This document shows, piece by piece, positions 1-64,000 of a stretch of DNA of 64,000 nt; the stretch's first letter is position 1, and every line of letters starts with the position of its first letter. Source of the stretch: Corallococcus macrosporus (GTDB lineage: Bacteria; Myxococcota; Myxococcia; Myxococcales; Myxococcaceae). The stretch covers positions 558,001 through 622,000 of the forward strand of contig NZ_JAFIMU010000002.1 of the NCBI RefSeq assembly GCF_017302985.1, in the 5' to 3' direction. The translations under genes and the position numbers were made by a program. Under the pieces are notes generated by a model, which had not been told where the DNA came from, searched no databases, and was given only the letters and a program-made list of their open reading frames with translations.

Positions 1-281
1 TCTGGCGCTACTACAACCAGCGCCAGGCGGGAGAGCCCATCGCCGCGTACATGATGAACTGGCGCGGGGAGACGTTCTACTCGCGCAACACGGTGGAGCA
101 GTTCCGCGCCAGCGACTCCGCCACGCGCATGCGCCAGTTCGCCGCGCGGCCCGGCCGCGAGTGGGCGCTGGTGGAGCACAACCGCGTGAACCTGCTGAGG
201 AGCGCGGTGGGCGCCGACAAGACCGTCACCCTCGTGGACCGGGACATCAACAACAAGTTCGTGCTGGTGACCATCGAGTGA
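1..281 (+). CDS. C-terminal end of a probable membrane glycosyltransferase (partial)
   Basis: The reading frame is open from the window edge (first full codon at 3) and ends in TGA at 279-281, so only about 92 C-terminal residues are visible. They contain the segment WRGETFYSRNTVEQF and end FVLVTIE. Segments of this kind (Trp-x-Gly-Glu-x-Phe-Tyr-Ser near the C-terminus) are found in the soluble tail of GT39/ArnT-like integral membrane glycosyltransferases, which move sugars from polyprenyl carriers. No transmembrane part lies in the window, so the family call is tentative. The stop codon overlaps the GTG start of the ABC ATPase gene by the GTGA overlap, suggesting co-transcription. Confidence 0.5.
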   Translation, partial: WRYYNQRQAGEPIAAYMMNWRGETFYSRNTVEQFRASDSATRMRQFAARPGREWALVEHNRVNLLRSAVGADKTVTLVDRDINNKFVLVTIE

Positions 282-1237
282 GGCTCCCCCTGTCCGCTGC
301 TCGCGTGGAGTCCCCCGGCGAGGGAGGCCTGCGCGTGCGCGGGCTGGCGAAGCGCTTCGGTGAGCGCACCGCCGTGGAGGACCTCACCTTCGACGTGCGG
401 CCCGGGGAGGTGTTCGGCCTGCTGGGGCCCAACGGCGCCGGCAAGACGACGACGGTGCGCATGCTGACGGGGCTGCTCAAGCCCTCCGGCGGCGACGCGG
501 AGGTGTGGGGCCACTCCGTCACGCGCGACGGTGAGTCGCTGCGCAAGGTGGTGGGGCTGCTCACCGAACAGCCCGGGCTCTACGACCGGCTCACCGCTCG
601 GGAGAACCTGCGCTTCTTCATGAAGCTGCATGAGCTGGACGAGTCCACCGCGTGGCCCCGGGCGAAGCACTACCTCGACCGCTTCGGGCTGGGCGGCCGC
701 GAGGACGACCCGTGCGGCGGCTTCAGCAAGGGCATGCGCCAGAAGCTGGCCATCGTGCGCACGCTGGTGCACGACCCGCGCGTCATCTTCCTGGACGAGC
801 CCACCAGCGGCCTGGACCCGGAGTCCGCGCGCACCGTGCGCGACGCGGTGGCGGAGCTGGCCTCCGAGGGGCGCACCATCGTCCTGTGCTCGCACAACCT
901 GGCGGAGGTGGAGCGGCTGTGCGAGCGCGTGGCCGTGGTGCGCCGCCGCCTGCTGGCGCTGGGCCCGGTGCGCGAGCTGCGCCGCGCGGGACAGGCGCTG
1001 GACGTGCGCGTGGAGGGTGACGCGGAGGCCTTCCGGCCCGCGCTGGCGGCGCTGCCCTTCACGCCCAACGTGCTGGTGGAGGGCGGCCGCCTGCGGGTGA
1101 TGGTGGCGGACGAGGCGCAGGCGCCGGACGTGGTGGCGTGCCTGGTGGGCGCGGGCGCGCGCGTGCACAGCGTGGTGCCCGCGCAGCGGCCGCTGGAAGA
1201 GGTGTACCTGGACCTGCTGCGGGAAGAGGAGACGTGA
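278..1237 (+). CDS. ABC transporter ATP-binding protein (NatA/CcmA type)
   Basis: A 319-residue ATPase subunit of an ABC-2 type exporter. Walker A is GPNGAGKTT at residues 50-58. The signature is the FSKGMRQ variant, Walker B is VIFLDEPTSGLDPE, and the H-loop is in VLCSHNL. A roughly 90-residue C-terminal extension follows the nucleotide-binding domain, as in exporters of the NatA/drug-resistance class. The GTG start at 278 overlaps the upstream stop; a second in-frame GTG at 305 is an alternative, because conservation with the family only begins near residue 18. The permease gene begins 3 nt after the stop, so the two form an exporter pair. The substrate cannot be deduced. Confidence 0.93.
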   Translation: MRLPLSAARVESPGEGGLRVRGLAKRFGERTAVEDLTFDVRPGEVFGLLGPNGAGKTTTVRMLTGLLKPSGGDAEVWGHSVTRDGESLRKVVGLLTEQPGLYDRLTARENLRFFMKLHELDESTAWPRAKHYLDRFGLGGREDDPCGGFSKGMRQKLAIVRTLVHDPRVIFLDEPTSGLDPESARTVRDAVAELASEGRTIVLCSHNLAEVERLCERVAVVRRRLLALGPVRELRRAGQALDVRVEGDAEAFRPALAALPFTPNVLVEGGRLRVMVADEAQAPDVVACLVGAGARVHSVVPAQRPLEEVYLDLLREEET

Positions 1238-1239
1238 GC

Positions 1240-2040
1240 ATGGCCTTCCGGCCTCGACGCGCGTTGGCGGTGTTCTGGAAGGACTCGCTGGACCTGCGCA
1301 AGAACGTGGGGCTGCTCCTGTCCATGACGGTGCTGCCGCTGGTGATGGTGACGGTGCCCATTGGCGTGGTGTGGACGTACGTGCGGCAGCCGGACCACTC
1401 CGACCTGCGCACCGTGGCGCTCTTCTACGACCCCACGCTGCCGCTGGGCGCGAGCGCGGCGCGCTTCCTCATCGACAAGTCGCTCACCGACTGGTTCGGC
1501 ATGTTCCTGGTGATGCCCGTCTTCATCCCCATCCTCATCGCGTCCCAGAGCGTGGCGGGGGAGAAGGAGCGGCGCACGCTGGAGCCGCTGCTCGCGTCGC
1601 CCGTGTCCGCGGCGGAGCTGGTGGCCGGCAAGAGCCTGGCGGCGCTGGTGCCCGCGGTGATGATGACCTGGACCGCCTTCATCCTGTTCTGCGTGGGCGT
1701 GGACTGGGTGGCGTGGCCGCTGGTGGGCGCGCCGCTGATGCCCAATGCGCTGTGGGGCTTTGGCGTGTTCGTGCTCGCGCCGCTGTTCGCCTTCTTCGGC
1801 AACGGCGTCGCGGTGCTCATCTCCGCCCGGGTGAGCGAGGCGCGCATGGCGCAGCAGCTCTCCGCGCTGGTGGTGCTGCCGCTGGTGGGGCTGGTGGGCG
1901 GGCAGGTGGCGGGCGTGCTCAAGGCGGGCCTGGGCTACTACGCCATCCAGGGCGCGGTGGTGCTGGTGCTGGACCTCGTCCTGCTGGCGGCCAGCATCCG
2001 GCTGCTGGACCGGGAACGTCTGGTCAGCCGCTGGGGTTGA
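1240..2040 (+). CDS. ABC-2 type transporter permease
   Basis: A 266-residue inner-membrane protein and partner of the preceding ATPase. It has an N-terminal hydrophobic helix (residues about 21-42), a short extracytoplasmic loop, and five further hydrophobic segments to the C-terminus. The sequence GEKERRTLEPLLASPV is the hallmark cytosolic motif of ABC-2/NatB-like permeases (E(K/R)E..T...LL..P). I chose ATG 1240; GTG at 1234, inside the ATPase stop region, is possible. The protein is shorter than two-lobed NatB proteins and probably works as a homodimer. The transported substrate is unknown. Confidence 0.88.
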   Translation: MAFRPRRALAVFWKDSLDLRKNVGLLLSMTVLPLVMVTVPIGVVWTYVRQPDHSDLRTVALFYDPTLPLGASAARFLIDKSLTDWFGMFLVMPVFIPILIASQSVAGEKERRTLEPLLASPVSAAELVAGKSLAALVPAVMMTWTAFILFCVGVDWVAWPLVGAPLMPNALWGFGVFVLAPLFAFFGNGVAVLISARVSEARMAQQLSALVVLPLVGLVGGQVAGVLKAGLGYYAIQGAVVLVLDLVLLAASIRLLDRERLVSRWG

Positions 2041-2239
2041 GTCACTGGCGGGTTGGAGAGTGGACTGCCAGGGGGCCGGGCGGACGGGCAGGCGCCCGTG
2101 AAGCTGTTATGTTCCGACGCAGGATGCCAGAGGGAAGCGCGGTGGCGTTTTCGCGCTGGCGGCCCCGCATTTAGGGGTTGGGGTTACGGAAGCTTTGAAG
2201 ACCTGCCGCCCAGGCGGCCACGGAGGCGCTGAAACAGAC

Positions 2240-3277
2240 ATGGGGATCTTCGACAGCATCAAGGGCGAGGCGCAGCGGAACTTCATCGCCCGCGCGGACA
2301 GCGCGAAGGGTGAGATCGTCTACAAGTATCCGGAGAAGAACGTCCGGATGAAGACGCAGCTCACCGTGGACGCGGATGAGGTGGCGCTGTTCGTCAAGGA
2401 CGGCAAGGTGGAGGGGAAGCTGGGGCCCGGCCGTCACACGCTGGACACCAACAACATCCCGTTCCTGTCGCGCCTGCTGGAGGGCTTCACCGGCGGCAAC
2501 ATGTTCATGGCGGAGATCTTCTTCGTCTCCAACCGCGAGCACACGGGCGTGAAGTTCGGCGGCCCCATCGGTGACGTGCGCGACCCGGAGACGGGCCTGG
2601 GCATCGGCACCATGGTGTACGGCGACTTCTCCATCCGCGTGACGGAGCCGGAGAAGCTCGTGGTGGGCCTCGTCGGCATGGGCCGCGCCTCCAACGAGGA
2701 GTTCCTGGGCTGGTTCAAGGGCCAGGTGCTCAAGGTGACGCGCGACCGCACCGCCGAGCTGCTGGTGAAGAAGAAGTGGCCGCTCCTGGACGTGACGAGC
2801 GGCGCCTACGTGGAGGAGATGGAGCAGGAGATCCTCGCCGGCCTCAAGCCGCACGTGGACACCTACGGCCTCACCATCGTCCGCATGGGCAACTTCGTCG
2901 TCAGCATCAAGCCCGAGGACGAAGTCACGCTGAAGAAGCTGTCCAAGGACGTGGCGTACTCGCGGCTGGCCGGTGGCTTCCAGCAGTACGCGCAGGGCCA
3001 GGCGATGCTCGGCGCGTCCGAGGGCATGGCCAAGGGCGGTGGCGGAAGTGACGGCGCCATGCAGGGCATGGGCATGGGCATGGGGTTCGGCATGGCGCAG
3101 ATGTTCGCCAACCAGCAGCATCAGCAGCGCCCCGCGGAGCCCGCGCAGGCGGCCGCTCCGGCGGACACGCGCAGCCCGGCGCAGCGGCTCAAGGAGATCA
3201 AGGAGCTGAAGGACGCGGGCGTGCTCTCCGACGAGGAGTACAACGCCAAGCGCGCGGAGCTGATGAAGCTGCTGTAG
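2240..3277 (+). CDS. SPFH (band-7-like) domain protein with C-terminal SHOCT motif
   Basis: A 345-residue protein of the virion-core/YdjI-like branch of the SPFH superfamily (N-terminal MGIFDSIKGEAQ, residues about 30-240). A Gly/Met-rich low-complexity stretch follows (repeated GMGMG around residues 270-290), then a Gln/Pro/Ala linker. The C-terminus RLKEIKELKDAGVLSDEEY is a classic SHOCT short helical motif, usually involved in oligomerisation. No signal peptide or membrane helix is apparent. Proteins of this type are thought to form large cytoplasmic or membrane-associated assemblies, and the exact role is unknown. A GGAGG lies 13 nt before ATG 2240. It is flanked by about 200 nt upstream and a convergent FHA gene. 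Confidence 0.85.
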   Translation: MGIFDSIKGEAQRNFIARADSAKGEIVYKYPEKNVRMKTQLTVDADEVALFVKDGKVEGKLGPGRHTLDTNNIPFLSRLLEGFTGGNMFMAEIFFVSNREHTGVKFGGPIGDVRDPETGLGIGTMVYGDFSIRVTEPEKLVVGLVGMGRASNEEFLGWFKGQVLKVTRDRTAELLVKKKWPLLDVTSGAYVEEMEQEILAGLKPHVDTYGLTIVRMGNFVVSIKPEDEVTLKKLSKDVAYSRLAGGFQQYAQGQAMLGASEGMAKGGGGSDGAMQGMGMGMGFGMAQMFANQQHQQRPAEPAQAAAPADTRSPAQRLKEIKELKDAGVLSDEEYNAKRAELMKLL

Positions 3278-3305
3278 TCGCCGCGCTCGGCTTGAAGTGA
3301 CGTGA

Positions 3306-3338
3306 GGGCCCTGTCTCCCGAGTGTGGGAGGCGGGGCC
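3306..3338. terminator. hairpin between convergent genes
   Basis: The arms at 3306-3319 and 3326-3338 pair with a small internal mismatch around a 6-nt loop. The hairpin sits between the SPFH stop and the FHA stop, where a bidirectional terminator is expected. There is no strong T-run on either side, so the call is structural only. Confidence 0.45.
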
Positions 3339-3349
3339 TTCGCGCGTCT

Positions 3350-3889
3350 TCAGGGGGCGGGCGTGCCGGGCACGGCGAGGCGCAGGTGCTGGTGCAGCGT
3401 CTCCGCGCGCAGGTAGAGGAACTGCACGTCGCCGAAGGCCAGCGTGGCGCCGTCGTGGAGCATCACCTGGGCCTTGAAACCCAGCGGCGCGCCGTTGATG
3501 AAGGTGCCGTTCATGGACTGCGCGTCGCGCACGGAGAAGTCCCCGGCGCCCGCGTTCCAGCGCAGGGTGGCGTGGTGCTGGGAGACGGAGGGCTCCGGCA
3601 CCACGAGGTCGCACGTGTCGGCGCGGCCCACGGTGAACTCCTCGCCGTCCTGGTTCGGCTGGAGGAAGTGCACCTCCAGGTTGTCGAAGTCGCGCAGCAT
3701 CGCGAGCAGCCGCTCCCCCATGCGCGAGCGGTGCGCCATGCCCACTGTGCGCATGCCCACCATGGCCGGAATCACGGCCTTGAAGGCGGCCTCCACGGGC
3801 TGCTGGATGAGGGCCACGGAGCCGGACGCGGACCGGAAGGACTCCAGCGAGGCCCCCGCGAAGGGACGGAGCTGTTTCACGGACACCAT
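3350..3889 (-). CDS. FHA domain protein
   Basis: A cytoplasmic forkhead-associated domain protein, which would bind phosphothreonine peptides. The C-terminal half carries the diagnostic series VGRADTCDLVV, then SVSQHHATLRW (the Ser and His of the phosphopeptide pocket), then SMNGTFING. The N-terminal ~80 residues are helical with no recognised domain. ATG 3889 gives 179 residues; an in-frame ATG at 3910 would add seven. FHA proteins in myxobacteria normally read out Hanks-type Ser/Thr kinases, and such a kinase lies at 48.4-50.4 kb, but nothing links the two directly. Confidence 0.9.
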   Translation of the reverse strand: MVSVKQLRPFAGASLESFRSASGSVALIQQPVEAAFKAVIPAMVGMRTVGMAHRSRMGERLLAMLRDFDNLEVHFLQPNQDGEEFTVGRADTCDLVVPEPSVSQHHATLRWNAGAGDFSVRDAQSMNGTFINGAPLGFKAQVMLHDGATLAFGDVQFLYLRAETLHQHLRLAVPGTPAP

Positions 3890-3959
3890 GGCGTTGGACC
3901 CTATGTGCAACCAGCGTGGACGGGAAGGGCCCGAGAGGGCCCGGACAGTGGGCCTGGGA

Positions 3960-5699
3960 CTAGGACGGCAGCGGCGTCGCCTGAGCGCGGGGCATCTGCT
4001 GCGGCCCCGAGGTGGGCGTCGTCGCGGGGGACGGGGGCGCGGACGGCGCGGGCGTGTCGTCCAGCCGGCGCAGGTCCAGCTTCATGGGCACCTGGAGCGT
4101 GGTGCCCAGGCGCAAGAGCAGCACGTCCGGCGCGAGGCCGTTCTCGCCAAGCGCCTGCGTCAGCTCGCGCGCGGAGGGCGCGGTGCCCCGGGCCCAGAGC
4201 TCCTTGAGGAACGCGCCCGCCTCCGGCGCGTGCCACCACGCCGGGCCGAAGCGCGCCTTCAGTTGCCCCTGGAGCTGCCCGGCCAGGAACCACGCCCGGA
4301 AGCTGTCGGCGGACTGGTAGAAGTCCTCCTGGTCCACGAGGTAGCGCTCCACGTCGTCCGCCGTCATCGGCATGGCGCCGGTGCGCGCCATCAGCGCGCG
4401 GTACAGCTCGCGCGGATCCACGTCCGTGCGGCGGTGCAGCTCCAACTGGTAGAGCAGCCGGCCCGCCGCGTGGCGGATGAGGTACAGCTTGTGCGCGCTG
4501 GACGTCGCCAGGTACTGGGCGCGCTTGTCCGCGTCCCCCAGCACGCCCGCGTTCTCCTCCAGCCACACCGGGTCCTCCAGCAGGTCCTCGAAGAGGGCGG
4601 AGTAGGCCTCGCCCACGGTGGGGTTGCCCAGCCGCGCCAGCTCGAAGCGCGCCTCCTGCGTGAAGGCCGTGTGCAGCAGGTGCCCCACCTCGTGCAGCAC
4701 GCGGCCCTGGTGCAGCACGCCCGTGCCGGGCTTGAAGGACAGCCGCACGTCGGATGGGACCTTCACCGCCATGGCCAGCGGACGCGGGTTCTTCTGGGGC
4801 AGGTCGCGCGCGTCCACCTTCACGTTGGGCAGCGCGTTCAGGTCGATGCCCAGGCCCGCCACGGTGGCCTGCGCCTTCGCCAGCGACTCGCCCTTGGGGA
4901 ACGCGTCCTCCACCTCGCGCGAGCGGAACAGGCGCGGGATGTCCGCGCGGGTAATCTGCGCGAAGGGCAGCCCCAGCTCGCGCTGGGAGAGCCGCTCCAT
5001 CACCAGGCGGTACGGCTCCTGCGTGGCCTGGAGGATCTCCTCCGCCAGCTGCGCCAGCCGCTCCAGGTCCGCTTGCCTGAGCTCACTTCCAAAGGCCTCG
5101 TACGACTCGAAGCCCATCTGCTTCACCAGCTCATTGGTCCTGGCCTCGCGGCGCAGGAGCGTCTGGTTGAGGCGGGTGAGCGCGGGTGTGGCCGCCGCAT
5201 AGAGCGCCTTGCGCTTGAGGGCGCTCTTCTCGTTGGCGAGCAGCCGCTCCAGCTCGTGGTAGCGCACCTCGCGCCCGTCCACGCTCAGCTTGAGCGACGC
5301 CTCCAGGTTGGCGGTCGCGTCGTTGTGCTCGGCCAGCTCGCGCGCCAGGAACTCTCCGGCGAAGTGGCCGTGGAGCGCGGTGAGGGCGCGCAGCTCGCGC
5401 GGGTCCTTCGTCAGGTGCCTCAGCCGGTCGATGCGCCGCAGGTTCTCCAGGCTGAAGAGCGCCTGCTTGCCGCTGTAGGTGGCGGCGATGTCCACCGCCT
5501 TGCCTTCCGTCCAGTAGTCCCAGACGAGCCGGTGCTGCTCCTCCAGGAGGAGGGCCGCCTCCGCGGAAAGGGCGTTCACCTCCCCGGTCAGTTGCTCTTC
5601 CTCGCTGGGAGGGGGGGCCACCACCGGAGGCGGCGCCTTGTGACAGGCGCTCAGCAGACACACGGCGGCGGCGAGGAGGGACGGAATCCTTGGGGACAT
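3960..5699 (-). CDS. lipoprotein zinc metallopeptidase (M3/M2-like gluzincin)
   Basis: A 579-residue protein with a lipoprotein signal peptide (lipobox LLSAC at the end of a hydrophobic stretch) and a Pro-rich linker. A long helical body of the M3 (thimet oligopeptidase)/M2 superfamily follows. The zinc site is HEVGH at residues 336-340, with the third ligand candidate Glu364 in VGEAYSALFED, 24 residues after the second His, as in gluzincins. The final ~30 residues are Pro/Ser/Thr-rich. It is expected to be a surface or periplasmic oligopeptidase. The divergent epmA-like gene starts only 29 nt away, so the promoters must overlap. The substrate is unknown. Confidence 0.85.
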   Translation of the reverse strand: MSPRIPSLLAAAVCLLSACHKAPPPVVAPPPSEEEQLTGEVNALSAEAALLLEEQHRLVWDYWTEGKAVDIAATYSGKQALFSLENLRRIDRLRHLTKDPRELRALTALHGHFAGEFLARELAEHNDATANLEASLKLSVDGREVRYHELERLLANEKSALKRKALYAAATPALTRLNQTLLRREARTNELVKQMGFESYEAFGSELRQADLERLAQLAEEILQATQEPYRLVMERLSQRELGLPFAQITRADIPRLFRSREVEDAFPKGESLAKAQATVAGLGIDLNALPNVKVDARDLPQKNPRPLAMAVKVPSDVRLSFKPGTGVLHQGRVLHEVGHLLHTAFTQEARFELARLGNPTVGEAYSALFEDLLEDPVWLEENAGVLGDADKRAQYLATSSAHKLYLIRHAAGRLLYQLELHRRTDVDPRELYRALMARTGAMPMTADDVERYLVDQEDFYQSADSFRAWFLAGQLQGQLKARFGPAWWHAPEAGAFLKELWARGTAPSARELTQALGENGLAPDVLLLRLGTTLQVPMKLDLRRLDDTPAPSAPPSPATTPTSGPQQMPRAQATPLPS

Positions 5700-5728
5700 G
5701 GGCCGCCCATGTTACTTCCGACCCGCCG

Positions 5729-6742
5729 ATGCCCAACGTAAACCCATGGCGGGCGGCCCGAGGACGCCAGGGCCTCTACTCCGCCCTGCGCCAGTTCTTC
5801 GCAAGCCAGGGATACCTGGAAGTGGAGACGCCGCTGCTCGTGCCCACCCCCGGCATGGAGCCGTACATCTCCGCCTTCGAGACGCCCTTCGTCCCGGAGA
5901 CGGACCTGGGCCGGGCGCGCACGCTCTACCTGCACACCAGCCCCGAGTACGCGATGAAGCGCCTGCTGGCGCAAGGCGCGGGGCCGCTGTTCCAGATCTG
6001 CAAGGTCTTCCGCAACGGCGAGGTGTCCCAGACGCACAACCCGGAGTTCACGCTGCTGGAGTTCTACCGGCCGCACGCGGACTACCACGCCATCATGGAC
6101 GACCTGGAGGGCGCGCTGGCCCGGGCGGGCCAGGCGGCGGCGGACGCGAAGGACGGCGAGCCCGGCGCGGACCCTGGCTTCTTCACGCGCACGCCGTACG
6201 AGCGCGTGACGGTGCGCGACGCGGTGCTGCGCGCCACGGGCGTGGACATCCACGTGCACTCGGACGGCGCGTCGCTCAAGCGGGCGGCGGACGCCGTGGG
6301 CGTGCACACCGGGAACTCGACGTCCTTCGACGACGTCTTCTTCCACCTCTTCCTGGAGCGGGTGGAGCGGGGCCTGGGCCACGAGCGGCCCACCTTCCTC
6401 ATCGAGTACCCCGCGTCCATGGCGGCGCTGTCCCGGCTGAAGCCCGGCGACCCGCGCGTCGCGGAGCGCGTGGAGCTGTACGCGAAGGGGCTGGAGCTGG
6501 CGAACGGCTTCTCCGAATTGACGGACGCGGCGGAGCAGCGCGCGCGGCTGGTGGAGGAGCAGGAGCTGCGCCGCAAGCTGGGCCGCGCCGTGTATCCCCT
6601 GGACGAGCGCTTCCTGGAGGCGGTGGGCCGCATGCCGCCGTCCGCGGGCATCGCCGTGGGGCTCGACCGAATCCTCATGCTGCTGCTCGGGGTCCAGCGC
6701 ATCGAGGACGTCCTCCTGTTCCCCGCGCACGGGTTCGTCTGA
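5729..6742 (+). CDS. epmA: EF-P-(R)-beta-lysine ligase EpmA-like (PoxA/GenX)
   Basis: A 337-residue homologue of the class II lysyl-tRNA synthetase catalytic core, lacking the N-terminal anticodon-binding domain. Visible motifs are the motif 2 region (FRNGEVSQTHNPEFTLLEFY) and motif 3 (GIAVGLDRILMLLLG). This architecture defines EpmA, which attaches lysine or beta-lysine to a conserved Lys of elongation factor P to relieve polyproline stalling. Neither the aminomutase EpmB nor efp lies in the window. ATG 5729 is chosen because the family homology starts right after it. The stop overlaps the next ATG by one base. Confidence 0.88.
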   Translation: MPNVNPWRAARGRQGLYSALRQFFASQGYLEVETPLLVPTPGMEPYISAFETPFVPETDLGRARTLYLHTSPEYAMKRLLAQGAGPLFQICKVFRNGEVSQTHNPEFTLLEFYRPHADYHAIMDDLEGALARAGQAAADAKDGEPGADPGFFTRTPYERVTVRDAVLRATGVDIHVHSDGASLKRAADAVGVHTGNSTSFDDVFFHLFLERVERGLGHERPTFLIEYPASMAALSRLKPGDPRVAERVELYAKGLELANGFSELTDAAEQRARLVEEQELRRKLGRAVYPLDERFLEAVGRMPPSAGIAVGLDRILMLLLGVQRIEDVLLFPAHGFV

Positions 6743-7479
6743 TGCTCAAGGTGCTCCAGACGGTGTTCGCTGGCACGGCCACGGTGGGCCTCACGGGCGT
6801 CACGTCCGCGACGGTGACGGTGCTGTCCGGGCTGCATCAGCACCCGGCGGCGGACAAGGTGCTGGGGGCCTGGGGGCGCTCGGCGCTCGCGGCCGCGGGC
6901 GTGCGGCATGAAGCCTTCGGCCTGGAGAACATCCCGAAGGACGGCAACGTCGTCTTCGTGAGCAACCACCAGTCGCACTTCGACGCGATGGTGAACTTCG
7001 CGCACATCGAAAAGCACACGCGCTACGTCGCCAAGGCGGAACTCTTCAAGGTGCCCGTGTTCGGCCGGGCCATGCGCGTGGCGGGCAACATCCCCGTGCA
7101 GCGCACGGGCGGCGCGGACGACCGGGCCCGGCTCCAGGAGGCCGTCACGGCGCTGCGCGAGCGCGTCAGCGTGCTGTTCTACGCCGAGGGCACCCGCAGC
7201 CCGGATGGCGAGCTGAAGCCCTTCAAGAAGGGCGCCGCCACGCTGGCCATCCAGGCGCAGGTCCCCGTCGTCCCCATGGCCATCTCCGGCACCCGGCTCA
7301 TCCTCCCCAAGGGGGGCAGGGCCATCCGGTGGGGCCAGCGCGTGGCGTTGGTGGTGGGCAAGCCCGTGCCTACGCAGGGGCTGACGCTGGATGACCGGGA
7401 TACCCTCACCCGCCGCCTGGAAGAGGCGGTGGCCGGCCTGTACGCCGAGGCGCGCCAGCGCTCGGGAGACACTCCATGA
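6742..7479 (+). CDS. 1-acyl-sn-glycerol-3-phosphate acyltransferase (PlsC family)
   Basis: A 245-residue membrane-associated acyltransferase with the HX4D catalytic motif in NHQSHFD, a second block around GNIPVQR, and the substrate-binding EGTRSPDG motif. An N-terminal hydrophobic segment (residues about 3-30) probably anchors it in the inner membrane. It would convert lysophosphatidic acid to phosphatidic acid or a related lysophospholipid. It overlaps epmA by 1 nt and ppa by 4 nt (ATGA), so the three genes form an operon. Pairing with pyrophosphatase is sensible for a biosynthetic unit but not specific. Confidence 0.9.
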   Translation: MLKVLQTVFAGTATVGLTGVTSATVTVLSGLHQHPAADKVLGAWGRSALAAAGVRHEAFGLENIPKDGNVVFVSNHQSHFDAMVNFAHIEKHTRYVAKAELFKVPVFGRAMRVAGNIPVQRTGGADDRARLQEAVTALRERVSVLFYAEGTRSPDGELKPFKKGAATLAIQAQVPVVPMAISGTRLILPKGGRAIRWGQRVALVVGKPVPTQGLTLDDRDTLTRRLEEAVAGLYAEARQRSGDTP

Positions 7480-8195
7480 AGAAGAGCACCCAGACCACGT
7501 CGCAGGCCCACCCCTGGCATGGCATCGCGCCCGGGCCCGAGGCCCCTGAAGTCGTCACCGCGTACATCGAGATCGTCCCCACGGACGCGGTGAAGTACGA
7601 GATGGACAAGGAGTCCGGCATCCTGATGCTGGACCGGCCCCAGCGCTTCAGCAGCCAGTGCCCCACGCTCTACGGCTTCATCCCGCGCACGTACTGCGGC
7701 GAGCAGGTGGCGAAGCGCTGCGCGGAGCGCACCGGCGTGAAGGACATCCGCGGCGACGGGGACCCCATCGACATCTGCGTGCTGACGGAGAAGGTCGTCT
7801 CCAACGGCAACCTGCTGGTGCACGCGGTGCCCGTAGGCGGCTTCCGGATGATCGACGGCAACGAGGCCGACGATAAAATCATCGCGGTGCTGGAGTCGGA
7901 CCTCGTGTACGGCGAGCTCCAGTACATCGCGCAGCTGCCGCGCCCGCTGCTGGACCGCCTGAAGCACTACTTCCTCACCTACAAGCAGATTCCCGGTGAG
8001 GGAAAGCGCAGCGTGGAGATCGCCGAGGTCTACGACCGGCAGGAGGCCATGGAGGTCATCCGCCGCAGCATGCGCGACTACGACAAGCTCTTCGTGGAGC
8101 CGGAGGCGAAGCCGGCGAAGAAGGCCGCGCGCAAGGCCCCCGCTTCGAAGGCGCCGGCCGGCAAGGCGTCCCGTGGAGCGCGGGGCGGGAAGTAG
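7476..8195 (+). CDS. ppa: inorganic pyrophosphatase (family I) with Lys/Ala-rich tail
   Basis: A 239-residue soluble pyrophosphatase that hydrolyses PPi to two phosphates. The metal-binding signature DGDPIDICVL and the EADDKIIAV segment are intact, as is the DRLKHYFLTYK helix. The enzyme core ends near residue 205. The last ~32 residues are a basic tail (EAKPAKKAARKAP and similar) resembling histone H1 C-terminal tails, which is not part of the family I fold. The convergent neighbour carries a longer version of such a tail. The ATG overlaps the plsC-like stop by 4 nt. Confidence 0.93.
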   Translation: MKKSTQTTSQAHPWHGIAPGPEAPEVVTAYIEIVPTDAVKYEMDKESGILMLDRPQRFSSQCPTLYGFIPRTYCGEQVAKRCAERTGVKDIRGDGDPIDICVLTEKVVSNGNLLVHAVPVGGFRMIDGNEADDKIIAVLESDLVYGELQYIAQLPRPLLDRLKHYFLTYKQIPGEGKRSVEIAEVYDRQEAMEVIRRSMRDYDKLFVEPEAKPAKKAARKAPASKAPAGKASRGARGGK

Positions 8196-8244
8196 CCCGT
8201 CGTCCCCAGCGGTCCTGAAGTGCTCCTGACGCGCGGGAAGGGAA

Positions 8245-8268
8245 GGGCGGTGGCGCCCCTCACTTTTT
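8245..8268 (+). terminator. intrinsic terminator after ppa
   Basis: A GGGCG/CGCCC stem (8245-8249 with 8254-8258) with a GTGG loop, followed within a few bases by TTTTT at 8264-8268. It lies 50 nt after the ppa stop and reads out towards the convergent gene. Confidence 0.5.
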
Positions 8269-8294
8269 CCGCGCGTTCTCTTTTTCGCGCGCCC

Positions 8295-8957
<663 letters not shown>

Positions 8958-9156
8958 GGGCACCTTGCTTCGTTGTGTGTCGTGACAGCTTAACCGGACC
9001 TGTCGCGTCCGGCGTATTCCCCAATGTGTCTGTTCTAGGAGGAAAGGCGGGTGACAGGCCACCCGTGGTTTCCCGCATGCGTCGGAACCCTTGGAACTAG
9101 GTGCCGGATGGGGGGCACGCATAGTCTCGGGGTCAACGATAAGGAGTCACTTCCCG

Positions 9157-10602
9157 ATGCCCCAGTCTCTGCTCGCCACGGATGGCTACAAGTTCAGCAT
9201 GGCGGAGGCCGGCTGGCCCCTGCGGAAGGAAACGTTCTACTACTCGCACCGCAAGGGCGGGCCGCAGGTGATGCCGCTGGACCTGGAGGCCTGGGTCCGC
9301 AACCTCCTGCCGGAGCCGCAGCCGGACGACTACGCGTTCCTCGCCCGGCACGACTACGAGATGGGCGTGGGCTTCAAGGCCGCCATCCTCCGCAAGGAGC
9401 GGCTGTCCGTGCGCGCCATCCCGCGGGGCGCGGTGTTCCTGCCGCGCGAGCCCATCCTCACCCTCACCGGCCCCTCCGCGCTGGTGTCCTGGCTGGAGCC
9501 GGTGCTGTTGCAGCTCAACTACCGCGTCCAGGTGGCCACGCAGGCCCTGCAGGACCGCGAGGCCCTGGCGCGGACGCTGGCCACGGTGTCGTGCGAGGAG
9601 GAGAAGAGAATCGCCCTGGAGACGCTGGACCAGGTGGGCGTGCGGGCCGTGGCCATCCGCGTGGACTCGGAGGGCTACGTGCAGCGCGTGCGGGCGCAGG
9701 TGAAGGAGCTGGTGGACATCGTGGAGGACCCCTCGCGCATCTTCGAGGTGGGCCTGCGCGCGGCGACCTGCCTGGAGCAGCACGAGCTGGCCCTGCGCGC
9801 GTGCCAGGAGGCGGGCGTGCAGCGCACCAGCAACGTGGAGGGCGCGCGGGTGCTGAACATGATTCCCGTGGGCACCATGGGCCACGAGCACGTGCAGCGC
9901 TACGGCTCCGACGACGCGGCCTACCGCGCGATGCATGAGCGCCGGCCGCAGCGCTCCAGCTACCTGCTGGACACCTTCGACACGCTGACGTCGGGCATCC
10001 CGGCCGCGTTCAAGCTCATCTCCGAGGAGCCGCAGGGCGGGGACTCCATCCGCTTCGACTCCGGGAACAAGAAGCTCCAGTACCTGTACGCGGTGACGCG
10101 CGCGCGCGATTTGGGCATCAAGCCGGTCATCATCCTGGAGGACGGCCTGGACGCGCAGATGACGCGCGAGTTCGAGGAGCTGCGCAAGCAGGTGGGCTGG
10201 GAGCCGACGACGCAGTTCTACGGCTACGGCGGCCACATCGTGGCGCGCACCATGTCCCATGCGCTGACGCGCGACCGGGTGGCGGCCATCTACAAGCTGT
10301 CGTGCTCGGGCGCGACGCCGGTGATGAAGTTCGGCAACGAGCTGGCGGAGGGCAAGCAGAGCGTGCCGGGCACGCCCGTCCTGTTCCGCCGCCGCACGGG
10401 CACCGGGCCGCTGGGGCTGGTGGGGCAGGCGGGGGAGGCGACGCCCCAGGGCTACTTCCCGCTGATGGAGTCCGCCGCGTCCACGCCGTCGCTGGTGGGG
10501 GCGGAGGGCCTGACGCCGGAAGAACAGCGCATCGGGTACACTGCCACCACGCAGGCGCTGGTGGAGTCCATCACCCGGCGCCACTTCCCGCAGGGCCGCT
10601 GA
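9157..10602 (+). CDS. pncB: nicotinate phosphoribosyltransferase
   Basis: A 481-residue enzyme of the NAD salvage (Preiss-Handler) pathway. It condenses nicotinate with PRPP to nicotinate mononucleotide. Family hallmarks are LLATDGYKFSMAEAGW at the N-terminus, the HEHVQRYGSDDAAY and LLDTFDTLTSGI blocks, and the phosphate-binding FDSGN segment. An AAGGAG ribosome-binding site at 9141-9146 supports ATG 9157. The next gene encodes an isochorismatase-fold hydrolase that could supply nicotinate, so the pair looks like a salvage operon. A nicotinamide-specific enzyme of the same superfamily is less likely. Confidence 0.9.
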   Translation: MPQSLLATDGYKFSMAEAGWPLRKETFYYSHRKGGPQVMPLDLEAWVRNLLPEPQPDDYAFLARHDYEMGVGFKAAILRKERLSVRAIPRGAVFLPREPILTLTGPSALVSWLEPVLLQLNYRVQVATQALQDREALARTLATVSCEEEKRIALETLDQVGVRAVAIRVDSEGYVQRVRAQVKELVDIVEDPSRIFEVGLRAATCLEQHELALRACQEAGVQRTSNVEGARVLNMIPVGTMGHEHVQRYGSDDAAYRAMHERRPQRSSYLLDTFDTLTSGIPAAFKLISEEPQGGDSIRFDSGNKKLQYLYAVTRARDLGIKPVIILEDGLDAQMTREFEELRKQVGWEPTTQFYGYGGHIVARTMSHALTRDRVAAIYKLSCSGATPVMKFGNELAEGKQSVPGTPVLFRRRTGTGPLGLVGQAGEATPQGYFPLMESAASTPSLVGAEGLTPEEQRIGYTATTQALVESITRRHFPQGR

Positions 10603-10643
10603 CGTCAGGCGCGGCGGCCGCTGGCGGGTCTGGAGAGGACGTC

Positions 10644-11615
10644 ATGCCGCTGCCCGCACCCCGGTTCCACGACGACGCACGCGCTGGTCAGCTCTACCTG
10701 GAGCGCGTGGCGGAGGTCTCCCAGGAGGCCCACCGCTACGCCGCCGAGCACCGCGTGCGTCCGGCCCGCGAGGACAAAGTCCGCATCGCGGCGTTCGGCA
10801 TCGACGCGCAGGTGGCCTTCTGCACGCCGGGCGCGAGCCTCTTCGTCCCGGGCGCCGTGGAGGACACGCAGCGCACCCTGCGCTGGCTGTATGCGCACCT
10901 GGACCGGCTGACGGGGCTCGTGTTCTCGCTGGACACGCACCGGGCCTTTCAAATCTTCCATCCGGCGTGGTGGAAGGACGCGGAAGGGCGTCCGCCCGCG
11001 CCCATGACGGTCATCACCGCGAAGGACGTGCGGGAGGGCCGCTGGCGGGCGACGCGCCATCCCGAGGAGAGCCTGGCGTACTGCGAGGGGCTGGAGGCGA
11101 GCGGCCGGTACGTGCTGACCATCTGGCCGTACCACGCGCTCCTGGGCGGGCAGAGCCACGCGCTGGTGCCGGCGATGTACGAGGCCAGCCTCTTCCACGC
11201 GCTGGTGCGGGACACGCCCACGCACTTCGAACTGAAGGGCGAGCACCCGCTGACGGAGAACTACTCCGTGATGGCGCCGGAGGTGACGGAGGTGAAGGGC
11301 CAGCGCGTGGGCGAGTTCAACGCGCGGCTGATGGAGCACCTGATGACGTTCGACCGCGTGTACGTCTTCGGGCAGGCCAGCTCGCACTGCGTGCTGTCCA
11401 CGCTGCGCGACCTGCAGCAGTACCTGGAGCGCACGGACAGGTCGAAGCTCCAGCGCATCCACATCCTGGAGGACGCGATGAGCCCCGTGCCCGCGCCCCC
11501 GCTGCAGCCGCTGCCCCCGGGCCTGGACTTCCCGCGCGTGGCGAAGGAGGCCCTGGAGGGCTTCCGCGCCGCCGGGATGCGCGTGGTGCGGACGACGGAC
11601 CCGATGGCGCCGTAG
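10644..11615 (+). CDS. isochorismatase-fold cysteine hydrolase, putative nicotinamidase
   Basis: A 323-residue cytoplasmic protein of the isochorismatase/nicotinamidase superfamily. The catalytic Asp is in FGIDAQVAFC and the nucleophilic Cys in VFGQASSHCVLSTL; metal-site candidates are in the SLDTHRAFQIFHPAWW block. It is longer than PncA (about 210) because of an N-terminal helical extension and an insert after the metal site. Position 41 nt downstream of pncB suggests nicotinamide deamidation feeding PncB, but other amides are possible. A GGAGAGGA sequence precedes ATG 10644. It converges on the glycerate kinase gene with only 6 nt between the stops. Confidence 0.8.
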   Translation: MPLPAPRFHDDARAGQLYLERVAEVSQEAHRYAAEHRVRPAREDKVRIAAFGIDAQVAFCTPGASLFVPGAVEDTQRTLRWLYAHLDRLTGLVFSLDTHRAFQIFHPAWWKDAEGRPPAPMTVITAKDVREGRWRATRHPEESLAYCEGLEASGRYVLTIWPYHALLGGQSHALVPAMYEASLFHALVRDTPTHFELKGEHPLTENYSVMAPEVTEVKGQRVGEFNARLMEHLMTFDRVYVFGQASSHCVLSTLRDLQQYLERTDRSKLQRIHILEDAMSPVPAPPLQPLPPGLDFPRVAKEALEGFRAAGMRVVRTTDPMAP

Positions 11616-11621
11616 ACGGAA

Positions 11622-12737
11622 CTACCGGCCCAGGCGCGCGAGGGCCCACTTCGCGGTGGCTTCGCGCAGTGTCTCCCGCGCGCTGGCACCGGGGCGGGCC
11701 TGGCCGCTCAGCTCCACCACCTCGCGGAAGAGGGACAGCTCGGGGCCGTTGTCCCGCTGCACGATGCCCGCGAAGAGCACCACGTGCGTGCCCTGCGCGC
11801 GCGCAAGCCTCGCGAGCGCCACCGGGCCCTTGCCCATGGACGTCTGCCGGTCGAAGCGCCCCTCGCCCGTGAGCACCAGGTCCGCGAGCAGCACGCGCCG
11901 CTCCATCCCCAGCGCCCGCGCCACCAGGTCGTAGCCGGACGTCAGCTTCCCGCCCGCGAGCGCCGCCAGGCCGTAGCCCAGGCCTCCCGCCGCGCCCGCG
12001 CCCGGCAGGTTCGCCGTGGCCTCGTCCACGATGCGGCAGAACGTGGCCAGCGCCGCCTCCAGCTCCTCCACCGCCGCGGCGTCCGCGCCCTTCTGCGGAC
12101 CGAAGAGCCGCGCGGAGCCGTCGTTGCCCAGGAGCGGCGTCGTCACGTCCGTGGCGATGAGCAGCTCCACCTGCTCCAGGCGCGGGTGCTTCCCGGTCGC
12201 GTCCACGCGCGAAAGCCTCGCGAGGCTCGCGCCACCTGGAGGCAGCGGTGCCCCGTCCGCGTCGAGGAAACGGAAGCCCAGCGCCTCCAGCGCGCCCTTG
12301 CCGCCGTCCGTGGTGGCGCTGCCGCCCAGCCCGACGATGAGCCGCTCACAGCCCGCGTCCAGCGCCGCGCGCAGCAGCTGCCCCGTGCCGTGCGTGCACG
12401 CGGCCCGCGCATCCCGCTGCTCCGGCGGCACCAGGCTGAGCCCCGAGGCCTGCGCCATCTCCACCACCGCCGTGCGCCCGTCGTCCAGCCGCGCCCAGCT
12501 GGCCTCCACCGGCGCGCCCAGCGGGCCTTGCACCGTGAGCTTGCGGCGCTCGCCCTTCGGCATGCCCACGAGCAGCGCGTCCAGCGTACCCGGGCCTCCG
12601 TCCGCGAGCGGCGCCACGTCCAGCACCACTTCCAGCGAGGCCTCCCGCAGCCCCTCCGCCATGGCATCCGCGGCCTCCGCCGCGCTCAACGTGCCCTTGA
12701 ACTCCTGGGGCGCGAGCAACCAACGCGGGCGGATCAT
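11622..12737 (-). CDS. glycerate kinase (GK-I family)
   Basis: A 371-residue kinase of the GarK/GlxK family, which phosphorylates D-glycerate with ATP. Characteristic segments are LAPQEFKGTLSAAEAADAM at the N-terminus, PLADGGPGTLDAL, VGLGGSATTDGG and TGEGRFDRQTSMGKGP. The length matches the family. I used the second ATG (12737) because the conserved N-terminus MIRPRWLLAPQ begins there and the longer frame has no homology. No pathway genes for glyoxylate or serine are adjacent, so its role (2- versus 3-phosphoglycerate formation) is only inferred from the family. Confidence 0.92.
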   Translation of the reverse strand: MIRPRWLLAPQEFKGTLSAAEAADAMAEGLREASLEVVLDVAPLADGGPGTLDALLVGMPKGERRKLTVQGPLGAPVEASWARLDDGRTAVVEMAQASGLSLVPPEQRDARAACTHGTGQLLRAALDAGCERLIVGLGGSATTDGGKGALEALGFRFLDADGAPLPPGGASLARLSRVDATGKHPRLEQVELLIATDVTTPLLGNDGSARLFGPQKGADAAAVEELEAALATFCRIVDEATANLPGAGAAGGLGYGLAALAGGKLTSGYDLVARALGMERRVLLADLVLTGEGRFDRQTSMGKGPVALARLARAQGTHVVLFAGIVQRDNGPELSLFREVVELSGQARPGASARETLREATAKWALARLGR

Positions 12738-12819
12738 TCGTGGACACCCACGGGCGTGGACCCCGCGCACACGGGGGGACTCCGGTGGGCACTCCGCCAC
12801 CGCGTCTGCAGCATGGACT

Positions 12820-13326
12820 TCATCGTTCCTCCCGGGCCGGGGCGGTACTGACCCCGGCATACCATTCCAGGAGGGGGCGTGGCCCCTGGAGCGAGGGCAT
12901 CACGCGCTGTGAAATCCGCTCCAACCGCTGGAGCAGCCGGGCCACCTCTTCGGACGGCTGCCGCGCGGGGCCCTGGATGCGCTGGCAGAAGAACGTGCGG
13001 CAGCCGAACGGCCGGTCCGCGTACACCGTGCAGCGCAGGCCCGCCGCGTCCAGGTAGGGGCACGCACCGTCGGCCCGGGCCGGGGGGAGGGGCTTGCTGC
13101 GCTTGAGCAGCTCCCACTCCGGGAGCCACAGCCACGGCTGGCGCTTCGTCACCGCCAACTGGCAGCACTCACCGCTCGCCGGACACGAGTACGGGGCGTA
13201 CGCCGCATCCGCCTGGCGGTACACGGTGCGCGTCTCCTGGAGGGCGCGCTCCAGTGCCCGCGTACCCGACGCGGGGGCTTCGTCGTCTGCGTCGTCCCAA
13301 TCCCGGCGTGCCATGCCCTGAACCAT
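12820..13326 (-). CDS. YkgJ-family Cys-cluster protein
   Basis: A 168-residue cytoplasmic protein with the YkgJ (zinc/iron-chelating) Cys pattern: SCPASGECC near residue 50, CPYL, then LRCTVYADRPFGCRTFFC. These Cys residues are believed to bind an Fe-S cluster or metal; the function is unknown. The N-terminal ~40 residues are acidic and helical. ATG 13326 is used, with a second ATG four codons later equally possible. It lies 82 nt upstream of the glycerate kinase start on the same strand. Confidence 0.85.
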   Translation of the reverse strand: MVQGMARRDWDDADDEAPASGTRALERALQETRTVYRQADAAYAPYSCPASGECCQLAVTKRQPWLWLPEWELLKRSKPLPPARADGACPYLDAAGLRCTVYADRPFGCRTFFCQRIQGPARQPSEEVARLLQRLERISQRVMPSLQGPRPLLEWYAGVSTAPAREER

Positions 13327-13379
13327 TCCCGCACGTCGGAGCCCATTGGATGGACCCCTTGGATGGGTCCTACCCTATC

Positions 13380-14693
13380 TCACAGCATGCGCAGCACGAA
13401 ACATTTGAGGTACCGCGTCTCGCGCAGGTTGAGGAGGACGGGGTGGTCGCGGCCGGCGCCCCGGCGCTCGATGATCTGCACCCGGCGCTTCGCGTCCGAG
13501 GCCGCGGAGGCGAGCATCTCCTCGAAGGCCTGCTCGTCCACATGGTACGTGCAACTCGCGGTCACCAGGATGCCGCCGGGCCGCAGGAGCTGGAAGGCGC
13601 GCAGGTTGAGTTCCTTATAGCCGCGCACCGCCGCCGGGATCGCGTCCTTGTTCTTCGCGAAGGAGGGCGGATCCAACACGATGGTGTCGTAGCGCTTGCC
13701 CTCGTCCACCGCGTCGCGCAGGAAGTCGAACGCGTTGGCCGTCACGACCTCCAGGTTGGTGAGCTTGTTGGCCTGGGCGTTGTCGCGCAGTTGCGCGGAG
13801 GCGGACTCGGAAATCTCCACCGCCGTGACGTGCTTCGCGCGCGTGGCCAGCTGGAGCGCGAACCCGCCCACGTAGCTGAAGCAGTCCAGCGCCTCGCCAA
13901 AGGCGTACTGCGCCGCCATCACGTGGTTCTCACGCTGGTCCAGGAACGCGCCCGTCTTCTGGCCCTCGAGCAGGTCCGCGCGCACGCGCACCAGGCCCTC
14001 GTCGAAGGGCACCGGGCCCGGCGGCAGCGAGCCTCGCAGGAGGCCCTTCTCCGGGAGGAGTCCCTCCAGGTGGCGCACGCTCACGTCGGAGCGGTTGACG
14101 ATGCCCTTGGGGCGCAGCAGTTCCTCCAGCAGGTCCGCGATGAGCGCCTTGCGCTGCTCCATGGCGGGGACCAGGAACTGCACGCTGAGGTAGTCGCCGT
14201 AGCGGTCCACCACCAGCCCGGGCAGGCCGTCCGCCTCGCCGTGCACCAGCCGGTACGTCGTCTCGCCGGGCAGCGCCAGCTTGCGCAGCGCCTCGGCGGA
14301 CTGGAGGCGCTGGCGGAAGAAGTCCGCGTCCACCGCGACGTCGTCGTTGGTGAGCCAGCGCAGGGAGATCTTGGACTGCTTCGAATAGAAGGCCTTGCCC
14401 AGGAACCAGCCGCGGCCGTCCACCACGCGGACGACCTCACCGCCCTGGAGGCCGGGGTCGCCATTGAGGTCCGCGCGGTAGATCCACGGCGGGCCCGCGA
14501 GCCACCGGTCGGAGCCGCGGCGCAGCAGCATCACCTGGGGCGTGCCGTCCGGGCCCAGCTCCGGGGACGTGCGGTCCGGCCGCATCTTCTCGGGGCGCTG
14601 GCCGTGCTTCTCCGGACGCGCGCCGGGCTTGCCACCGCGTCCGGGGGGAGGGGCGCCGGGACGGCCGGAGCGGGGGGGAGAGGAGGGCGTCAT
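13380..14693 (-). CDS. class I rRNA large-subunit methyltransferase, RlmI-like
   Basis: A 437-residue SAM-dependent methyltransferase. Residues about 1-50 are a basic Pro/Arg/Gly-rich extension absent from E. coli RlmI. A PUA-type RNA-binding domain follows (RRGSDRWLAGPPWIYRADL), then the Rossmann methyltransferase core with CFSYVGGFALQLA, LDPPSFAKNK and ASCTYHV. RlmI makes m5C1962 in 23S rRNA, and the same fold serves other positions, so the exact base is inferred. The start at 14693 gives a plausible N-terminus. The divergent gene begins 60 nt away. Confidence 0.88.
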   Translation of the reverse strand: MTPSSPPRSGRPGAPPPGRGGKPGARPEKHGQRPEKMRPDRTSPELGPDGTPQVMLLRRGSDRWLAGPPWIYRADLNGDPGLQGGEVVRVVDGRGWFLGKAFYSKQSKISLRWLTNDDVAVDADFFRQRLQSAEALRKLALPGETTYRLVHGEADGLPGLVVDRYGDYLSVQFLVPAMEQRKALIADLLEELLRPKGIVNRSDVSVRHLEGLLPEKGLLRGSLPPGPVPFDEGLVRVRADLLEGQKTGAFLDQRENHVMAAQYAFGEALDCFSYVGGFALQLATRAKHVTAVEISESASAQLRDNAQANKLTNLEVVTANAFDFLRDAVDEGKRYDTIVLDPPSFAKNKDAIPAAVRGYKELNLRAFQLLRPGGILVTASCTYHVDEQAFEEMLASAASDAKRRVQIIERRGAGRDHPVLLNLRETRYLKCFVLRML

Positions 14694-14753
14694 CGGAGGC
14701 GTCTCGGAGGCAAAGAGGCGGAGGGGAACGGGCGGCGTATACTCGCAACCCGC

Positions 14754-15305
14754 GTGAGTTACGAGTTGGTCCTTCAGGCGCGGGCCCCGGGCGCCCCCTA
14801 CGACGAGACCCGGGTGGAGGCCCTGCTGGCGGCACGCCCGGGGACCGTCCGCCCGGACGGCGTGCGGGAGTGGGACCTGGGGGTGGGCGTCGTGGAGGTG
14901 CTGCCCCTGCGCGACGGCAAGCGGGTGGTGGGCACGGAGCTGCGCGTGCCGCTGGTGGACCACGAGGAGCTCATCCGCGAGGTCCTGACCGAAGCCGCCG
15001 GGCTGGCCCACAAGGCCCAGCTCCGGCTGTTCGACCCGCAGCTGGGAGAGGTCCTCACCGGCTCCGCCACGGAGCGGGTGGTGGAGCAGTACCTGCGCAC
15101 GGAGCACTACCGGCGCACCGCCAAGCCCATGGAGATCACCCCCGGCCTGGAGGAGGCGATGAACCGGGCGGAGCGGGCGGAGTCGCTGGGCCTGCGGTCC
15201 GAGCCGATGGCGCTGTCCACGCGGCTGGTGCTCTTCGCGGTGGGCGGCTTCGCCATCCTCTTCTTCGTGATGCGCTTCCTGATGGCGCAGCTCAACGGGG
15301 AGTAG
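14754..15305 (+). CDS. hypothetical single-pass membrane protein
   Basis: A 183-residue protein I do not recognise. It starts with GTG 14754 (VSYELVLQARAPG), has an acidic, well-ordered-looking soluble part of about 150 residues, and ends with one hydrophobic helix (residues about 158-179, LVLFAVGGFAILFFVMRFLM) and a short tail. The topology suggests a tail-anchored cytoplasmic domain. The codon bias is strongly GC3 and matches its neighbours. It is divergent from the rlmI-like gene; a TATACT at 14738-14743 could be a -10 element but has no clear -35. Confidence 0.7.
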   Translation: MSYELVLQARAPGAPYDETRVEALLAARPGTVRPDGVREWDLGVGVVEVLPLRDGKRVVGTELRVPLVDHEELIREVLTEAAGLAHKAQLRLFDPQLGEVLTGSATERVVEQYLRTEHYRRTAKPMEITPGLEEAMNRAERAESLGLRSEPMALSTRLVLFAVGGFAILFFVMRFLMAQLNGE

Positions 15306-15400
15306 GCCCGGGTCGGCGCGGCTCCTGGCAGTCCTCCGGGGAGCACGGGTTGTCCGGCTGGAGATGAGCGCGGGAGTGAATCTGGCGTTAACGTGCCGGC

Positions 15401-15967
15401 GTGCTCAAGGTCCTCGTCATCGTCTGCATCCTGTTGCCCCTGGTGGAGCTCTACCTGCTCATCACGCTGGGGCACCACATCGGCTTGGGGTCCACGCTCG
15501 CGCTGCTGGCCGGCTCCGCCGTGCTGGGGAGCCTCATCGCCCGGAAACAGGGCGAGAAGGTGTTCCGCAACTGGCGCGAGGCCATGGCGGGCGGCGGCGT
15601 GCCCGAGGAGGGCCTGCTCAACGGCGTGCTGGTGCTGGTGGGCGGAGCGCTGCTCATCGCGCCGGGGTTCATCTCGGACGTGATGGGGCTGGCGCTGATG
15701 GTGCCGCCGGTGCGCCGCTGGGTGACGGCGCGGGTGCGGCGCTCGCTGGAGCAGACGCTGCGGTCGGGCACCGTGCGCTTCACGCACATCGGCGGCATGG
15801 GGCCCATGCCGGGCGAGGACCCGTTCCAGGACGCCCGGCGCTTCGACGCGCAGGAGACGCCCTCGAAGACGGAGCCCTCGGAGGGCCCCGCGACCTTCCG
15901 TCGCCCCCGGAGCGAAGGGGGCGAGGTGGACGCGGAGCTCACCAGCGACGAGGAACCCCGGGGCTGA
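15401..15967 (+). CDS. fxsA: FxsA-family membrane protein
   Basis: A 188-residue inner-membrane protein of the FxsA family (cytoplasmic membrane protein; the E. coli member modulates F exclusion of phage T7). It has four hydrophobic segments in the first 115 residues and the family motifs PLVELYLLITLG and LIAPGFISDVMGL. The C-terminal ~70 residues are polar and poorly conserved. The GTG start at 15401 leads directly into the first helix. The 3' end overlaps the 3' end of the convergent anti-sigma gene by 29 nt. Confidence 0.88.
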   Translation: MLKVLVIVCILLPLVELYLLITLGHHIGLGSTLALLAGSAVLGSLIARKQGEKVFRNWREAMAGGGVPEEGLLNGVLVLVGGALLIAPGFISDVMGLALMVPPVRRWVTARVRRSLEQTLRSGTVRFTHIGGMGPMPGEDPFQDARRFDAQETPSKTEPSEGPATFRRPRSEGGEVDAELTSDEEPRG

Positions 15968-17795
15968 CGGGCACCCGCTGCGGCGAGCCGTTCCACCGCG
16001 GCGTCACGGGCGTGGGGACGGGCATGGGCGCGGGGGCCTGCGCGGGTGCGCCGGGCTGCGGCTCGGCGGACATGCCCAGGGCGATGCGGGCCTCGGTGGC
16101 GTAGCGGCCGTTGGGGAACTCGCGGAGGTACTGGCGGAACTCGTCCTCCGCGTCCGACGGCTGGTGCTGCTTGTTGAAGCAGCGGCCGCGCAGGATGCGG
16201 GCCTCTTCGCGGTGGCCCGTGCGCGGGCTGGCGACGGCGATTTCTCCAAGGCCCATGAGGAAGCGCCCGCACGTGGTGGCGGCGGTCTGCACCTTCGCGT
16301 AGCCGAGGAAGCGCTCATCGGAGTCGTCCGACAGGAGCCCGCCCGGAACGAGCGCGCCCAGCGTCTTGCGCTTGCGCGGCTCCGAGGACGCGGCCGGGCC
16401 CATGGACGGAGCCTGCACGGCGCCCGGCGTCGGCAGAGGCGCGGAGGACGCGAGCGAGCCCGCCGGTGAGCCGGGGTAGGGCACGAAGTCATCGGACGGA
16501 GAGGTTTCGTTCGGAGTCACGGGCCGGGGGATCTCCGTGTTGGACGCGTGCGCCGGGTCCGGAGCGCTCTCCAAGGGGTTGGAGGCGGTGGCAACGGATT
16601 GGCGCGGCGCTTCCGGAGCAGGAGCTTCCGGCGTCGTGGTGGCGACGGCCTGCGACGGTGCTGCGGAGTCCTGCACGGTCGGGGTACCGGCAGCGGGCGC
16701 ATCCGGGGGCTTGGCAGCCGTGGCAGGTCGTGAAGGGGACTTCTTCGTGGGCAGGAGGCTCGCGACCGCGGCGCCCGGTTCGGCGGCGCGCAGGTCCCGG
16801 AACGCCTGACGGTCTCCGGCGGAGAGCGCGCGAGGCTTCAGCGCTTCACCGGTGCCCGCGAGCTCCACGCGCTGGCCCGCGTCCACGAAGCGCGGAGGCT
16901 GGCCTTCCGCGTCCACGCGCACGCGGCCTTCGAGGACCGCCACCGCGGCACCGGCCGCCGTGCGCTCCACCGAGAAGACCGTCCCCACGACGGACACGCG
17001 CAGGCCGGCGGACTCCACGAGGAACGCCTCGCGCTTCGCATGCGACGCATTCACGGAGAGCCGTCCCTGCTGGACGGTCAGGTGCACGGCGTTCGACTCC
17101 GCGCGAGCGAACACCACGTCCGAGCCCGCCGACAGCCGCACCCGGCTCTCGTCCGGAAGCCGCAGCACCGCCGAGGCCTTCGGAGGCGTCCGCACCGCCA
17201 TGCCCGAGCGCAGCCGCATCCCGGCCGCCAGCGCATGCTCAAGGCCAGTGGCCTCCCGCAGCACCGCGCCCGTGACGCGCTCCGCCTCCGTCGTGGACGC
17301 AGCCTCCGGCCGCACCGCGACCGCCTCTTGCTTCTCGGAAGCCAGCTCCGGCCGGGCCGCGACGGCTTCTTCTGCGGTGGGCCCCGGTTGACCGACGGCC
17401 TTCTCTCCAACCGGCGCGGTCTGCTGCGCGCCGGTCGCGATGACCGACGGGGCCTGCGCTCCGTCCTTCTTCCAGAGCGCACCGCCCAGCCACAGCACCA
17501 GCGCGACGGCACAGGCCCCCGCGAGCGTCATCGTCCAGGGCGACAGGAAGCGCGGCTCGCGCCGGGCCATCCGCTTCGCCGCCTCGGCCTTCAGCCGCGC
17601 CCCGGTCTCCTCCCACCGCACGGACGGCTCCACCGCGCGCGCCGTGTGCAGCAGCTCCCGGGTCTGCACCACGCGCTTCCACTCCGCCTCGCACGCGGCG
17701 CACTCCGTCAGGTGTGCCTCCACGCGGGCCTTCGCGGCCGCATCCAGCTCGCCGGCGGCCAGCGCCCACAGGGACTCGGTCTCATGGCCGGCCAT
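15939..17795 (-). CDS. zinc-finger anti-sigma / FecR-domain membrane protein
   Basis: A 618-residue protein likely to hold the upstream ECF sigma factor. Residues 28-35 form the anti-sigma zinc motif (His28-x3-Cys32-x2-Cys35), a transmembrane helix spans about 88-107, and an extracytoplasmic FecR domain follows around residues 215-345 (LRLPDESRVRLSAGSDVVF and LRVSVVGTVFSVERT). A long Pro/Ala/Thr linker leads to a C-terminal helical TPR/BamD-like segment (SDAEDEFRQYLREFPNGRY), and then a Pro-rich tail. ATG 17795 overlaps the sigma gene by 14 nt, which supports translational coupling. The C-terminal repeat-like domain is an unusual addition to a FecR anti-sigma factor. Confidence 0.85.
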   Translation of the reverse strand: MAGHETESLWALAAGELDAAAKARVEAHLTECAACEAEWKRVVQTRELLHTARAVEPSVRWEETGARLKAEAAKRMARREPRFLSPWTMTLAGACAVALVLWLGGALWKKDGAQAPSVIATGAQQTAPVGEKAVGQPGPTAEEAVAARPELASEKQEAVAVRPEAASTTEAERVTGAVLREATGLEHALAAGMRLRSGMAVRTPPKASAVLRLPDESRVRLSAGSDVVFARAESNAVHLTVQQGRLSVNASHAKREAFLVESAGLRVSVVGTVFSVERTAAGAAVAVLEGRVRVDAEGQPPRFVDAGQRVELAGTGEALKPRALSAGDRQAFRDLRAAEPGAAVASLLPTKKSPSRPATAAKPPDAPAAGTPTVQDSAAPSQAVATTTPEAPAPEAPRQSVATASNPLESAPDPAHASNTEIPRPVTPNETSPSDDFVPYPGSPAGSLASSAPLPTPGAVQAPSMGPAASSEPRKRKTLGALVPGGLLSDDSDERFLGYAKVQTAATTCGRFLMGLGEIAVASPRTGHREEARILRGRCFNKQHQPSDAEDEFRQYLREFPNGRYATEARIALGMSAEPQPGAPAQAPAPMPVPTPVTPRWNGSPQRVPVSPGVPRRW

Positions 17796-18534
17796 GGGAA
17801 CCTCCCACCGGCCGGGCGACGACCAGACGCTGCATGGCCTCGGTGAACTCCAATCTCGCGTGGTGCAGGCGGCTGCGCACGGTGTTGGCGGAGCTTCCCA
17901 CGGCGAGGGCAATCTCGTCCGGGCTCATGCCGCACAGCTCGTGGTAGACGAAGACGATGCGCTTCTTGGGCTTGAGCTTCTCCAGCGCGGCCTCCACCAG
18001 CCGGGCCGCCTGACGACGCTCCGCGGCACGCTCCGGGTCCTCGCCCGTCGCCACCACCTCCGGCGGGTCCGCGAACGGGTCCTCCGGCCGGCGCCGCTTC
18101 CACCTCAGATGGCTGAGCGCCACGTTGGCGCACACCCGGTAGAGGAACGTCTTGAAGCGCGACTCGCCCCGGAAGCCCTTCACCGCCGTGAGCAGCCGCA
18201 GGTACGTCTCCTGGAGCAGGTCGTCCACCTCCACGCGGTTGCCCACCAGGTGGCGCAACGTGCGCGCCGCGTCCAGCTTCGTGGCTTCGTAGAGCTGCTC
18301 GAAGGCGGCGAGGTCCCCCTCCTGGACCCGCTGGACCAGCAGCCGCAGGTGGGCCTCGTCGGAGGAGGCCGGACCGCGCGCGCCCACCGCGCCCACGCCG
18401 GACTCCGGCGGGACCGCGGCCGCCCACGTGCGCGCTCCTCGGCTGAACACCAGGGCCTCTCCTTCAGGGCGACGCCGGACGTCCCCCGCCTCCAGGAACG
18501 CCCTCCAGTCTGTATCGGTGGTCCAGACGAGCAC
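17782..18534 (-). CDS. ECF-type RNA polymerase sigma factor
   Basis: A 250-residue sigma-70 family factor with region 2 (DLAAFEQLYEATKLDAA to VEVDDLLQETYLRLL, then FLYRVCANVALSHLRW) and region 4 (LKPKKRIVFVYHELCGMS to SSANTVRSRLHHARLEF) and no regions 1 or 3. About 65 residues precede region 2, longer than usual for ECF factors and unrecognised. The GTG start at 18534 is the only good one near. The overlap with the anti-sigma gene marks a classical sigma/anti-sigma unit. The divergent Cys-rich lipoprotein gene may be a target, but this is inference. Confidence 0.92.
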   Translation of the reverse strand: MLVWTTDTDWRAFLEAGDVRRRPEGEALVFSRGARTWAAAVPPESGVGAVGARGPASSDEAHLRLLVQRVQEGDLAAFEQLYEATKLDAARTLRHLVGNRVEVDDLLQETYLRLLTAVKGFRGESRFKTFLYRVCANVALSHLRWKRRRPEDPFADPPEVVATGEDPERAAERRQAARLVEAALEKLKPKKRIVFVYHELCGMSPDEIALAVGSSANTVRSRLHHARLEFTEAMQRLVVARPVGGSHGRP

Positions 18535-18574
18535 ACTGCCTCCGTGCCCCTGGGTCTCCGGAGAGACGAAAAAA

Positions 18575-18592
18575 GATCAAAATTATTTGATC
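18575..18592. promoter_or_regulatory. AT-rich inverted repeat between divergent sigma and lipoprotein genes
   Basis: A perfect inverted repeat, GATCAAA-ATTA-TTTGATC, sits in the only AT-rich patch of the 152-nt divergent intergenic region. It is 41 nt from the sigma GTG and 95 nt from the lipoprotein ATG. Its symmetry suggests a dimeric repressor or activator site. No regulator is identified. Confidence 0.5.
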
Positions 18593-18686
18593 AATACGGC
18601 CCCTACTTGCGTCGAAGGCTCTCGAAATCGGATGACCCCCCCGGTGGCCGGTCCGGACCCATCCCATTCCTTTGGAGCCCCCACTC

Positions 18687-19880
18687 ATGAGGAACACCAC
18701 GCTTCGCGGCATGCTGTCCGTGCCGTTCCTTGCGCTGTTAGGCCTGCTGTCGGGTTGCATCCTCGAGACGAACGGCAACGGGTACTGGCCCGATGACGAC
18801 TACGATTCCAGCTACGGCTGCTCCACCACGTCCGACTGTGGCTCCAACCAGTACTGTCACTCCGGCAGCTGCTGGGACCTGAGCTCGGACTCCCAGAACT
18901 GCGTCTACTCCAGCGAGTGTCCCGGCACGCAGATGTGCATCAACGGCTGGTGCGCCCAGTCGTGCTACCGCGACTCGGAATGTGGCGCGGGCGGCCGCTG
19001 CAAGGACAACTTCTGCACCACCACCGGCGGCACCGGCACGTCCGACGGCGGCACCAAGACGGACGGCGGCACCAAGACGGATGGCGGCACCAAGCCGGAC
19101 GCGGGCACGTCTGACGGCGGCACGAAGCCGGACGCGGGCACGGACGGCGGCTCCGGCCCGGTCTGCCGGGTCAATACTGACTGCGGCACGGGCAGCTTCT
19201 GCGTCAACGGCACCTGCCGTCAGCAGTGCGATAGCGACGACAAGTGCGGCCCCGGCGGCGTGTGCTTCAACGGCCTGTGCCAGAAGCCGCAGACGGACCC
19301 GAACGCGTGCACCACGGAGGCCCAGTGCCCCAACGGCCGCGACTGCGTGAACGGCCAGTGCCGCGCGCCCTGCACCTCCACGACGGAGTGCTCGGCGGAC
19401 ACCAAGTGCGAGGTGGGCTACTGCCTGCCCATCCCGACGGGTGGCCAGTGCAAGGCCAACTGCGAGTGCCCGGCGGGCCAGGTCTGCACCAGCGGCCAGT
19501 GCAAGTCGCCGCAGCCGGACCCGGGCCAGTCGTGCCAGGCCAACTGCGACTGCCCCTCCGGCCAGGTCTGCAACAGCGGCTACTGCAAGACGCCGGTGCC
19601 GGACGCGGGCACGGGCAGCAACCTGTCCTGCACGGTGAACTGCGAGTGCCCGTCCGGTGAGGTCTGCACCAGCGGCAAGTGCAAGCTGCCCCCGGCGCAG
19701 CCGTCGCAGGACGCGGGGACCTCCGGCACGGTGTGCCGCGCCAACTGCGAGTGCCCGGCCGGCCAGATGTGCTCCAGCGGCCAGTGCAAGCCGGTGAACC
19801 ACGGCTCCGGCAAGGTCTGCCAGGCCAACTGCGAGTGCCCGTCCGGCGAGCGCTGCCAGGACAACGTCTGCTGGCTGTAG
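18687..19880 (+). CDS. Cys-rich repeat lipoprotein
   Basis: A 397-residue secreted lipoprotein with a signal peptide ending in lipobox LLSGC. Two kinds of Cys repeat follow. The first type resembles small EB/disulfide modules (DCGSNQYCHSGSC, then ECPGTQMCINGWC and others). A Thr/Asp/Gly/Lys linker (DGGTKTDGGTKTDGG) comes next, then more of the first type. Finally there are five near-identical 18-22 residue units of the form C-x2-NCECP(A/S)G-x-x-C-x-SG-x-CK. All Cys appear pairable, so it is probably an oxidised, rigid surface protein. A GGAG precedes ATG 18687. No enzymatic function is suggested. Such proteins are common in myxobacteria, and the roles are mostly unknown. Confidence 0.85.
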   Translation: MRNTTLRGMLSVPFLALLGLLSGCILETNGNGYWPDDDYDSSYGCSTTSDCGSNQYCHSGSCWDLSSDSQNCVYSSECPGTQMCINGWCAQSCYRDSECGAGGRCKDNFCTTTGGTGTSDGGTKTDGGTKTDGGTKPDAGTSDGGTKPDAGTDGGSGPVCRVNTDCGTGSFCVNGTCRQQCDSDDKCGPGGVCFNGLCQKPQTDPNACTTEAQCPNGRDCVNGQCRAPCTSTTECSADTKCEVGYCLPIPTGGQCKANCECPAGQVCTSGQCKSPQPDPGQSCQANCDCPSGQVCNSGYCKTPVPDAGTGSNLSCTVNCECPSGEVCTSGKCKLPPAQPSQDAGTSGTVCRANCECPAGQMCSSGQCKPVNHGSGKVCQANCECPSGERCQDNVCWL

Positions 19881-19897
19881 CCGTCAGCGGCTGACGC

Positions 19898-20887
19898 TCA
19901 CCGCGAGGGGGCCACCATGCGCCAGCAGCGGTGGATCTCCTTGCGGTGGAAGTCCTCGGGGATGGAGCGGGGGGTGAGCTCCTCCACCTGCTCCATGCCC
20001 CGGGTGGCGGAGTCCTTCAGTTCGAAGCCCAGGAAGTTGGTGGAGAAGTAGAGGACGCCTCCGGGGGCCATGAGCGCCCGGAGGTGTTCCAGCATGCGCA
20101 CGTGGTCGCGCTGCACGTCGAAGGTCCCCGACATCTTCTTCGACGTGGAGAACGAAGGCGGGTCGCAGACGATGAGGTCGTACGTGTCCTCGCCGTGCTT
20201 CGCCTGGTCCTCCAGCCACGCCTTCGCGTCCGCGCGGATGAGCACGTGGCGCGGGTCCGCCAGGCCGTTGAGCACCAGGTTGTCCTCGGCCCAGTCCAGG
20301 TACGTGTTGGACAGGTCCACGCTCACGCTGCTCGCCGCGCCGCCCGCCGCCGCGTAGACGGTGAACGCGCCGGTGTACGCGAAGAGGTTGAGGAAGTGCT
20401 TCCCCTTCGCCTCGGTGCGCACGCGCGCGCGGGTGTTGCGGTGGTCCATGAAGAGGCCGGTGTCCAGGTAGTCGCCCAGGTTCACCCAGAACTTGAGGCC
20501 CTGCTCCTCCACCACCAGCCGCTCGCTGCCCTGGCCCACGCGCTGGTACTGCGAGCGGCCCCAGGGCTGGGGCGTATGCGTCTTCACGGAGATGCGCTCG
20601 GCGGGCACGCCCAGCACCGCGGTGACGGCGGCGAGCACCTCGTCGCGCTCCGCGCTCTCCGTGGAGCCCTTCGCGTGGGCCTTGCGGCGGGGGAACTCCA
20701 CGACGTGGGCGTGGTCGCCGTAGACGTCCACGGCGTAGGGGTACTCGGGGATGTCCCGGTCGTAGACGCGGAAGGCGGTGAGCCCCTGCGCGCGGGCCCA
20801 CTTGCGCAGGCGCTTCGCGTTCTTGCGCAGGCGGTTCTCGAACATGCCACCCGCGCCCTGCGGCTGCTGCGTGTCTTCGTCCGACAT
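19898..20887 (-). CDS. class I SAM-dependent methyltransferase, RlmK-like
   Basis: A 329-residue protein similar to the RlmK half of E. coli RlmKL, which makes m7G2069 in 23S rRNA. Motifs include FENRLRKNAKRLRKWARAQG at the N-terminus, GLFMDHRNTR, LFAYTGAFTVYAAAGGA (SAM loop), VDLSNTYLDWAEDNL and the CDPPSFSTSKK catalytic block. It lacks the N-terminal THUMP/RlmL half, so it is a stand-alone enzyme. ATG 20887 is preferred because upstream residues in the longer frame do not resemble the family. The divergent crotonase gene begins 51 nt away. Confidence 0.88.
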   Translation of the reverse strand: MSDEDTQQPQGAGGMFENRLRKNAKRLRKWARAQGLTAFRVYDRDIPEYPYAVDVYGDHAHVVEFPRRKAHAKGSTESAERDEVLAAVTAVLGVPAERISVKTHTPQPWGRSQYQRVGQGSERLVVEEQGLKFWVNLGDYLDTGLFMDHRNTRARVRTEAKGKHFLNLFAYTGAFTVYAAAGGAASSVSVDLSNTYLDWAEDNLVLNGLADPRHVLIRADAKAWLEDQAKHGEDTYDLIVCDPPSFSTSKKMSGTFDVQRDHVRMLEHLRALMAPGGVLYFSTNFLGFELKDSATRGMEQVEELTPRSIPEDFHRKEIHRCWRMVAPSR

Positions 20888-20938
20888 GGCTCCCCTCATA
20901 TTGCAGGCCGCCCCGGGGGCGGGGGAAAACCGAGGCCC

Positions 20939-21700
20939 ATGAGCGTGCGCGTCGAGAAGAACGGCCCCGTCACCACCGTCATCCTCCACCGGCCGGAGGT
21001 CCGCAACGCGGTGGACGCGGACTCGGCCCGGGAGCTGGCGGACGCCTTCCGTGCCTTCGACGCGGACCCCGACGCGCGCGTGGGCGTCCTGTACGGCGAC
21101 GCGGGGACGTTCTGCGCGGGCGCGGACCTGAAGGCCGTCTCCGAAGGGCGCCTCCTGCGCCTGGAGCCGGACGGGGACGGGCCCATGGGGCCTTCGCGCA
21201 TGCGGCTGTCCAAGCCGGTGGTCGCGGCCATCAGCGGACACGCGGTGGCGGGCGGGCTGGAGCTGGCCCTGTGGTGTGACTTGCGCGTGGCGGAGGAGGA
21301 CGCGGTGCTGGGCGTCTTCTGCCGCCGCTGGGGCGTGCCCCTCATCGACGGAGGCACCGTGCGGCTGCCCCGGCTGATTGGCCTGTCACGCGCGCTGGAC
21401 CTCATCCTCACCGGCCGTGCGGTCTCCGCTGGCGAGGCGCTGGGCATGGGGCTGGTCAACCGTGTGGTGCCGAAGGGTGGGGCCCGGGCCGCGGCGGAGG
21501 GACTGGCCGCTCAAATCGCCGCCTTTCCCCAGGCCTGCATGAACGCGGACCGGGCCTCCGCCTACGCCCAGGCCGACCTGGCGTTCGAAGACGCGATGCG
21601 CCAGGAGTTCGGGGGCGGGGTGGAGGTGCTCCAGACGGAGTCCATCCCCGGGGCCACCCGGTTCGCGAAGGGGGCGGGGCGGCACGGCACGTTCGACTAG
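20939..21700 (+). CDS. enoyl-CoA hydratase/isomerase family protein
   Basis: A 253-residue crotonase-fold enzyme. It has the oxyanion-hole segments AGTFCAGADLKAV and ISGHAVAGGLELALWCDLRV, and the C-terminal LTGRAVSAGEALGMGLVNRVV. The catalytic Glu of true hydratases at the GxxP(E/D)xG region is replaced by sequence reading GVPLIDGGT, so hydratase chemistry cannot be assumed. It may be an isomerase-type or CoA-hydrolase-type member. ATG 20939 follows a Gly/Pro-poor start MSVRVEKNGPV typical of the family. There are no beta-oxidation neighbours. Confidence 0.88.
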   Translation: MSVRVEKNGPVTTVILHRPEVRNAVDADSARELADAFRAFDADPDARVGVLYGDAGTFCAGADLKAVSEGRLLRLEPDGDGPMGPSRMRLSKPVVAAISGHAVAGGLELALWCDLRVAEEDAVLGVFCRRWGVPLIDGGTVRLPRLIGLSRALDLILTGRAVSAGEALGMGLVNRVVPKGGARAAAEGLAAQIAAFPQACMNADRASAYAQADLAFEDAMRQEFGGGVEVLQTESIPGATRFAKGAGRHGTFD

Positions 21701-21763
21701 GACGGCGCCGGAACAGGACGGGAGCGCTGCGCGGCCGGTGGGACTGTGTTAGTTCGCGGAGCC

Positions 21764-22909
21764 ATGCGCTTCGACACGCTCGCCATCCACGCCGGCCAGG
21801 AGCCGGACCCCACCACCGGCGCCATCATGACGCCCGTGTACCTGACCTCCACCTACGTCCAGGACGGGCCGGGGGAGCACAAGGGCTACGAGTACAGCCG
21901 CACGCAGAACCCCACGCGCAAGGCGCTGCAGGACTGCCTGGCCGCGCTGGAAGGCGCGAAGTACGGCGCCGCGTTCGCGTCCGGCCTCGCCGGCACGGAC
22001 ATGCTGATGCACATGCTGGAGGCCGGTGACCACGTCATCGTCTCCGACGACGTGTACGGCGGCACCTTCCGCATCTTCGACAAGGTGTTCAAGCGCTCCG
22101 GCCTGAGCTTCTCCTTCGTGGACCTCTCCAAGCCGGAGAACTTCGAGGCGGCCATCACCCCGAAGACCAAGATGGTCTGGGTGGAGACGCCGACGAACCC
22201 GATGCTCAAGCTCATCGACCTGGGCCGCATCGCGGAGATCGCCAAGAAGCGCGGCATCCTGTCCGTCGCGGACAACACGTTCATGACGCCGTACTTCCAG
22301 AAGCCGCTGTCGCTGGGCTTCGACGTCGTGGCGCACTCCACGACGAAGTACCTCAACGGCCACAGCGACGTGGTGGGCGGCTTCGTCTGCACCAGCCGTG
22401 ACGACATCGCGGAGCGGATGTACTTCCTGCAGAACGCGGTGGGCGGCGTGTCCGGCGCCTTCGACAGCTTCCTCGTGCTGCGCGGCGTGAAGACGCTGCA
22501 CGTGCGCATGGACCGCCACGCGCAGAACGCGATGAAGGTGGCCCAGTACCTCTCCACGCACAAGCAGGTGAAGAAGGTCACCTACCCGGGCCTGGAGACG
22601 CATCCCCAGCACTCGCTGGCCAAGCAGCAGATGACCGGCTTCGGCGGCATGCTGACGTTCGACATCCACGGCGGCCTGGAGGCGGCGCGCACCTTCCTCA
22701 AGACGGTGAAGGTCTTCGCCTGCGCCGAGTCCCTGGGCGGCGTCGAGTCCCTCATCGAGCACCCGGCCATCATGACCCACGCCTCCATCCCCCGGGAGAC
22801 GCGGGAGAAGCTGGGCATCGCGGACGGCTTCATCCGCCTGTCCGTCGGCATCGAGGACGCGCAGGACCTCATCGACGACCTCGCGAACGCGCTGGAGCGC
22901 GTGAAGTAG
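21764..22909 (+). CDS. PLP-dependent transsulfuration enzyme (cystathionine gamma-synthase/lyase type)
   Basis: A 381-residue Cys/Met-metabolism PLP enzyme. The PLP lysine is in AHSTTKYLNGHSD, the cofactor-binding region in FASGLAGTDM, and the active-site arginine region in YEYSRTQNPTR. The C-terminal ESLGGVESLIEHPA block is typical of cystathionine gamma-lyase and gamma-synthase. The two cannot be separated by eye. The cystathionine beta-synthase at 27.5-28.9 kb makes a gamma-lyase role in reverse transsulfuration (cystathionine to cysteine) attractive. ATG 21764 is preferred over 21746. Confidence 0.92.
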   Translation: MRFDTLAIHAGQEPDPTTGAIMTPVYLTSTYVQDGPGEHKGYEYSRTQNPTRKALQDCLAALEGAKYGAAFASGLAGTDMLMHMLEAGDHVIVSDDVYGGTFRIFDKVFKRSGLSFSFVDLSKPENFEAAITPKTKMVWVETPTNPMLKLIDLGRIAEIAKKRGILSVADNTFMTPYFQKPLSLGFDVVAHSTTKYLNGHSDVVGGFVCTSRDDIAERMYFLQNAVGGVSGAFDSFLVLRGVKTLHVRMDRHAQNAMKVAQYLSTHKQVKKVTYPGLETHPQHSLAKQQMTGFGGMLTFDIHGGLEAARTFLKTVKVFACAESLGGVESLIEHPAIMTHASIPRETREKLGIADGFIRLSVGIEDAQDLIDDLANALERVK

Positions 22910-22994
22910 TCAGGCGCTCGCTCGCGCTCCAGGCAGCCTGGCCTGCCCTCCGGGGCAGGGGGAATGTTGGTTTGTACACAACGTTCTCGGCGCG

Positions 22995-24818
22995 ATGCGT
23001 AACCGACTGCTTGTCTCCACCTGCCTCCTGGGCGCGTGGCTCGTAAGTGGCTGCGAGTCACCGCCTGCTCCCACCGACTCCGACTTCCCTCCGGCCGCCG
23101 CGCAGCCGGAGGAGCTCGCCGCGTCCAACTGCAACCAGCTCGTCACGAAGGCGGTGACGGCCAGCGGCGACGACGGCAACGTGCCCGCCAACACGCAGGA
23201 CGACGACCTGTCCACGCGCTGGAGCGCGCAGGGCACGACGGGCGTCTGGCTCCAACTGGACCTGGGCTCCGCGCAGACGCTCACGGGCACCACCATCGCG
23301 TGGCACCGGGGCAACGAGCGCCAGAACCACTTCGTCGTCTCCACGTCCACCGACGGCGGCAGCTTCACCCAGGCGTACGCGGGTGACAGCGCGCTCAACG
23401 CGGCCGCGCAGACGGTGACGTTCTCCTCGCGCAGCGCGCGCTACGTGCGCATCACCGTCAACGGCAACACGGTGAACGACTGGAACTCCATCGCGGAGGC
23501 GCGGGCGTGCTCGGCCTCCGCGCCGCCGTCCACCACCGACTCCGGCGCCGCGCTGCCACGGCTGCCTTATCTCCAAAGCGTGAAGCAGACGTCCGCCATC
23601 GTGGCCTTCCGCACCGCCAGCAGCTGCAACCCCACGGTGCGCTACGGCGAGGGCACCAACCTCACGTCCTCCGTCAGCGCGAGCGTGACGGGCACGCGCC
23701 ACGCGGTGAAGCTGTCCGGCCTGTCCGCGGGCCGCACCTACGGCTACGTGGTGGAAGCGTGCGGCAGCAGGACGGGCCTGCGCAGCTTCCAGACGTCCAC
23801 GATGTCCACCGCCACCCAGGCGCACTTCACCGCGATGGGGGACTTCGGCACCGGCGGCAGCATGCAGGCGAAGGTGATGGCGGTGATGAACACGCCCGCG
23901 TGGCGCTCGGAGCTGCTGCTGGCGCTGGGTGACAACGCCTACCCGGACGGCACGGACGCGGAGTTCCAGGAGCACCTCTTCACGCCCATGGCCGGCCTGC
24001 TGCGCGAGGTGCCCATGTTCGCCACGCCCGGCAATCACGAGTACGTGACGAACCAGGCGCAGCCGTACCTGGACAACATGTACCTGCCGGCCAACAACCC
24101 CGCGGGCACCGAGCGCTACTACTCGTTCGACTGGGGCCCGGTGCACTTCCTCTCCCTGGACTCCAACTGCGCGGTGGGCCTGGCGTCCGCGGACCGGTGC
24201 ACGCTCGCGGCGCAGAAGGCCTGGGCGGAGGCGGACCTGGCCGCGAACACGCGCCCGTGGACGGTGGCCTTCTTCCACCACCCGTCGTGGTCCAGCGGTG
24301 AGCACGGCTCGCAGCTCACCATGCGCCGCCAGTTCGGCCCGCTGTTCGAGAAGTACGGCGTGGACCTGGTCCTCACCGGCCATGACCACAACTACGAGCG
24401 CAGCAAGCCCATGTTCGGCGACGCCCTGGCCTCCAGCACCCAGCGCGGCATCCCGTACCTCGTCGTGGGCAGCGGCGGCGCCACGCTGCGGCCCTTTCCC
24501 TCCAGCCAGCCCGCGTGGACCGCGCTGCGCGACAACCAGTCCTATGGCTTCCTCGACGTCATGGTGGACGGCGGCACGCTCACGGCGCGGCTCATCACCT
24601 CCAGCAACACCGTGCGCGACACGCTGGTCCTCAGGAAGACGCTGCTGAAGGCCGCCACCCGCGTCCAGGCCAGCGCGCTCGAGGCCGAAGCCGAGGAGGC
24701 CCAGGACACGCCGCCGGGACCCACGGACGACCGCGCCGAGCCGAGGCAGCGCGGCCCCGTGCCGCCCGCGGACACCCTTGAGTCCGTGGCCGACCCGGAA
24801 GAGCCGCTTCCGCAGTAG
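22995..24818 (+). CDS. discoidin-domain purple acid phosphatase-like lipoprotein
   Basis: A 607-residue secreted protein with lipobox LVSGC. Residues about 45-175 form an F5/8 type C (discoidin) jelly-roll (DDDLSTRWSAQG to YVRITVNGNTVNDWNSIAEAR). A fibronectin III-like N-terminal domain of purple acid phosphatases follows (LPYLQSVKQTSAIVAFRT). The metallophosphatase domain then carries DFGTGG, LGDNAYPDG, TPGNHEYV, FFHHPSW and LTGHDHNYERS, a complete dinuclear metal site. The C-terminal ~50 residues are acidic and disordered. It should bind a surface glycan or lipid through the discoidin domain and hydrolyse phosphomonoesters outside the cell. It stands alone transcriptionally, with 85 nt upstream. 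Confidence 0.9.
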   Translation: MRNRLLVSTCLLGAWLVSGCESPPAPTDSDFPPAAAQPEELAASNCNQLVTKAVTASGDDGNVPANTQDDDLSTRWSAQGTTGVWLQLDLGSAQTLTGTTIAWHRGNERQNHFVVSTSTDGGSFTQAYAGDSALNAAAQTVTFSSRSARYVRITVNGNTVNDWNSIAEARACSASAPPSTTDSGAALPRLPYLQSVKQTSAIVAFRTASSCNPTVRYGEGTNLTSSVSASVTGTRHAVKLSGLSAGRTYGYVVEACGSRTGLRSFQTSTMSTATQAHFTAMGDFGTGGSMQAKVMAVMNTPAWRSELLLALGDNAYPDGTDAEFQEHLFTPMAGLLREVPMFATPGNHEYVTNQAQPYLDNMYLPANNPAGTERYYSFDWGPVHFLSLDSNCAVGLASADRCTLAAQKAWAEADLAANTRPWTVAFFHHPSWSSGEHGSQLTMRRQFGPLFEKYGVDLVLTGHDHNYERSKPMFGDALASSTQRGIPYLVVGSGGATLRPFPSSQPAWTALRDNQSYGFLDVMVDGGTLTARLITSSNTVRDTLVLRKTLLKAATRVQASALEAEAEEAQDTPPGPTDDRAEPRQRGPVPPADTLESVADPEEPLPQ

Positions 24819-24892
24819 CCGCGAGGCCCGCCGGAGGGTAGGGAAGGGCGGACTGAACCGCCGGCGGGCCCGGCACCCACAGAAGGGACACC

Positions 24893-25342
24893 ATGCGCTA
24901 CTTCGAGGACTTCCCCGTCGGCGAGATCATGGAGCGGGGGCCGTACGTGGTGACGCGCGAGGAGATCCTCGCGTTCGCGCGCCAGTTCGACCCGCAGCCC
25001 TTCCACATCGACGAAGAGGCCGCCGGCAAGAGCATCTACGGCGGCATCATCGCCAGCGGCTGGCACACCGCCGCCATCTGCCACAAGCTCCTGGTGGAGG
25101 GCCTGCTGGGGAAGGCCGCCGGCATGGGGTCCCCCGGTCTGGACGAACTGCGCTGGAAGAAGCCGGTGCGCCCGGGCGACACGCTCTCCGTGCGCATCAC
25201 GACGCTGGAGGCGAAGCCTTCCGCGAGCAAGCCGGACCGCGGCGCGCTCAAGCTGGGCCTGGAGGTCGTGAACCAGCACGGCGAGGTGGTGATGACGGAG
25301 GTGGCCAACGCCCTCTTCGCCCGCCGCCCTCCGGCGACCTGA
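24893..25342 (+). CDS. MaoC-family (hot-dog fold) dehydratase
   Basis: A 149-residue MaoC-like hydratase. The catalytic Asp and His are in FARQFDPQPFHIDEEAA, followed by the glycine-rich GGIIASGWHT loop and the LRWKKPVRPGDTLSV strand. The length is that of single-domain MaoC enzymes, which hydrate enoyl-CoA thioesters. GAAGGGA precedes ATG 24893. There is no fatty-acid operon around it, so the substrate is not deducible. Confidence 0.9.
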   Translation: MRYFEDFPVGEIMERGPYVVTREEILAFARQFDPQPFHIDEEAAGKSIYGGIIASGWHTAAICHKLLVEGLLGKAAGMGSPGLDELRWKKPVRPGDTLSVRITTLEAKPSASKPDRGALKLGLEVVNQHGEVVMTEVANALFARRPPAT

Positions 25343-25356
25343 AGCTCGGTCGACGC

Positions 25357-25929
25357 TCAGCCGAGCTCCACGACACGGTCCGCCAGCTCCAGCCGCAGCC
25401 CCTCCTGCATGGGGACCCGCCACGTCTCACCGGGAGCGGGGCCTTCCAGCACCTCCACGACGTAGCAGGGGTGATGGCCGCCGCCCAACCTCACGCGCAC
25501 GTGGTGGGGCGCCACGCCGGGCCGGTCCACGACGACCTTGTTGTCCGGGGCGCTCCCCACGGTGAGCCCCCCGTTCCAGACCTCGCGCCTGCCGCCGAGC
25601 AGCAGGCTCTCGAGGACCGTCCCGTCGTCCTTCGCGCGGATCGTCACCGGCACCCGGTACTGCTCCACGCGCCAGTAGACGATCGACGGGTCGAACGGCC
25701 GCGCATCCCCCCAGGCGAGCGTGCCCGCTTCCGCGTCCAGGCGGACCGTCGCGAAGTGCTCCGGGGAGCGCAGCCACTCGCGCAGCTCCGGGGTGAGGCC
25801 GGGGACGCGCTTCGGGTCCCAGTCGAAGAGGCAGGGCTCCAGGCTGGCCTCGCCCTCCATCCCGTCGCTGAAGCGGACGCGGACGACGTACGGCGCGACA
25901 CAGCGGGCTTCGAGGATTATCGCGGCCAT
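25357..25929 (-). CDS. DUF2442 domain fused to FHA-like domain
   Basis: A 190-residue cytoplasmic protein. Residues about 1-85 resemble DUF2442 (ARCVAPYVVRVRFSDGMEG to GTLAWGDARPFDP), a small domain often found in toxin-antitoxin or NADPH-related contexts. Residues about 90-190 look like a divergent FHA fold: LTVGSAPDNKVVVDRPGVA, then PHHVRVRLGG and a GETWRVPMQEG strand. The canonical Gly-Arg and Asn-Gly are not fully kept, since GR is GS. The fusion is unusual. It is convergent with the maoC gene, and its start is 51 nt from the divergent next gene. The function is unknown. Confidence 0.65.
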   Translation of the reverse strand: MAAIILEARCVAPYVVRVRFSDGMEGEASLEPCLFDWDPKRVPGLTPELREWLRSPEHFATVRLDAEAGTLAWGDARPFDPSIVYWRVEQYRVPVTIRAKDDGTVLESLLLGGRREVWNGGLTVGSAPDNKVVVDRPGVAPHHVRVRLGGGHHPCYVVEVLEGPAPGETWRVPMQEGLRLELADRVVELG

Positions 25930-25980
25930 TTTGAGTTCCGGGGCTGACCTGGGTTAGCAATACGCCCAAAGGAGACTCCC

Positions 25981-26439
25981 ATGTCCAAGCCCAACGAGGT
26001 GGTTCCTCCCCCGCCGGCGCCCAGCCGGCTGAAGCGTCCCGTGGAAGTGGTGCGCGCGGAGCTGCTGGCCGACGCGGACGTGAAGCAGCAGGCGGAGATG
26101 CTGAAGATTCCCGTCGCGCAGTACGTGGAGAAGATCCTCGACTACGCCATCCACCCGGACAAGCCGCCCCAGCTGGAGATCATCCCGGACGAGGAGCTGA
26201 AGGCGCGCGACCCGAAGATCGCCACGGTGGAGGAGATCGGCACCCACCTGCAGAAGATCATCGACGGGGAGATCGTCATCAGCCCCGCCCAGCAGCGCGA
26301 CGGCTTCAGCAGCGACAAGGGCCATGATCGCTACGGCGCCGCGCTGGGGTCCTCCAGCAAGGGCGGCCAGACCGTGGCCCCCAAGCCGGGCGCCGCCGTG
26401 AACCCGGCCGACGCCAAGAAGGGCCCCATCCGGGGCTAA
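25981..26439 (+). CDS. conserved hypothetical protein
   Basis: A 152-residue soluble protein I cannot assign. The N-terminus is Pro-rich (EVVPPPPAPSRLKRP). A helical middle follows (VKQQAEMLKIPVAQYVEKIL) with acidic segments, and a Gly/Ser/Lys-rich flexible end terminates in KKGPIRG. It has no signal peptide or membrane helix. A strong ribosome-binding site (AAAGGAGA, 25968-25975) precedes ATG 25981, and a good intrinsic terminator follows the stop, so it is a well-defined monocistronic gene and probably well expressed. Confidence 0.75.
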   Translation: MSKPNEVVPPPPAPSRLKRPVEVVRAELLADADVKQQAEMLKIPVAQYVEKILDYAIHPDKPPQLEIIPDEELKARDPKIATVEEIGTHLQKIIDGEIVISPAQQRDGFSSDKGHDRYGAALGSSSKGGQTVAPKPGAAVNPADAKKGPIRG

Positions 26440-26450
26440 GCCGTTCCGCC

Positions 26451-26476
26451 AAGGCCCCGGAACTCCGGGGCTTTTT
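26451..26476 (+). terminator. intrinsic terminator
   Basis: A 7-bp GC stem (GCCCCGG at 26454-26460 with CCGGGGC at 26465-26471), loop AACT, followed directly by TTTTT to 26476. It lies 12 nt after the stop of the preceding gene. This is the clearest rho-independent terminator in the window. Confidence 0.85.
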
Positions 26477-26590
26477 CTGGCAGGGGCCGGATAATCCGGG
26501 AACCGGAAACTTCTCCGGCGTCCTTCCGAGAATCCTACTGTCAGTCTCACTTCGAGGGCCCGCGCGGTCCTCCCCGAAAAGGATCAGACC

Positions 26591-26986
26591 ATGGGTGGCA
26601 TCGGCAAGGCTCTCGGCAAGGTGATGGACGTCGTCAAGCCGTTCGTGACGATGGTGAACCCGCTCCTCGGCGCGGCGATGTCGTTCGCCAGCGGCCTGAT
26701 GCAGGGCAAGAACCCCCTCCAGTCGCTGCTGGGCGCGGCCACCGACCTCATCCCGGGCGGCGGCGTGTTCAAGAACGCGCTGGGCGCGTTCGCCAACTCC
26801 GGCCTGATGGACGGCGCGGGCGGCAACAGCCTGCTGTCCGGCGCGCTGAACCTGGCGACGGGCAAGAGCAAGGTCACGGACATCGTGGGCGACCTGCTCA
26901 AGTCCAACAAGAACCCGCTCACCAGCCTGGGCATGGGCAACGCGACGGAGCTCGCCGCCCAGAAGATGTCGACGTTCCTCTCCTAG
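26591..26986 (+). CDS. small Gly/Ala/Leu-rich hypothetical protein
   Basis: A 131-residue protein I do not recognise. It begins MGGIGKALGKVMDVVKPF and alternates hydrophobic amphipathic helices (LLGAAMSFASGLMQ, LLGAATDLIPGGG, LLSGALNLATG) with Gly/Asn turns. There is no signal peptide, Cys or charged cluster. The style recalls phage internal-virion, tail-associated or secreted helix-bundle proteins. A GNAT-like gene begins 3 nt after its stop, so the two are co-transcribed. The upstream 150 nt include the previous terminator. The function is unknown. Confidence 0.65.
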   Translation: MGGIGKALGKVMDVVKPFVTMVNPLLGAAMSFASGLMQGKNPLQSLLGAATDLIPGGGVFKNALGAFANSGLMDGAGGNSLLSGALNLATGKSKVTDIVGDLLKSNKNPLTSLGMGNATELAAQKMSTFLS

Positions 26987-26989
26987 TCC

Positions 26990-27391
26990 ATGAAGCCCGT
27001 CCGCTTCGACCCCAAGGTCCACCACGAGCTGCTCAACCTGTGGCGCAAGCCGTGGGAAGAGACGATGACCCCGGATGCCCTTCCGGAGTACGGCTTCGTG
27101 GTGCCGGACAAGGCGGCGGGTTTCCTGTACCGCACGGACAGCTCGGTGGCGCTGATTGAAGGCATCATCGCCGCGCCCGGGTTGTCCAAGGAGGACCGCA
27201 ACGAAGCGGTCAACGCCATCGTCGCCGCCGTCCGCGACGAGGCCCGGCGCCAGGGCTTCAAGCTGCTCCTGGGCTACTCGCAGCTGGACGCCATCAAGAA
27301 CCGCGCGGAGCGCTTCGGCTTCATCCACGTAGGGCCGGGCTTCCACATGGTGGCCCTGGACCTGACGAAGCCGGACCCCGAAGGTCTCTGA
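26990..27391 (+). CDS. GNAT-like acetyltransferase-fold protein
   Basis: A 133-residue protein with a GNAT-like pattern: an N-terminal helix (LLNLWRKPWEE), a strand pair around YGFVVPDKAAGFLYRTD, then SSVALIEGIIAAPGLSKEDR and a helix NAIVAAVRDEARRQG. A strand-helix-strand with AERFGFIHVG follows, as in the GNAT C-terminal lobe. The canonical Q/R-x-x-G-x-G/A acetyl-CoA loop is not obvious, since its place is taken by PGLSKEDRNE. This resembles the small GNAT-like proteins of phages. It is tightly coupled to the preceding gene, so modification of that protein is a reasonable but untested idea. Confidence 0.6.
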   Translation: MKPVRFDPKVHHELLNLWRKPWEETMTPDALPEYGFVVPDKAAGFLYRTDSSVALIEGIIAAPGLSKEDRNEAVNAIVAAVRDEARRQGFKLLLGYSQLDAIKNRAERFGFIHVGPGFHMVALDLTKPDPEGL

Positions 27392-27415
27392 GCACATCGC
27401 ACCGCTGAAGCACGA

Positions 27416-27454
27416 CGGGCCCGAAGGGAGGATTCGCTCCTCCTTCCGGGCCCG
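27416..27454. terminator. long hairpin between convergent genes
   Basis: CGGGCCCG at 27416-27423 pairs with CGGGCCCG at 27447-27454, and the stem continues inward through GAAGG/AGGA-type pairing to a loop around 27434. It lies between the GNAT-like stop and the cbs stop and probably terminates both transcripts. There is no T-run. Confidence 0.55.
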
Positions 27455-27483
27455 CGGTGTTTCCGGCCTCCGGCCGCTGCTCT

Positions 27484-28851
27484 TTAGGCGGCGGTGCGGT
27501 GCAGGTGATCGATGAGGTCGATCTTCGTGACGATGGCGATGACCGTCTCGCCGTCCTTCACCACGGCCACGTTGTCGCGCGCGAAGATTTCGCGCAGCCG
27601 GTCGATGCTGGCCTCGGCGGACACCGCGCCCTGGAGCGGGGCGACGATGGGGTCGATGGCGTCCTGGAACTTCACCTTGTTGGCGACCAGGGCGTTGAGC
27701 AGGTCGTACTCGTGCACCATGCCCACGGCGCGACCGTCGTCGGACACCACCGGCATCTGGCTGATGCCGTGGCTGCGCATCGTCTCCACCACGCGGTCCA
27801 CGCGGTCACCGCGCTTGGCCGTCTTCAGCTCGCGGGGCTTCGCGCCGATGATGTCGCGCACGGTGCCGGCGCCCTTCTCCTGCATGAAGCCGTTGTCGCG
27901 CATCCACTCGTCGGAGTGGAACTTGCTGATGTAGCTGCTGCCGGAGTCCGGCAGGACGACCACGATGGTCTTCCCCTTGCCGACTTCCTTCGCCAGCTGC
28001 ACCGCCACGTGCACCGCCGCGCCGGAGGAGCCACCCGCGAAGATGCCCTCCTCGCGAGCGAGCCGGCGCGCGGCGTTGAAGCACATGCGGTCATCCACCT
28101 GGCGCACGTCGTCCACGACCTTGAAGTCCATGGCGCCGCAGAGCATGTCCTCGCCGATGCCCTCGACCTTGTAGACGTGCGGCTCGGTGAGCTTGCCCGT
28201 CTTGAAGTAGCCCTCGTAGACGGAGCCTTCCGGATCCACGCCGATGTTCTTCAGGCCGGGGATCTTCTCCTTGAGGTACTTGCCGGCGCCGCTCATGGTG
28301 CCGCCGGTGCCCAGGCCGGACACGAAGTAGTCGAACTTGCCCTCGGTCTGCTGGAAGATCTCCGGACCCGTCGTGTGGTAGTGCGCCTCGATGTTGTCCG
28401 GGTTGTGGTACTGGTTCAGCATGAAGGCGCCGGGCGTCTCCTTGGCCAGCCGCTTGGACGTCTCGTAGTAGCTGCGAGGGTCCTCCGCCGGAACGTTCGT
28501 CGGCGTGACGACGACCTGGGCGCCCATGGCCTTCAGGCGGTTGATCTTCTCCAGGGACATCTTGTCCGGCATGGTGAAGATGCACTTGTAGCCCTTCACC
28601 GCCGCGGCCAGCGCCACGCCCATGCCGGTGTTGCCGGACGTGTTCTCCACGATGGTGCCGCCGGGCTTGAGCCTCCCCTCCCGTTCGGCCTTTTCGATGA
28701 TGTAGAGCGCCATGCGGTCCTTGATGGACGCGCCGGGGTTCATGAACTCGCACTTCACGAGCACGGTGGCGTCGTTCGGACCGACGAGCTTGTTGAGCTT
28801 CACCAGCGGCGTGTGGCCAATGGCGGTGAGGATGTTCTGTTGGATGTCCAT
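27484..28851 (-). CDS. cystathionine beta-synthase with C-terminal CBS-domain pair
   Basis: A 455-residue PLP enzyme that condenses serine and homocysteine to cystathionine. The PLP lysine is in NPGASIKDRMAL, the phosphate-binding loop in GLGTGGTMSGAG, and NTSGNTGMGVA is the substrate loop. Residues about 330-455 carry two CBS motifs (TVRDIIGAKPRELKT to MPVVSDDGRAVGMVHEYDL, and VVKDGETVIAIVTKIDLIDHL), which usually bind adenosyl ligands and regulate activity. No heme-binding N-terminus is present. With the transsulfuration enzyme at 21.8 kb it would complete methionine-to-cysteine conversion. O-acetylserine sulfhydrylase activity is an alternative. Confidence 0.9.
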   Translation of the reverse strand: MDIQQNILTAIGHTPLVKLNKLVGPNDATVLVKCEFMNPGASIKDRMALYIIEKAEREGRLKPGGTIVENTSGNTGMGVALAAAVKGYKCIFTMPDKMSLEKINRLKAMGAQVVVTPTNVPAEDPRSYYETSKRLAKETPGAFMLNQYHNPDNIEAHYHTTGPEIFQQTEGKFDYFVSGLGTGGTMSGAGKYLKEKIPGLKNIGVDPEGSVYEGYFKTGKLTEPHVYKVEGIGEDMLCGAMDFKVVDDVRQVDDRMCFNAARRLAREEGIFAGGSSGAAVHVAVQLAKEVGKGKTIVVVLPDSGSSYISKFHSDEWMRDNGFMQEKGAGTVRDIIGAKPRELKTAKRGDRVDRVVETMRSHGISQMPVVSDDGRAVGMVHEYDLLNALVANKVKFQDAIDPIVAPLQGAVSAEASIDRLREIFARDNVAVVKDGETVIAIVTKIDLIDHLHRTAA

Positions 28852-28888
28852 CGTGCGTGGCTTCCCGAAAAGATGTGGGGGTCGGGGC

Positions 28889-28894
28889 CTTATA
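28889..28894 (-). promoter_or_regulatory. candidate -10 element for cbs
   Basis: On the minus strand the sequence reads TATAAG, 38 nt upstream of the cbs ATG, within an otherwise GC-rich region. A weak TTCCCC is 18 nt further upstream as a possible -35. Confidence 0.4.
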
Positions 28895-29042
28895 TGTGCT
28901 CCGCCCCGTCAGGGGGAACATGCCCGAGGGCACGGCCCTTCCTGACGCAGGATGCCGCGACCGGGCGGGGGTTTCTCCTGGGGGCTCCTCGTCGCGTAGG
29001 CGACAGGGCAGGCGTCCGCCGGGCATGTGGCCCACGCGGGCT

Positions 29043-29071
29043 TTGACCCGCCGCGCCGTGCCCCCGATACT
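29043..29071 (+). promoter_or_regulatory. sigma-70-type promoter for amgK-murU
   Basis: TTGACC (29043-29048), a 17-nt spacer and GATACT (29066-29071) lie 42 nt upstream of the amgK ATG. This fits the housekeeping sigma consensus closely and predicts a leader of about 35 nt. Confidence 0.65.
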
Positions 29072-29112
29072 CGCGGGCGCCGTTCCTTCCCCCTCTGGAG
29101 CACCCGCCCCCC

Positions 29113-30153
29113 ATGGAACTTGAGGCCGCCCTTCGCGACCAGGTGGGACAGGCCATTGGCCGTCCCGTCCCCGATGCCCCCATCAAGAAGTTGAAGGGCG
29201 ACGCGAGCAACCGCTCCTACTACCGCGTCGGCACCGCCCCGGACAGCTGGGTGCTGATGGTGATGCCGCCGGACGCGACGAAGAAGAGCGAAGAGGCCAC
29301 GAAGGGCGAGCCCCCGAAGGAGCTGCCCTTCATCAACGTGCACCGCTACCTGGAGAAGCTGGGCGTGCGGGTGCCGCGCATCCTCCGCTACGACGAGCCC
29401 GCCGGCATCATGGTGCTGGAGGACCTGAGCGACATCACCTTCGAGTCCGCGCTGGAGGGCGGCCGCCACAACCAGGCGCTCTACACGCGCGCGGTGGACC
29501 TGCTGGCGAAGCTGCGCGTGCAGGCGGAGAAGCAGCGCGACCCGGAGTGCCTGGCCTTCACGCGCGCCTTCGACGAGGACCTGTACGACTGGGAGCTGCA
29601 CCACTTCCGCGAGTGGGGCCTGGAGGCCTGGAGCGGCAAGCAGCCCACCGACGCCGAGCGCGCGGAGCTGGACGCCACGTTCCGGGACATCGCGAAGAAG
29701 CTGGCCGCCGCGCCGCGCGGCTTCACGCACCGCGACTACCAGAGCCGCAACATCATGGTGAAGGAGGGCGAGCTGGTCGTCATCGACTTCCAGGACGCGC
29801 TCCAGGGCCCTCGCCAGTACGACCTGGTGGCGCTCCTGCGCGACAGCTACGTGGAGCTGGACCGCGACTTCGTGGACACGATGCTGGACCGCTACATCGC
29901 CACGTTCGAGCAGGAGAGCGGGGAGAAGATCGACGCGAAGGAGTTCAAGGCGTTCTTCGACCTGCTCACCATCCAGCGCAAGCTCAAGGACGCGGGCCGC
30001 TTCGAGTTCATCAACCGCGTGAAGGGCAACCCGGGCTTCCTCGTCTCCATCCCCGCGTCGCTGCGCTACGTGAAGGCCGCGTTCGCGCGCCGGCCGGAGC
30101 TGTCCGGACTGCAGAAGCTGATCGCGAAGTACGTGCCCGAGCTGGCGGCCTGA
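29113..30153 (+). CDS. amgK: anomeric MurNAc/GlcNAc kinase AmgK-like phosphotransferase
   Basis: A 346-residue aminoglycoside phosphotransferase-fold kinase. The N-lobe has KKLKGDASNRSYYRV, the catalytic loop is THRDYQSRNIMV (His206, Asp208), and the metal-binding segment is VVIDFQDALQGP. The LEDLSDITFESAL hinge is also typical of AmgK. In pseudomonads AmgK phosphorylates C1 of N-acetylmuramic acid for the MurU-dependent peptidoglycan recycling route. The next gene, 4 nt downstream, is a MurU-like nucleotidyltransferase, which makes the assignment much firmer than the fold alone would. Confidence 0.88.
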   Translation: MELEAALRDQVGQAIGRPVPDAPIKKLKGDASNRSYYRVGTAPDSWVLMVMPPDATKKSEEATKGEPPKELPFINVHRYLEKLGVRVPRILRYDEPAGIMVLEDLSDITFESALEGGRHNQALYTRAVDLLAKLRVQAEKQRDPECLAFTRAFDEDLYDWELHHFREWGLEAWSGKQPTDAERAELDATFRDIAKKLAAAPRGFTHRDYQSRNIMVKEGELVVIDFQDALQGPRQYDLVALLRDSYVELDRDFVDTMLDRYIATFEQESGEKIDAKEFKAFFDLLTIQRKLKDAGRFEFINRVKGNPGFLVSIPASLRYVKAAFARRPELSGLQKLIAKYVPELAA

Positions 30154-30157
30154 AGCC

Positions 30158-31186
30158 ATGAAAGCGATGGTCCTTTGCGCGGGCTTGGGCACGCGCCTGC
30201 GCCCGCTCACGGAGCGCTGGCCCAAGCCGGCCATGCCGTTCCTCGGCCAGCCGCTCCTGCGCTACCACCTGGCGGTGCTGAAAACCGCGGGGGTGACGGC
30301 GGTGGGCATCAACACGCACCACCTGCCGGACACGATGGCGGCGGTGGCCCGCGCGGAGTGCGAGCGCGCGGGGCTGCCCTTGCACGTCGTGCACGAGCCC
30401 GTCATCCAGGGCACGGGCGGCGGCATCCGCGGCCTGCGCGACTTCCTCTCCGGCGAGGACTTCCTCGTGTTCAACGGGGACATCCTCTTCCCGGTGGACC
30501 TGAAGCCCGTGGTCGCCGCGCACCGCGAGTCCGGAGCGGTGGCGACGATGGTGCTCTTGCCCATGCCGGAAGGGGAGAAGTACGCGGCGGTGGAGGCGGA
30601 TGCGGGCGGGCAGGTGCGCCGCATCGCGGGCTACGGGCCGGGCGGTGAGGGCCTGAAGCCGTGGCACTTCACCGGCGTGCACGTGATGTCCCCCAGCGTG
30701 TTCGACTTCATGACCGCGGAAGGCCCCGAGGACATCAACCGCGAGGTCTACGTGCGGGTGATGCAGGCGGGGCTCGCCGTGCGAGGGCACGCGGTGGACG
30801 CGTACTGGTCCGACCTGGGCATGCCGTCGCGCTACCTGGCCACGGTGCGGGACGTGCTCGAGGGGCGCGTGCCGTTGCAGGCGCTGGGGAAGGACTCACC
30901 GCTGCACGGGCTGAAGGCCGGCGCGGCTGGGGCGTGGGTGCACCCGGAGGCCCGCGTCTCGGGCTCCGTGCGGGGGCCCGCGTTCGTGGGCGCGGGCAGC
31001 GCGGTGGACGAAGGCGCCACCGTGGGCCCGAACGTGTCCGTGGGCCCGGGCGCGCGGGTGGGGCAGGGCGCGCGGCTGGAGCGCTGCGCCGTGTTCGAGG
31101 AGACGCAGGTGGCGCCCGGTGAGGCGCTCACCGAGGTGCTCGCGTGGGGCCCGCACCGGGTGCCCGCGCCGCTCTCCGGCCGCTGA
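30158..31186 (+). CDS. murU: MurU-like MurNAc-1-phosphate uridylyltransferase with beta-helix tail
   Basis: A 342-residue sugar nucleotidyltransferase. The nucleotide-binding signature LCAGLGTRLRPLTERWPKP is at the N-terminus, with the catalytic Asp in VFNGDILFPVDL. It ends the core with YWSDLGMPSRYLATVRDVL. Pseudomonad MurU stops there (about 220-230 residues). Here a further ~90 residues follow, including hexapeptide-repeat turns (SGSVRGPAFVGAGSAVDEGA to SVGPGARVGQGARL) of a left-handed beta-helix, as in bifunctional GlmU or mannose-1-P guanylyltransferases. The UDP-MurNAc role is inferred from the amgK partner. A GDP-mannose type activity cannot be excluded. Confidence 0.82.
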   Translation: MKAMVLCAGLGTRLRPLTERWPKPAMPFLGQPLLRYHLAVLKTAGVTAVGINTHHLPDTMAAVARAECERAGLPLHVVHEPVIQGTGGGIRGLRDFLSGEDFLVFNGDILFPVDLKPVVAAHRESGAVATMVLLPMPEGEKYAAVEADAGGQVRRIAGYGPGGEGLKPWHFTGVHVMSPSVFDFMTAEGPEDINREVYVRVMQAGLAVRGHAVDAYWSDLGMPSRYLATVRDVLEGRVPLQALGKDSPLHGLKAGAAGAWVHPEARVSGSVRGPAFVGAGSAVDEGATVGPNVSVGPGARVGQGARLERCAVFEETQVAPGEALTEVLAWGPHRVPAPLSGR

Positions 31187-31204
31187 CCGCGCGGGGCGCT
31201 GGCG

Positions 31205-31969
31205 TCAGGCGTTGTGCCAGCGCGCCAGCACGCAGGTGACGTTGTCGTTGCCGCCCGCCGCGTTGGCCAGGTCGATGAGCTGGCCGCAGGCCTTCTCCAG
31301 CTCCGGCGTGCGCGACAGGATGTCCTGCATCTGCGCGTCGGTGATCATGCCGCTCAGGCCGTCCGAGCACAGCAGGAAGACGTCGTTCTCCAGCGGATCC
31401 ACGCGGGTGACGTCCACCTGCACCTGCTCCTTCATCCCCAGCGCGCGGACAATCACGTTCTTGTGGGGGAAGTTCTCAATCTCCTCCGGCGTGAGCTTCT
31501 TCGCCTTGAGGTAGTCGTTGAGCAGCGAGTGGTCCTCCGTCACCTGCTGGAGGATGCCGCCGCGGAAGAAGTACACGCGGCTGTCGCCCACGTGGCCCAC
31601 GTAGGCCGCGCTGTCGGCGAAGTGCACGGACACGATGGTGGTGCCCATGCCCTTGTACTTGGAGTCCGTCGTGGCGCGCTCGAAGATGCGCGCGTTGGCC
31701 AGCTTGATGCCGGTGGACAGCCGGTTCTCATCGTAGTTGCGCTGCTTGTCCATCTTGAAGGGCCAGGTGGCGTCCTGGTCCTTGGACGTCATGCGGAAGA
31801 ACTCACCCAGCTCGTCCACCGCGATGCGGCTGGCGATTTCACCGGACGAGTGACCGCCCATGCCGTCCGCCACGCACACGAGGTTCTCCTCGGTGAGCAC
31901 GAGGTAGTTGTCCTCGTTGTGGTTCCGCTTCATCCCGACGTGGGTGCTGCCGGCGACCTCGATGCGCAT
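31205..31969 (-). CDS. PP2C-family protein serine/threonine phosphatase
   Basis: A 254-residue Stp1/PppA-type phosphatase. The metal-binding motifs are complete: VGMKRNHNEDN, CVADGMGGHSSGEIAS, VGHVGDSRVYFFRGG, LLCSDGLSGMI and the final AGGNDNVTCVLA. It would dephosphorylate targets of Hanks-type kinases such as the one at 48.4 kb. There is no membrane segment. An insert after the second motif (about 40 residues containing WPFKMDKQRNYDENRLSTG) is typical of myxobacterial members. It is convergent with murU. Confidence 0.93.
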   Translation of the reverse strand: MRIEVAGSTHVGMKRNHNEDNYLVLTEENLVCVADGMGGHSSGEIASRIAVDELGEFFRMTSKDQDATWPFKMDKQRNYDENRLSTGIKLANARIFERATTDSKYKGMGTTIVSVHFADSAAYVGHVGDSRVYFFRGGILQQVTEDHSLLNDYLKAKKLTPEEIENFPHKNVIVRALGMKEQVQVDVTRVDPLENDVFLLCSDGLSGMITDAQMQDILSRTPELEKACGQLIDLANAAGGNDNVTCVLARWHNA

Positions 31970-32015
31970 GCGAAGGGACTCTTCCGGGGGGAGATGCGTG
32001 AAAATCGGGGCGCGA

Positions 32016-32044
32016 CGTTAACAAAGCGCTCCAAAAGGGGTCAA
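32016..32044 (-). promoter_or_regulatory. sigma-70-type promoter for the PP2C phosphatase
   Basis: On the minus strand TTGACC (32044 to 32039), a 17-nt spacer and TTAACG (32021 to 32016) lie 47 nt upstream of the phosphatase ATG and start 10 nt after the DUF192 stop. The -35 is good; the -10 is imperfect. Confidence 0.5.
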
Positions 32045-32053
32045 AAACCTCTC

Positions 32054-32422
32054 TCAGGCCCCTGGGATTTCGCCCGGGGTGAAGACCAGGCGGTCGCCCT
32101 CCTGGGTGCCACTGGCCCCGAGGACGCCCGCGGGCAGCTCCAGCACGGAGCGGGCCTTGAAGTAGATGGACGAGGTGCGCCAGGGAGGCATGGCGGACAG
32201 TTGCTTGACGATGCGCCCTTCCGCGTCCAGGAAGGCGACGTCGATGGGGATGCGCATGAAGAAGGTGTGGATGGAGTTGCAGGGCTCGATGTGCATCCCG
32301 CCCCCCATGGGCAGCGAGGCGCGGCCCATGAGCCCCTGGAAGCGCTGGACGAAGGACTCGGCGCGCTCCGCGCGGTCCGCGAGCAGCCGCTGCCGTGTTT
32401 CGTTGGTCACCCTCCAGTGCAT
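32054..32422 (-). CDS. DUF192 family protein
   Basis: A 122-residue DUF192 protein with the conserved core FVQRFQGLMGRASLP, MHIEPCNSIHTFFMRIPIDV, and the ending VLELPAGVL. The family is small and of unknown biochemical function; many members are secreted, but this one lacks a signal peptide. Its ATG is only 17 nt from the divergent trmL ATG, so the two genes must share or overlap promoters. Confidence 0.88.
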   Translation of the reverse strand: MHWRVTNETRQRLLADRAERAESFVQRFQGLMGRASLPMGGGMHIEPCNSIHTFFMRIPIDVAFLDAEGRIVKQLSAMPPWRTSSIYFKARSVLELPAGVLGASGTQEGDRLVFTPGEIPGA

Positions 32423-32439
32423 GTCCGGTGTTCTATCCC

Positions 32440-32943
32440 ATGCTTGAGCCCCTGGCGTCCCCCCTGCACCTGGTCCTCGTGTCCCCTCAGATTCCGCCCA
32501 ACACCGGCAACGTGGCCCGGCTGTGCGCGGTGACGGGCTGCCGGCTCATCCTGGTGGAGCCGCTGGGGTTCTCCATCGACGACCGGAACCTGAAGCGGGC
32601 GGGGCTGGACTACTGGGACAAGGTCTTCCTGAAGCTCTACCCGACCTACGACGCCTACGTGGCGGAGTACCCCCAGGCGCGCCGGTGGCTGTTCTCCGCC
32701 CGGGCGGAGACGTCGCTGTACGCGGCGCGGTTCGAGGCGGGGGACCACCTGGTGTTCGGCTCGGAGGTGACGGGGCTGTTGCCGGAGGTGATGGAGGGGG
32801 GGACGGGGACGCCGGTGACCATCCCGATGCTGCCGGAGCGCCGCAGCTTGAATCTTTCGACGTCGGTGGGGATTGGCGCCTACGAGGCGCTGCGTCAGGT
32901 GCAGCTGGGCACAGCGGCCAGGCAGGCACCGCCGTCGAATTGA
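32440..32943 (+). CDS. trmL: tRNA (cytidine(34)-2'-O)-methyltransferase TrmL
   Basis: A 167-residue SPOUT-class methyltransferase of the TrmL/YibK family, which methylates the ribose of the wobble base of some leucine tRNAs. Family features are [20 protein letters not shown], the [12 protein letters not shown] knot region and [18 protein letters not shown] forming the SAM-binding trefoil. The length matches YibK (about 157). ATG 32440 is preferred. The stop codon overlaps a candidate promoter for the giant gene that follows. Confidence 0.93.
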
Positions 32944-32967
32944 GGGGCGGGCGGGACGGGCTACACT
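32940..32967 (+). promoter_or_regulatory. candidate promoter of the giant repeat gene
   Basis: TTGAGG (32940-32945), a 16-nt spacer and TACACT (32962-32967) overlap the trmL stop codon. The predicted start site would lie within a few nucleotides of ATG 32978, implying a very short or absent leader. Confidence 0.45.
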
Positions 32968-32977
32968 CCGGGGCAGA

Positions 32978-35900
32978 ATGTCCGCCTCGCAGGTCGCCGA
33001 AGCGCTGTATGCCGCCCACAAGTCCCGAGCCACCGGCCGGCTGACGCTGCACGCCGGTGGACGCGAGTCCGCGCTGTGGCTGCGCGAGGGCGACCTCGTG
33101 GGGGCGCGGCTGGGCTTCGGGTACCAGACGCCGGCGCAGGCGCTCTTCCAGAACGGGCTGTTGGGCGTGGACGCCCTGGACGCGCTGTGGGCGCGGGGTG
33201 GGGCGGCGGCGCCGGACGAGGAGCTGCTGGAGGACAGCGGGCTGAAGCCCGCGGTGGTGCACGAGCAGCAGGTGCTGGCGCAGGTGCGCCGGCTGAGCGA
33301 GCTGGCGGAGCGCGCGGACTTCGAAGCGGAGGCGGTGGAGGCGGCGGGGGACTTCGCGCCCATCGCGGGCGTGCGCGTGGTGCGAGCCGCGCTGGAGCCC
33401 GCTCCGAGCGAGGCCGTGCCCGCGAGGGTCTACCGGTGTCCGGAGGTCGCGGCGTGCGAGCCGTGGCTGACGGATGCGTCGGAGCGCGGGCTGTTGGAGA
33501 CGCTGGGAGCGTTCCGGAGGCCGGAGGCGCTGACGGGGGCGCAGCAGGCGCTCTTGCGCGTGCTGGAGCGCGAGGGCCGCATCGAGGCCCTGTCGGTGGA
33601 GGAGTGGGAGGAGCGCGAGCGGCTGCGGCGCGAGGAGGAGCTGCGGCAGGCGGAGGAGGAGGCCTGGGAGATTGAAGAGGCGCGCCGTCGCGAGGAGGCG
33701 GAGCGGCGCGTGGAGGAGGAGCGGCTCGCGGAGCTGGCGCGGCTGGAGGCGGAGCGGCTGGCGGAGGAGGCGAGGCTCGCGGAAGAGGCGAGGCTGGCGG
33801 AGCTGGCGCGCATCGAGGCGGAGCGGCTGGCGGAAGAGGCCCGGCTCCGGGCGCTTGAAGAGGCACGGCTGGCGGAGGAGGCCCGGCTTCGCGCGGAGGA
33901 GGAGGCCAGGCTCGAAGCGGAGCGGCTGGCGGAGGAGGCGAGGCTCGCGGAGCTGGCGCGGCTGGAAGCGGAGCGGCTGGCGGAGGAGGCTCGCCTTCGC
34001 GCGGAAGAAGAGGCGAGGCTCGCGGAAGAGGCGAGGCTGGCGGAACTGGCGCGCATTGAGGCGGAACGGCTCGCTGAGGAGGCGAGGCTCGCGGAGTTGG
34101 CGCGCATTGAGGCCGAGCGTCTGGCTGAAGAGGCTCGGCTGGCGGAACTGGCTCGCCTTGAAGCGGAGCGTCTCGCAGAGGAGGCACGGCTCGCGGAGTT
34201 GGCGCGCATCGAAGCGGAGCGTCTCGCTGAGGAGGCTCGACTCGCGGAGCTTGCTCGCATTGAAGCGGAGCGATTGGCGGAAGAGGCGCGGCTGGCTGAG
34301 CTCGCACGCATCGAAGCGGAGCGTCTGGCTGAGGAGGCTCGTCTCGCCGAACTGGCGCGCATCGAAGCCGAGCGATTGGCGGAAGAGGCGCGGCTGGCTG
34401 AACTCGCACGCATTGAAGCCGAGCGTTTGGCGGAAGAGGCTCGGCTCGCGGAACTGGCACGCATTGAGGCGGAGCGGCTTGCTGAAGAGGCCCGTCTCGC
34501 GGAACTTGCGCGCCTTGAAGCCGAGCGTCTCGCTGAAGAGGCGCGGCTGGCCGAAGAGGCACGGCTTCGTGCTGAGGAAGAAGCCCGGCTCGCGGAAGAG
34601 GCGCGGCTGGCCGAAGAGGCACGGCTGGCCGAAGAGGCACGGCTGGCCGAAGAGGCACGGCTGGCCGAAGAGGCACGGCTTCGTGCTGAGGAAGAAGCCC
34701 GGCTCGCGGAAGAGGCTCGGCTAGCGGAGGAGGCGCGGCTTCGCGCCGAGGAAGAAGCCCGGCTGGCGGAAGAGGCTCGGCTTCGGGCGATCGAGGAAGC
34801 GCGCCTCGCGGAAGAGGCGCGGCTTCGTGCTGAGGAGGAGGCGCGTCTCGCGGAAGAGGCCCGCCTCGCGGAGGAGGCTCGACTCCGCGCGATTGAAGAG
34901 GCTCGCCTTGCTGAGGAAGCCCGCCTCGCGGAAGAGGCACGGCTTCGCGCGGAAGAGGAAGCGCGCCTGGCCGAAGAGGCGCGGCTTGCTGAAGAAGCCC
35001 GCCTCGCGGAAGAGGCTCGCTTGGCCGAGGAGGCTCGCCTCGCCGAAGAAGCTCGGCTGCGTGCGGAGGAAGAGGCTCGTCTCGCTGAAGAGGCTCGTCT
35101 CGCTGAAGAGGCTCGTCTCGCTGAAGAGGCTCGTCTCGCTGAAGAGGCTCGTCTCGCTGAAGAGGCTCGTCTCGCCGAAGAGGCTCGTCTCGCTGAAGAG
35201 GCTCGTCTCGCCGAAGAGGCTCGTCTGCGCGCCGAAGAGGAAGCCAGGCTGGCTGAAGAGGCTCGGTTGGCTGAAGAGGCCCGGCTCGCCGAAGAGGCCC
35301 GCCTGGCCGAGGAAGCCGCTCGCATTGAAGCGGAGCGCCTTGCCGAAGAAGCTCGACAGGCGGAGGAAGCGCGCCTCGCGGAGGAGGCACGGCTGGCGGA
35401 ACTGGCGCGCCTTGAGGCAGAGCGTCTCGCAGAAGAGGCGAGGCTTGCGGAAGAGGCGCGCCTGGCGGAAGAGGCCCGCCTTCGCGCTGAGGAAGAGGCG
35501 CGTCTCGCCGAGGAGGCTCGGCTAAGGGCCATCGAAGAGGCGCGCCTGGCCGAAGAGGCTCGGCTTGCGGAAGAGGCGCGGCTTCAGGCGATCGAAGAGG
35601 CCCGACTCGCAGAAGAAGCCCGGCTTCGCGCGGAGGAGGAAGCGCGCCTGGCTGAAGAGGCCCGGCTCGCCGAAGAGGCTCGCCTCGCGGAAGAGGCTCG
35701 TCTCGCGGAGGAAGCTCGGCTCGCAGAAGAGGCCCGCCTCGCGGAAGAGGCTCGTCTCGCCGAGGAAGCTCGGCTGCGCGCTGAAGAAGAAGCGCGTCTC
35801 GCCGAAGAGGCTCGCCTCGCTGAGGAAGCCCGGCTGCGTGCTGAAGAAGAGGCACGGTTGGCCGAAGAAGCACGGTTGGCGGAAGAGGCTCGCCTTCGTG

Positions 35901-38900
35901 CAGAGGAAGAGGCCCGTTTGGCTGAGGAGGCTCGCCTCGCCGAAGAAGCACGCCTCGCCGAAGAGGCACGCCTCGCGGAAGAGGCCCGCCTCGCTGAAGA
36001 AGCCCGGGTCCGTGCCGAGGAAGAGGCACGTCTCGCGGAAGAGGCTCGCCTCGCGGAGGAGGCCCGCCTCCGCGCGATCGAGGAGGCTCGGCTCGCTGAG
36101 GAAGCGCGGCTGGCTGAAGAAGCTCGCCTCGCCGAGGAGGCACGTCTCGCGGAAGAGGCGCGTCTGGCCGAAGAGGCTCGCCTCGCCGAAGAAGCCCGCC
36201 TTCGCGCCGAGGAAGAGGCTCGCCTCGCCGAGGAGGCTCGGCTCGCGGAAGTCGCGCGACTGGCTGAAGAGGCCCGGCTCGCGGAAGAGGCTCGGCTGCG
36301 CGCGGAGAAAGAGGCGCGGCTCGCGGAAGAAGCTCGACTGGCTGAAGAGGCTCGCCTTCGGGCTGAGGAAGAGGCGCGTCTTGCTGAGGAGGCTCGACTC
36401 GCCGAAGCAGAACGTCTCCGCGCGCTTGAGGAAGCACGGCTGGCCGAGGAGGCCCGGCTCGCGGAAGAGGCTCGCCTCGCCGAGGAAGCCCGGCTTCGTG
36501 CTGAAGGGGAGGCTCGCCTCGCCGAAGAAGCACGGCTGGCAGAGGAGGCGCGGCTTCGTGCTGAGGAAGAGGCGCGTCTCGCTGAGGAGGCCCGGCTCCG
36601 TGCGGAAGAGGAGGCTCGCCTCGCCGAAGAAGCACGTCTGGCCGAAGAAGCTCGCCTTCGCGCGGAGGAAGAAGCTCGCCTCGCGGAAGAGGCTCGTCTT
36701 GCTGAAGAGGCTCGCCTGGCTGAGGAGGCACGTCTCGCCGAAGAGGCGCGCCTGGCTGAGGAGGCTCGCCTCGCAGAAGAGGCGCGGCTTCGTGCAGAAG
36801 AGGAGGCCCGGCTGGCGGAAGAGGCTCGCCTTCGTGCTGAGGAGGAGGCTCGAGGAGCCGAAGCCGCTCGGCTCGCGGAAGAAGCACGGCTGGCCGAGGA
36901 GGCCCGGCTCGCGGAAGAGGCTCGTCTCGCGGAAGAGGCTCGTCTCGCGGAAGAGGCTCGTCTCGCTGAGGAAGCCCGGCTGCGTGCTGAAGAAGAGGCA
37001 CGGCTGGCGGAAGAGGCCCGCCTTCGTGCAGAGGAAGAGGCCCGTTTGGCTGAGGAGGCCCGCCTCGCTGAAGAGGCTCGCCTCGCCGAAGAAGAGGCAC
37101 GCCTGGCCGAAGAGGCCCGCCTCGCGGAGGAGGTCCGTCTTCGCGCGATCGAGGAGGCTCGGCTCGCTGAGGAAGCACGGCTGGCTGAAGAAGCCCGACT
37201 GCGTGCGGAAGAAGAAGCTCGCCTCGCGGAAGAGGCGCGTCTGGCCGAAGAGGCTCGCCTCGCCGAAGAGGCCGCTCAAATCGAAGCCGCTCGTCTCGCG
37301 GAAGAGGCGCGTCTGGCCGAAGAGGCTCGCCTCGCCGAAGAGGCCGCTCGAATCGAAGCCGCTCGTCTCGCGGAAGAGGCGCGTCTGGCCGAAGAGGCCC
37401 GGCTGGCGGAAGCTGCACGACTCGCGGAAGAGGCTCGACTCGCGGAAGAAGCCCGTCAGGCCGAACTCCTCCTCGTCGCGGAACAGGCCCGTGCCGCCGA
37501 AGCCGCTCGCATCGCGGAGGAGGCCCGCGCCGCCGAGGCGCAGCGCCTTTCCGAACAGGGCAAGCCCGCCCATCCGCCCTCACTCCCCCGGCGCAACCGC
37601 CCGGCCGCGCCCCCCGCGCCGCCTCCGGTCCTCGTGCCCGTCGCCGCGGCCCCGGTGGAGCCTGAACCGCTGTCGCTCGGGCCCGAGGACATCATCCTCA
37701 CCGCGGAGCCGGAACCCTCCGCCCCGTCGAACTGGGCGGACTCCATCCCCGCGTCCCCCCGCGACGCCCTGGAACTGCCCGTCAGCGACAACACCTCCGC
37801 CCTGACCGAGGCCCGCAAGCGCGCCCAGGCCGCCCAGCTCCAGGACATGGCCGAGGCCCTGCGCCGCTCGGCCTCCGTGCCCCTGGACCCCTGGCTCACC
37901 GAGGAGTCCTCCCGCTTCCCCGTCGCCCCGCCCCCGGAAGCCGACCTCCCCCTCCTGGAGGTCGAGCCGGAGAGCTGGGGCGACATCGTCCCCGCCGCGG
38001 CGCCCCTTCCCGACACCCGCGCTCCCGCCCCGGACGCCCCCGTCGTCCCCGCCCAGGCCGCCCCCCAGCCGGACCTCTGGGCCGTCCAGCCCCCCAAGTT
38101 CCCCGCGTCCGCCACACCGCCCGTGCGTCCCGCCCGCGCCACCGAGGACGACCTGTGGCGCATCGTCTCCTTCGACGAGTCGAACGACCCCGCCCAGAAC
38201 CTCACCGCCTCCTTCGAGGCCGCCCTCCAGCAGGTGGATGCCCACCTGGAAGCCCTCGTCCGCTCGGACGTCCGGTCGGTGGGGGACGCCAACGAATTCC
38301 TCGTCGAGGCCATCGTCGAGGCGACATTCGAGCCGCTGCCTTCTCCCCGCTCCACCGCGTTCCCCGGTGACAACGGAGGGGCTTCTGGCCAGACTGAGGA
38401 CGAGCTGTCCGGTGACCTGGACGACTGGGATTTTGACGAGGACGACGTGGCGGCCGAAGACCCCTCCAACCCCGACGAAGCCTCCAAGCTCCGGCGCCAG
38501 CGCCTCCTGCGCCGCGCCATGGAGAACATGGGCACGCTCGGCGCCCGCCCCGTTCCCCCCGCCGCCGCCGCGAGCACCCCGGCCACGCCCGAAGCCGCCG
38601 CGCCGCCACCCGCCGCACCACCAGAGCCCCCCAAGCCCGACGAGGGCCGGCTCGCGCAGCAGATTGAGCAGCGCTACGCCGACATCCAGACGAAGAAGGA
38701 CCACTTCGTCACACTGGGTGTCCCGCAGGATGCCTCGCGCGACCAGGTGAAGGCCGCCTTCCTGAGCCTCGCCAAGGTCTTCCACCCGGACCGGCTGCCC
38801 CCGTCGCTGCCGCACCTGGCGCCAAAAATCACGGCTGTCTTCGAGTCTATCCGCGAGGCCTACGAAGTCCTCCACGACGACACCCGCCGCAAGAACTACC

Positions 38901-39382
38901 AACTGGCCCAGCAGGGCGCGCAGGCCGCTCCCAAGCCCCCGGCCTCCACCGCCCGTCCCGGCAGCCCCGCCGCGGCCCGCGCGGACACCAACGCGGATGA
39001 CCTCTTCCGCATGGGCGAGGTGTTCTTCCGCAAGCGCGACTTCGTCGCCGCCAGCGAGCACTACGAGCGCGCCCACGCCCTGGACCCCAAGCCCCTGTAC
39101 CTCGCGGCGCGCGCCTGGGCCCTCTACATGGACCCCAGCCGCAAGGCCGACATGCCCCGCGCGAAACAGTGGATGGCGGATGCGGTGCGCGCCGACCCGA
39201 ACTGTGATCGCGCCCACTACCAGCTGGGCGTCATCGCCCGCGTGGAAGGGGACATGGACCGCGCGGAGCGGCACTTCCGCGAAGCGGTGCGCGCGAACCC
39301 GAAGCACCTGGAGGCGAACCAGGAGCTGCGGCTCATCGACATGCGCAAGAAGAACCCACCCAAGAAGGGTCTCTTCCGCTGA
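32978..39382 (+). CDS. giant PATAN-helical repeat-J domain-TPR protein
   Basis: A 2134-residue protein with no overall counterpart I recognise. Residues 1-~75 resemble a PATAN/DUF4388 module ([20 protein letters not shown]), with helical sequence to ~229. Residues ~230-1527 are an almost uninterrupted Ala/Glu/Arg/Leu repeat (see repeat entry). Residues ~1530-1890 are Pro/acidic and disordered, containing [14 protein letters not shown] and DDWDFDEDD patches. A J domain starts at residue 1908 with the HPD motif at 1936-1938. A TPR-like tail ([34 protein letters not shown]) ends at KKGLFR. The J domain predicts Hsp70 recruitment. No signal peptide is seen, so it is presumably cytoplasmic. ATG 32978 is chosen for the start of the PATAN similarity. 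Its neighbour at 39.5 kb shares PATAN and TPR modules. Confidence 0.85.
34613..34684 (+). repeat. short 18-nt tandem array
   Basis: Identical 18-nt units (GAAGAGGCACGGCTGGCC) begin at 34613, 34631 and 34649, and a fourth, diverging unit begins at 34667. The array is flanked by two copies of a longer unit reading GCACGGCTTCGTGCTGAGG. This suggests recent duplication inside the larger coding repeat. Confidence 0.8.
35075..35218 (+). repeat. 18-nt minisatellite, eight near-identical copies
   Basis: Eight consecutive copies of GCTCGTCTCGCTGAAGAG lie at 35075-35218, differing only by synonymous CTG/CCG changes. They encode eight ARLAEE units. Codon choice here (GCT, CGT) is less GC-rich than the surrounding genome. 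Confidence 0.9.
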
Positions 39383-39435
39383 CTTGCCTGTCCTCCAGGG
39401 AGGGAAACGGCCGGTTTTCCGGACAGTCCCGCCCA

Positions 39436-39465
39436 TTGACACACCTGAAAGCCGGACCCGATGCT
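39436..39465 (+). promoter_or_regulatory. sigma-70-type promoter for the receiver-PATAN gene
   Basis: TTGACA (39436-39441), an 18-nt spacer and GATGCT (39460-39465) lie 60 nt upstream of the GTG start. The consensus -35 makes this a good candidate and indicates that the gene can be transcribed independently of the giant gene. Confidence 0.55.
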
Positions 39466-39525
39466 TGCCCCCACGGGGCGCGTCCGTTGGATCCGCCGTC
39501 CCGCCCGTTTTGAAAGGCATGCCAC

Positions 39526-42297
39526 GTGGCCAAGCAGCACCTGCTCCTCGTCGACGGTGACGCGAAGAGTCTGCGCGTGATGGAGGTCAGCCTGAAGAAG
39601 GCGGGCTTCTCCGTCACGACTGCGATCCACGGCAAGGATGCGCTGGAGAAGGTCCAGATCAGCCCGCCGGACCTCGTGCTCGCGGACACCAAGATGCCGG
39701 AGATGGACGGCTTCGAGCTCTGCAAGCAGCTCAAGTCCGACGAGCGCTTCAAGTTCATCCCCTTCGTCTTCCTGACGAACCAGAAGTCGGTCGAGTTCAA
39801 GGTGCGCGGCCTGGAACTCGGGGGCGACGACTACCTGACGAAGCCCATCTACATCAAAGAGATCGTCACCCGCGTGAAGATGATCCTTCAGAAGGCCGAG
39901 AAGGAACGCATCGAGAAGCGCGAGACGACCAAGGGTGGCTTCGCGGGAAGCCTCGCCGACATGGGCGTCGTGGACCTGGTCCAGACCTTCGAGATCGGCC
40001 GCAAGACGGGCGTCATCTCCATCCAGGGCGAGCGCACCGGCGTCGTCTACTTCAAGGAAGGCCGCGTCATCGACGCGGAGCTGGGCCGGCTCAAGGGCGA
40101 GAACGCCTTCTACCGCCTGCTCAACACGTTCGAAGGCCAGTTCGACGTGCAGTTCACCACGTTGGACCGCACCGAGCGCATCGAGGTCTCCACGCAGGGC
40201 CTGCTCATGGAAGGCATGCGCCGGCTGGACGAGTGGGGCCGGATGCTCGAGCAGCTCCCGCCGCTGGAGACGGTCTTCGAGATCGACTACCACCAGTTGG
40301 CGGACCGCCTGTCGGAGATCCCCGACGAGGTGAACGGCCTGTTGCGCCTGTTCGACGGCAAGCGCGCGCTGTCGCGCGTGGTGGAGGACTCGGACTTCGA
40401 GGACCTGGCCGCGCTGGGCATCATCAGCAAGCTGTACTTCGAAGGGCTGATCCGCGAGCTGGGCAACGCGCCGCTGGAGCCCGTGCAGAGCAGCAAGCCG
40501 GGCATCGAGCAGTGGCTGAACACCGCGCCGCCCATCCCCGTGGACGTCGCGCCCGCGCAGGAGGCCGCGCCCGCGGAAGCGCCTGTCGCCGTGGAGCCGC
40601 CGCCCGTGGAAGCGGCGCCCGTGGCGGAGGCCGCGCCCATCGAGGAGGCCCCGCCCGCGCAGCCGGAGCCCGTGGAGGAGGTCACGCCGGCGGTGGCGGA
40701 GGTGGCGCCCGCGCAGGCCGCCGCGCAGCCCGCGCAGGTGATCATCTTCCCGCCGCGCTCACGCCCCGGCGACGGCGCGCCGCCTCCGTTCGGACAGGAG
40801 GGCGTGGAGCCCGTGGTTCCGCCGCTGTCGCAGGAGGGCTCGGCGTTCCTGGTGGAGCCGCCCCCGGCGCACCGCGCGGTGGATCACGCGCGGCGCAGCC
40901 TGCTGCTTGACTGGAACCGCGTGGACACGGAGGGGCTGAGCTCCTCCAGCACCTGGGGCCCGGGTTCGCCCTGGGGCGCCGCGTCCCGCGCGCCCGCGCC
41001 TTCGCCCAGCCCGTTCGCCGCCGCGCCCGTGGCGGCGCCGGTGGAGCCGCTGCCCTCGCGTCCGCCCATCTTCGGTGGCGCCGCCATCGCGCCCAGCCCG
41101 CTGGCGCCCGTGCCGCCGCCCACGCCGGCCCCGCCGTCGTCCGAGGTGACGCTGGTCAGCGGGACGGAGCCGCATCAGGACGAGCTGCCGGTGGAGGAGG
41201 CCGCGCCGCAGCAGCTCGCGCTGCCGCCGTACCCGGGCCACGGCATCGTGCCGCCCCAGGTGGCCCCGGTGGCGCTCAACGTCGAGTTCCCCGCGACGAC
41301 GCCCTTCGATTCGCAGCCGGCCCCCACCATGGAGCCGGTGGACACCGCCGCGCACGACGTGCCCGCGTCGGAGGCGTACTTCACGGAGCCCGAGCCCGCC
41401 GCGCCCGTGGCGAGCACTCCTGCGGCCCCCACGCCCGTCGCTGCTCCCGCTGCCGATTCCACGGCCTCCACGAAGCCCAGCGCGACGAAGCCCGCGCACG
41501 ACGAGGACGACGCGGCGCTGATCGCCGCGATGAAGCCCAAGCGCACGGGCCTCTACGTCGCGGGCGGTCTGCTCCTGGTCGCGGCCGTGGCCGCGGTGGT
41601 CATCTCCAAGGGCTCGGGCAGCGCTGAGACGCCCAAGCCCAGCGACCCCAAGGTGACGCAGCCCACGCAGCCCGTGGACGCGCGCAAGCCGCCGGAGACC
41701 ACGCCTCCGCCGGAAGTCACGCCTCCGCCCACGAAGACGGTGGACGCGCAGCCCGACGCGGGTGTCACCCCGCCGAAGACCGCCGTCACCCCCGCCCCCG
41801 AGGACGCGGGCACCGCGCCAGTGAAGACCGCCACGCCCGAGCCCGCCGCCGTCCCAGACGCGGGCGCCATCGCGGTCGCGCCCACGCCGCCTCCGGACGC
41901 GACGCCCGTGGCGCCGCCGAAGCTCACCTACGCGGACTTCATCAAGGACGGCCGCGCGGCCATGTCCCGCAAGAGCTTCAAGTCGGCCGTCGGCGCGTAC
42001 CGCAAGGCGCTCGCGCTGGACAACGCCTCCATCGAGGCGAAGACGGGCCTGGGCATCTCCCTGGCCAACAACAGCAGCACCAGCGAGGCCGGCTACCGCG
42101 AGGCGGCGAAGCTGCTCCAGGACGTGGTCAAGGCGGAGCCCAAGAACGCGAAGGCCTGGTTCTGGCTGGGCAGCTCGCTCCAGTTCTCCGGCGATCAAAC
42201 CCGAGCGGCCGAGGCCTATAAGAAGTATCTGTTCCTCGAACCGACGGGGAGCTCGGCGGAGGACGTGCGCGCACTGCTCAAGGGGATGGGCAGCTAG
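39526..42297 (+). CDS. receiver-PATAN(DUF4388)-TM-TPR response regulator
   Basis: A 923-residue protein with a complete N-terminal receiver domain (Asp10, Asp12, phosphoacceptor Asp54 in [13 protein letters not shown], Thr in FVFLTNQK, Lys in DDYLTKP). A canonical PATAN/DUF4388 domain follows at about 140-260 ([20 protein letters not shown] to [13 protein letters not shown]). After a helical region to ~330 comes a Pro/Ala/Val/Glu-rich linker to ~670. A single transmembrane helix (~675-695, [19 protein letters not shown]), a second Pro/Thr-rich linker and C-terminal TPRs (~799-923) complete it. The TM places the TPR end probably in the periplasm. No DNA-binding domain is present. The start is GTG 39526. 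No cognate kinase is adjacent. Confidence 0.88.
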
Positions 42298-42341
42298 GCG
42301 GCCGGTCCGCTTTCCGCCTTCCCGTCCTTGCTGGAGTCGTC

Positions 42342-43340
42342 GTGCTCGTCCTGGGACTCGAAACCTCGTGCGATGAAACCGCCGCCGCCGTCGTGGAGGA
42401 CGGGCGGCGCGTCCTGTCGGACGTCGTCTCCACGCAGGTGGACATCCATCGCCGCTGGGGCGGCGTCGTGCCGGAGCTGGCCAGCCGCAACCACATCGTC
42501 CAGGTGATGCCCGTCGTCCACGAGGCACTCACCCGCGCGGACAAGACGCTGGACGACATCGACCTCATCGCCGTCACGTCCGGCCCCGGCCTCATCGGCG
42601 CGCTGCTCGTGGGGCTCCAGGTGGCCAAGGGGCTGAGCCTCGCCACCGGCAAGCCCTTCGTGGGCGCCAACCACCTGGAAGGGCACCTGCTGGCCATCCG
42701 CCTCCTGGAGGACGCGCCCGCGCCGCCGTTCCTGGGGCTCGTCGTCTCCGGCGGCCACACCAGCCTCTACGAGGTGCGCGACTACGGGAACTACCGCCTC
42801 GTCGGCCGCACGCGCGACGACGCCGCGGGCGAGGCCTACGACAAGACGGCGCGCATCCTCGGCCTGCCGTACCCGGGCGGACAGCCCATTGATCAGCTGG
42901 CGCAGAAGGGCGACCCGGAGGCCATCCGCTTCCCGCGCGCGCTGCCGGGCGACAACCTGGACGTGTCCTTCTCCGGGCTGAAGACGTCCGTGCTCCACCA
43001 CGTCCAGAAGCACGGCGTGCCGGAGGGCCAGGCGCTGCACGACCTGTGCGCGTCGTTCCAGGAGGCGGTGGCGGACGTGCTGTCGAAGAAGCTCGTCGCC
43101 GCGGCGAAGAAGCTGGGCCACCACCAGCTCGTCCTGTGCGGCGGCGTGGCGGCGAACTCGCGGCTCCGGGCGCTGTGCAAGCAGCGCGCGGAGGAGCGGG
43201 GCCTGCGCATGTTCCTGCCGCCGGTGCGGTTGTGCACGGACAATGGCGCGATGATCGCCGTCGCGGGATATGAAGCGTGGCGCCGCGGCTTGCGCGGTGA
43301 CTTCCGCCTCGCGGCCGACCCCGCCTGGCGCATGGAGTAG
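42342..43340 (+). CDS. tsaD: tRNA N6-adenosine threonylcarbamoyltransferase TsaD
   Basis: A 332-residue TsaD/Kae1 protein that transfers the threonylcarbamoyl group to A37 of ANN-decoding tRNAs with TsaB/TsaE. It shows LGLETSCDETAAAVV, the iron-binding NHLEGHLLA motif, LVVSGGHTSLY and CGGVAANSRLR. The length is normal. The GTG start 42342 with CTGGAG just upstream is used. The rsmA gene begins 10 nt after the stop. The TsaB and TsaE partners are not in the window. Confidence 0.95.
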   Translation: MLVLGLETSCDETAAAVVEDGRRVLSDVVSTQVDIHRRWGGVVPELASRNHIVQVMPVVHEALTRADKTLDDIDLIAVTSGPGLIGALLVGLQVAKGLSLATGKPFVGANHLEGHLLAIRLLEDAPAPPFLGLVVSGGHTSLYEVRDYGNYRLVGRTRDDAAGEAYDKTARILGLPYPGGQPIDQLAQKGDPEAIRFPRALPGDNLDVSFSGLKTSVLHHVQKHGVPEGQALHDLCASFQEAVADVLSKKLVAAAKKLGHHQLVLCGGVAANSRLRALCKQRAEERGLRMFLPPVRLCTDNGAMIAVAGYEAWRRGLRGDFRLAADPAWRME

Positions 43341-43350
43341 GGGCCTGACA

Positions 43351-44229
43351 GTGGATTCTCCGCGCGACATCCTCAAGCGCCACGGCCTGCGGGCCAAGCA
43401 CAGCTGGGGACAGAACTTCCTCGGAGACCCGGACGCGCTCCAGTCCATCGCGGACGCGCTCGCGCTGCGCGAGGGCGAGCCCGTGGTGGAGCTGGGCCCG
43501 GGCCTGGGCCACCTCACGCGCTTCCTCGCCGCCACCGGCGCGCGCGTCACCGCCGTGGAGCGCGACCGCGACATGGTGGCCGTGCTGGAGAAGGAGGCCA
43601 TCCCCGGCGTGCGCGTGGTGTCCGGCAACGCCGCCACGGTGGACTTCGCCCAGGTGGCCGGCGCGCCGGAAATCGCGCTCGTGGGCAACCTGCCGTACCA
43701 CCTCACCAGCCCCATCCTCTTCCAGGTGCTCGCGCAGCGCGCCCACATCTCGCGCGCCGTCTTCACCCTCCAGAAGGAAGTGGTGGTGCGGCTGGCCGCG
43801 GAGCCCGGCAACCGCGACTACGGCCTGCTGACGGTGCTGCTCGGCCTGCACTTCGACGTGGAGCAGGTGCTCACGCTGGAGGCGTGGCGCTTCCATCCGC
43901 CCCCGAAGGTGGACTCCGCCGTGCTGCGCCTCACGCGGCTCAAGCAGCCCCGTGCGCCGCTGGTGGACGAGGCCCGCTTCACGCGGCTGGTGAAGGCCGG
44001 CTTCGCGCAGCGCCGCAAGACGCTGATCAACTCGCTCAAGTCCGACAAGGGCCTGGCGACGCCGGAGGCCATGCTGGCCGCGCTCCAGACGGCGGGCATC
44101 GACCCGGGCCGCCGCGCGGAGACGCTGTCCCCGGAGGAGTTCGCCGCCATCGAGCGCGCCCTGGGCCCCGTCACCGCCATGGCGCCGCCGCCTCCGGACG
44201 CGCCGGAAGAGGGCTCTTCAGAAGAGTAG
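43351..44229 (+). CDS. rsmA: 16S rRNA (adenine(1518)-N6/adenine(1519)-N6)-dimethyltransferase RsmA
   Basis: A 292-residue KsgA/RsmA enzyme, dimethylating the two adjacent adenines of the 16S 3' hairpin in late 30S assembly. It has LRAKHSWGQNFLGDPD, the SAM loop VELGPGLGHLTRFLA, the catalytic NLPYHLTSPI motif, FTLQKEVVVRLAA and FHPPPKVDSAVL. The C-terminal ~25 residues are an acidic Pro-rich tail. The GTG start at 43351 gives the usual N-terminus; tsaD and rsmA are likely co-transcribed. Confidence 0.95.
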   Translation: MDSPRDILKRHGLRAKHSWGQNFLGDPDALQSIADALALREGEPVVELGPGLGHLTRFLAATGARVTAVERDRDMVAVLEKEAIPGVRVVSGNAATVDFAQVAGAPEIALVGNLPYHLTSPILFQVLAQRAHISRAVFTLQKEVVVRLAAEPGNRDYGLLTVLLGLHFDVEQVLTLEAWRFHPPPKVDSAVLRLTRLKQPRAPLVDEARFTRLVKAGFAQRRKTLINSLKSDKGLATPEAMLAALQTAGIDPGRRAETLSPEEFAAIERALGPVTAMAPPPPDAPEEGSSEE

Positions 44230-44237
44230 GGGAGACG

Positions 44238-44528
44238 TCAGCGCTTCTGGCCCAGCGCGGCCAGGAGCCCACCCTGCTGGGCGAGGAACGCGCGGAACTC
44301 GTCCTCGTCGATGCGCAGGCGCGCGAGCACGCCGCTGAGCACGTCGTCCACGGAGCCTTCCGGCCGGCGCTTCAGCTCGAAGGCCGTCTTGAGCAGGGCC
44401 ACGCCATAGAGTGGATCCACGTCCACGGGAGGTGCGGGCGGGGCCGTGGCCGGACGGGCGGCGGGCGCCGCTTCCGTGGGCTCCACCAGGTCCACCACCG
44501 ACGTCTTCACCCGCTGCCTGCCGCGCAT
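44238..44528 (-). CDS. small hypothetical protein
   Basis: A 96-residue protein I do not recognise. It has a basic start (MRGRQRVKTSVVDLVEP), a Pro/Ala-rich linker and a helical C-terminal half (LYGVALLKTAFELKRRPEG; LSGVLARLRIDEDEFRAFLAQ). A longer start at 44678 is open but crosses into the region upstream of the divergent kinase gene and is less likely. The gene is convergent with rsmA (8 nt between stops). Codon pattern supports coding. Confidence 0.6.
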   Translation of the reverse strand: MRGRQRVKTSVVDLVEPTEAAPAARPATAPPAPPVDVDPLYGVALLKTAFELKRRPEGSVDDVLSGVLARLRIDEDEFRAFLAQQGGLLAALGQKR

Positions 44529-44710
44529 CTGTGGCCCGCTGCTCCCGCTGCTTGCGTGTTCGCGGGCACCGTAGGGGATGACTCCGGAGCGCGCAAGGGT
44601 GGGATGGCCCGGCGAAAATTGCCGGATGCACGGGGGCATGGTTGTGTTATCCGCCCCCCGCGCGCGCATGTGTCCCATGCGTGGATTCCGGGGGCGGAGG
44701 CCTCGGGCCG

Positions 44711-45352
44711 ATGGACCACCGCTACATCGTCGTCGAAGGCCCCATCGGCGTGGGCAAGACGAGTCTCACCAACCTCCTCACGGAGCGCCTGGGCAGCCGC
44801 CGCATCCTGGAGGTCGTGGAGGAGAACCCCTTCCTCTCCAGCTTCTACGCGGACCGGCAGAAGTTCGCGTTCCAGACGCAGGTGTTCTTCCTGCTGTCGC
44901 GTTTCCGTCAGCAGCAGGAGCTCTTCCAGCAGGACCTGTTCCGCGCCGTCACCGTGAGTGACTACCTGTTCGCGAAGGACCGCATCTTCGCCAACCTCAC
45001 GCTGGCCTCGGACGAGCTGGCCCTCTACGACCGCGTCTTCGAAGCGCTGGGGCCTCGCGTCCCGCAGCCCGACCTGGTCATCTACCTCCAGGCCCAACTG
45101 GACGTGCTGCTGCATCGCATCAAGAAGCGCGGCCGTGAGTTCGAGCGGAAGTTCGACGCGGGCTACCTGGAGTCGCTCACGCACGCGTACAACGACTTCT
45201 TCGCGCACTACCAGGACACGCCCCTCCTCGTGGTGAACACGTCGGACATCGATTTCGTGCACAACGAGCAGGACCGCGAGGACCTGATGCAGGCCATCGC
45301 GTCCGCCAAGTCCGGCGTGCAGCACTACACCCCCCGGTCCCGCCGGGGCTGA
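44711..45352 (+). CDS. deoxynucleoside kinase family protein
   Basis: A 213-residue dNK/dGK-fold kinase, salvaging deoxynucleosides to monophosphates. The P-loop is VVEGPIGVGKTSL, the catalytic Glu is in EVVEENPFLSSFY, the DYLFAKDRIFANLTL segment corresponds to the D/E-R-S region, and the LID Arg residues are in KKRGREFERKFD. The length agrees with bacterial dGK/dAK enzymes. Base specificity cannot be read from sequence alone. ATG 44711 is preferred because the hydrophobic beta-1 strand starts two codons later. Confidence 0.9.
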   Translation: MDHRYIVVEGPIGVGKTSLTNLLTERLGSRRILEVVEENPFLSSFYADRQKFAFQTQVFFLLSRFRQQQELFQQDLFRAVTVSDYLFAKDRIFANLTLASDELALYDRVFEALGPRVPQPDLVIYLQAQLDVLLHRIKKRGREFERKFDAGYLESLTHAYNDFFAHYQDTPLLVVNTSDIDFVHNEQDREDLMQAIASAKSGVQHYTPRSRRG

Positions 45353-45525
45353 CGGCCGCCGCCTGGTTGGTTGCCTGGCGGGATGCGGTCATCCCCCCAC
45401 GCGGCCCCGAGGGCGTTAGAGTGCATCCCCGTGGAACCCTGGCCTCCGGCGATCCCCCTGGGGACGGCGAGGGGCCTGACGCTCCACGAGGCTGTCCCAC
45501 CCGTCTTGCCCACAGGAGGTGAACC

Positions 45526-46434
45526 GTGAAGGACAAGGTCACCATCCACACGCTGAAGCGCCTGAAGCAGTCCGGTCAGAAGATCTGCATGGTCACCGCG
45601 TACGATGCGACGTTCGCGCGCATCCTCGATGAGGGAGGCGCGGACGTGCTCCTGGTCGGTGACTCGCTGGGCATGGTCATCCAGGGCCAGGAGTCCACGC
45701 TGCCCGTCACCATGGACCAGATGATCTACCACTCGGCGGCGGTGAGCCGCGGCGCGAAGCGGGCGCACGTGGTGGGGGACATGCCGTTCATGAGCTACCA
45801 GGTGTCGCCGCAGGAGGCGGTGCGCAACGCCGGGCGGCTCGTCTCCGAAGGCAACGTGGGCAGCGTGAAGCTGGAGGGCGGCGCCGAGTTCGCCGACACC
45901 GTGCGCGCCATCGTCCGCGCCAGCATCCCCGTCATGGGCCACCTGGGCCTCACGCCCCAGTCCGTCCACAAGATGGGCGGCTATGTGGTGCAGGGGCGTG
46001 ATGAAGACGCCGCGCGCCGCATGCTGGACGACGCGCTCGCGCTGGAGGCCGCGGGTTGCTACGCGCTGGTGCTGGAGGGCGTGCCGCTGGAGCTGGCGCG
46101 CACCATCACCCAGAGCCTGAAGATTCCGACCATCGGCATTGGCGCGGGCAAGCACTGTGATGGCCAGGTGCTGGTCTGCTACGACCTGCTGGGCATGAAC
46201 CCGGACTTCAAGCCGAAGTTCGTCAAGCGCTTCGCCAACCTGCACGGGAACATCACGGAGGCCGCGAACACGTACTTCGCCGAAGTGCGCGCGGGCACCT
46301 TCCCGGACGAGGACCACAGCTTCAAGGCCACCAAGGGCATCCGGCTGGTGACGCCCACGCCCGTCGTGCCCGACGCGGAAGGCGCGGGCGAGGCCGCGGA
46401 GAAGGTCGGCGGCATCTACGGGGCTCCGGTCTAG
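45526..46434 (+). CDS. panB: 3-methyl-2-oxobutanoate hydroxymethyltransferase
   Basis: A 302-residue PanB, the first committed enzyme of pantothenate synthesis (ketopantoate from 2-oxoisovalerate and methylene-THF). Motifs are [30 protein letters not shown], the metal-binding GDMPFMSYQ and VKLEGGAEF, and [14 protein letters not shown]. It is about 35 residues longer than E. coli PanB at the C-terminus, with an acidic tail. A perfect AGGAGGTGA ribosome-binding site precedes the GTG start 45526. panC follows after 2 nt. Confidence 0.95.
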
Positions 46435-46436
46435 CC

Positions 46437-47291
46437 ATGGCCCCCCACGTCCTGCGCACCGTCGCCGAAGTGAAGGCCTGGGTCGCGTCCCTCCAGAAGG
46501 AGGGAAAGTCCCTGGCGCTCGTGCCCACCATGGGCTTCCTCCATGAGGGCCACGTTTCGCTCATGAGGGAGGGCGGCCGGCGCGCGGACGTGGTGGCCGC
46601 TTCCATCTTCGTGAACCCCACGCAGTTCGGCCCCCGCGAGGACCTGGCGCGCTACCCGCGCGACTTCGAAGGGGACCTGGCGAAGTGCGCGAGCGCGGGC
46701 GTCACGGCCGTGTTCGCGCCCGAGCCCGCGGCGATGTACCCCGCAGGTTACCAGACCTACGTGGAGGTCACGGAGGTGAGCCAGGGGCTGTGCGGCGAGC
46801 GGCGTCCCGGCCACTTCCGGGGCGTCGCCACCATCGTCACGCAGCTCTTGGCGCTGTTCCGGCCGGCCGTGGCGCTCTTCGGTGAGAAGGACTACCAGCA
46901 GCTCCAGGTCATCAGGACGCTCAACCGAGACCTGCACCTGGGCGCGGACATCGTGGGCATGCCCACCATCCGCGAGCCGGACGGGCTGGCCATGAGCAGC
47001 CGCAACGCCTATCTGTCCGCGGATGAACGCCGCCGGGCGCTCGCCCTGTCGAAGGGCATCCGGGCGGCCCAGGCCCTGCTCGCCTCCGGCACCCGGGACA
47101 CGGGAGCGCTGGTGGAGGCCGCCCGCCGTGAATTGCAGGCAGCGGACCTCCGGGAGGACTACGTGGAGGTGCGGGACGCGGGGACGCTGGCACCCCTGGT
47201 CACGGTGGCGCCCGGACAGACGGCGCGCATGCTGGTGGCGGCCTTCTCGGGCACCACGCGGCTCATCGACAACATGCCGCTGGCCGGTTAG
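46437..47291 (+). CDS. panC: pantothenate synthetase
   Basis: A 284-residue PanC, which joins pantoate and beta-alanine with ATP. It carries the HIGH-like PTMGFLHEGHVSLMREG, FVNPTQFGPREDLARYPR, EKDYQQLQVIRTLNRDL and the KMSKS-like AMSSRNAYLS. It is coupled to panB. No panD (beta-alanine) is in the window. smpB begins 17 nt after the stop, so the pan genes and smpB may share a transcript. Confidence 0.95.
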   Translation: MAPHVLRTVAEVKAWVASLQKEGKSLALVPTMGFLHEGHVSLMREGGRRADVVAASIFVNPTQFGPREDLARYPRDFEGDLAKCASAGVTAVFAPEPAAMYPAGYQTYVEVTEVSQGLCGERRPGHFRGVATIVTQLLALFRPAVALFGEKDYQQLQVIRTLNRDLHLGADIVGMPTIREPDGLAMSSRNAYLSADERRRALALSKGIRAAQALLASGTRDTGALVEAARRELQAADLREDYVEVRDAGTLAPLVTVAPGQTARMLVAAFSGTTRLIDNMPLAG

Positions 47292-47308
47292 GAGACCCGG
47301 GACACGTT

Positions 47309-47794
47309 ATGGCCGCTGGAAAGTCGAAGGGTGTGGGTGCGGAGCCGGGGGTGAAGCTCATTGCCGAGAACCGGCGTGCGCGCTTCGACTACACGGTGGA
47401 CGAGAAGATAGAGGCCGGGCTGGAGCTCACGGGGAGCGAGGTGAAGTCGTTGCGTGAAGGAACGGCCAACCTGTCGGACGCCTACGCGCTCCAGAAGGGC
47501 ACGGAGCTGTTCCTGCTCAACGCCCACATCGGCTCCTACAAGGCGGCCAGTGTCTTCGACCACCTTCCCACCCGGGGCCGGAAGCTGCTGATGCACCGGG
47601 CGGAGATCGACCGGTGGACGGCGAAGGTGCGCGAGCGCGGTTACTCCATCATCCCGCTCGTGCTGTACTTCAGGAAGGGGCGGGCCAAGGTGGAGCTGGG
47701 CCTGTGCCGCGGCAAGACGCACGAAGATCGCCGCCACGACATCAAGGAACGGGAGACGAAGCGGGAGATGGACCGGGAAGTGCGCCGTCGTTGA
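47309..47794 (+). CDS. smpB: SsrA-binding protein SmpB
   Basis: A 161-residue SmpB, the tmRNA partner in trans-translation ribosome rescue. Core motifs are IAENRRARFDYTVDEKIEAG, LELTGSEVKSLREG and SYKAASVFDHLPTRGRKLL, and the C-terminal helical tail is GKTHEDRRHDIKERETKRE. The first ~15 residues are a basic extension. The ssrA gene itself is not visible here. The next gene encodes an SspB-like adaptor, so tagging and delivery to ClpXP are genetically linked. Confidence 0.96.
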   Translation: MAAGKSKGVGAEPGVKLIAENRRARFDYTVDEKIEAGLELTGSEVKSLREGTANLSDAYALQKGTELFLLNAHIGSYKAASVFDHLPTRGRKLLMHRAEIDRWTAKVRERGYSIIPLVLYFRKGRAKVELGLCRGKTHEDRRHDIKERETKREMDREVRRR

Positions 47795-47829
47795 GGGCGC
47801 GCCCGCAATTCCCCGCCGGACAGGCTGGA

Positions 47830-48378
47830 ATGGACAAGAAGGTTTCCGACAAGAAGGAGCGGCTGCTGGCCGCGCTCGACCAGGGGATGGTGATGATCCA
47901 CCTGGACGCGCGCCGCCCCGGCGTGCTCGTCCCCGCCAGCCTCCGAGGCGAAGCACACCTGCGCCTCAACCTCTCCTACCGTTTCGAGCCACCCGACCTC
48001 ACGGTGGGTGAGTGGGGCGTGCGCTCCACGCTGAGCTTCTCCGGTTCGCGCTTCACGGTGGCGGTGCCCTGGTCCGCGCTGTTCGCCATCGCCAGCCACG
48101 TGACGAAGGAGTTCTGGATGTACCCGGAGGAGATGCCGCCGGAGCTGCTCCAGCAGCCCCCGGGGGCGTCGGCGGCCTCCGTCGCGCGTCCGCCGCCGCC
48201 CGCGCCCGTGCCCGTCGCCGCTGAAAGGCCCCGCGCCTTCCTGCGCGAGGTGCAGGCCGAAAGGACGGACGAGCCGGAGACGCGCCCGGAGGTGGCCGCG
48301 CCGCCACCGCCGCCCGAGGGGGGCCCCCCGGAGGAGCCGCAGCCGCCGCGCCGTGGCCACCTGCGGCTGGTGAAGTAG
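47830..48378 (+). CDS. SspB-like ClpXP adaptor protein
   Basis: A 182-residue protein of the stringent starvation protein B family. The folded domain (about 1-105) contains AALDQGMVMIHLDARRPGV, LRLNLSYRFEPPDLTVGEWG and FTVAVPWSALFAIASHVT. A Pro/Glu/Ala-rich flexible linker leads to the C-terminal GHLRLVK, which matches the ClpX-binding (XB) peptide of E. coli SspB (LRVVK). It should bind ssrA-tagged peptides and tether them to ClpX. It lies 35 nt downstream of smpB. ATG 47830 starts at the family N-terminus. Confidence 0.9.
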   Translation: MDKKVSDKKERLLAALDQGMVMIHLDARRPGVLVPASLRGEAHLRLNLSYRFEPPDLTVGEWGVRSTLSFSGSRFTVAVPWSALFAIASHVTKEFWMYPEEMPPELLQQPPGASAASVARPPPPAPVPVAAERPRAFLREVQAERTDEPETRPEVAAPPPPPEGGPPEEPQPPRRGHLRLVK

Positions 48379-48399
48379 ACCCGCCGAGGCGGCGCTTCG

Positions 48400-50448
48400 T
48401 CAGCGCTTGAGTTCCGCCTCCACCTCCGCCTTCCGCCCGCCCATGAACGTGCCCGTCCAGGGGCGGTAGCCGCGCAGCTTGAGCTGCACGGAGATGGAGC
48501 GCGAGGGGTAGGTGTTGTCCATCGCGAGCGGCGTCACGCCCACCTCCACGCCATCCACCAGGACGGTGGCGCCGGAGGGTTCGCTGCGGATGGACAAGAG
48601 CGGCGTCGGAGCCCCGAGCGCGTGCATCACCTGCGCTTCGTAGCGGGGCCACAGGTACAGCGCGCCCGCCGCGAGCACCCCCGCGATGCCGAACAGCGCC
48701 ACCGCCAGCCCCCAGCGCCGACGGGGACGGGAAGCGGCCACGGGTTCGAACTCCCAATGCGGAGTCTCCTCCGGACGGGGCGCGCGCTCCTCCAGCTCCA
48801 GGTCGCCCTGAGCCGCCTGCCGGATGTTGGGCCGGTTCACCCGCTCCGACTCGTCCACGTCCGACAGGGACTGCGTGGCCAGCGCGGGCGCAGCCGCCGG
48901 AGCCTGGGCCGCGGGCGCATTCACCCGGGGCCGCGCGGAAGAGGCCGCCGCGTTCCCCTGAGCAGGTGAGGACGCCGCAATCGCGTGAGACCGTCCGGAC
49001 GCGGTGGACTCCGCACCACGCGCTGCCGCGGGACCAGCGCCCGCCGTCCGTGCCGTGGCCGGCTCCGCACCACGCGCTGCCGCGGGACCAGCGCCCGCCG
49101 CTCGCGACGCGGCCGCGCCCACCGGAGGCCGCGAAGGACCGGGCCCCGCTCCTCGGGGAGCCACGGGCTCGGCGCCGGGCCACGCAGGCTCGCTCGCGGA
49201 AGGCCCACGCGTGCAGGACTCACAGGGCGACTCCGGTGACTCCAGGGCCGAGCCACACAGCGCACAGGTGTGGACCACGGCGCCGGACGCGGACAGCGAG
49301 ACGCCTCCCACCGGAGGGCTCCACGGCTCCTCTTCCTCCGCCCCCACGGGGATGGCTGACGCGGGCGCCTTCCACGGCGCGGACGAAGCACCGGCGGCCC
49401 CGCCGCCATAGGCCACCGTGGCCGACGCGGCGCTGGACGCGGACGGAACCCGCCCCGTGTCCATGCCTTCGCGCGGCGACGTGGTCATCACGAACGACGC
49501 GGACGTCGACTCGGGGGCCTCCGCCAGGGCGGCCCGGGCCACGTCCCCCACGGACATGGGCAGCCGCACGCCGCGCAGGAAGGTCGCCAGCGCGTGCGAC
49601 GACGCGGGCTCGCCCGTCGTCGCCAGCCAGCGCGCCAGCGCCTCCGACACGTCCTCCGGCTCCGGGAAGCGGCCCGCCGGGTCGCGCGACAGCATGCGCA
49701 GCACCAGCGTGGCCAGCGACGCCGGCACGTCCGGCAGCGACGCGGGCGCGCGGTTGAGGATGGAGTACGCCACCGCCATCGGCTCCGCGGATCCACCAAA
49801 TGGGTGCTGCCCCGCGAGCATCTCCGCCAGCAGCGTGCCCAGCGAGAACTGGTCGCTCAGCGCCGTGGCCGGCTCGCCCCGCAGCACCTCCGGCGCCGCG
49901 TAGGGCACCTTGCCCTTGAACGCCCCGGGCTCCGTGCGCGACAGGCCCGCGAGCCGCGCGATGCCGAAGTCCGTGACCTTCACCTCGCCTTCGCGCGACA
50001 CCAGCAGGTTGGACGGCGACACATCCCGGTGGGCCGTCATCACCACCTGCCCGCCGTTCTGGCGCCGGTACGCGTGCTGCAATCCCGCCTGGGCCTGGCT
50101 CGCGATGAACACCGCCAGGTGCGGAGGAATCCGCAGCCCCTGGCGCGTCACCGCGCGCATCAGCGCGCCCAGGTCCCAGCCGTCCACCAGCTCCATCACC
50201 AGGAAGAGCCCTTCCGCGCTCTCCCCCACGTCGTGCACGGTGACGATGTTCTGGTGCTGCAGCAGCATGGCCAGCCGCGCCTCGGAGACGAACATGCTCG
50301 CGATGTCCGTCTCGCGCGCCAGGTGCGGCAGCACGCGCTTGATGGCCACGGTGCGCTCGAAGCCCTCCGCGCCCTTCGCCACCCCCAGGAACAGCTCCGC
50401 CATGCCACCCGTGGCCAGCGGTTGCAGCAGCCGATAGCGCGACGTCAC
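48400..50448 (-). CDS. Hanks-type serine/threonine kinase with zinc-ribbon-like and PEGA segments
   Basis: A 682-residue membrane kinase. The kinase domain (1-~270) has GGMAELFLG, Lys37 in VAIKRVL, the catalytic HRDVSPSN and DFGIA, and APEVLRG. HRDVSPSN (Ser for Lys at +2) is frequent in myxobacterial kinases. At ~395-415 a Cys pair-of-pairs (CALCGSALESPESPCESC) resembles a zinc ribbon. A long Ala/Gly/Pro linker contains an internal duplication. A transmembrane helix is at ~578-598. The extracytoplasmic end is a PEGA domain (LLSIRSEPSGATVLVDGVEV). It is convergent with the sspB-like gene. Confidence 0.92.
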   Translation of the reverse strand: MTSRYRLLQPLATGGMAELFLGVAKGAEGFERTVAIKRVLPHLARETDIASMFVSEARLAMLLQHQNIVTVHDVGESAEGLFLVMELVDGWDLGALMRAVTRQGLRIPPHLAVFIASQAQAGLQHAYRRQNGGQVVMTAHRDVSPSNLLVSREGEVKVTDFGIARLAGLSRTEPGAFKGKVPYAAPEVLRGEPATALSDQFSLGTLLAEMLAGQHPFGGSAEPMAVAYSILNRAPASLPDVPASLATLVLRMLSRDPAGRFPEPEDVSEALARWLATTGEPASSHALATFLRGVRLPMSVGDVARAALAEAPESTSASFVMTTSPREGMDTGRVPSASSAASATVAYGGGAAGASSAPWKAPASAIPVGAEEEEPWSPPVGGVSLSASGAVVHTCALCGSALESPESPCESCTRGPSASEPAWPGAEPVAPRGAGPGPSRPPVGAAASRAAGAGPAAARGAEPATARTAGAGPAAARGAESTASGRSHAIAASSPAQGNAAASSARPRVNAPAAQAPAAAPALATQSLSDVDESERVNRPNIRQAAQGDLELEERAPRPEETPHWEFEPVAASRPRRRWGLAVALFGIAGVLAAGALYLWPRYEAQVMHALGAPTPLLSIRSEPSGATVLVDGVEVGVTPLAMDNTYPSRSISVQLKLRGYRPWTGTFMGGRKAEVEAELKR
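49009..49100 (-). repeat. 38-nt direct repeat, 54-nt period, in the kinase linker
   Basis: The same 38 nt occur at 49009-49046 and 49063-49100. On the coding strand they encode AGAGPAAARGAE-type duplications in the flexible linker of the kinase. Confidence 0.85.
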
Positions 50449-50479
50449 GAGGACCTCCGGTAGGGCGCGGTGGGGCGCG

Positions 50480-50836
50480 TCAGCCCTGCGACTGGGTGAT
50501 GTCGCGCAGGTGCTTCCACGGGTAGATGCCCGTGTTGTGCTGGTCGCTGAAGAGGAATGCGAGCGCGTAGTTCCCCACGGGCTGCATCTGCAGCACGCGC
50601 AGGTTCGCGGGCACCTGCGAGGGATCCAGCGTGCGCTTCGCCGTCCACTCGTCCACGCACGCGGCGCACGGGCACTGCTGACGCAGCACCTGCGCCGTGG
50701 CCGTCGTCGTCACGCCGTCGTCCCACGTCAGCGTCAAAGACTCGCCGTCCGCGGACAGCTTCGCATCCGTCGCGCTGACGGGCTTGGGCGCGGGCTTGAT
50801 GCGATCCCAGAAGTTGCTCACCGGTCCACCTTCCAA
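50480..50836 (-). CDS. DUF971 domain protein
   Basis: A 118-residue protein with the DUF971 domain (the N-terminal, metal-binding domain of gamma-butyrobetaine hydroxylase, also found alone or with Mrp/ApbC proteins). It shows SLTLTWDDGVTTTATAQVLR, the Cys motif CPCAACVDEW, and VGNYALAFLFSDQHNTGIYP. Stand-alone members are linked to Fe-S or metal handling, but the function is unproven. The kinase gene starts 31 nt further on, same strand. A GTG six codons in (VSNFWDRI) is an alternative start. Confidence 0.85.
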   Translation of the reverse strand: MEGGPVSNFWDRIKPAPKPVSATDAKLSADGESLTLTWDDGVTTTATAQVLRQQCPCAACVDEWTAKRTLDPSQVPANLRVLQMQPVGNYALAFLFSDQHNTGIYPWKHLRDITQSQG

Positions 50837-50843
50837 AGCTTGA

Positions 50844-50891
50844 GGCAGCAGCCCCTCCCTACCATCCTTCCGGCGGGGTGGGGTGGCTGCC
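50844..50891 (-). terminator. possible terminator after the HD-GYP gene
   Basis: GGCAGC (50844-50849) pairs with GCTGCC (50886-50891), and inner CCCC/GGGG tracts extend the stem. It lies between the HD-GYP stop and the DUF971 start on the same strand. There is no T-run, so support is limited. Confidence 0.35.
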
Positions 50892-50923
50892 GCGAAACCG
50901 GCGAGGGCCCGGGGCGCGGAGCT

Positions 50924-52642
50924 TCAGGAAGCCAGCTTGACGGGCTGCCGGTGGCCTTCCAGCCGCACGCCCCGCTGGGCCAGCACCGCGCGCAGGGCCA
51001 CCACCACCTTGGGGTCCAGCTGCGCGCCGCTCAGGTTGTCCAGGATCTCCATCGCCTTCTCCAGCGGCATGGCCTTCTGGTAGGGGCGCGTGGAGGTGCA
51101 CGCATCGAACGTGTCCGCGCACGCCACGATGCGCGCGAGCAGCGGGATGGACTCGCCCTTGAGCTTGTCCGGGTAGCCCGTGCCGTCCCAGCGCTCGTGG
51201 TGGTGGCGCACGCACGCGCGCACCGAGCCCAGGAACGTGACGGGTCCGATGATGGCGTCGCCAATGGCGGGGTGCTCGCGCATCGTCGCCATCTCCTGGT
51301 CGGTGAGCCGGGACTGCTTGCAGAGGATGTTCTCCGCGATGCCAATCTTCCCGATGTCGTGGAGGATGCCGCCGTACTGAAGCTGCCGCAGCTCGCGCTC
51401 GGTGAGCTTCAGCTCCTTGCCAATCTCCACCGCCACGTCGCCCACGCGCTGGCTGTGGCCGCGCGTGTACGCGTCCTTGGAGTCGATGGAGTTGGCCAGC
51501 GCGACGATGGTCTCCAGGTAGCCCTTCTCCAGGCTCTCGTAGAGGCCGCGCGTCTCCATGTCGTACGCCATGAGCTGCTTGCTCATGTAGTTGAACGTCT
51601 GGGCCAGCTCCCCCAGCTCGTTCTTCTGCTTGAGGTGCACCTCCACGCCGAACTTGCCGCGCGCCAATTCCAGCGACGTGGCGATGAAGGTCTTCAGGGG
51701 CTGCGTGAGGTTGCGCGAGAAGATGGCCGCCAGCACCAGCGCCACCAGGATGGCGCCGCCCAGGCCCAGCAGGATGCGCCGCTCCATGGTCTCCACCTGG
51801 CGGTAGGCGTGCTCCACCGGCTGCTCGGACACGATGGCCCAGCCCGCCTCCGGCAGCACCGAGTACGCGGACACCACGGCGTCTCTCCCCTCGCCGAAGT
51901 TGCCCACGTGGAACAGCTCCGTGTCGGGCGTGCCCTCGCGCTGCTTGAGCAGGTGCGCCAGGGGCAGCCGGTTCGATACGTCGTCGCCCACCGCGCCCAG
52001 GTCTCCGCCGCCGGTGATCAAGCGGCCGTGCCGGTCCGCCAGGTACGCGAACCCCGTGCTGCCCACGCGCTCCTGCGCCAGCATCTGCCGCAGGCCCGCG
52101 AGCGTCAGGTCCGCGGCCATGTAGCCCTGCACCGGGTCGCCCACGGGGAAGGCCAGCGTCACCACCGGCCCGCCGTTGCCTCCGCCCTGGGACGCCACCA
52201 CGTCCGAGTAGCGCACCCCGGTGAGCCCTTCATCCAGCAGGGCCCGCGCGCGCTCCTCGTGCTCCGCCACCGCGCTGGGCGCCATGTCGTGCACCGCGAA
52301 GGCCTGCAGCCCCGGAAGCCGCTGCTTGTCCGCGCCGAACACGGTGAGCGCCAGCACCTCCGGGCGCTGGTTGAGCACCGCCGCGATGTGCAGCTTCTGC
52401 GTGTCGCGCGGGAGGGTGAGGAAGCCGCCCGGTACGCTGGACAGCCCCACCACCATCTCCGTGGGGTCCTCCAGGTAGCTCTCCGCCTTGAGCCGCAGCT
52501 GCTTCACGCGCTCCTGCGCCAGCTCCTGCGCGTCGCGGATGAGCAGCTCCCGGGTATGGGACACCGACAACCAGCCCACCATCAGCGTGGGGATGATGCT
52601 GACCACGAGCATCAGGAGGAGGATGGCTTTGAAAAGTCGCAC
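50924..52642 (-). CDS. HD-GYP c-di-GMP phosphodiesterase with Cache-type sensor
   Basis: A 572-residue membrane signalling enzyme. TM1 (about 4-25) and TM2 (about 288-307) bracket a ~260-residue periplasmic sensor of the dCache type (GSTGFAYLADRHGRLITGG; AGWAIVSEQPVEHAYRQ). A HAMP linker follows (FSRNLTQPLKTFIATSLELARGKFG) and then the HD-GYP domain: TRGHSQRVGDVAVEIG, HDIGKIGI (His428) and HHERWDGTGYPDKLKGE. It should hydrolyse c-di-GMP in response to an external ligand. GTG 52642 is chosen because a GAGGAG lies 7-12 nt upstream and the signal anchor follows at once. It lies 26 nt downstream of the FN3-like gene. Confidence 0.92.
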   Translation of the reverse strand: MRLFKAILLLMLVVSIIPTLMVGWLSVSHTRELLIRDAQELAQERVKQLRLKAESYLEDPTEMVVGLSSVPGGFLTLPRDTQKLHIAAVLNQRPEVLALTVFGADKQRLPGLQAFAVHDMAPSAVAEHEERARALLDEGLTGVRYSDVVASQGGGNGGPVVTLAFPVGDPVQGYMAADLTLAGLRQMLAQERVGSTGFAYLADRHGRLITGGGDLGAVGDDVSNRLPLAHLLKQREGTPDTELFHVGNFGEGRDAVVSAYSVLPEAGWAIVSEQPVEHAYRQVETMERRILLGLGGAILVALVLAAIFSRNLTQPLKTFIATSLELARGKFGVEVHLKQKNELGELAQTFNYMSKQLMAYDMETRGLYESLEKGYLETIVALANSIDSKDAYTRGHSQRVGDVAVEIGKELKLTERELRQLQYGGILHDIGKIGIAENILCKQSRLTDQEMATMREHPAIGDAIIGPVTFLGSVRACVRHHHERWDGTGYPDKLKGESIPLLARIVACADTFDACTSTRPYQKAMPLEKAMEILDNLSGAQLDPKVVVALRAVLAQRGVRLEGHRQPVKLAS

Positions 52643-52668
52643 GGCGGTGGCTCCTCGCGGACGGGCGG

Positions 52669-53526
52669 CTACTTCTGCCAGCCGTTCTTCACCTTGACGT
52701 TGAGTTCGAGCGATTCCGCGGCCAGCTCGAAGCGCCGTGTCTGGGAGGGCAGGGACCGCCCCTGCTCCGGACTCACCGCCGTCACCGTCCAGCGATAACG
52801 GCCCGCGGGCAGCGCCGGCAACGTCCATTGCCGCGCGGCCACCACCGAGCGCACCGGCGCCGGTGCCGCTCCACCCTCCACCCCTTCGGAGACGACCTCC
52901 ACCTCGTAGCGCGTGGCGCCCGTCACGGCCGCCCACGACAGCGTCACCGGCCCCAGCAGCGCCGCCCCGGACGCGGGCTTCAGCACGAGGCGGGCCTTGT
53001 CCGCGGGCAGCTCCAGCCGCGGCGCGCCCGGCGGCTCCGGCAGCACGGTGCCCTGCTGCACGCGCACGGACTCGCCCTTCGCCAGCACGCGCGTGGCGTG
53101 CTGCGCCTCCACGGTGACGGGAGGACCCTGGCGGTGGGTGACGGTGGTGGTGCCGCCGTCGTGGTCCACCTCCACCGTGAAGTTGGACGGCTGGGGCGGG
53201 TTGAGCAGCGCCCACGCCTCGTCCGCCTTGTGAAGCGCGTCCGCGTAGCGCGCGGCCCGGTAGTGCGCCTCCGCCTCCTGGAGACGGGTCTCGGCCTCAC
53301 GCCGGCGCGCATCGTCCGGCGCGGCCTTCACCGCCGCGCGCGACATCTCCAGCGCCTTGAGCGCCGTCTGCGGCTCCGTGCCGGGCGCCTTGCGCGGTCC
53401 TGGCGTGGCGGCGCCTCCGGGCAGGGGAGCGCCTTCCGGTGGCTCGCGCACCACCGTCGCCGTCGGAGCAGTTGACGGCACCACGGACAGCCCCATCCAC
53501 GCGCTGAGCCAGAGGGCGGCCTTCAT
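52669..53526 (-). CDS. secreted FN3-like protein of a FecR operon
   Basis: A 285-residue exported protein with a signal peptide (MKAALWLSAWMGLSVVPS). A helical segment around residues 55-110 (AEAHYRAARYADALHKADEAW) resembles a half-TPR. A FecR-like beta region follows (VRVQQGTVLPEPPGAPRLEL), and the C-terminal fibronectin III-like domain is LLGPVTLSWAAVTGATRYEVEV to GRYRWTVTAVSPEQGRS. I know no specific function. It overlaps the FecR gene by 4 nt and precedes the HD-GYP gene by 26 nt, so the three are one operon. Confidence 0.75.
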   Translation of the reverse strand: MKAALWLSAWMGLSVVPSTAPTATVVREPPEGAPLPGGAATPGPRKAPGTEPQTALKALEMSRAAVKAAPDDARRREAETRLQEAEAHYRAARYADALHKADEAWALLNPPQPSNFTVEVDHDGGTTTVTHRQGPPVTVEAQHATRVLAKGESVRVQQGTVLPEPPGAPRLELPADKARLVLKPASGAALLGPVTLSWAAVTGATRYEVEVVSEGVEGGAAPAPVRSVVAARQWTLPALPAGRYRWTVTAVSPEQGRSLPSQTRRFELAAESLELNVKVKNGWQK

Positions 53527-53978
53527 TGGAATTCAATCTTCCTGCCCGCCCGGACGGTGGCGGATGGGGTGGTGACGGACAGCGACTGGGTGGCCGGCTT
53601 CTCGAGGGTGGCGTCCACCCGTCCCCTCAGGACGGTGACGTCCGTTCGAAGCTTGCTCTCCGCGATTCCCACCAGGGAATCGCCCCCCAGGTGCAGCGTG
53701 CTCCCATTGGCGAACACGATCTGGGCGCTGGCCCCGGCCTCGGTGCGGACCTTGTCGTTTTCGTAGAGGGGCAGCTCGTCGCGCGCGGGGCTCCACTCGT
53801 CCGCCACCGCGCGTTTGATCTGCACGTCCCCCGTCAGCTCCCGCAGGTGCGCGCGCGCGACCGGCGGCGGCAGGGGCGCCTCGGTGGGCCCACGGGGCTT
53901 CTCATCGGCGGTGCAGCCGGGAGGAAGGGCCATGAGTGCGACCGCGAAAAACAGGGGAGGCCAGCGTCGTCCATTCAC
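53523..53978 (-). CDS. FecR-domain lipoprotein
   Basis: A 151-residue exported protein with a lipoprotein-like signal (LPPGC at residues about 18-22). A FecR domain fills the rest (LRELTGDVQIKR, ELPLYENDKVRTEAGASAQIVF, GSTLHLGGDSLVGI, VTVLRGRVDATLEKP). Unlike FecR anti-sigma proteins it has no cytoplasmic part or zinc finger. It is the first gene of the FecR/FN3-like/HD-GYP operon and may be a periplasmic co-sensor or scaffold for that phosphodiesterase, which is inference from gene order only. Confidence 0.82.
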   Translation of the reverse strand: MNGRRWPPLFFAVALMALPPGCTADEKPRGPTEAPLPPPVARAHLRELTGDVQIKRAVADEWSPARDELPLYENDKVRTEAGASAQIVFANGSTLHLGGDSLVGIAESKLRTDVTVLRGRVDATLEKPATQSLSVTTPSATVRAGRKIEFQ

Positions 53979-54064
53979 CAGAGGGGTCTTCCTGAAGGCC
54001 CACTCTAACTGGGAAAAGCCGCGCCGGAAGAGGCCCCCGCCCCATCCCGCTCACGGGCGCCTGC

Positions 54065-54868
54065 CTAGTCCAGCCGCCGGTGCGCCAGGCACGGCAAATT
54101 CCGCCGGATGCGTGCCTGGAGCTCCGGGTCCACCGGCGCCAGCGCCAGTCCCTCGCCCTCGGAGGCCCGCGCCGTCACCAGGCCCCACGGGTCCACCACC
54201 ATGGCGTGGCCGTACGTCAGCCGCTGCGCCGAGTGCCGCCCGCCCTGGGCCGGCGCCAGCACGTACGCCTGGTTCTCGATGGCGCGGGCGCGCAGCAGCA
54301 CCTCCCAGTGGTCCTTGCCGGTCATCATCGTGAAGGCCGCCGGCACCGCGAGCAGCGTGGCCCCGTCCTTCGACAGCCGGCGGTACAGCTCCGGGAAGCG
54401 CAGGTCGTAGCAGACGCTCATGCCCAGCCGGCCGACCGGGGTGTCCACCGCCACCACCTCCGTCCCGGGCGCCACCGCCGCGGACTCCTGGTAGGTGGCC
54501 CCGTCGCCCACGTCCACGTCGAACAGGTGCATCTTCCGGTACACGGCCAGCCGGGCGCCGTCCGGGCCGAACAGCACGCTGGTGTTGTAGAGCCGGCCGC
54601 CGGGCGCTCCCTCCTCCAGGATGGAGCCCGCCAGCAGCGTCGTCTTCGTCCCCCGCGCCAGCTCCGCCATCCGGCTCAGGGTCGGGCCGTCCAGCGCTTC
54701 CGCGGCGGAGGGGCGCTCGGGCTCCGGACCCATCCAGGAGAAGTTCTCGGGCAGGCCCACCAGGTGGGCTCCCAGGGAGGCGGCCTGGCGCACGAGGCGC
54801 GTGGCCACGTCCAGGTTGTGGGCCTTGTCCGCGGTGGACACCATCTGGGCGGCGGCGATGAGGTGCAT
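54065..54868 (-). CDS. nitrilase-superfamily amidase (Nit1/Nit2, deaminated glutathione amidase-like)
   Basis: A 267-residue carbon-nitrogen hydrolase. The catalytic triad is visible as Glu in GLPENFSWMG, Lys in YRKMHLFDVDVGDG, and Cys in MSVCYDLRFPELYR. The HLFDVDVGDG and DLRFPELYR context is that of the Nit1/omega-amidase group, which repairs deaminated glutathione or hydrolyses alpha-ketoglutaramate. The length is normal. A TATAAC-containing palindrome sits immediately upstream of the ATG. Confidence 0.9.
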   Translation of the reverse strand: MHLIAAAQMVSTADKAHNLDVATRLVRQAASLGAHLVGLPENFSWMGPEPERPSAAEALDGPTLSRMAELARGTKTTLLAGSILEEGAPGGRLYNTSVLFGPDGARLAVYRKMHLFDVDVGDGATYQESAAVAPGTEVVAVDTPVGRLGMSVCYDLRFPELYRRLSKDGATLLAVPAAFTMMTGKDHWEVLLRARAIENQAYVLAPAQGGRHSAQRLTYGHAMVVDPWGLVTARASEGEGLALAPVDPELQARIRRNLPCLAHRRLD

Positions 54869-54872
54869 GGGC

Positions 54873-54884
54873 GCGTTATAACGC
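54873..54884. promoter_or_regulatory. 12-bp palindrome with embedded -10-like element
   Basis: GCGTTATAACGC is a perfect palindrome 4 nt upstream of the amidase ATG. Read on the minus strand it offers TATAAC as a -10, with TTCCGA 16 nt further upstream. It could also be a regulator site for the divergent region. Confidence 0.45.
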
Positions 54885-54944
54885 CACCGGCGTCACTCGG
54901 AACCCCTGGGAATCCTTCAATCCCGGGGGGCGTTTGACCCGGTG

Positions 54945-54977
54945 CCTCGGGGTGTGTCCTTCCTTTACACCCCGAGG
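54945..54977 (+). ncRNA. rimP operon leader hairpin 1
   Basis: A perfect 11-bp stem (54945-54955 with 54967-54977, CCTCGGGGTGT/ACACCCCGAGG) with an 11-nt pyrimidine-rich loop. It is the first of three consecutive hairpins in the leader of rimP-nusA-infB and shares its last base with the next one. Confidence 0.55.
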
Positions 54978-55008
54978 GGGCGTGTGTTACGGACGCCCCG
55001 ACATTTTT
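54977..55008 (+). terminator. rimP operon leader hairpin 2 (terminator-like)
   Basis: GGGGCGT (54977-54983) pairs with ACGCCCC (54993-54999), followed by GACA and TTTTT at 55004-55008. In the leader of an operon encoding the transcription factor NusA this is a candidate attenuator. Confidence 0.6.
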
Positions 55009-55022
55009 CGAACGCATCACAT

Positions 55023-55059
55023 CGAAAAGTGGGCCGCCGTGCCCGCTTTTCGCGTTTTT
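55023..55059 (+). terminator. rimP operon leader hairpin 3 (terminator-like)
   Basis: A 12-bp stem (CGAAAAGTGGGC 55023-55034 with GCCCGCTTTTCG 55041-55052, one G-U pair), loop CGCCGT, followed by CG and TTTTT at 55055-55059. It ends 20 nt before the rimP ATG, and so looks like a terminator directly in front of an essential operon. Confidence 0.65.
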
Positions 55060-55078
55060 GGAGACCTGTTTCCTGGCC

Positions 55079-55564
55079 ATGGAGTCGAAGAACATCAAAC
55101 AGACGGTGGAGGAGAAGGCAGCGGCGCTGCTGGACCCCATCGTGGCGAACGAAGGCCTGGAGCTCCTGGACGTGGAGTACGTCCGTGAGCGCGAGGGCTG
55201 GGTGTTGCGGCTGTTCATCGACAAGCCCGGTGGCCGGGTGGGACTGGAGGAGTGCTCCCAGGTGTCGCGCGCCGTGGATCCGGTGCTCGACGTGGAGGAC
55301 TTCATCCCCCAGGAATACAACCTGGAAGTGTCCAGCCCCGGGGTGAACCGGCCCCTGAAGAAGCCGGGACACTTCGAACGGGTGAAGGGGCAGAAGGTCA
55401 AGGTGAAGACCTTCGGCCCGCTGGGCGAGCCTCCGCGGAAGAACTTCAGCGGCACGCTCACCGATGTGGCGGCCGACGCCATCTCCGTGGACGTGGAAGG
55501 GGGCGGCGTGTTCGTCATCCCCTTCAAGGACATCGCCAAGGCCAATCTGGAGTTCGAGTTCTAG
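55079..55564 (+). CDS. rimP: ribosome maturation factor RimP
   Basis: A 161-residue RimP, needed for 30S assembly. Family features are ALLDPIVANEGLELLDVEYV, WVLRLFIDKPGGRVGLEEC, VSRAVDPVLDVED and EVSSPGVNRPLKKPGHF. ATG 55079 is used; an in-frame ATG at 55058 lies close to the leader hairpin and is unlikely. It heads the conserved rimP-nusA-infB operon. Three hairpins upstream suggest transcriptional control of the whole operon. Confidence 0.95.
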   Translation: MESKNIKQTVEEKAAALLDPIVANEGLELLDVEYVREREGWVLRLFIDKPGGRVGLEECSQVSRAVDPVLDVEDFIPQEYNLEVSSPGVNRPLKKPGHFERVKGQKVKVKTFGPLGEPPRKNFSGTLTDVAADAISVDVEGGGVFVIPFKDIAKANLEFEF

Positions 55565-55634
55565 AAGCCCACATACAGGGGACCCTGTTCGCGCCAGGGC
55601 CGCCCGTGGACCCATTTTCGGAGAAGACAAAGCC

Positions 55635-57335
<1,701 letters not shown>

Positions 57336-57352
57336 CCACAGGGGGTCGGGAG

Positions 57353-57649
57353 ATGCGCCGCGAAACCAAACGGCCCGGGACACATCCCACGGAAATCACG
57401 ACGTCAGGTCCGGTCCGGACCTGCGTCGGGTGCGGTTCGCGCAAGTCACAGGCGGAACTCACCCGGTTCGTGGTAGGTCCCCAGGGCGGCGTGGTGGCGG
57501 ACAGGCGGCGGAGGCTGCCAGGGCGGGGGGCGTACCTGTGCGGTGCCGGTTGTCTGACGGCAGCGCTCAAGCGTAAGGCGCTGGGCAGGGCCTTCCGGGG
57601 CAAGGCGGGGCAGGTCGACCCGTCAGCACTCGGACAGGCTTGGGAGTGA
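57353..57649 (+). CDS. YlxR-family RNA-binding protein
   Basis: A 98-residue YlxR (DUF448) protein, normally encoded between nusA and infB. Signature: PVRTCVGCGSRKSQAEL, then RRRLPGRGAYLCGAGCLTAA and the basic KRKALGRAFRGK. YlxR proteins bind RNA or nucleic acid, and in some bacteria act as regulators; the role here is inferred. The Arg/Lys-rich N-terminus (MRRETKRPGTH) is an extension. It lies 17 nt after nusA. Confidence 0.92.
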   Translation: MRRETKRPGTHPTEITTSGPVRTCVGCGSRKSQAELTRFVVGPQGGVVADRRRRLPGRGAYLCGAGCLTAALKRKALGRAFRGKAGQVDPSALGQAWE

Positions 57650-57769
57650 GGGCGGGTGGGTGGAGAGGTTGCGGGGAGAGGTGGCTGTTAAGCACCACTC
57701 GCACACAATTTCGGCTTTGGACTAGGGTGCTCGGCCTCGTCGCTGGCGGAGCAGAAGGCCAATCAAGGT

Positions 57770-60700
57770 ATGTCGAAGAAGCGCGTTCACGAAATCGCCA
57801 AGGAGCTCAAGAGCCACGGGATTGAGCTCGACAACAAGGAGGTCGTGACCGAGCTCGCCGGGCTGGGTTACGACGTCAAGAGCCACTCGTCCTCGCTGGA
57901 TGACGATCAGGCCACCGCCGCGGTCCAGAAGATCCTGGACAAGCGCAAGCCGAAGCAGGCCGCCCCGCCCGTCGCCGCGAAGGGATTCGTGGTGCGCCGC
58001 AAGGTCGGTCCTCCCGCGGGCACGTCCGCCCCGGAGAGCCAGGACGCCTACGCGCAGAACGAGCAGGCCTACGAGCCGGAGCCCGCGCAGGAGCCGCAGG
58101 CCGCCGCCCCCGTGGAGCCGGAGCCGCAGCAGGCTCCCGCCGCCGTGGAGCCGCCGCCCGCCGCCGTGGAGCAGGCCCCCGTGGCCCGCGCCCCGGAGGC
58201 CCCGGCCGTGACGGCCGCGCCGCCGGAGACCCCGGCCGCCACCCCCACCGCCGCAGCCCCGGAGGCGCCTACCGCGCCCGAGGCTCCGGCCGCTCCGCCT
58301 GTTGCCGCAACCGCCACCCCGCCCGTGACGCCGCCGTCCACCCCGCCTCCCGCGGCCGTGGTGGAGACGCCCCGGGCCGCCGAGCCGACCCCGGCCACGG
58401 CGACACCGCGCAGTCCTACGCAGGAGAGTCCCCGCTTGCCCAACCCCCCTACGCGCTCGCCGGTCCCGCCCACCGCACGGACGCCTTCTTCCACGTCGAC
58501 GTCCGCGACGGTCATCTCCCGAGGTCCCGGTTACGTGCAGCGTCCGGGTTCCACGGGCGGGCGCCCTGGTGGGCCGCCGGGCAGCCGTCCGGGGGGTCCG
58601 GGTGGTCCCGGCAGTCGTCCGGGTGGGCCCACGGGTCCGGGCAGCCGTCCTGGCGCGCCCATGCAGGGGGGCCGTCCGGGCTCGCCGCCCATGAACCGTC
58701 CGGGAGCGCCCATGCAGGCGCGTCCGGGCCAGACGGGGCCGGTGCGTCCGTCCTCGCCTCCCACGGCCGGTGGCACCGGGGCTCCGGTGCAGCCGAGCGG
58801 CCCGACCATCATGGTCGGCGGCGTCCCGCACGCCCAGGTCGCGCCCACGCCGGGCGCCCAGGCGCGCCCCACGGCCACCCAGGCCGTGGTGATTTCGCGT
58901 CCGCTCATCCAGGTCCGCCGCGTCACGCCCACCACGACCCAGGCCAAGCAGTACCCCATGGCCCCGGGCCGCACGGCGCTCGGCACGGAGAAGCGCGAGT
59001 ACAAGGTCGTCCCGGATCACCTGGGCCGCGGCCGCGAGCTCGTGGACGTCTCCAAGAACAAGGAGCGTGGCCAGCGCAAGCGCACGGGTCCTGAGACGAC
59101 CAGCGTTTCGAAGCAGGAGCTGTCGGACATGGTCTGGGGCCGCATCCAGATCCCGATCCGCGGCAAGAAGCGCAAGCCCACGAAGAAGGGCGCCAAGACG
59201 CAGATCACCCAGATGGCCGAGGAGAAGAAGGTCATCAAGCTCCAGGAGGGCATCAGCGTCTCCGACCTGGGTCAGCGCATGGGCATCCGCACCGCGGAGC
59301 TCATCAAGAAGCTGATGGGCATGCAGAAGATGGCCACGGCGAACCAGATCCTGGACGCCGACACCGCGGAGCTCATCGCCAGCGACTACCACTGGAAGGT
59401 CGAGCGCGTCGGCTTCGAGGTGGAGGACTACCTGCCGGAGGTGGAGGCCAAGGCGGAGGACGAGCGTCCCCGTCCGCCGGTGGTCACCATCATGGGCCAC
59501 GTCGACCACGGCAAGACGAGCCTGCTGGACGCCATCCGCCAGGCCAGCGTGGCCGCGGGCGAGGCGGGCGGCATCACCCAGCACATCGGCGCGTACAGCG
59601 TGTCCACCGCGCGCGGCGACGTCACGTTCCTGGACACCCCGGGCCACGAGGCCTTCACGTCCATGCGCGCCCGTGGCGCCAACGTGACGGACATCGTGGT
59701 GCTGGTGGTGGCCGCGGACGACGGCGTGATGCCCCAGACCATCGAGGCCATCAAGCACGCGAAGCAGGCGGAGGTGCCCATCGTCGTCGCCATCAACAAG
59801 ATGGACGTCCCGGGCGCCAACCCCGACCGCGTGAAGAAGGACCTCGCGAGCCAGGAGCTGGTGCCGGAAGAGTGGGGCGGCGACACCATCATGGTGCCCG
59901 TCTCCGCGAAGACGAAGATGAACCTGGATCTCCTCCTGGAGAACCTGGCGCTGCAGGCCGAAGTCCTCGAGCTGACCGCCAACCCGGCGCGTCCGTCCGT
60001 GGGCGCCATCGTGGAAGCGAAGCTGGAGCGTGGCCGCGGTCCCGTGGCCACGGTGCTGGTGCAGGAGGGCACGCTCAAGCTGGGCGACGCCATCGTCACC
60101 GGCACGCACTACGGCCGCGTCCGCGCCATGAACAACAGCCGCGGCGAGTCCGTGAAGGAAGTGAAGCCGGGCTACTGCGCGGAGGTCGTCGGCCTGTCCG
60201 GCGTGCCCACCGCGGGTGACGCCATCAACGTCGTCTCCGACGAGAAGGCGGCCAAGCAGATCGCCGACCACCGCGGCATGAAGGAGCGGCAGGCGGAGCT
60301 CAGCAAGGTCAGCCGCGAGTCCCTGGACCAGCTCTTCGCCAAGACGAAGGCGGGCGGCGGGCCCAAGGAGCTGCGCGTCATCATCAAGGCGGACGTGCAG
60401 GGCTCGGCGGAGGCCGTGCGCCAGGCGGTGGACAAGCTCACCACGCACAAGGTGCGGGTGGTCATCATCGACGCGGGCGTGGGCGCCATCACGGAGACCG
60501 ACGTCATGCGCGCCGCCGCTTCCAAGGGCGTCGTGCTGGGCTTCAACGTGAAGCCGGAGTCGGGCGCGGAGGCCGCGGCCAAGGCGCAGCAGGTGACGCT
60601 GCAGAGCTACTCCATCATCTACGAGCTCATCGACGGGGTTCGCACGGAGATGGAGGGCCTCCTGGAGCCCATCCGCACCGAGCGCAAGCTGGGCCGTGCG

Positions 60701-60979
60701 GAGGTGCGCAACACCTTCAACGTGCCGAAGCTGGGCACCATCGCCGGCGCGGCCGTCCTGGACGGCGTGATGAAGCGCGGCTCGTTCGTGCGCCTCATGC
60801 GCGAGAACAAGCAGCTCTTCTCCGGGAAGATGGCGTCGCTGCGCCGCTTCAAGGACGACGTGAAGGAAGTCGCGCAGGGCTTCGAGTGCGGTATCGGCAT
60901 CGAGAACTTCAACGACCTCAAGGCCGGCGACATCATCGAGGCCTACGAGATCGAGGAGACCCGGCAGAGCCTCTCGTAA
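57770..60979 (+). CDS. infB: translation initiation factor IF-2
   Basis: A 1069-residue IF-2, the GTPase that places initiator tRNA. The N-terminal IF2N module ([20 protein letters not shown]) is followed by a very long Pro/Ala/Gly linker (about 65-390, including [18 protein letters not shown]). The conserved core has the G1 motif GHVDHGKT at 576-583, DTPGHEAF and NKMD, and the C-terminal domains end at [13 protein letters not shown]. The linker makes it larger than E. coli IF-2 (890). ATG 57770 is preferred over alternatives. The 120-nt gap from ylxR has no other gene. Confidence 0.96.
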
Positions 60980-60991
60980 TCCGCAGAGGCA

Positions 60992-61018
60992 GCGCCTCTC
61001 GGAATCCTTGAGAGGCGC
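60992..61018 (+). other. perfect hairpin after infB
   Basis: GCGCCTCTC (60992-61000) pairs perfectly with GAGAGGCGC (61010-61018) around a 9-nt loop. It lies 12 nt after the infB stop within the operon and has no T-run, so it is more likely an mRNA processing or stability element than a terminator. Confidence 0.5.
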
Positions 61019-61127
61019 ACTCGACGGACCTCGGGGAAGGCCCCACCTTTCCCGGGGGATGGACGACGAGTCGGCGGGGCCTGGCGCGCAAGGAGCGTCC
61101 GGGCCGCTGCCGTCCTGGGGGACCTCT

Positions 61128-61730
61128 ATGTTCGTCGGTGTCGCACGCCTCACCCTCCAGATTCCGGAGAGCGCCTCGCTGAAGTCCAAGCGGCAGGTGC
61201 TCCGCCGGGTGACGGACCGGGTGAAGGCCCGCTTCAACGTGGCCGTCGCGGAAGTGGACGACCAGGACCTGTGGCAGAAGGCGTCCGTGGCCCTGGCGGT
61301 CGTGGGCAACGAGCGCCCGCACGTGGATGAGCAGCTGGAGAAGATCATCCACTTCATCGAAGAGATGTACGTCGCGCCGCTGATGGCCCGGGAGACGGAG
61401 ATCCTCGCCTTCGGGGACACGCTCTATTCCGACAACCGGCCCACGGGCTTCCGCGCCCCGGCGAAGGTGCCGGCGCCGGAGGACGAGGACGCCCACCTGT
61501 CCCCCGAGGACGCGCACGCGCACTCGGAGGCGGCCATCGCCCGGTTCCTGCGCAGCGACCGCTCGCTGGCGGAAGCGGAAGGGCTGGGCTCGTGGGAGCA
61601 GCGGCACGAGGGCGCGGGCCCCGGGCCCGGACCGTCCCGCCCCACGGGTGACGGTGGAAGCTTGACGCTGGACGACGCGCGGGCGAAGGCCCGGGCGCTG
61701 CGCAACCCGCGAGACTGGGAGAAGAAATGA
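61128..61730 (+). CDS. YlxP-like DUF503 protein with long C-terminal extension
   Basis: A 200-residue protein. Residues 1-~95 match the DUF503/YlxP family ([43 protein letters not shown]), which is encoded in the nusA-infB-rbfA neighbourhood in many bacteria and has been linked to ribosome biogenesis. About 100 extra residues follow, acidic then Gly/Pro-rich, ending in a basic helix ([20 protein letters not shown]). That tail is not in the usual 95-100 residue family. ATG 61128 starts at the family N-terminus; 61059 is an alternative. It overlaps rbfA by 4 nt. Confidence 0.85.
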
Positions 61731-62086
61731 CGACGCATGCACGACCCGAGCGCGTGGGGCAGGAAATCCAGGCGGCCATTGGCGCCCTGCTGACGCGGGG
61801 GGAATTGCGCGACCCGCGCATCGGCTTCATCACCATCACCGGCGTGAAGGTGTCGCCGGACCTGCGGGTGGCGAAGGTGTTCTATTCGATGCTGGGCACG
61901 GACCAGGAGAAGGCGGACACCCAGAAGGGCCTGGAGGCCGCCAAGGGCTTCGTGCGCCGCGAGGTGACGTCCGCGGTCAACCTGCGCGTGTCGCCGGAAA
62001 TCTTCTTCGCCTTCGACGCGTCGGTGGGCGAGGGCGATAAGATCGACCGGCTCCTGCGCGAGGTGCGCGGCAAGGAAGGCTGGTAG
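61727..62086 (+). CDS. rbfA: 30S ribosome-binding factor RbfA
   Basis: A 119-residue RbfA, a KH-fold protein required for 16S 5' end processing and cold adaptation. It shows [46 protein letters not shown] and [20 protein letters not shown]. The ATGA overlap with the DUF503 gene and the 10-nt gap to truB show the operon arrangement. Confidence 0.95.
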
Positions 62087-62096
62087 GCCCCGCTTC

Positions 62097-62960
62097 ATGG
62101 ACGGCGTTCTCGTCATCGACAAGCCCCTGGGTCCCACGTCCTTCGACGTGGTCCGTCAGGTGCGCGGCCTGTTGAAGGTGAAGAAGGCGGGCCACACGGG
62201 CACGCTGGACCCCATGGCCACCGGCGTGCTGCCGGTGTGCCTGGGTGAGGCCACCAAGGTGGCCGGCATCATCACGGAAGGCGACAAGGCCTACGACGCC
62301 GTGGTGCGGCTCGGAATCGAGACGGACACCCAGGACGCCCAGGGCAAGCCCACGGCGGAGGCCCCGGTGCCCCCGCTGACGGCGCCGCTGCTGGAGGCCG
62401 TGCTGTCCCGCTTCCGGGGCACGTTTGAACAGGTCCCGCCCATGTACTCGGCGGTGAAGGTCGCCGGGAAGCGGCTCTATGAACTGGCGCGCGCGGGCGA
62501 GGAAGTGGAGCGGGCCAGCCGCACCGTCACCGTGCACGAGCTGGTGCTGCGCGACTTCTCCGCGGACCGGCTGACCCTGTCGGTGCGGTGCACGAAGGGC
62601 TTCTACGTGCGCACGCTGGCGTACGACCTGGGCCGCGCGCTGGGCTGCGGGGCGCACCTGGAGGCGCTGCGGCGCACGATGAGCGGCCCCTTCACCCTGG
62701 CGCGGGCGCTGCCCCTGGGGGACCTGGCGTCCCTTTCGCGCGAGGCCGTGGCCGGGCGGCTGGTGTCGCTGGCGGACTCGCTGACGGACCTGCCCGCCGT
62801 CCGGGTGAACGCGGACGAGGCGCGGCGCGTGCTGCACGGCGTCCCCGTGGAGGTCGCCCCCGTGCCGGGCCGGGTGCGGGTGCTGGGCCCGGATGACGCG
62901 CTGCTCGCCATGGCGGAAGTGGTGGGCGGGCGGCTGCGCTACCAGCGGGTGTTCAACTGA
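62097..62960 (+). CDS. truB: tRNA pseudouridine(55) synthase TruB
   Basis: A 287-residue TruB. The catalytic Asp38 lies in [17 protein letters not shown]. Other motifs are [14 protein letters not shown], the substrate-binding [16 protein letters not shown] and [18 protein letters not shown]. The C-terminal region is PUA-like ([20 protein letters not shown]). It isomerises U55 in the T-loop of most tRNAs. The length is close to family norms. The next frame starts 1 nt after the stop. Confidence 0.95.
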
Positions 62961-62961
62961 A

Positions 62962-63291
62962 GTGGCCACCCGGACCCATGACATCTCCGTGAGCGTGGCC
63001 CCGGGCCTGCGCGGCGCCTTCGACGGGCGGCGCGAGCTGTCCCTGGGCGTCCCCGCGGCGGCGGGCATCGGCGACGTGGTGGAGGCGCTCCTGCGGCTGT
63101 ACCCGCGCACCCGGCAGTTCCTGGCGGGTGACGGCGGCGAGCCGGGGGGCCTGTACCTGCACGTGGCCATGAACGAGGCGACGGCCCGGGAGCTCTCCCC
63201 GGGAGGGGGCGGAATGCCGGGCGGCTGCCGGTTGTACGTCTTCGCACTGTCCCGACCCCCGAAGGGCGGACGGACGGGCGGCGAAGGTTGA
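62962..63291 (+). CDS. small protein with MoaD/ThiS-like (beta-grasp) pattern
   Basis: A 109-residue protein beginning at GTG 62962, 1 nt after truB. The pattern of beta strands and a central helix ([29 protein letters not shown], shown by its start [13 protein letters not shown] and helix [10 protein letters not shown]) followed by [18 protein letters not shown] and [15 protein letters not shown] resembles ubiquitin-like MoaD/ThiS proteins. The terminal Gly-Gly that would be activated is not at the end; the C-terminus is GGRTGGEG. The function is unknown. Its stop codon overlaps the -35 of the rpsO promoter. Confidence 0.6.
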
Positions 63292-63316
63292 CCCCCCAGG
63301 GGGTGAAGCTTATAAG
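63288..63316 (+). promoter_or_regulatory. rpsO promoter
   Basis: TTGACC (63288-63293), a 17-nt spacer and TATAAG (63311-63316) give a near-consensus housekeeping promoter 101 nt upstream of rpsO. The -35 overlaps the preceding stop codon. The predicted leader of about 95 nt is long enough for S15 autoregulation. Confidence 0.75.
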
Positions 63317-63416
63317 CGGCCCGCTCGTTAGAAGGACCATGAGGCCGGGTCTGTACCCCTCCGCGGACCCAGGCGGCACGAGCGGTCACCCCGGAGCGGG
63401 ATTCAGGAAGAAGCCC

Positions 63417-63686
63417 ATGTCGTTGCATCAGGAACGCAAGAGCGAGCTGGTCACGAAGTTCCGCACCCACGAGTCCGACACCGGCTCGCCCGAGGTGCAG
63501 GTGGCGCTGCTGTCCGAGCGCATCAACATGCTCACCGAGCACTTCAAGACCCACAAGAAGGACCACCACTCCCGCCGCGGTCTGCTGAAGCTGGTCGGTC
63601 AGCGCCGCCGCATGCTGGACTACCTCAAGTCCAAGGACGTGGCCCGCTACAAGAAGCTCATCGAGGGCCTCGGCATCCGCAAGTAG
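63417..63686 (+). CDS. rpsO: 30S ribosomal protein S15
   Basis: An 89-residue S15, a primary 16S rRNA central-domain binder. It shows [39 protein letters not shown] and [13 protein letters not shown], all intact. ATG 63417 with AGGAAG just upstream is the only sensible start; the upstream in-frame ATGs belong to the leader. In many bacteria pnp follows, but no pnp start is visible before the window end. Confidence 0.97.
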
Positions 63687-63702
63687 TCCTCGAGCAGTGA
63701 CC

Positions 63703-63729
63703 GGGGCGCTGGCACACCACCAGCGCCCC
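63703..63729 (+). terminator. hairpin terminator after rpsO
   Basis: GGGGCGCTGG (63703-63712) pairs perfectly with CCAGCGCCCC (63720-63729) around a 7-nt loop, 17 nt after the rpsO stop. The downstream T content is low (GCGCATTTGG). Confidence 0.65.
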
Positions 63730-64000
63730 GCGCATTTGGGCAGCACGCAGCACGGTTTCAGAACAGAAGCGCGGACGTGGGAGAAGGAGTGGGCGAGGGA
63801 GTGGTGGAGGCGGGCTCTTTTGGTTTCCGTTCAGACCGGCCGACCTGAGGTCTTCGGGGTCGGCGGGTGTGATCAGGGATCAAGAGGTCTGGTCCATCCC
63901 TCCGGCGCTCCGCAACGGAGCCCGTTTCCGCAGTACAGGCAGCGTTCGTCTGGCATGTGCCTGCTTCAGGCCCTGGCGACCGCTCAATCCCAGAGGGCCC
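63730..64000. other. gene-poor region at window end
   Basis: About 270 nt with no convincing gene. It contains an imperfect inverted repeat (around 63839-63864, CCGACC/GGTCGG) and a perfect short hairpin GCTCCG-CAA-CGGAGC at 63907-63921. The plus-strand frames are short. A leader for a downstream gene, or a small RNA, is possible but not shown. Confidence 0.4.
63873..63956 (-). CDS. possible 27-residue Cys-containing small protein
   Basis: A short minus-strand frame from ATG 63956 to TGA 63873 would encode a peptide starting MPDERCLYCGNGLRCGAP. The CxxC plus a third Cys is suggestive of metal binding, but the Shine-Dalgarno sequence is weak and the frame is too short for coding statistics. 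An in-frame TGA lies a few codons upstream, so it is self-contained. Confidence 0.2.
   Translation of the reverse strand: MPDERCLYCGNGLRCGAPEGWTRPLDP

What the first reader, a model, noticed from the sequence alone, without database searches (positions are those of the whole stretch)
32978..39382. 2134-residue PATAN / giant helical repeat / J-domain / TPR protein
Seen: one continuous frame with a PATAN-like head, ~1300 residues of Ala-Arg-Leu-Glu repeat, an acidic/Pro linker, a J domain with intact HPD (1936-1938) and a TPR-like tail. Known: J domains recruit and stimulate Hsp70; PATAN domains occur in myxobacterial signalling proteins. Inference: a cytoplasmic spacer or scaffold that places an Hsp70-recruiting end up to ~190 nm (1.5 angstrom per residue) from a signalling head, perhaps at a cell pole or a motility or secretion machine. 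I know no described protein with this domain order.
Basis: partly seen in the sequence, partly recalled or inferred. Interest (0 to 1): 0.85.

Follow-up and report, generated by a model that had tools for sequence, protein, structure and literature searches.

The report
Hsp70 co-chaperone on giant helical tether
A predator bacterium (Corallococcus) and its relatives carry a protein that joins a signalling-type docking head to an Hsp70-recruiting tail through a remarkably long alpha-helical spacer (about 1,300 residues, 190 nm if straight), a striking and conserved design whose job is not yet known.

Summary
In detail: window 32978-39382 (+) is one intact 2134-residue frame with a divergent PATAN head, a ~1,300-residue Ala/Glu/Arg/Leu helical array, an acidic/Pro linker, a J domain with HPD at 1936-1938 and a TPR tail. 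It is no assembly artefact: orthologues lie in the same gene neighbourhood across the family, with the same layout in 29 complete sequences (arrays 194-1,338 residues). More distant families have short orthologues (~560-600 aa) with no spacer, and one has a heptad coiled coil there instead. The array lacks a hydrophobic stripe and is rich in i+3/i+4 Glu-Arg pairs, so on paper it behaves like a single alpha-helix, though less charged and more Ala/Leu-rich than described ones. Its DNA turns over very fast while frame and helix character are kept; length drifts like a random walk, so it is a tether rather than a precise ruler. PATAN followed by J is not unique: three more such proteins occur in this genome. 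Best reading: a soluble J-domain co-chaperone tethered by its PATAN head, possibly to the neighbouring REC-PATAN-membrane-TPR protein, recruiting Hsp70 at a distance. A type IV pilus link is attractive by analogy but not supported by gene presence/absence.

The parts
32978..39382 (+). Whole gene: PATAN / giant helical array / linker / J / TPR, 2134 aa
   Evidence: orthologues
32978..33667 (+). Divergent PATAN (DUF4388) head plus helical exit, aa 1-230
   Evidence: PF14332 25.5 bits; short orthologues 36-51 bits; AF2 mean pLDDT 88
33698..37537 (+). Ala-Glu-Arg-Leu helical array, aa 241-1520 (mostly ARLAEE hexads, ARLRAEEE octads, 17-mers), SAH-like, net charge -175, no Pro, 2 Gly
37577..38491 (+). 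Acidic / Pro / Ala linker, probably disordered, with conserved Trp-acidic short motifs ([38 protein letters not shown])
   Evidence: alignment
38492..38533 (+). Conserved helix motif [14 protein letters not shown], kept in spacer-less orthologues
   Evidence: invariant columns; helix
38699..38899 (+). J domain, HPD at 38783-38791
   Evidence: 50.8 bits; HPD invariant in 16 aligned orthologues
38972..39331 (+). TPR tail
   Evidence: TPR_2 47.5 bits; helical hairpins at pLDDT >90
39526..42297 (+). Conserved neighbour: REC-PATAN-(TM ~675-695)-TPR protein, possible partner
   Evidence: Response_reg 82.7 bits, DUF4388 74.4 bits; TM; synteny
32395..32943 (+). Upstream SpoU-family RNA methyltransferase gene (syntenic marker)
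   Evidence: synteny

Best explanation
A soluble, tethered J-domain co-chaperone. The PATAN head docks on a specific partner (candidate: the membrane-anchored REC-PATAN-TPR protein encoded next door). A long, flexible, mostly single-helix spacer plus a disordered linker lets the J-TPR end sample a volume tens of nanometres away, where TPR and/or Trp-acidic motifs hold clients and the J domain delivers them to one of the cell's many Hsp70s. The spacer sets reach and excluded volume, not an exact distance. Shown here: domains, intact frame, orthology, predicted helix character, lack of hydrophobic stripe, spacer gain and turnover. Inferred: docking partner, Hsp70 stimulation, client, cellular site.
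For: HPD and J domain intact and invariant. PATAN homology. Same layout and synteny throughout the family and short versions at the same locus beyond it. Array: E>R i+3 200 vs 77 expected, R>E i+4 207 vs 77, E-E i+3 0 vs 132; hydrophobic power at 3.5-3.75 below shuffled, whereas a paralogue's coiled coil peaks at 3.5. Same signature in the arrays of other genera although the repeat units differ. Another family uses a heptad coiled coil at the same place, as expected if a long helix, not a sequence, is wanted. No TM segment in the giant. About 14 near-full-length Hsp70s in the genome.
Against: No direct evidence of Hsp70 binding, location or phenotype. The gene is not beside an Hsp70 gene, unlike several other J genes of this genome. 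Composition differs from described SAHs (51% charged and acidic here, ~76% and balanced in myosin SAHs, PMC5378345); Ala-rich and Arg-rich designed helices tended to oligomerise (PMC5347031). Length drift gives no sign of selection on length.
Confidence: 0.5

Rival explanations
1. It is the J-domain arm of an Hsp70 system that regulates the type IV pilus extension motor and polysaccharide export, fusing in one chain what cyanobacteria keep apart: PATAN regulators that bind PilB and a TPR-containing DnaJ3 that works with DnaK1 on PilB.
For: Literature: PATAN regulators bind PilB1; DnaK1 with a TPR-containing DnaJ homologue and GrpE interacts with PilB (PMC12288463); DnaK1/DnaJ3 localise to poles and are needed for motility polysaccharide (PMC9239167), a paper that cites a DnaK homologue needed for M. 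xanthus social motility. Two PATAN proteins of M. xanthus co-occur with the pilus regulator SgmX (PMC11580455); I could not tell whether either is this one.
Against: Presence/absence does not track PilB: G080 keeps the gene without a match over the PilB cut-off, G111 and G112 have PilB but no close relative of the gene. These are drafts of 88-99% completeness.
Confidence: 0.17
2. The array is not monomeric: Ala/Leu-rich helices pair or bundle, making a fibrous cytoplasmic scaffold with many J-TPR ends.
For: 31% Ala, 16% Leu and almost no Lys; designed helices richer in Ala or Arg oligomerised (PMC5347031). The first ~370 residues of the array show some periodicity near 3.4.
Against: Leu/Ile/Val power at 3.6-3.67 is well below shuffled in nearly all family members tested and none shows the 3.5 peak of the coiled-coil control, apart from 1.8 in the first ~370 residues of the window array; net charge of -175.
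Confidence: 0.2
3. The array is largely a passive by-product: a short helical linker that expands by replication slippage and is tolerated because in-frame changes leave a soluble helix.
For: Very fast turnover, indels in unit multiples (6, 7, 8, 12) and length behaving as a random walk, mean z squared 0.86.
Against: Hundreds of residues in nearly every genus of the family, no array of this kind found elsewhere in the genome, strict helix character, frame kept in 29 complete sequences.
Confidence: 0.2
4. Assembly or gene-prediction artefact joining separate genes.
For: One draft (L044/L068) has the J domain out of frame with the head; short-read drafts often break inside the array.
Against: Several single-contig genomes carry one continuous frame.
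Confidence: 0.02

Closest known systems
Cyanobacterial DnaJ3 (TPR-containing DnaJ homologue) of the DnaK1 pilus system
   Same: J plus TPR co-chaperone; specialised Hsp70 system
   Different: No PATAN head or giant helix reported in the papers read; membership not tested by sequence here
PATAN (DUF4388) response regulators such as PixG and PixE
   Same: PATAN domain, there a docking module for PilB
   Different: No receiver domain here; J-TPR output instead; head strongly diverged
Single alpha-helix (SAH, ER/K) domains of myosins, caldesmon
   Same: i+3/i+4 Glu-Arg ion pairs, no hydrophobic seam
   Different: Only ~51% charged, acidic, Ala/Leu-rich; about six times longer than the usual 40-200 residues (PMC5347031)
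Paralogues in the same genome: GYF-like-PATAN-J-TPR (L072), REC-PATAN-J-TPR (L075), REC-coiled coil-PATAN-J (L069)
   Same: PATAN followed by a J domain, two of three with a TPR-like tail
   Different: No AERL array; L069 has a heptad coiled coil and HPL in place of HPD
TopJ of Mycoplasma pneumoniae (NCBIfam hit to its J domain only)
   Same: J-domain protein with acidic/Pro region; its role at a polar motility organelle is recalled from memory, not tested
   Different: Different order, no PATAN, no TPR that I know of; model score far below its cut-off

Membership tests
J-domain proteins (PF00226) | J domain over the curated cut-off with HPD | tested here: met
   50.8 bits vs 27.8; HPD 1936-1938
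J-domain proteins (PF00226) | Stimulates Hsp70 ATPase | not testable with these tools
   needs biochemistry
Classical DnaJ (TIGR02349) | Full DnaJ architecture (G/F, zinc finger, CTD) | tested here: not met
   49.6 bits vs 377 cut-off; J part only
PATAN / DUF4388 (PF14332) | Score over gathering cut-off of 25 bits | tested here: inconclusive
   25.5 bits in the six-frame search, 14.4 in hmmscan; syntenic short orthologues 36-51 bits
TPR | TPR models over cut-off | tested here: met
   TPR_2 47.5, TPR_1 44 bits
Single alpha-helix domain | i+3/i+4 ion-pair networks | tested here: met
Single alpha-helix domain | No hydrophobic seam at 3.5-3.67 | tested here: met
   LIVM power 0.89 at 3.5 and 0.36-0.37 at 3.6-3.67 of shuffled for the whole array; the first ~370 residues reach 1.8 at 3.5
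Single alpha-helix domain | High (~76%), balanced charge, few hydrophobics (9.6%) | tested here: not met
   E+R about 51%, net -175, Leu/Ile/Val about 18% (benchmark PMC5378345)
Single alpha-helix domain | Monomeric in solution | not testable with these tools
   needs CD and ultracentrifugation
Two-stranded coiled coil | Heptad periodicity 3.5 | tested here: not met
   window array 0.89 of shuffled at 3.5; control paralogue 2.89
T4P-linked Hsp70 system | Co-occurrence with PilB | tested here: not met
   mismatches both ways

The most novel reading that the evidence does not exclude
A bacterial Hsp70 co-chaperone whose reach is set by a natural single alpha-helix several times longer than those described, and in which a long spacer between the same two ends has been built from two unlike helix types (single-helix hexads in one family, heptad coiled coil in another), that is, chaperone action at a distance as a selected trait.
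Probability: 0.3. Interest if true: 0.8.

Novelty: new variant of a known kind. Interest (0 to 1): 0.62.

Why it matters
If the array is a monomeric helix it would be a natural single alpha-helix several times longer than those described, in a bacterium, coupled to Hsp70. Natural length variants from 0 to ~1,340 residues at one locus make spacer function directly testable. The array is also a clean natural case of protein-level conservation under extreme DNA turnover with flattened codon use.

Tried and rejected
Precise ruler: rejected, array length within genera behaves as an unconstrained walk. Canonical coiled coil: rejected by periodicity with a positive control. Codon diversification that makes neighbouring units differ: not supported, adjacent units are more alike than after synonymous shuffling. 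PDB fold match for the head: none at E<=0.001; sequence search gave only MshE at E 0.39. Literature on this protein: nothing found for DUF4388+DnaJ, M. xanthus J+TPR+DnaK, or M. xanthus MXAN+DnaJ+coiled-coil; only openly licensed papers were searched. Strict T4P co-occurrence: not met. Within-array dN/dS was not used: protein alignment of tandem units does not give positional homology, so a codon-level alignment was used instead.

Full report
OBSERVATION. Window 32978-39382 (+) is one open frame of 2134 residues with the layout described: head, array, acidic/Pro linker, J domain with HPD at 1936-1938, TPR tail. Pfam gives DnaJ 50.8 bits and TPR_2 47.5 bits, both over cut-off. The head is a diverged PATAN: 25.5 bits for PF14332 in the six-frame search (cut-off 25), only 14.4 in hmmscan, but the spacer-less orthologues at the same locus score 36-51 bits. 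AlphaFold2 gives a confident alpha/beta head (mean pLDDT 88) with no close PDB match.

ORTHOLOGY. The matching named records are Corallococcus, Myxococcus and Hyalangium, so the window is Corallococcus-like. Head homologues were found in 41 of 59 relatives and a J-TPR match at E <= 1e-25 in 95 of 96 genomes of the family (in a few, such as G111 and G112, only a weak match, probably a paralogue). The neighbourhood nucleotidyltransferase - PP2C(-) - SpoU methyltransferase - this gene - REC-PATAN-TPR - RsmA-like gene is kept in the family, and most of it in other families of the order. One draft (L044/L068) has the J domain out of frame.

SPACER HISTORY. In the family the array is usually hundreds of residues (194-1,338 among complete sequences; G080 has only a short helix of about 60). 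Orthologues in other families have none (L062-L065, L112, L113, L116). In family f3, L107 has at least 860 residues of heptad-periodic coiled coil there, with ordinary codon use; its head lies on another contig (L061, beside the methyltransferase gene), so that gene is assembled from two pieces by inference. L108 and L109 have other helical spacers. Whether these are separate gains or one gain followed by replacement of sequence is not resolved. The motif [14 protein letters not shown] before the J domain is kept even without a spacer.

WHAT THE ARRAY IS. Residues 241-1520 hold mostly E, A, R and L, no Pro and two Gly, net charge -175. Glu and Arg sit at i+3 (both orders) and R>E i+4 about 2.4-2.7 times more often than in shuffles; E>R i+4 is not enriched; E-E at i+3 never occurs. 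Leu/Ile/Val power over the whole array is 0.89 of shuffled at 3.5 and 0.36-0.39 at 3.6-3.75, while the paralogue L069 used as control peaks at 3.5 (2.89). The first ~370 residues, built of 17-mers, are an exception with 1.8 at 3.5 and 2.9 at 3.4. The same ion-pair signature holds in arrays of other genera with different units, though all share a hexad core, so these are not independent confirmations. It therefore works on paper like a single alpha-helix, but charge content and balance differ from described ones, and Ala- or Arg-rich designs can oligomerise (PMC5347031, PMC5378345). Contour length is 192 nm, rms reach about 73 nm at a persistence length of 15 nm.

EVOLUTION. Between Corallococcus species, codons outside the array are 82-92% identical with 1-3 gaps, inside 57-64% with 32-45 gaps, mostly unit-sized. 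Chance codon match within the array is 36%. Length change fits an unconstrained walk (mean z squared 0.86 over ten pairs). Third-position GC is lower in the array (0.56-0.79) than in the rest of the same gene (0.79-0.93) in 29 of 29 orthologues, but not in the f3 coiled coil (0.88 vs 0.86). This goes with near-perfect tandem repetition; the cause (selection against slippage, relaxed codon selection or another process) is open, and neighbouring units are not made to differ.

CONTEXT. The genome has 15 J-domain places, 17 PATAN places and about 14 near-full-length Hsp70s. PATAN followed by J occurs four times: here, L069, L072, L075. Several other J genes lie beside an Hsp70 gene; this one does not. 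The neighbour carries a phosphorylatable-looking receiver, a PATAN, one TM segment and TPRs; the giant has no TM segment.

MECHANISM. A tethered co-chaperone is the most likely reading; partner, Hsp70, client and site are inferred. The pilus idea rests on published analogy (PMC12288463, PMC9239167) and is weakened by presence/absence.

VERDICT. Real, conserved, unusual; a new variant of J-TPR and PATAN proteins rather than a new kind.

Noticed in passing
window 33698-37537 and 28 orthologues: Third-position GC inside the array is lower than in the rest of the same gene in 29 of 29 orthologues, with near-maximal synonymous codon diversity; not seen in the f3 coiled-coil orthologue.
   Followed up: partly
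L069, minus strand (G000:C7 ~731-738 kb): A second giant: 2082-residue frame with REC-like start, acidic region, ~940-residue heptad coiled coil, PATAN and a J domain with HPL in place of HPD.
   Followed up: partly
window 37577-38491: Recurrent Trp-acidic short motifs ([38 protein letters not shown]) conserved in the family; similar motifs in the acidic region of L069.
   Followed up: partly
window 39526-42297: Neighbour REC-PATAN-TM-TPR protein, about 99% identical in its N-terminal third between Corallococcus species and present beside most short orthologues too; likely functional partner.
   Followed up: partly
G000:C2:400601, C9:438545, C15:111096: Several Hsp70 genes lie beside J-domain genes (most with TPR), suggesting dedicated Hsp70-J pairs in an expanded chaperone network.
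   Followed up: no
L044 / L068: Corallococcus sp. AS-1-6 draft: head and J domain in different frames, real frameshift or assembly error in the array.
   Followed up: no
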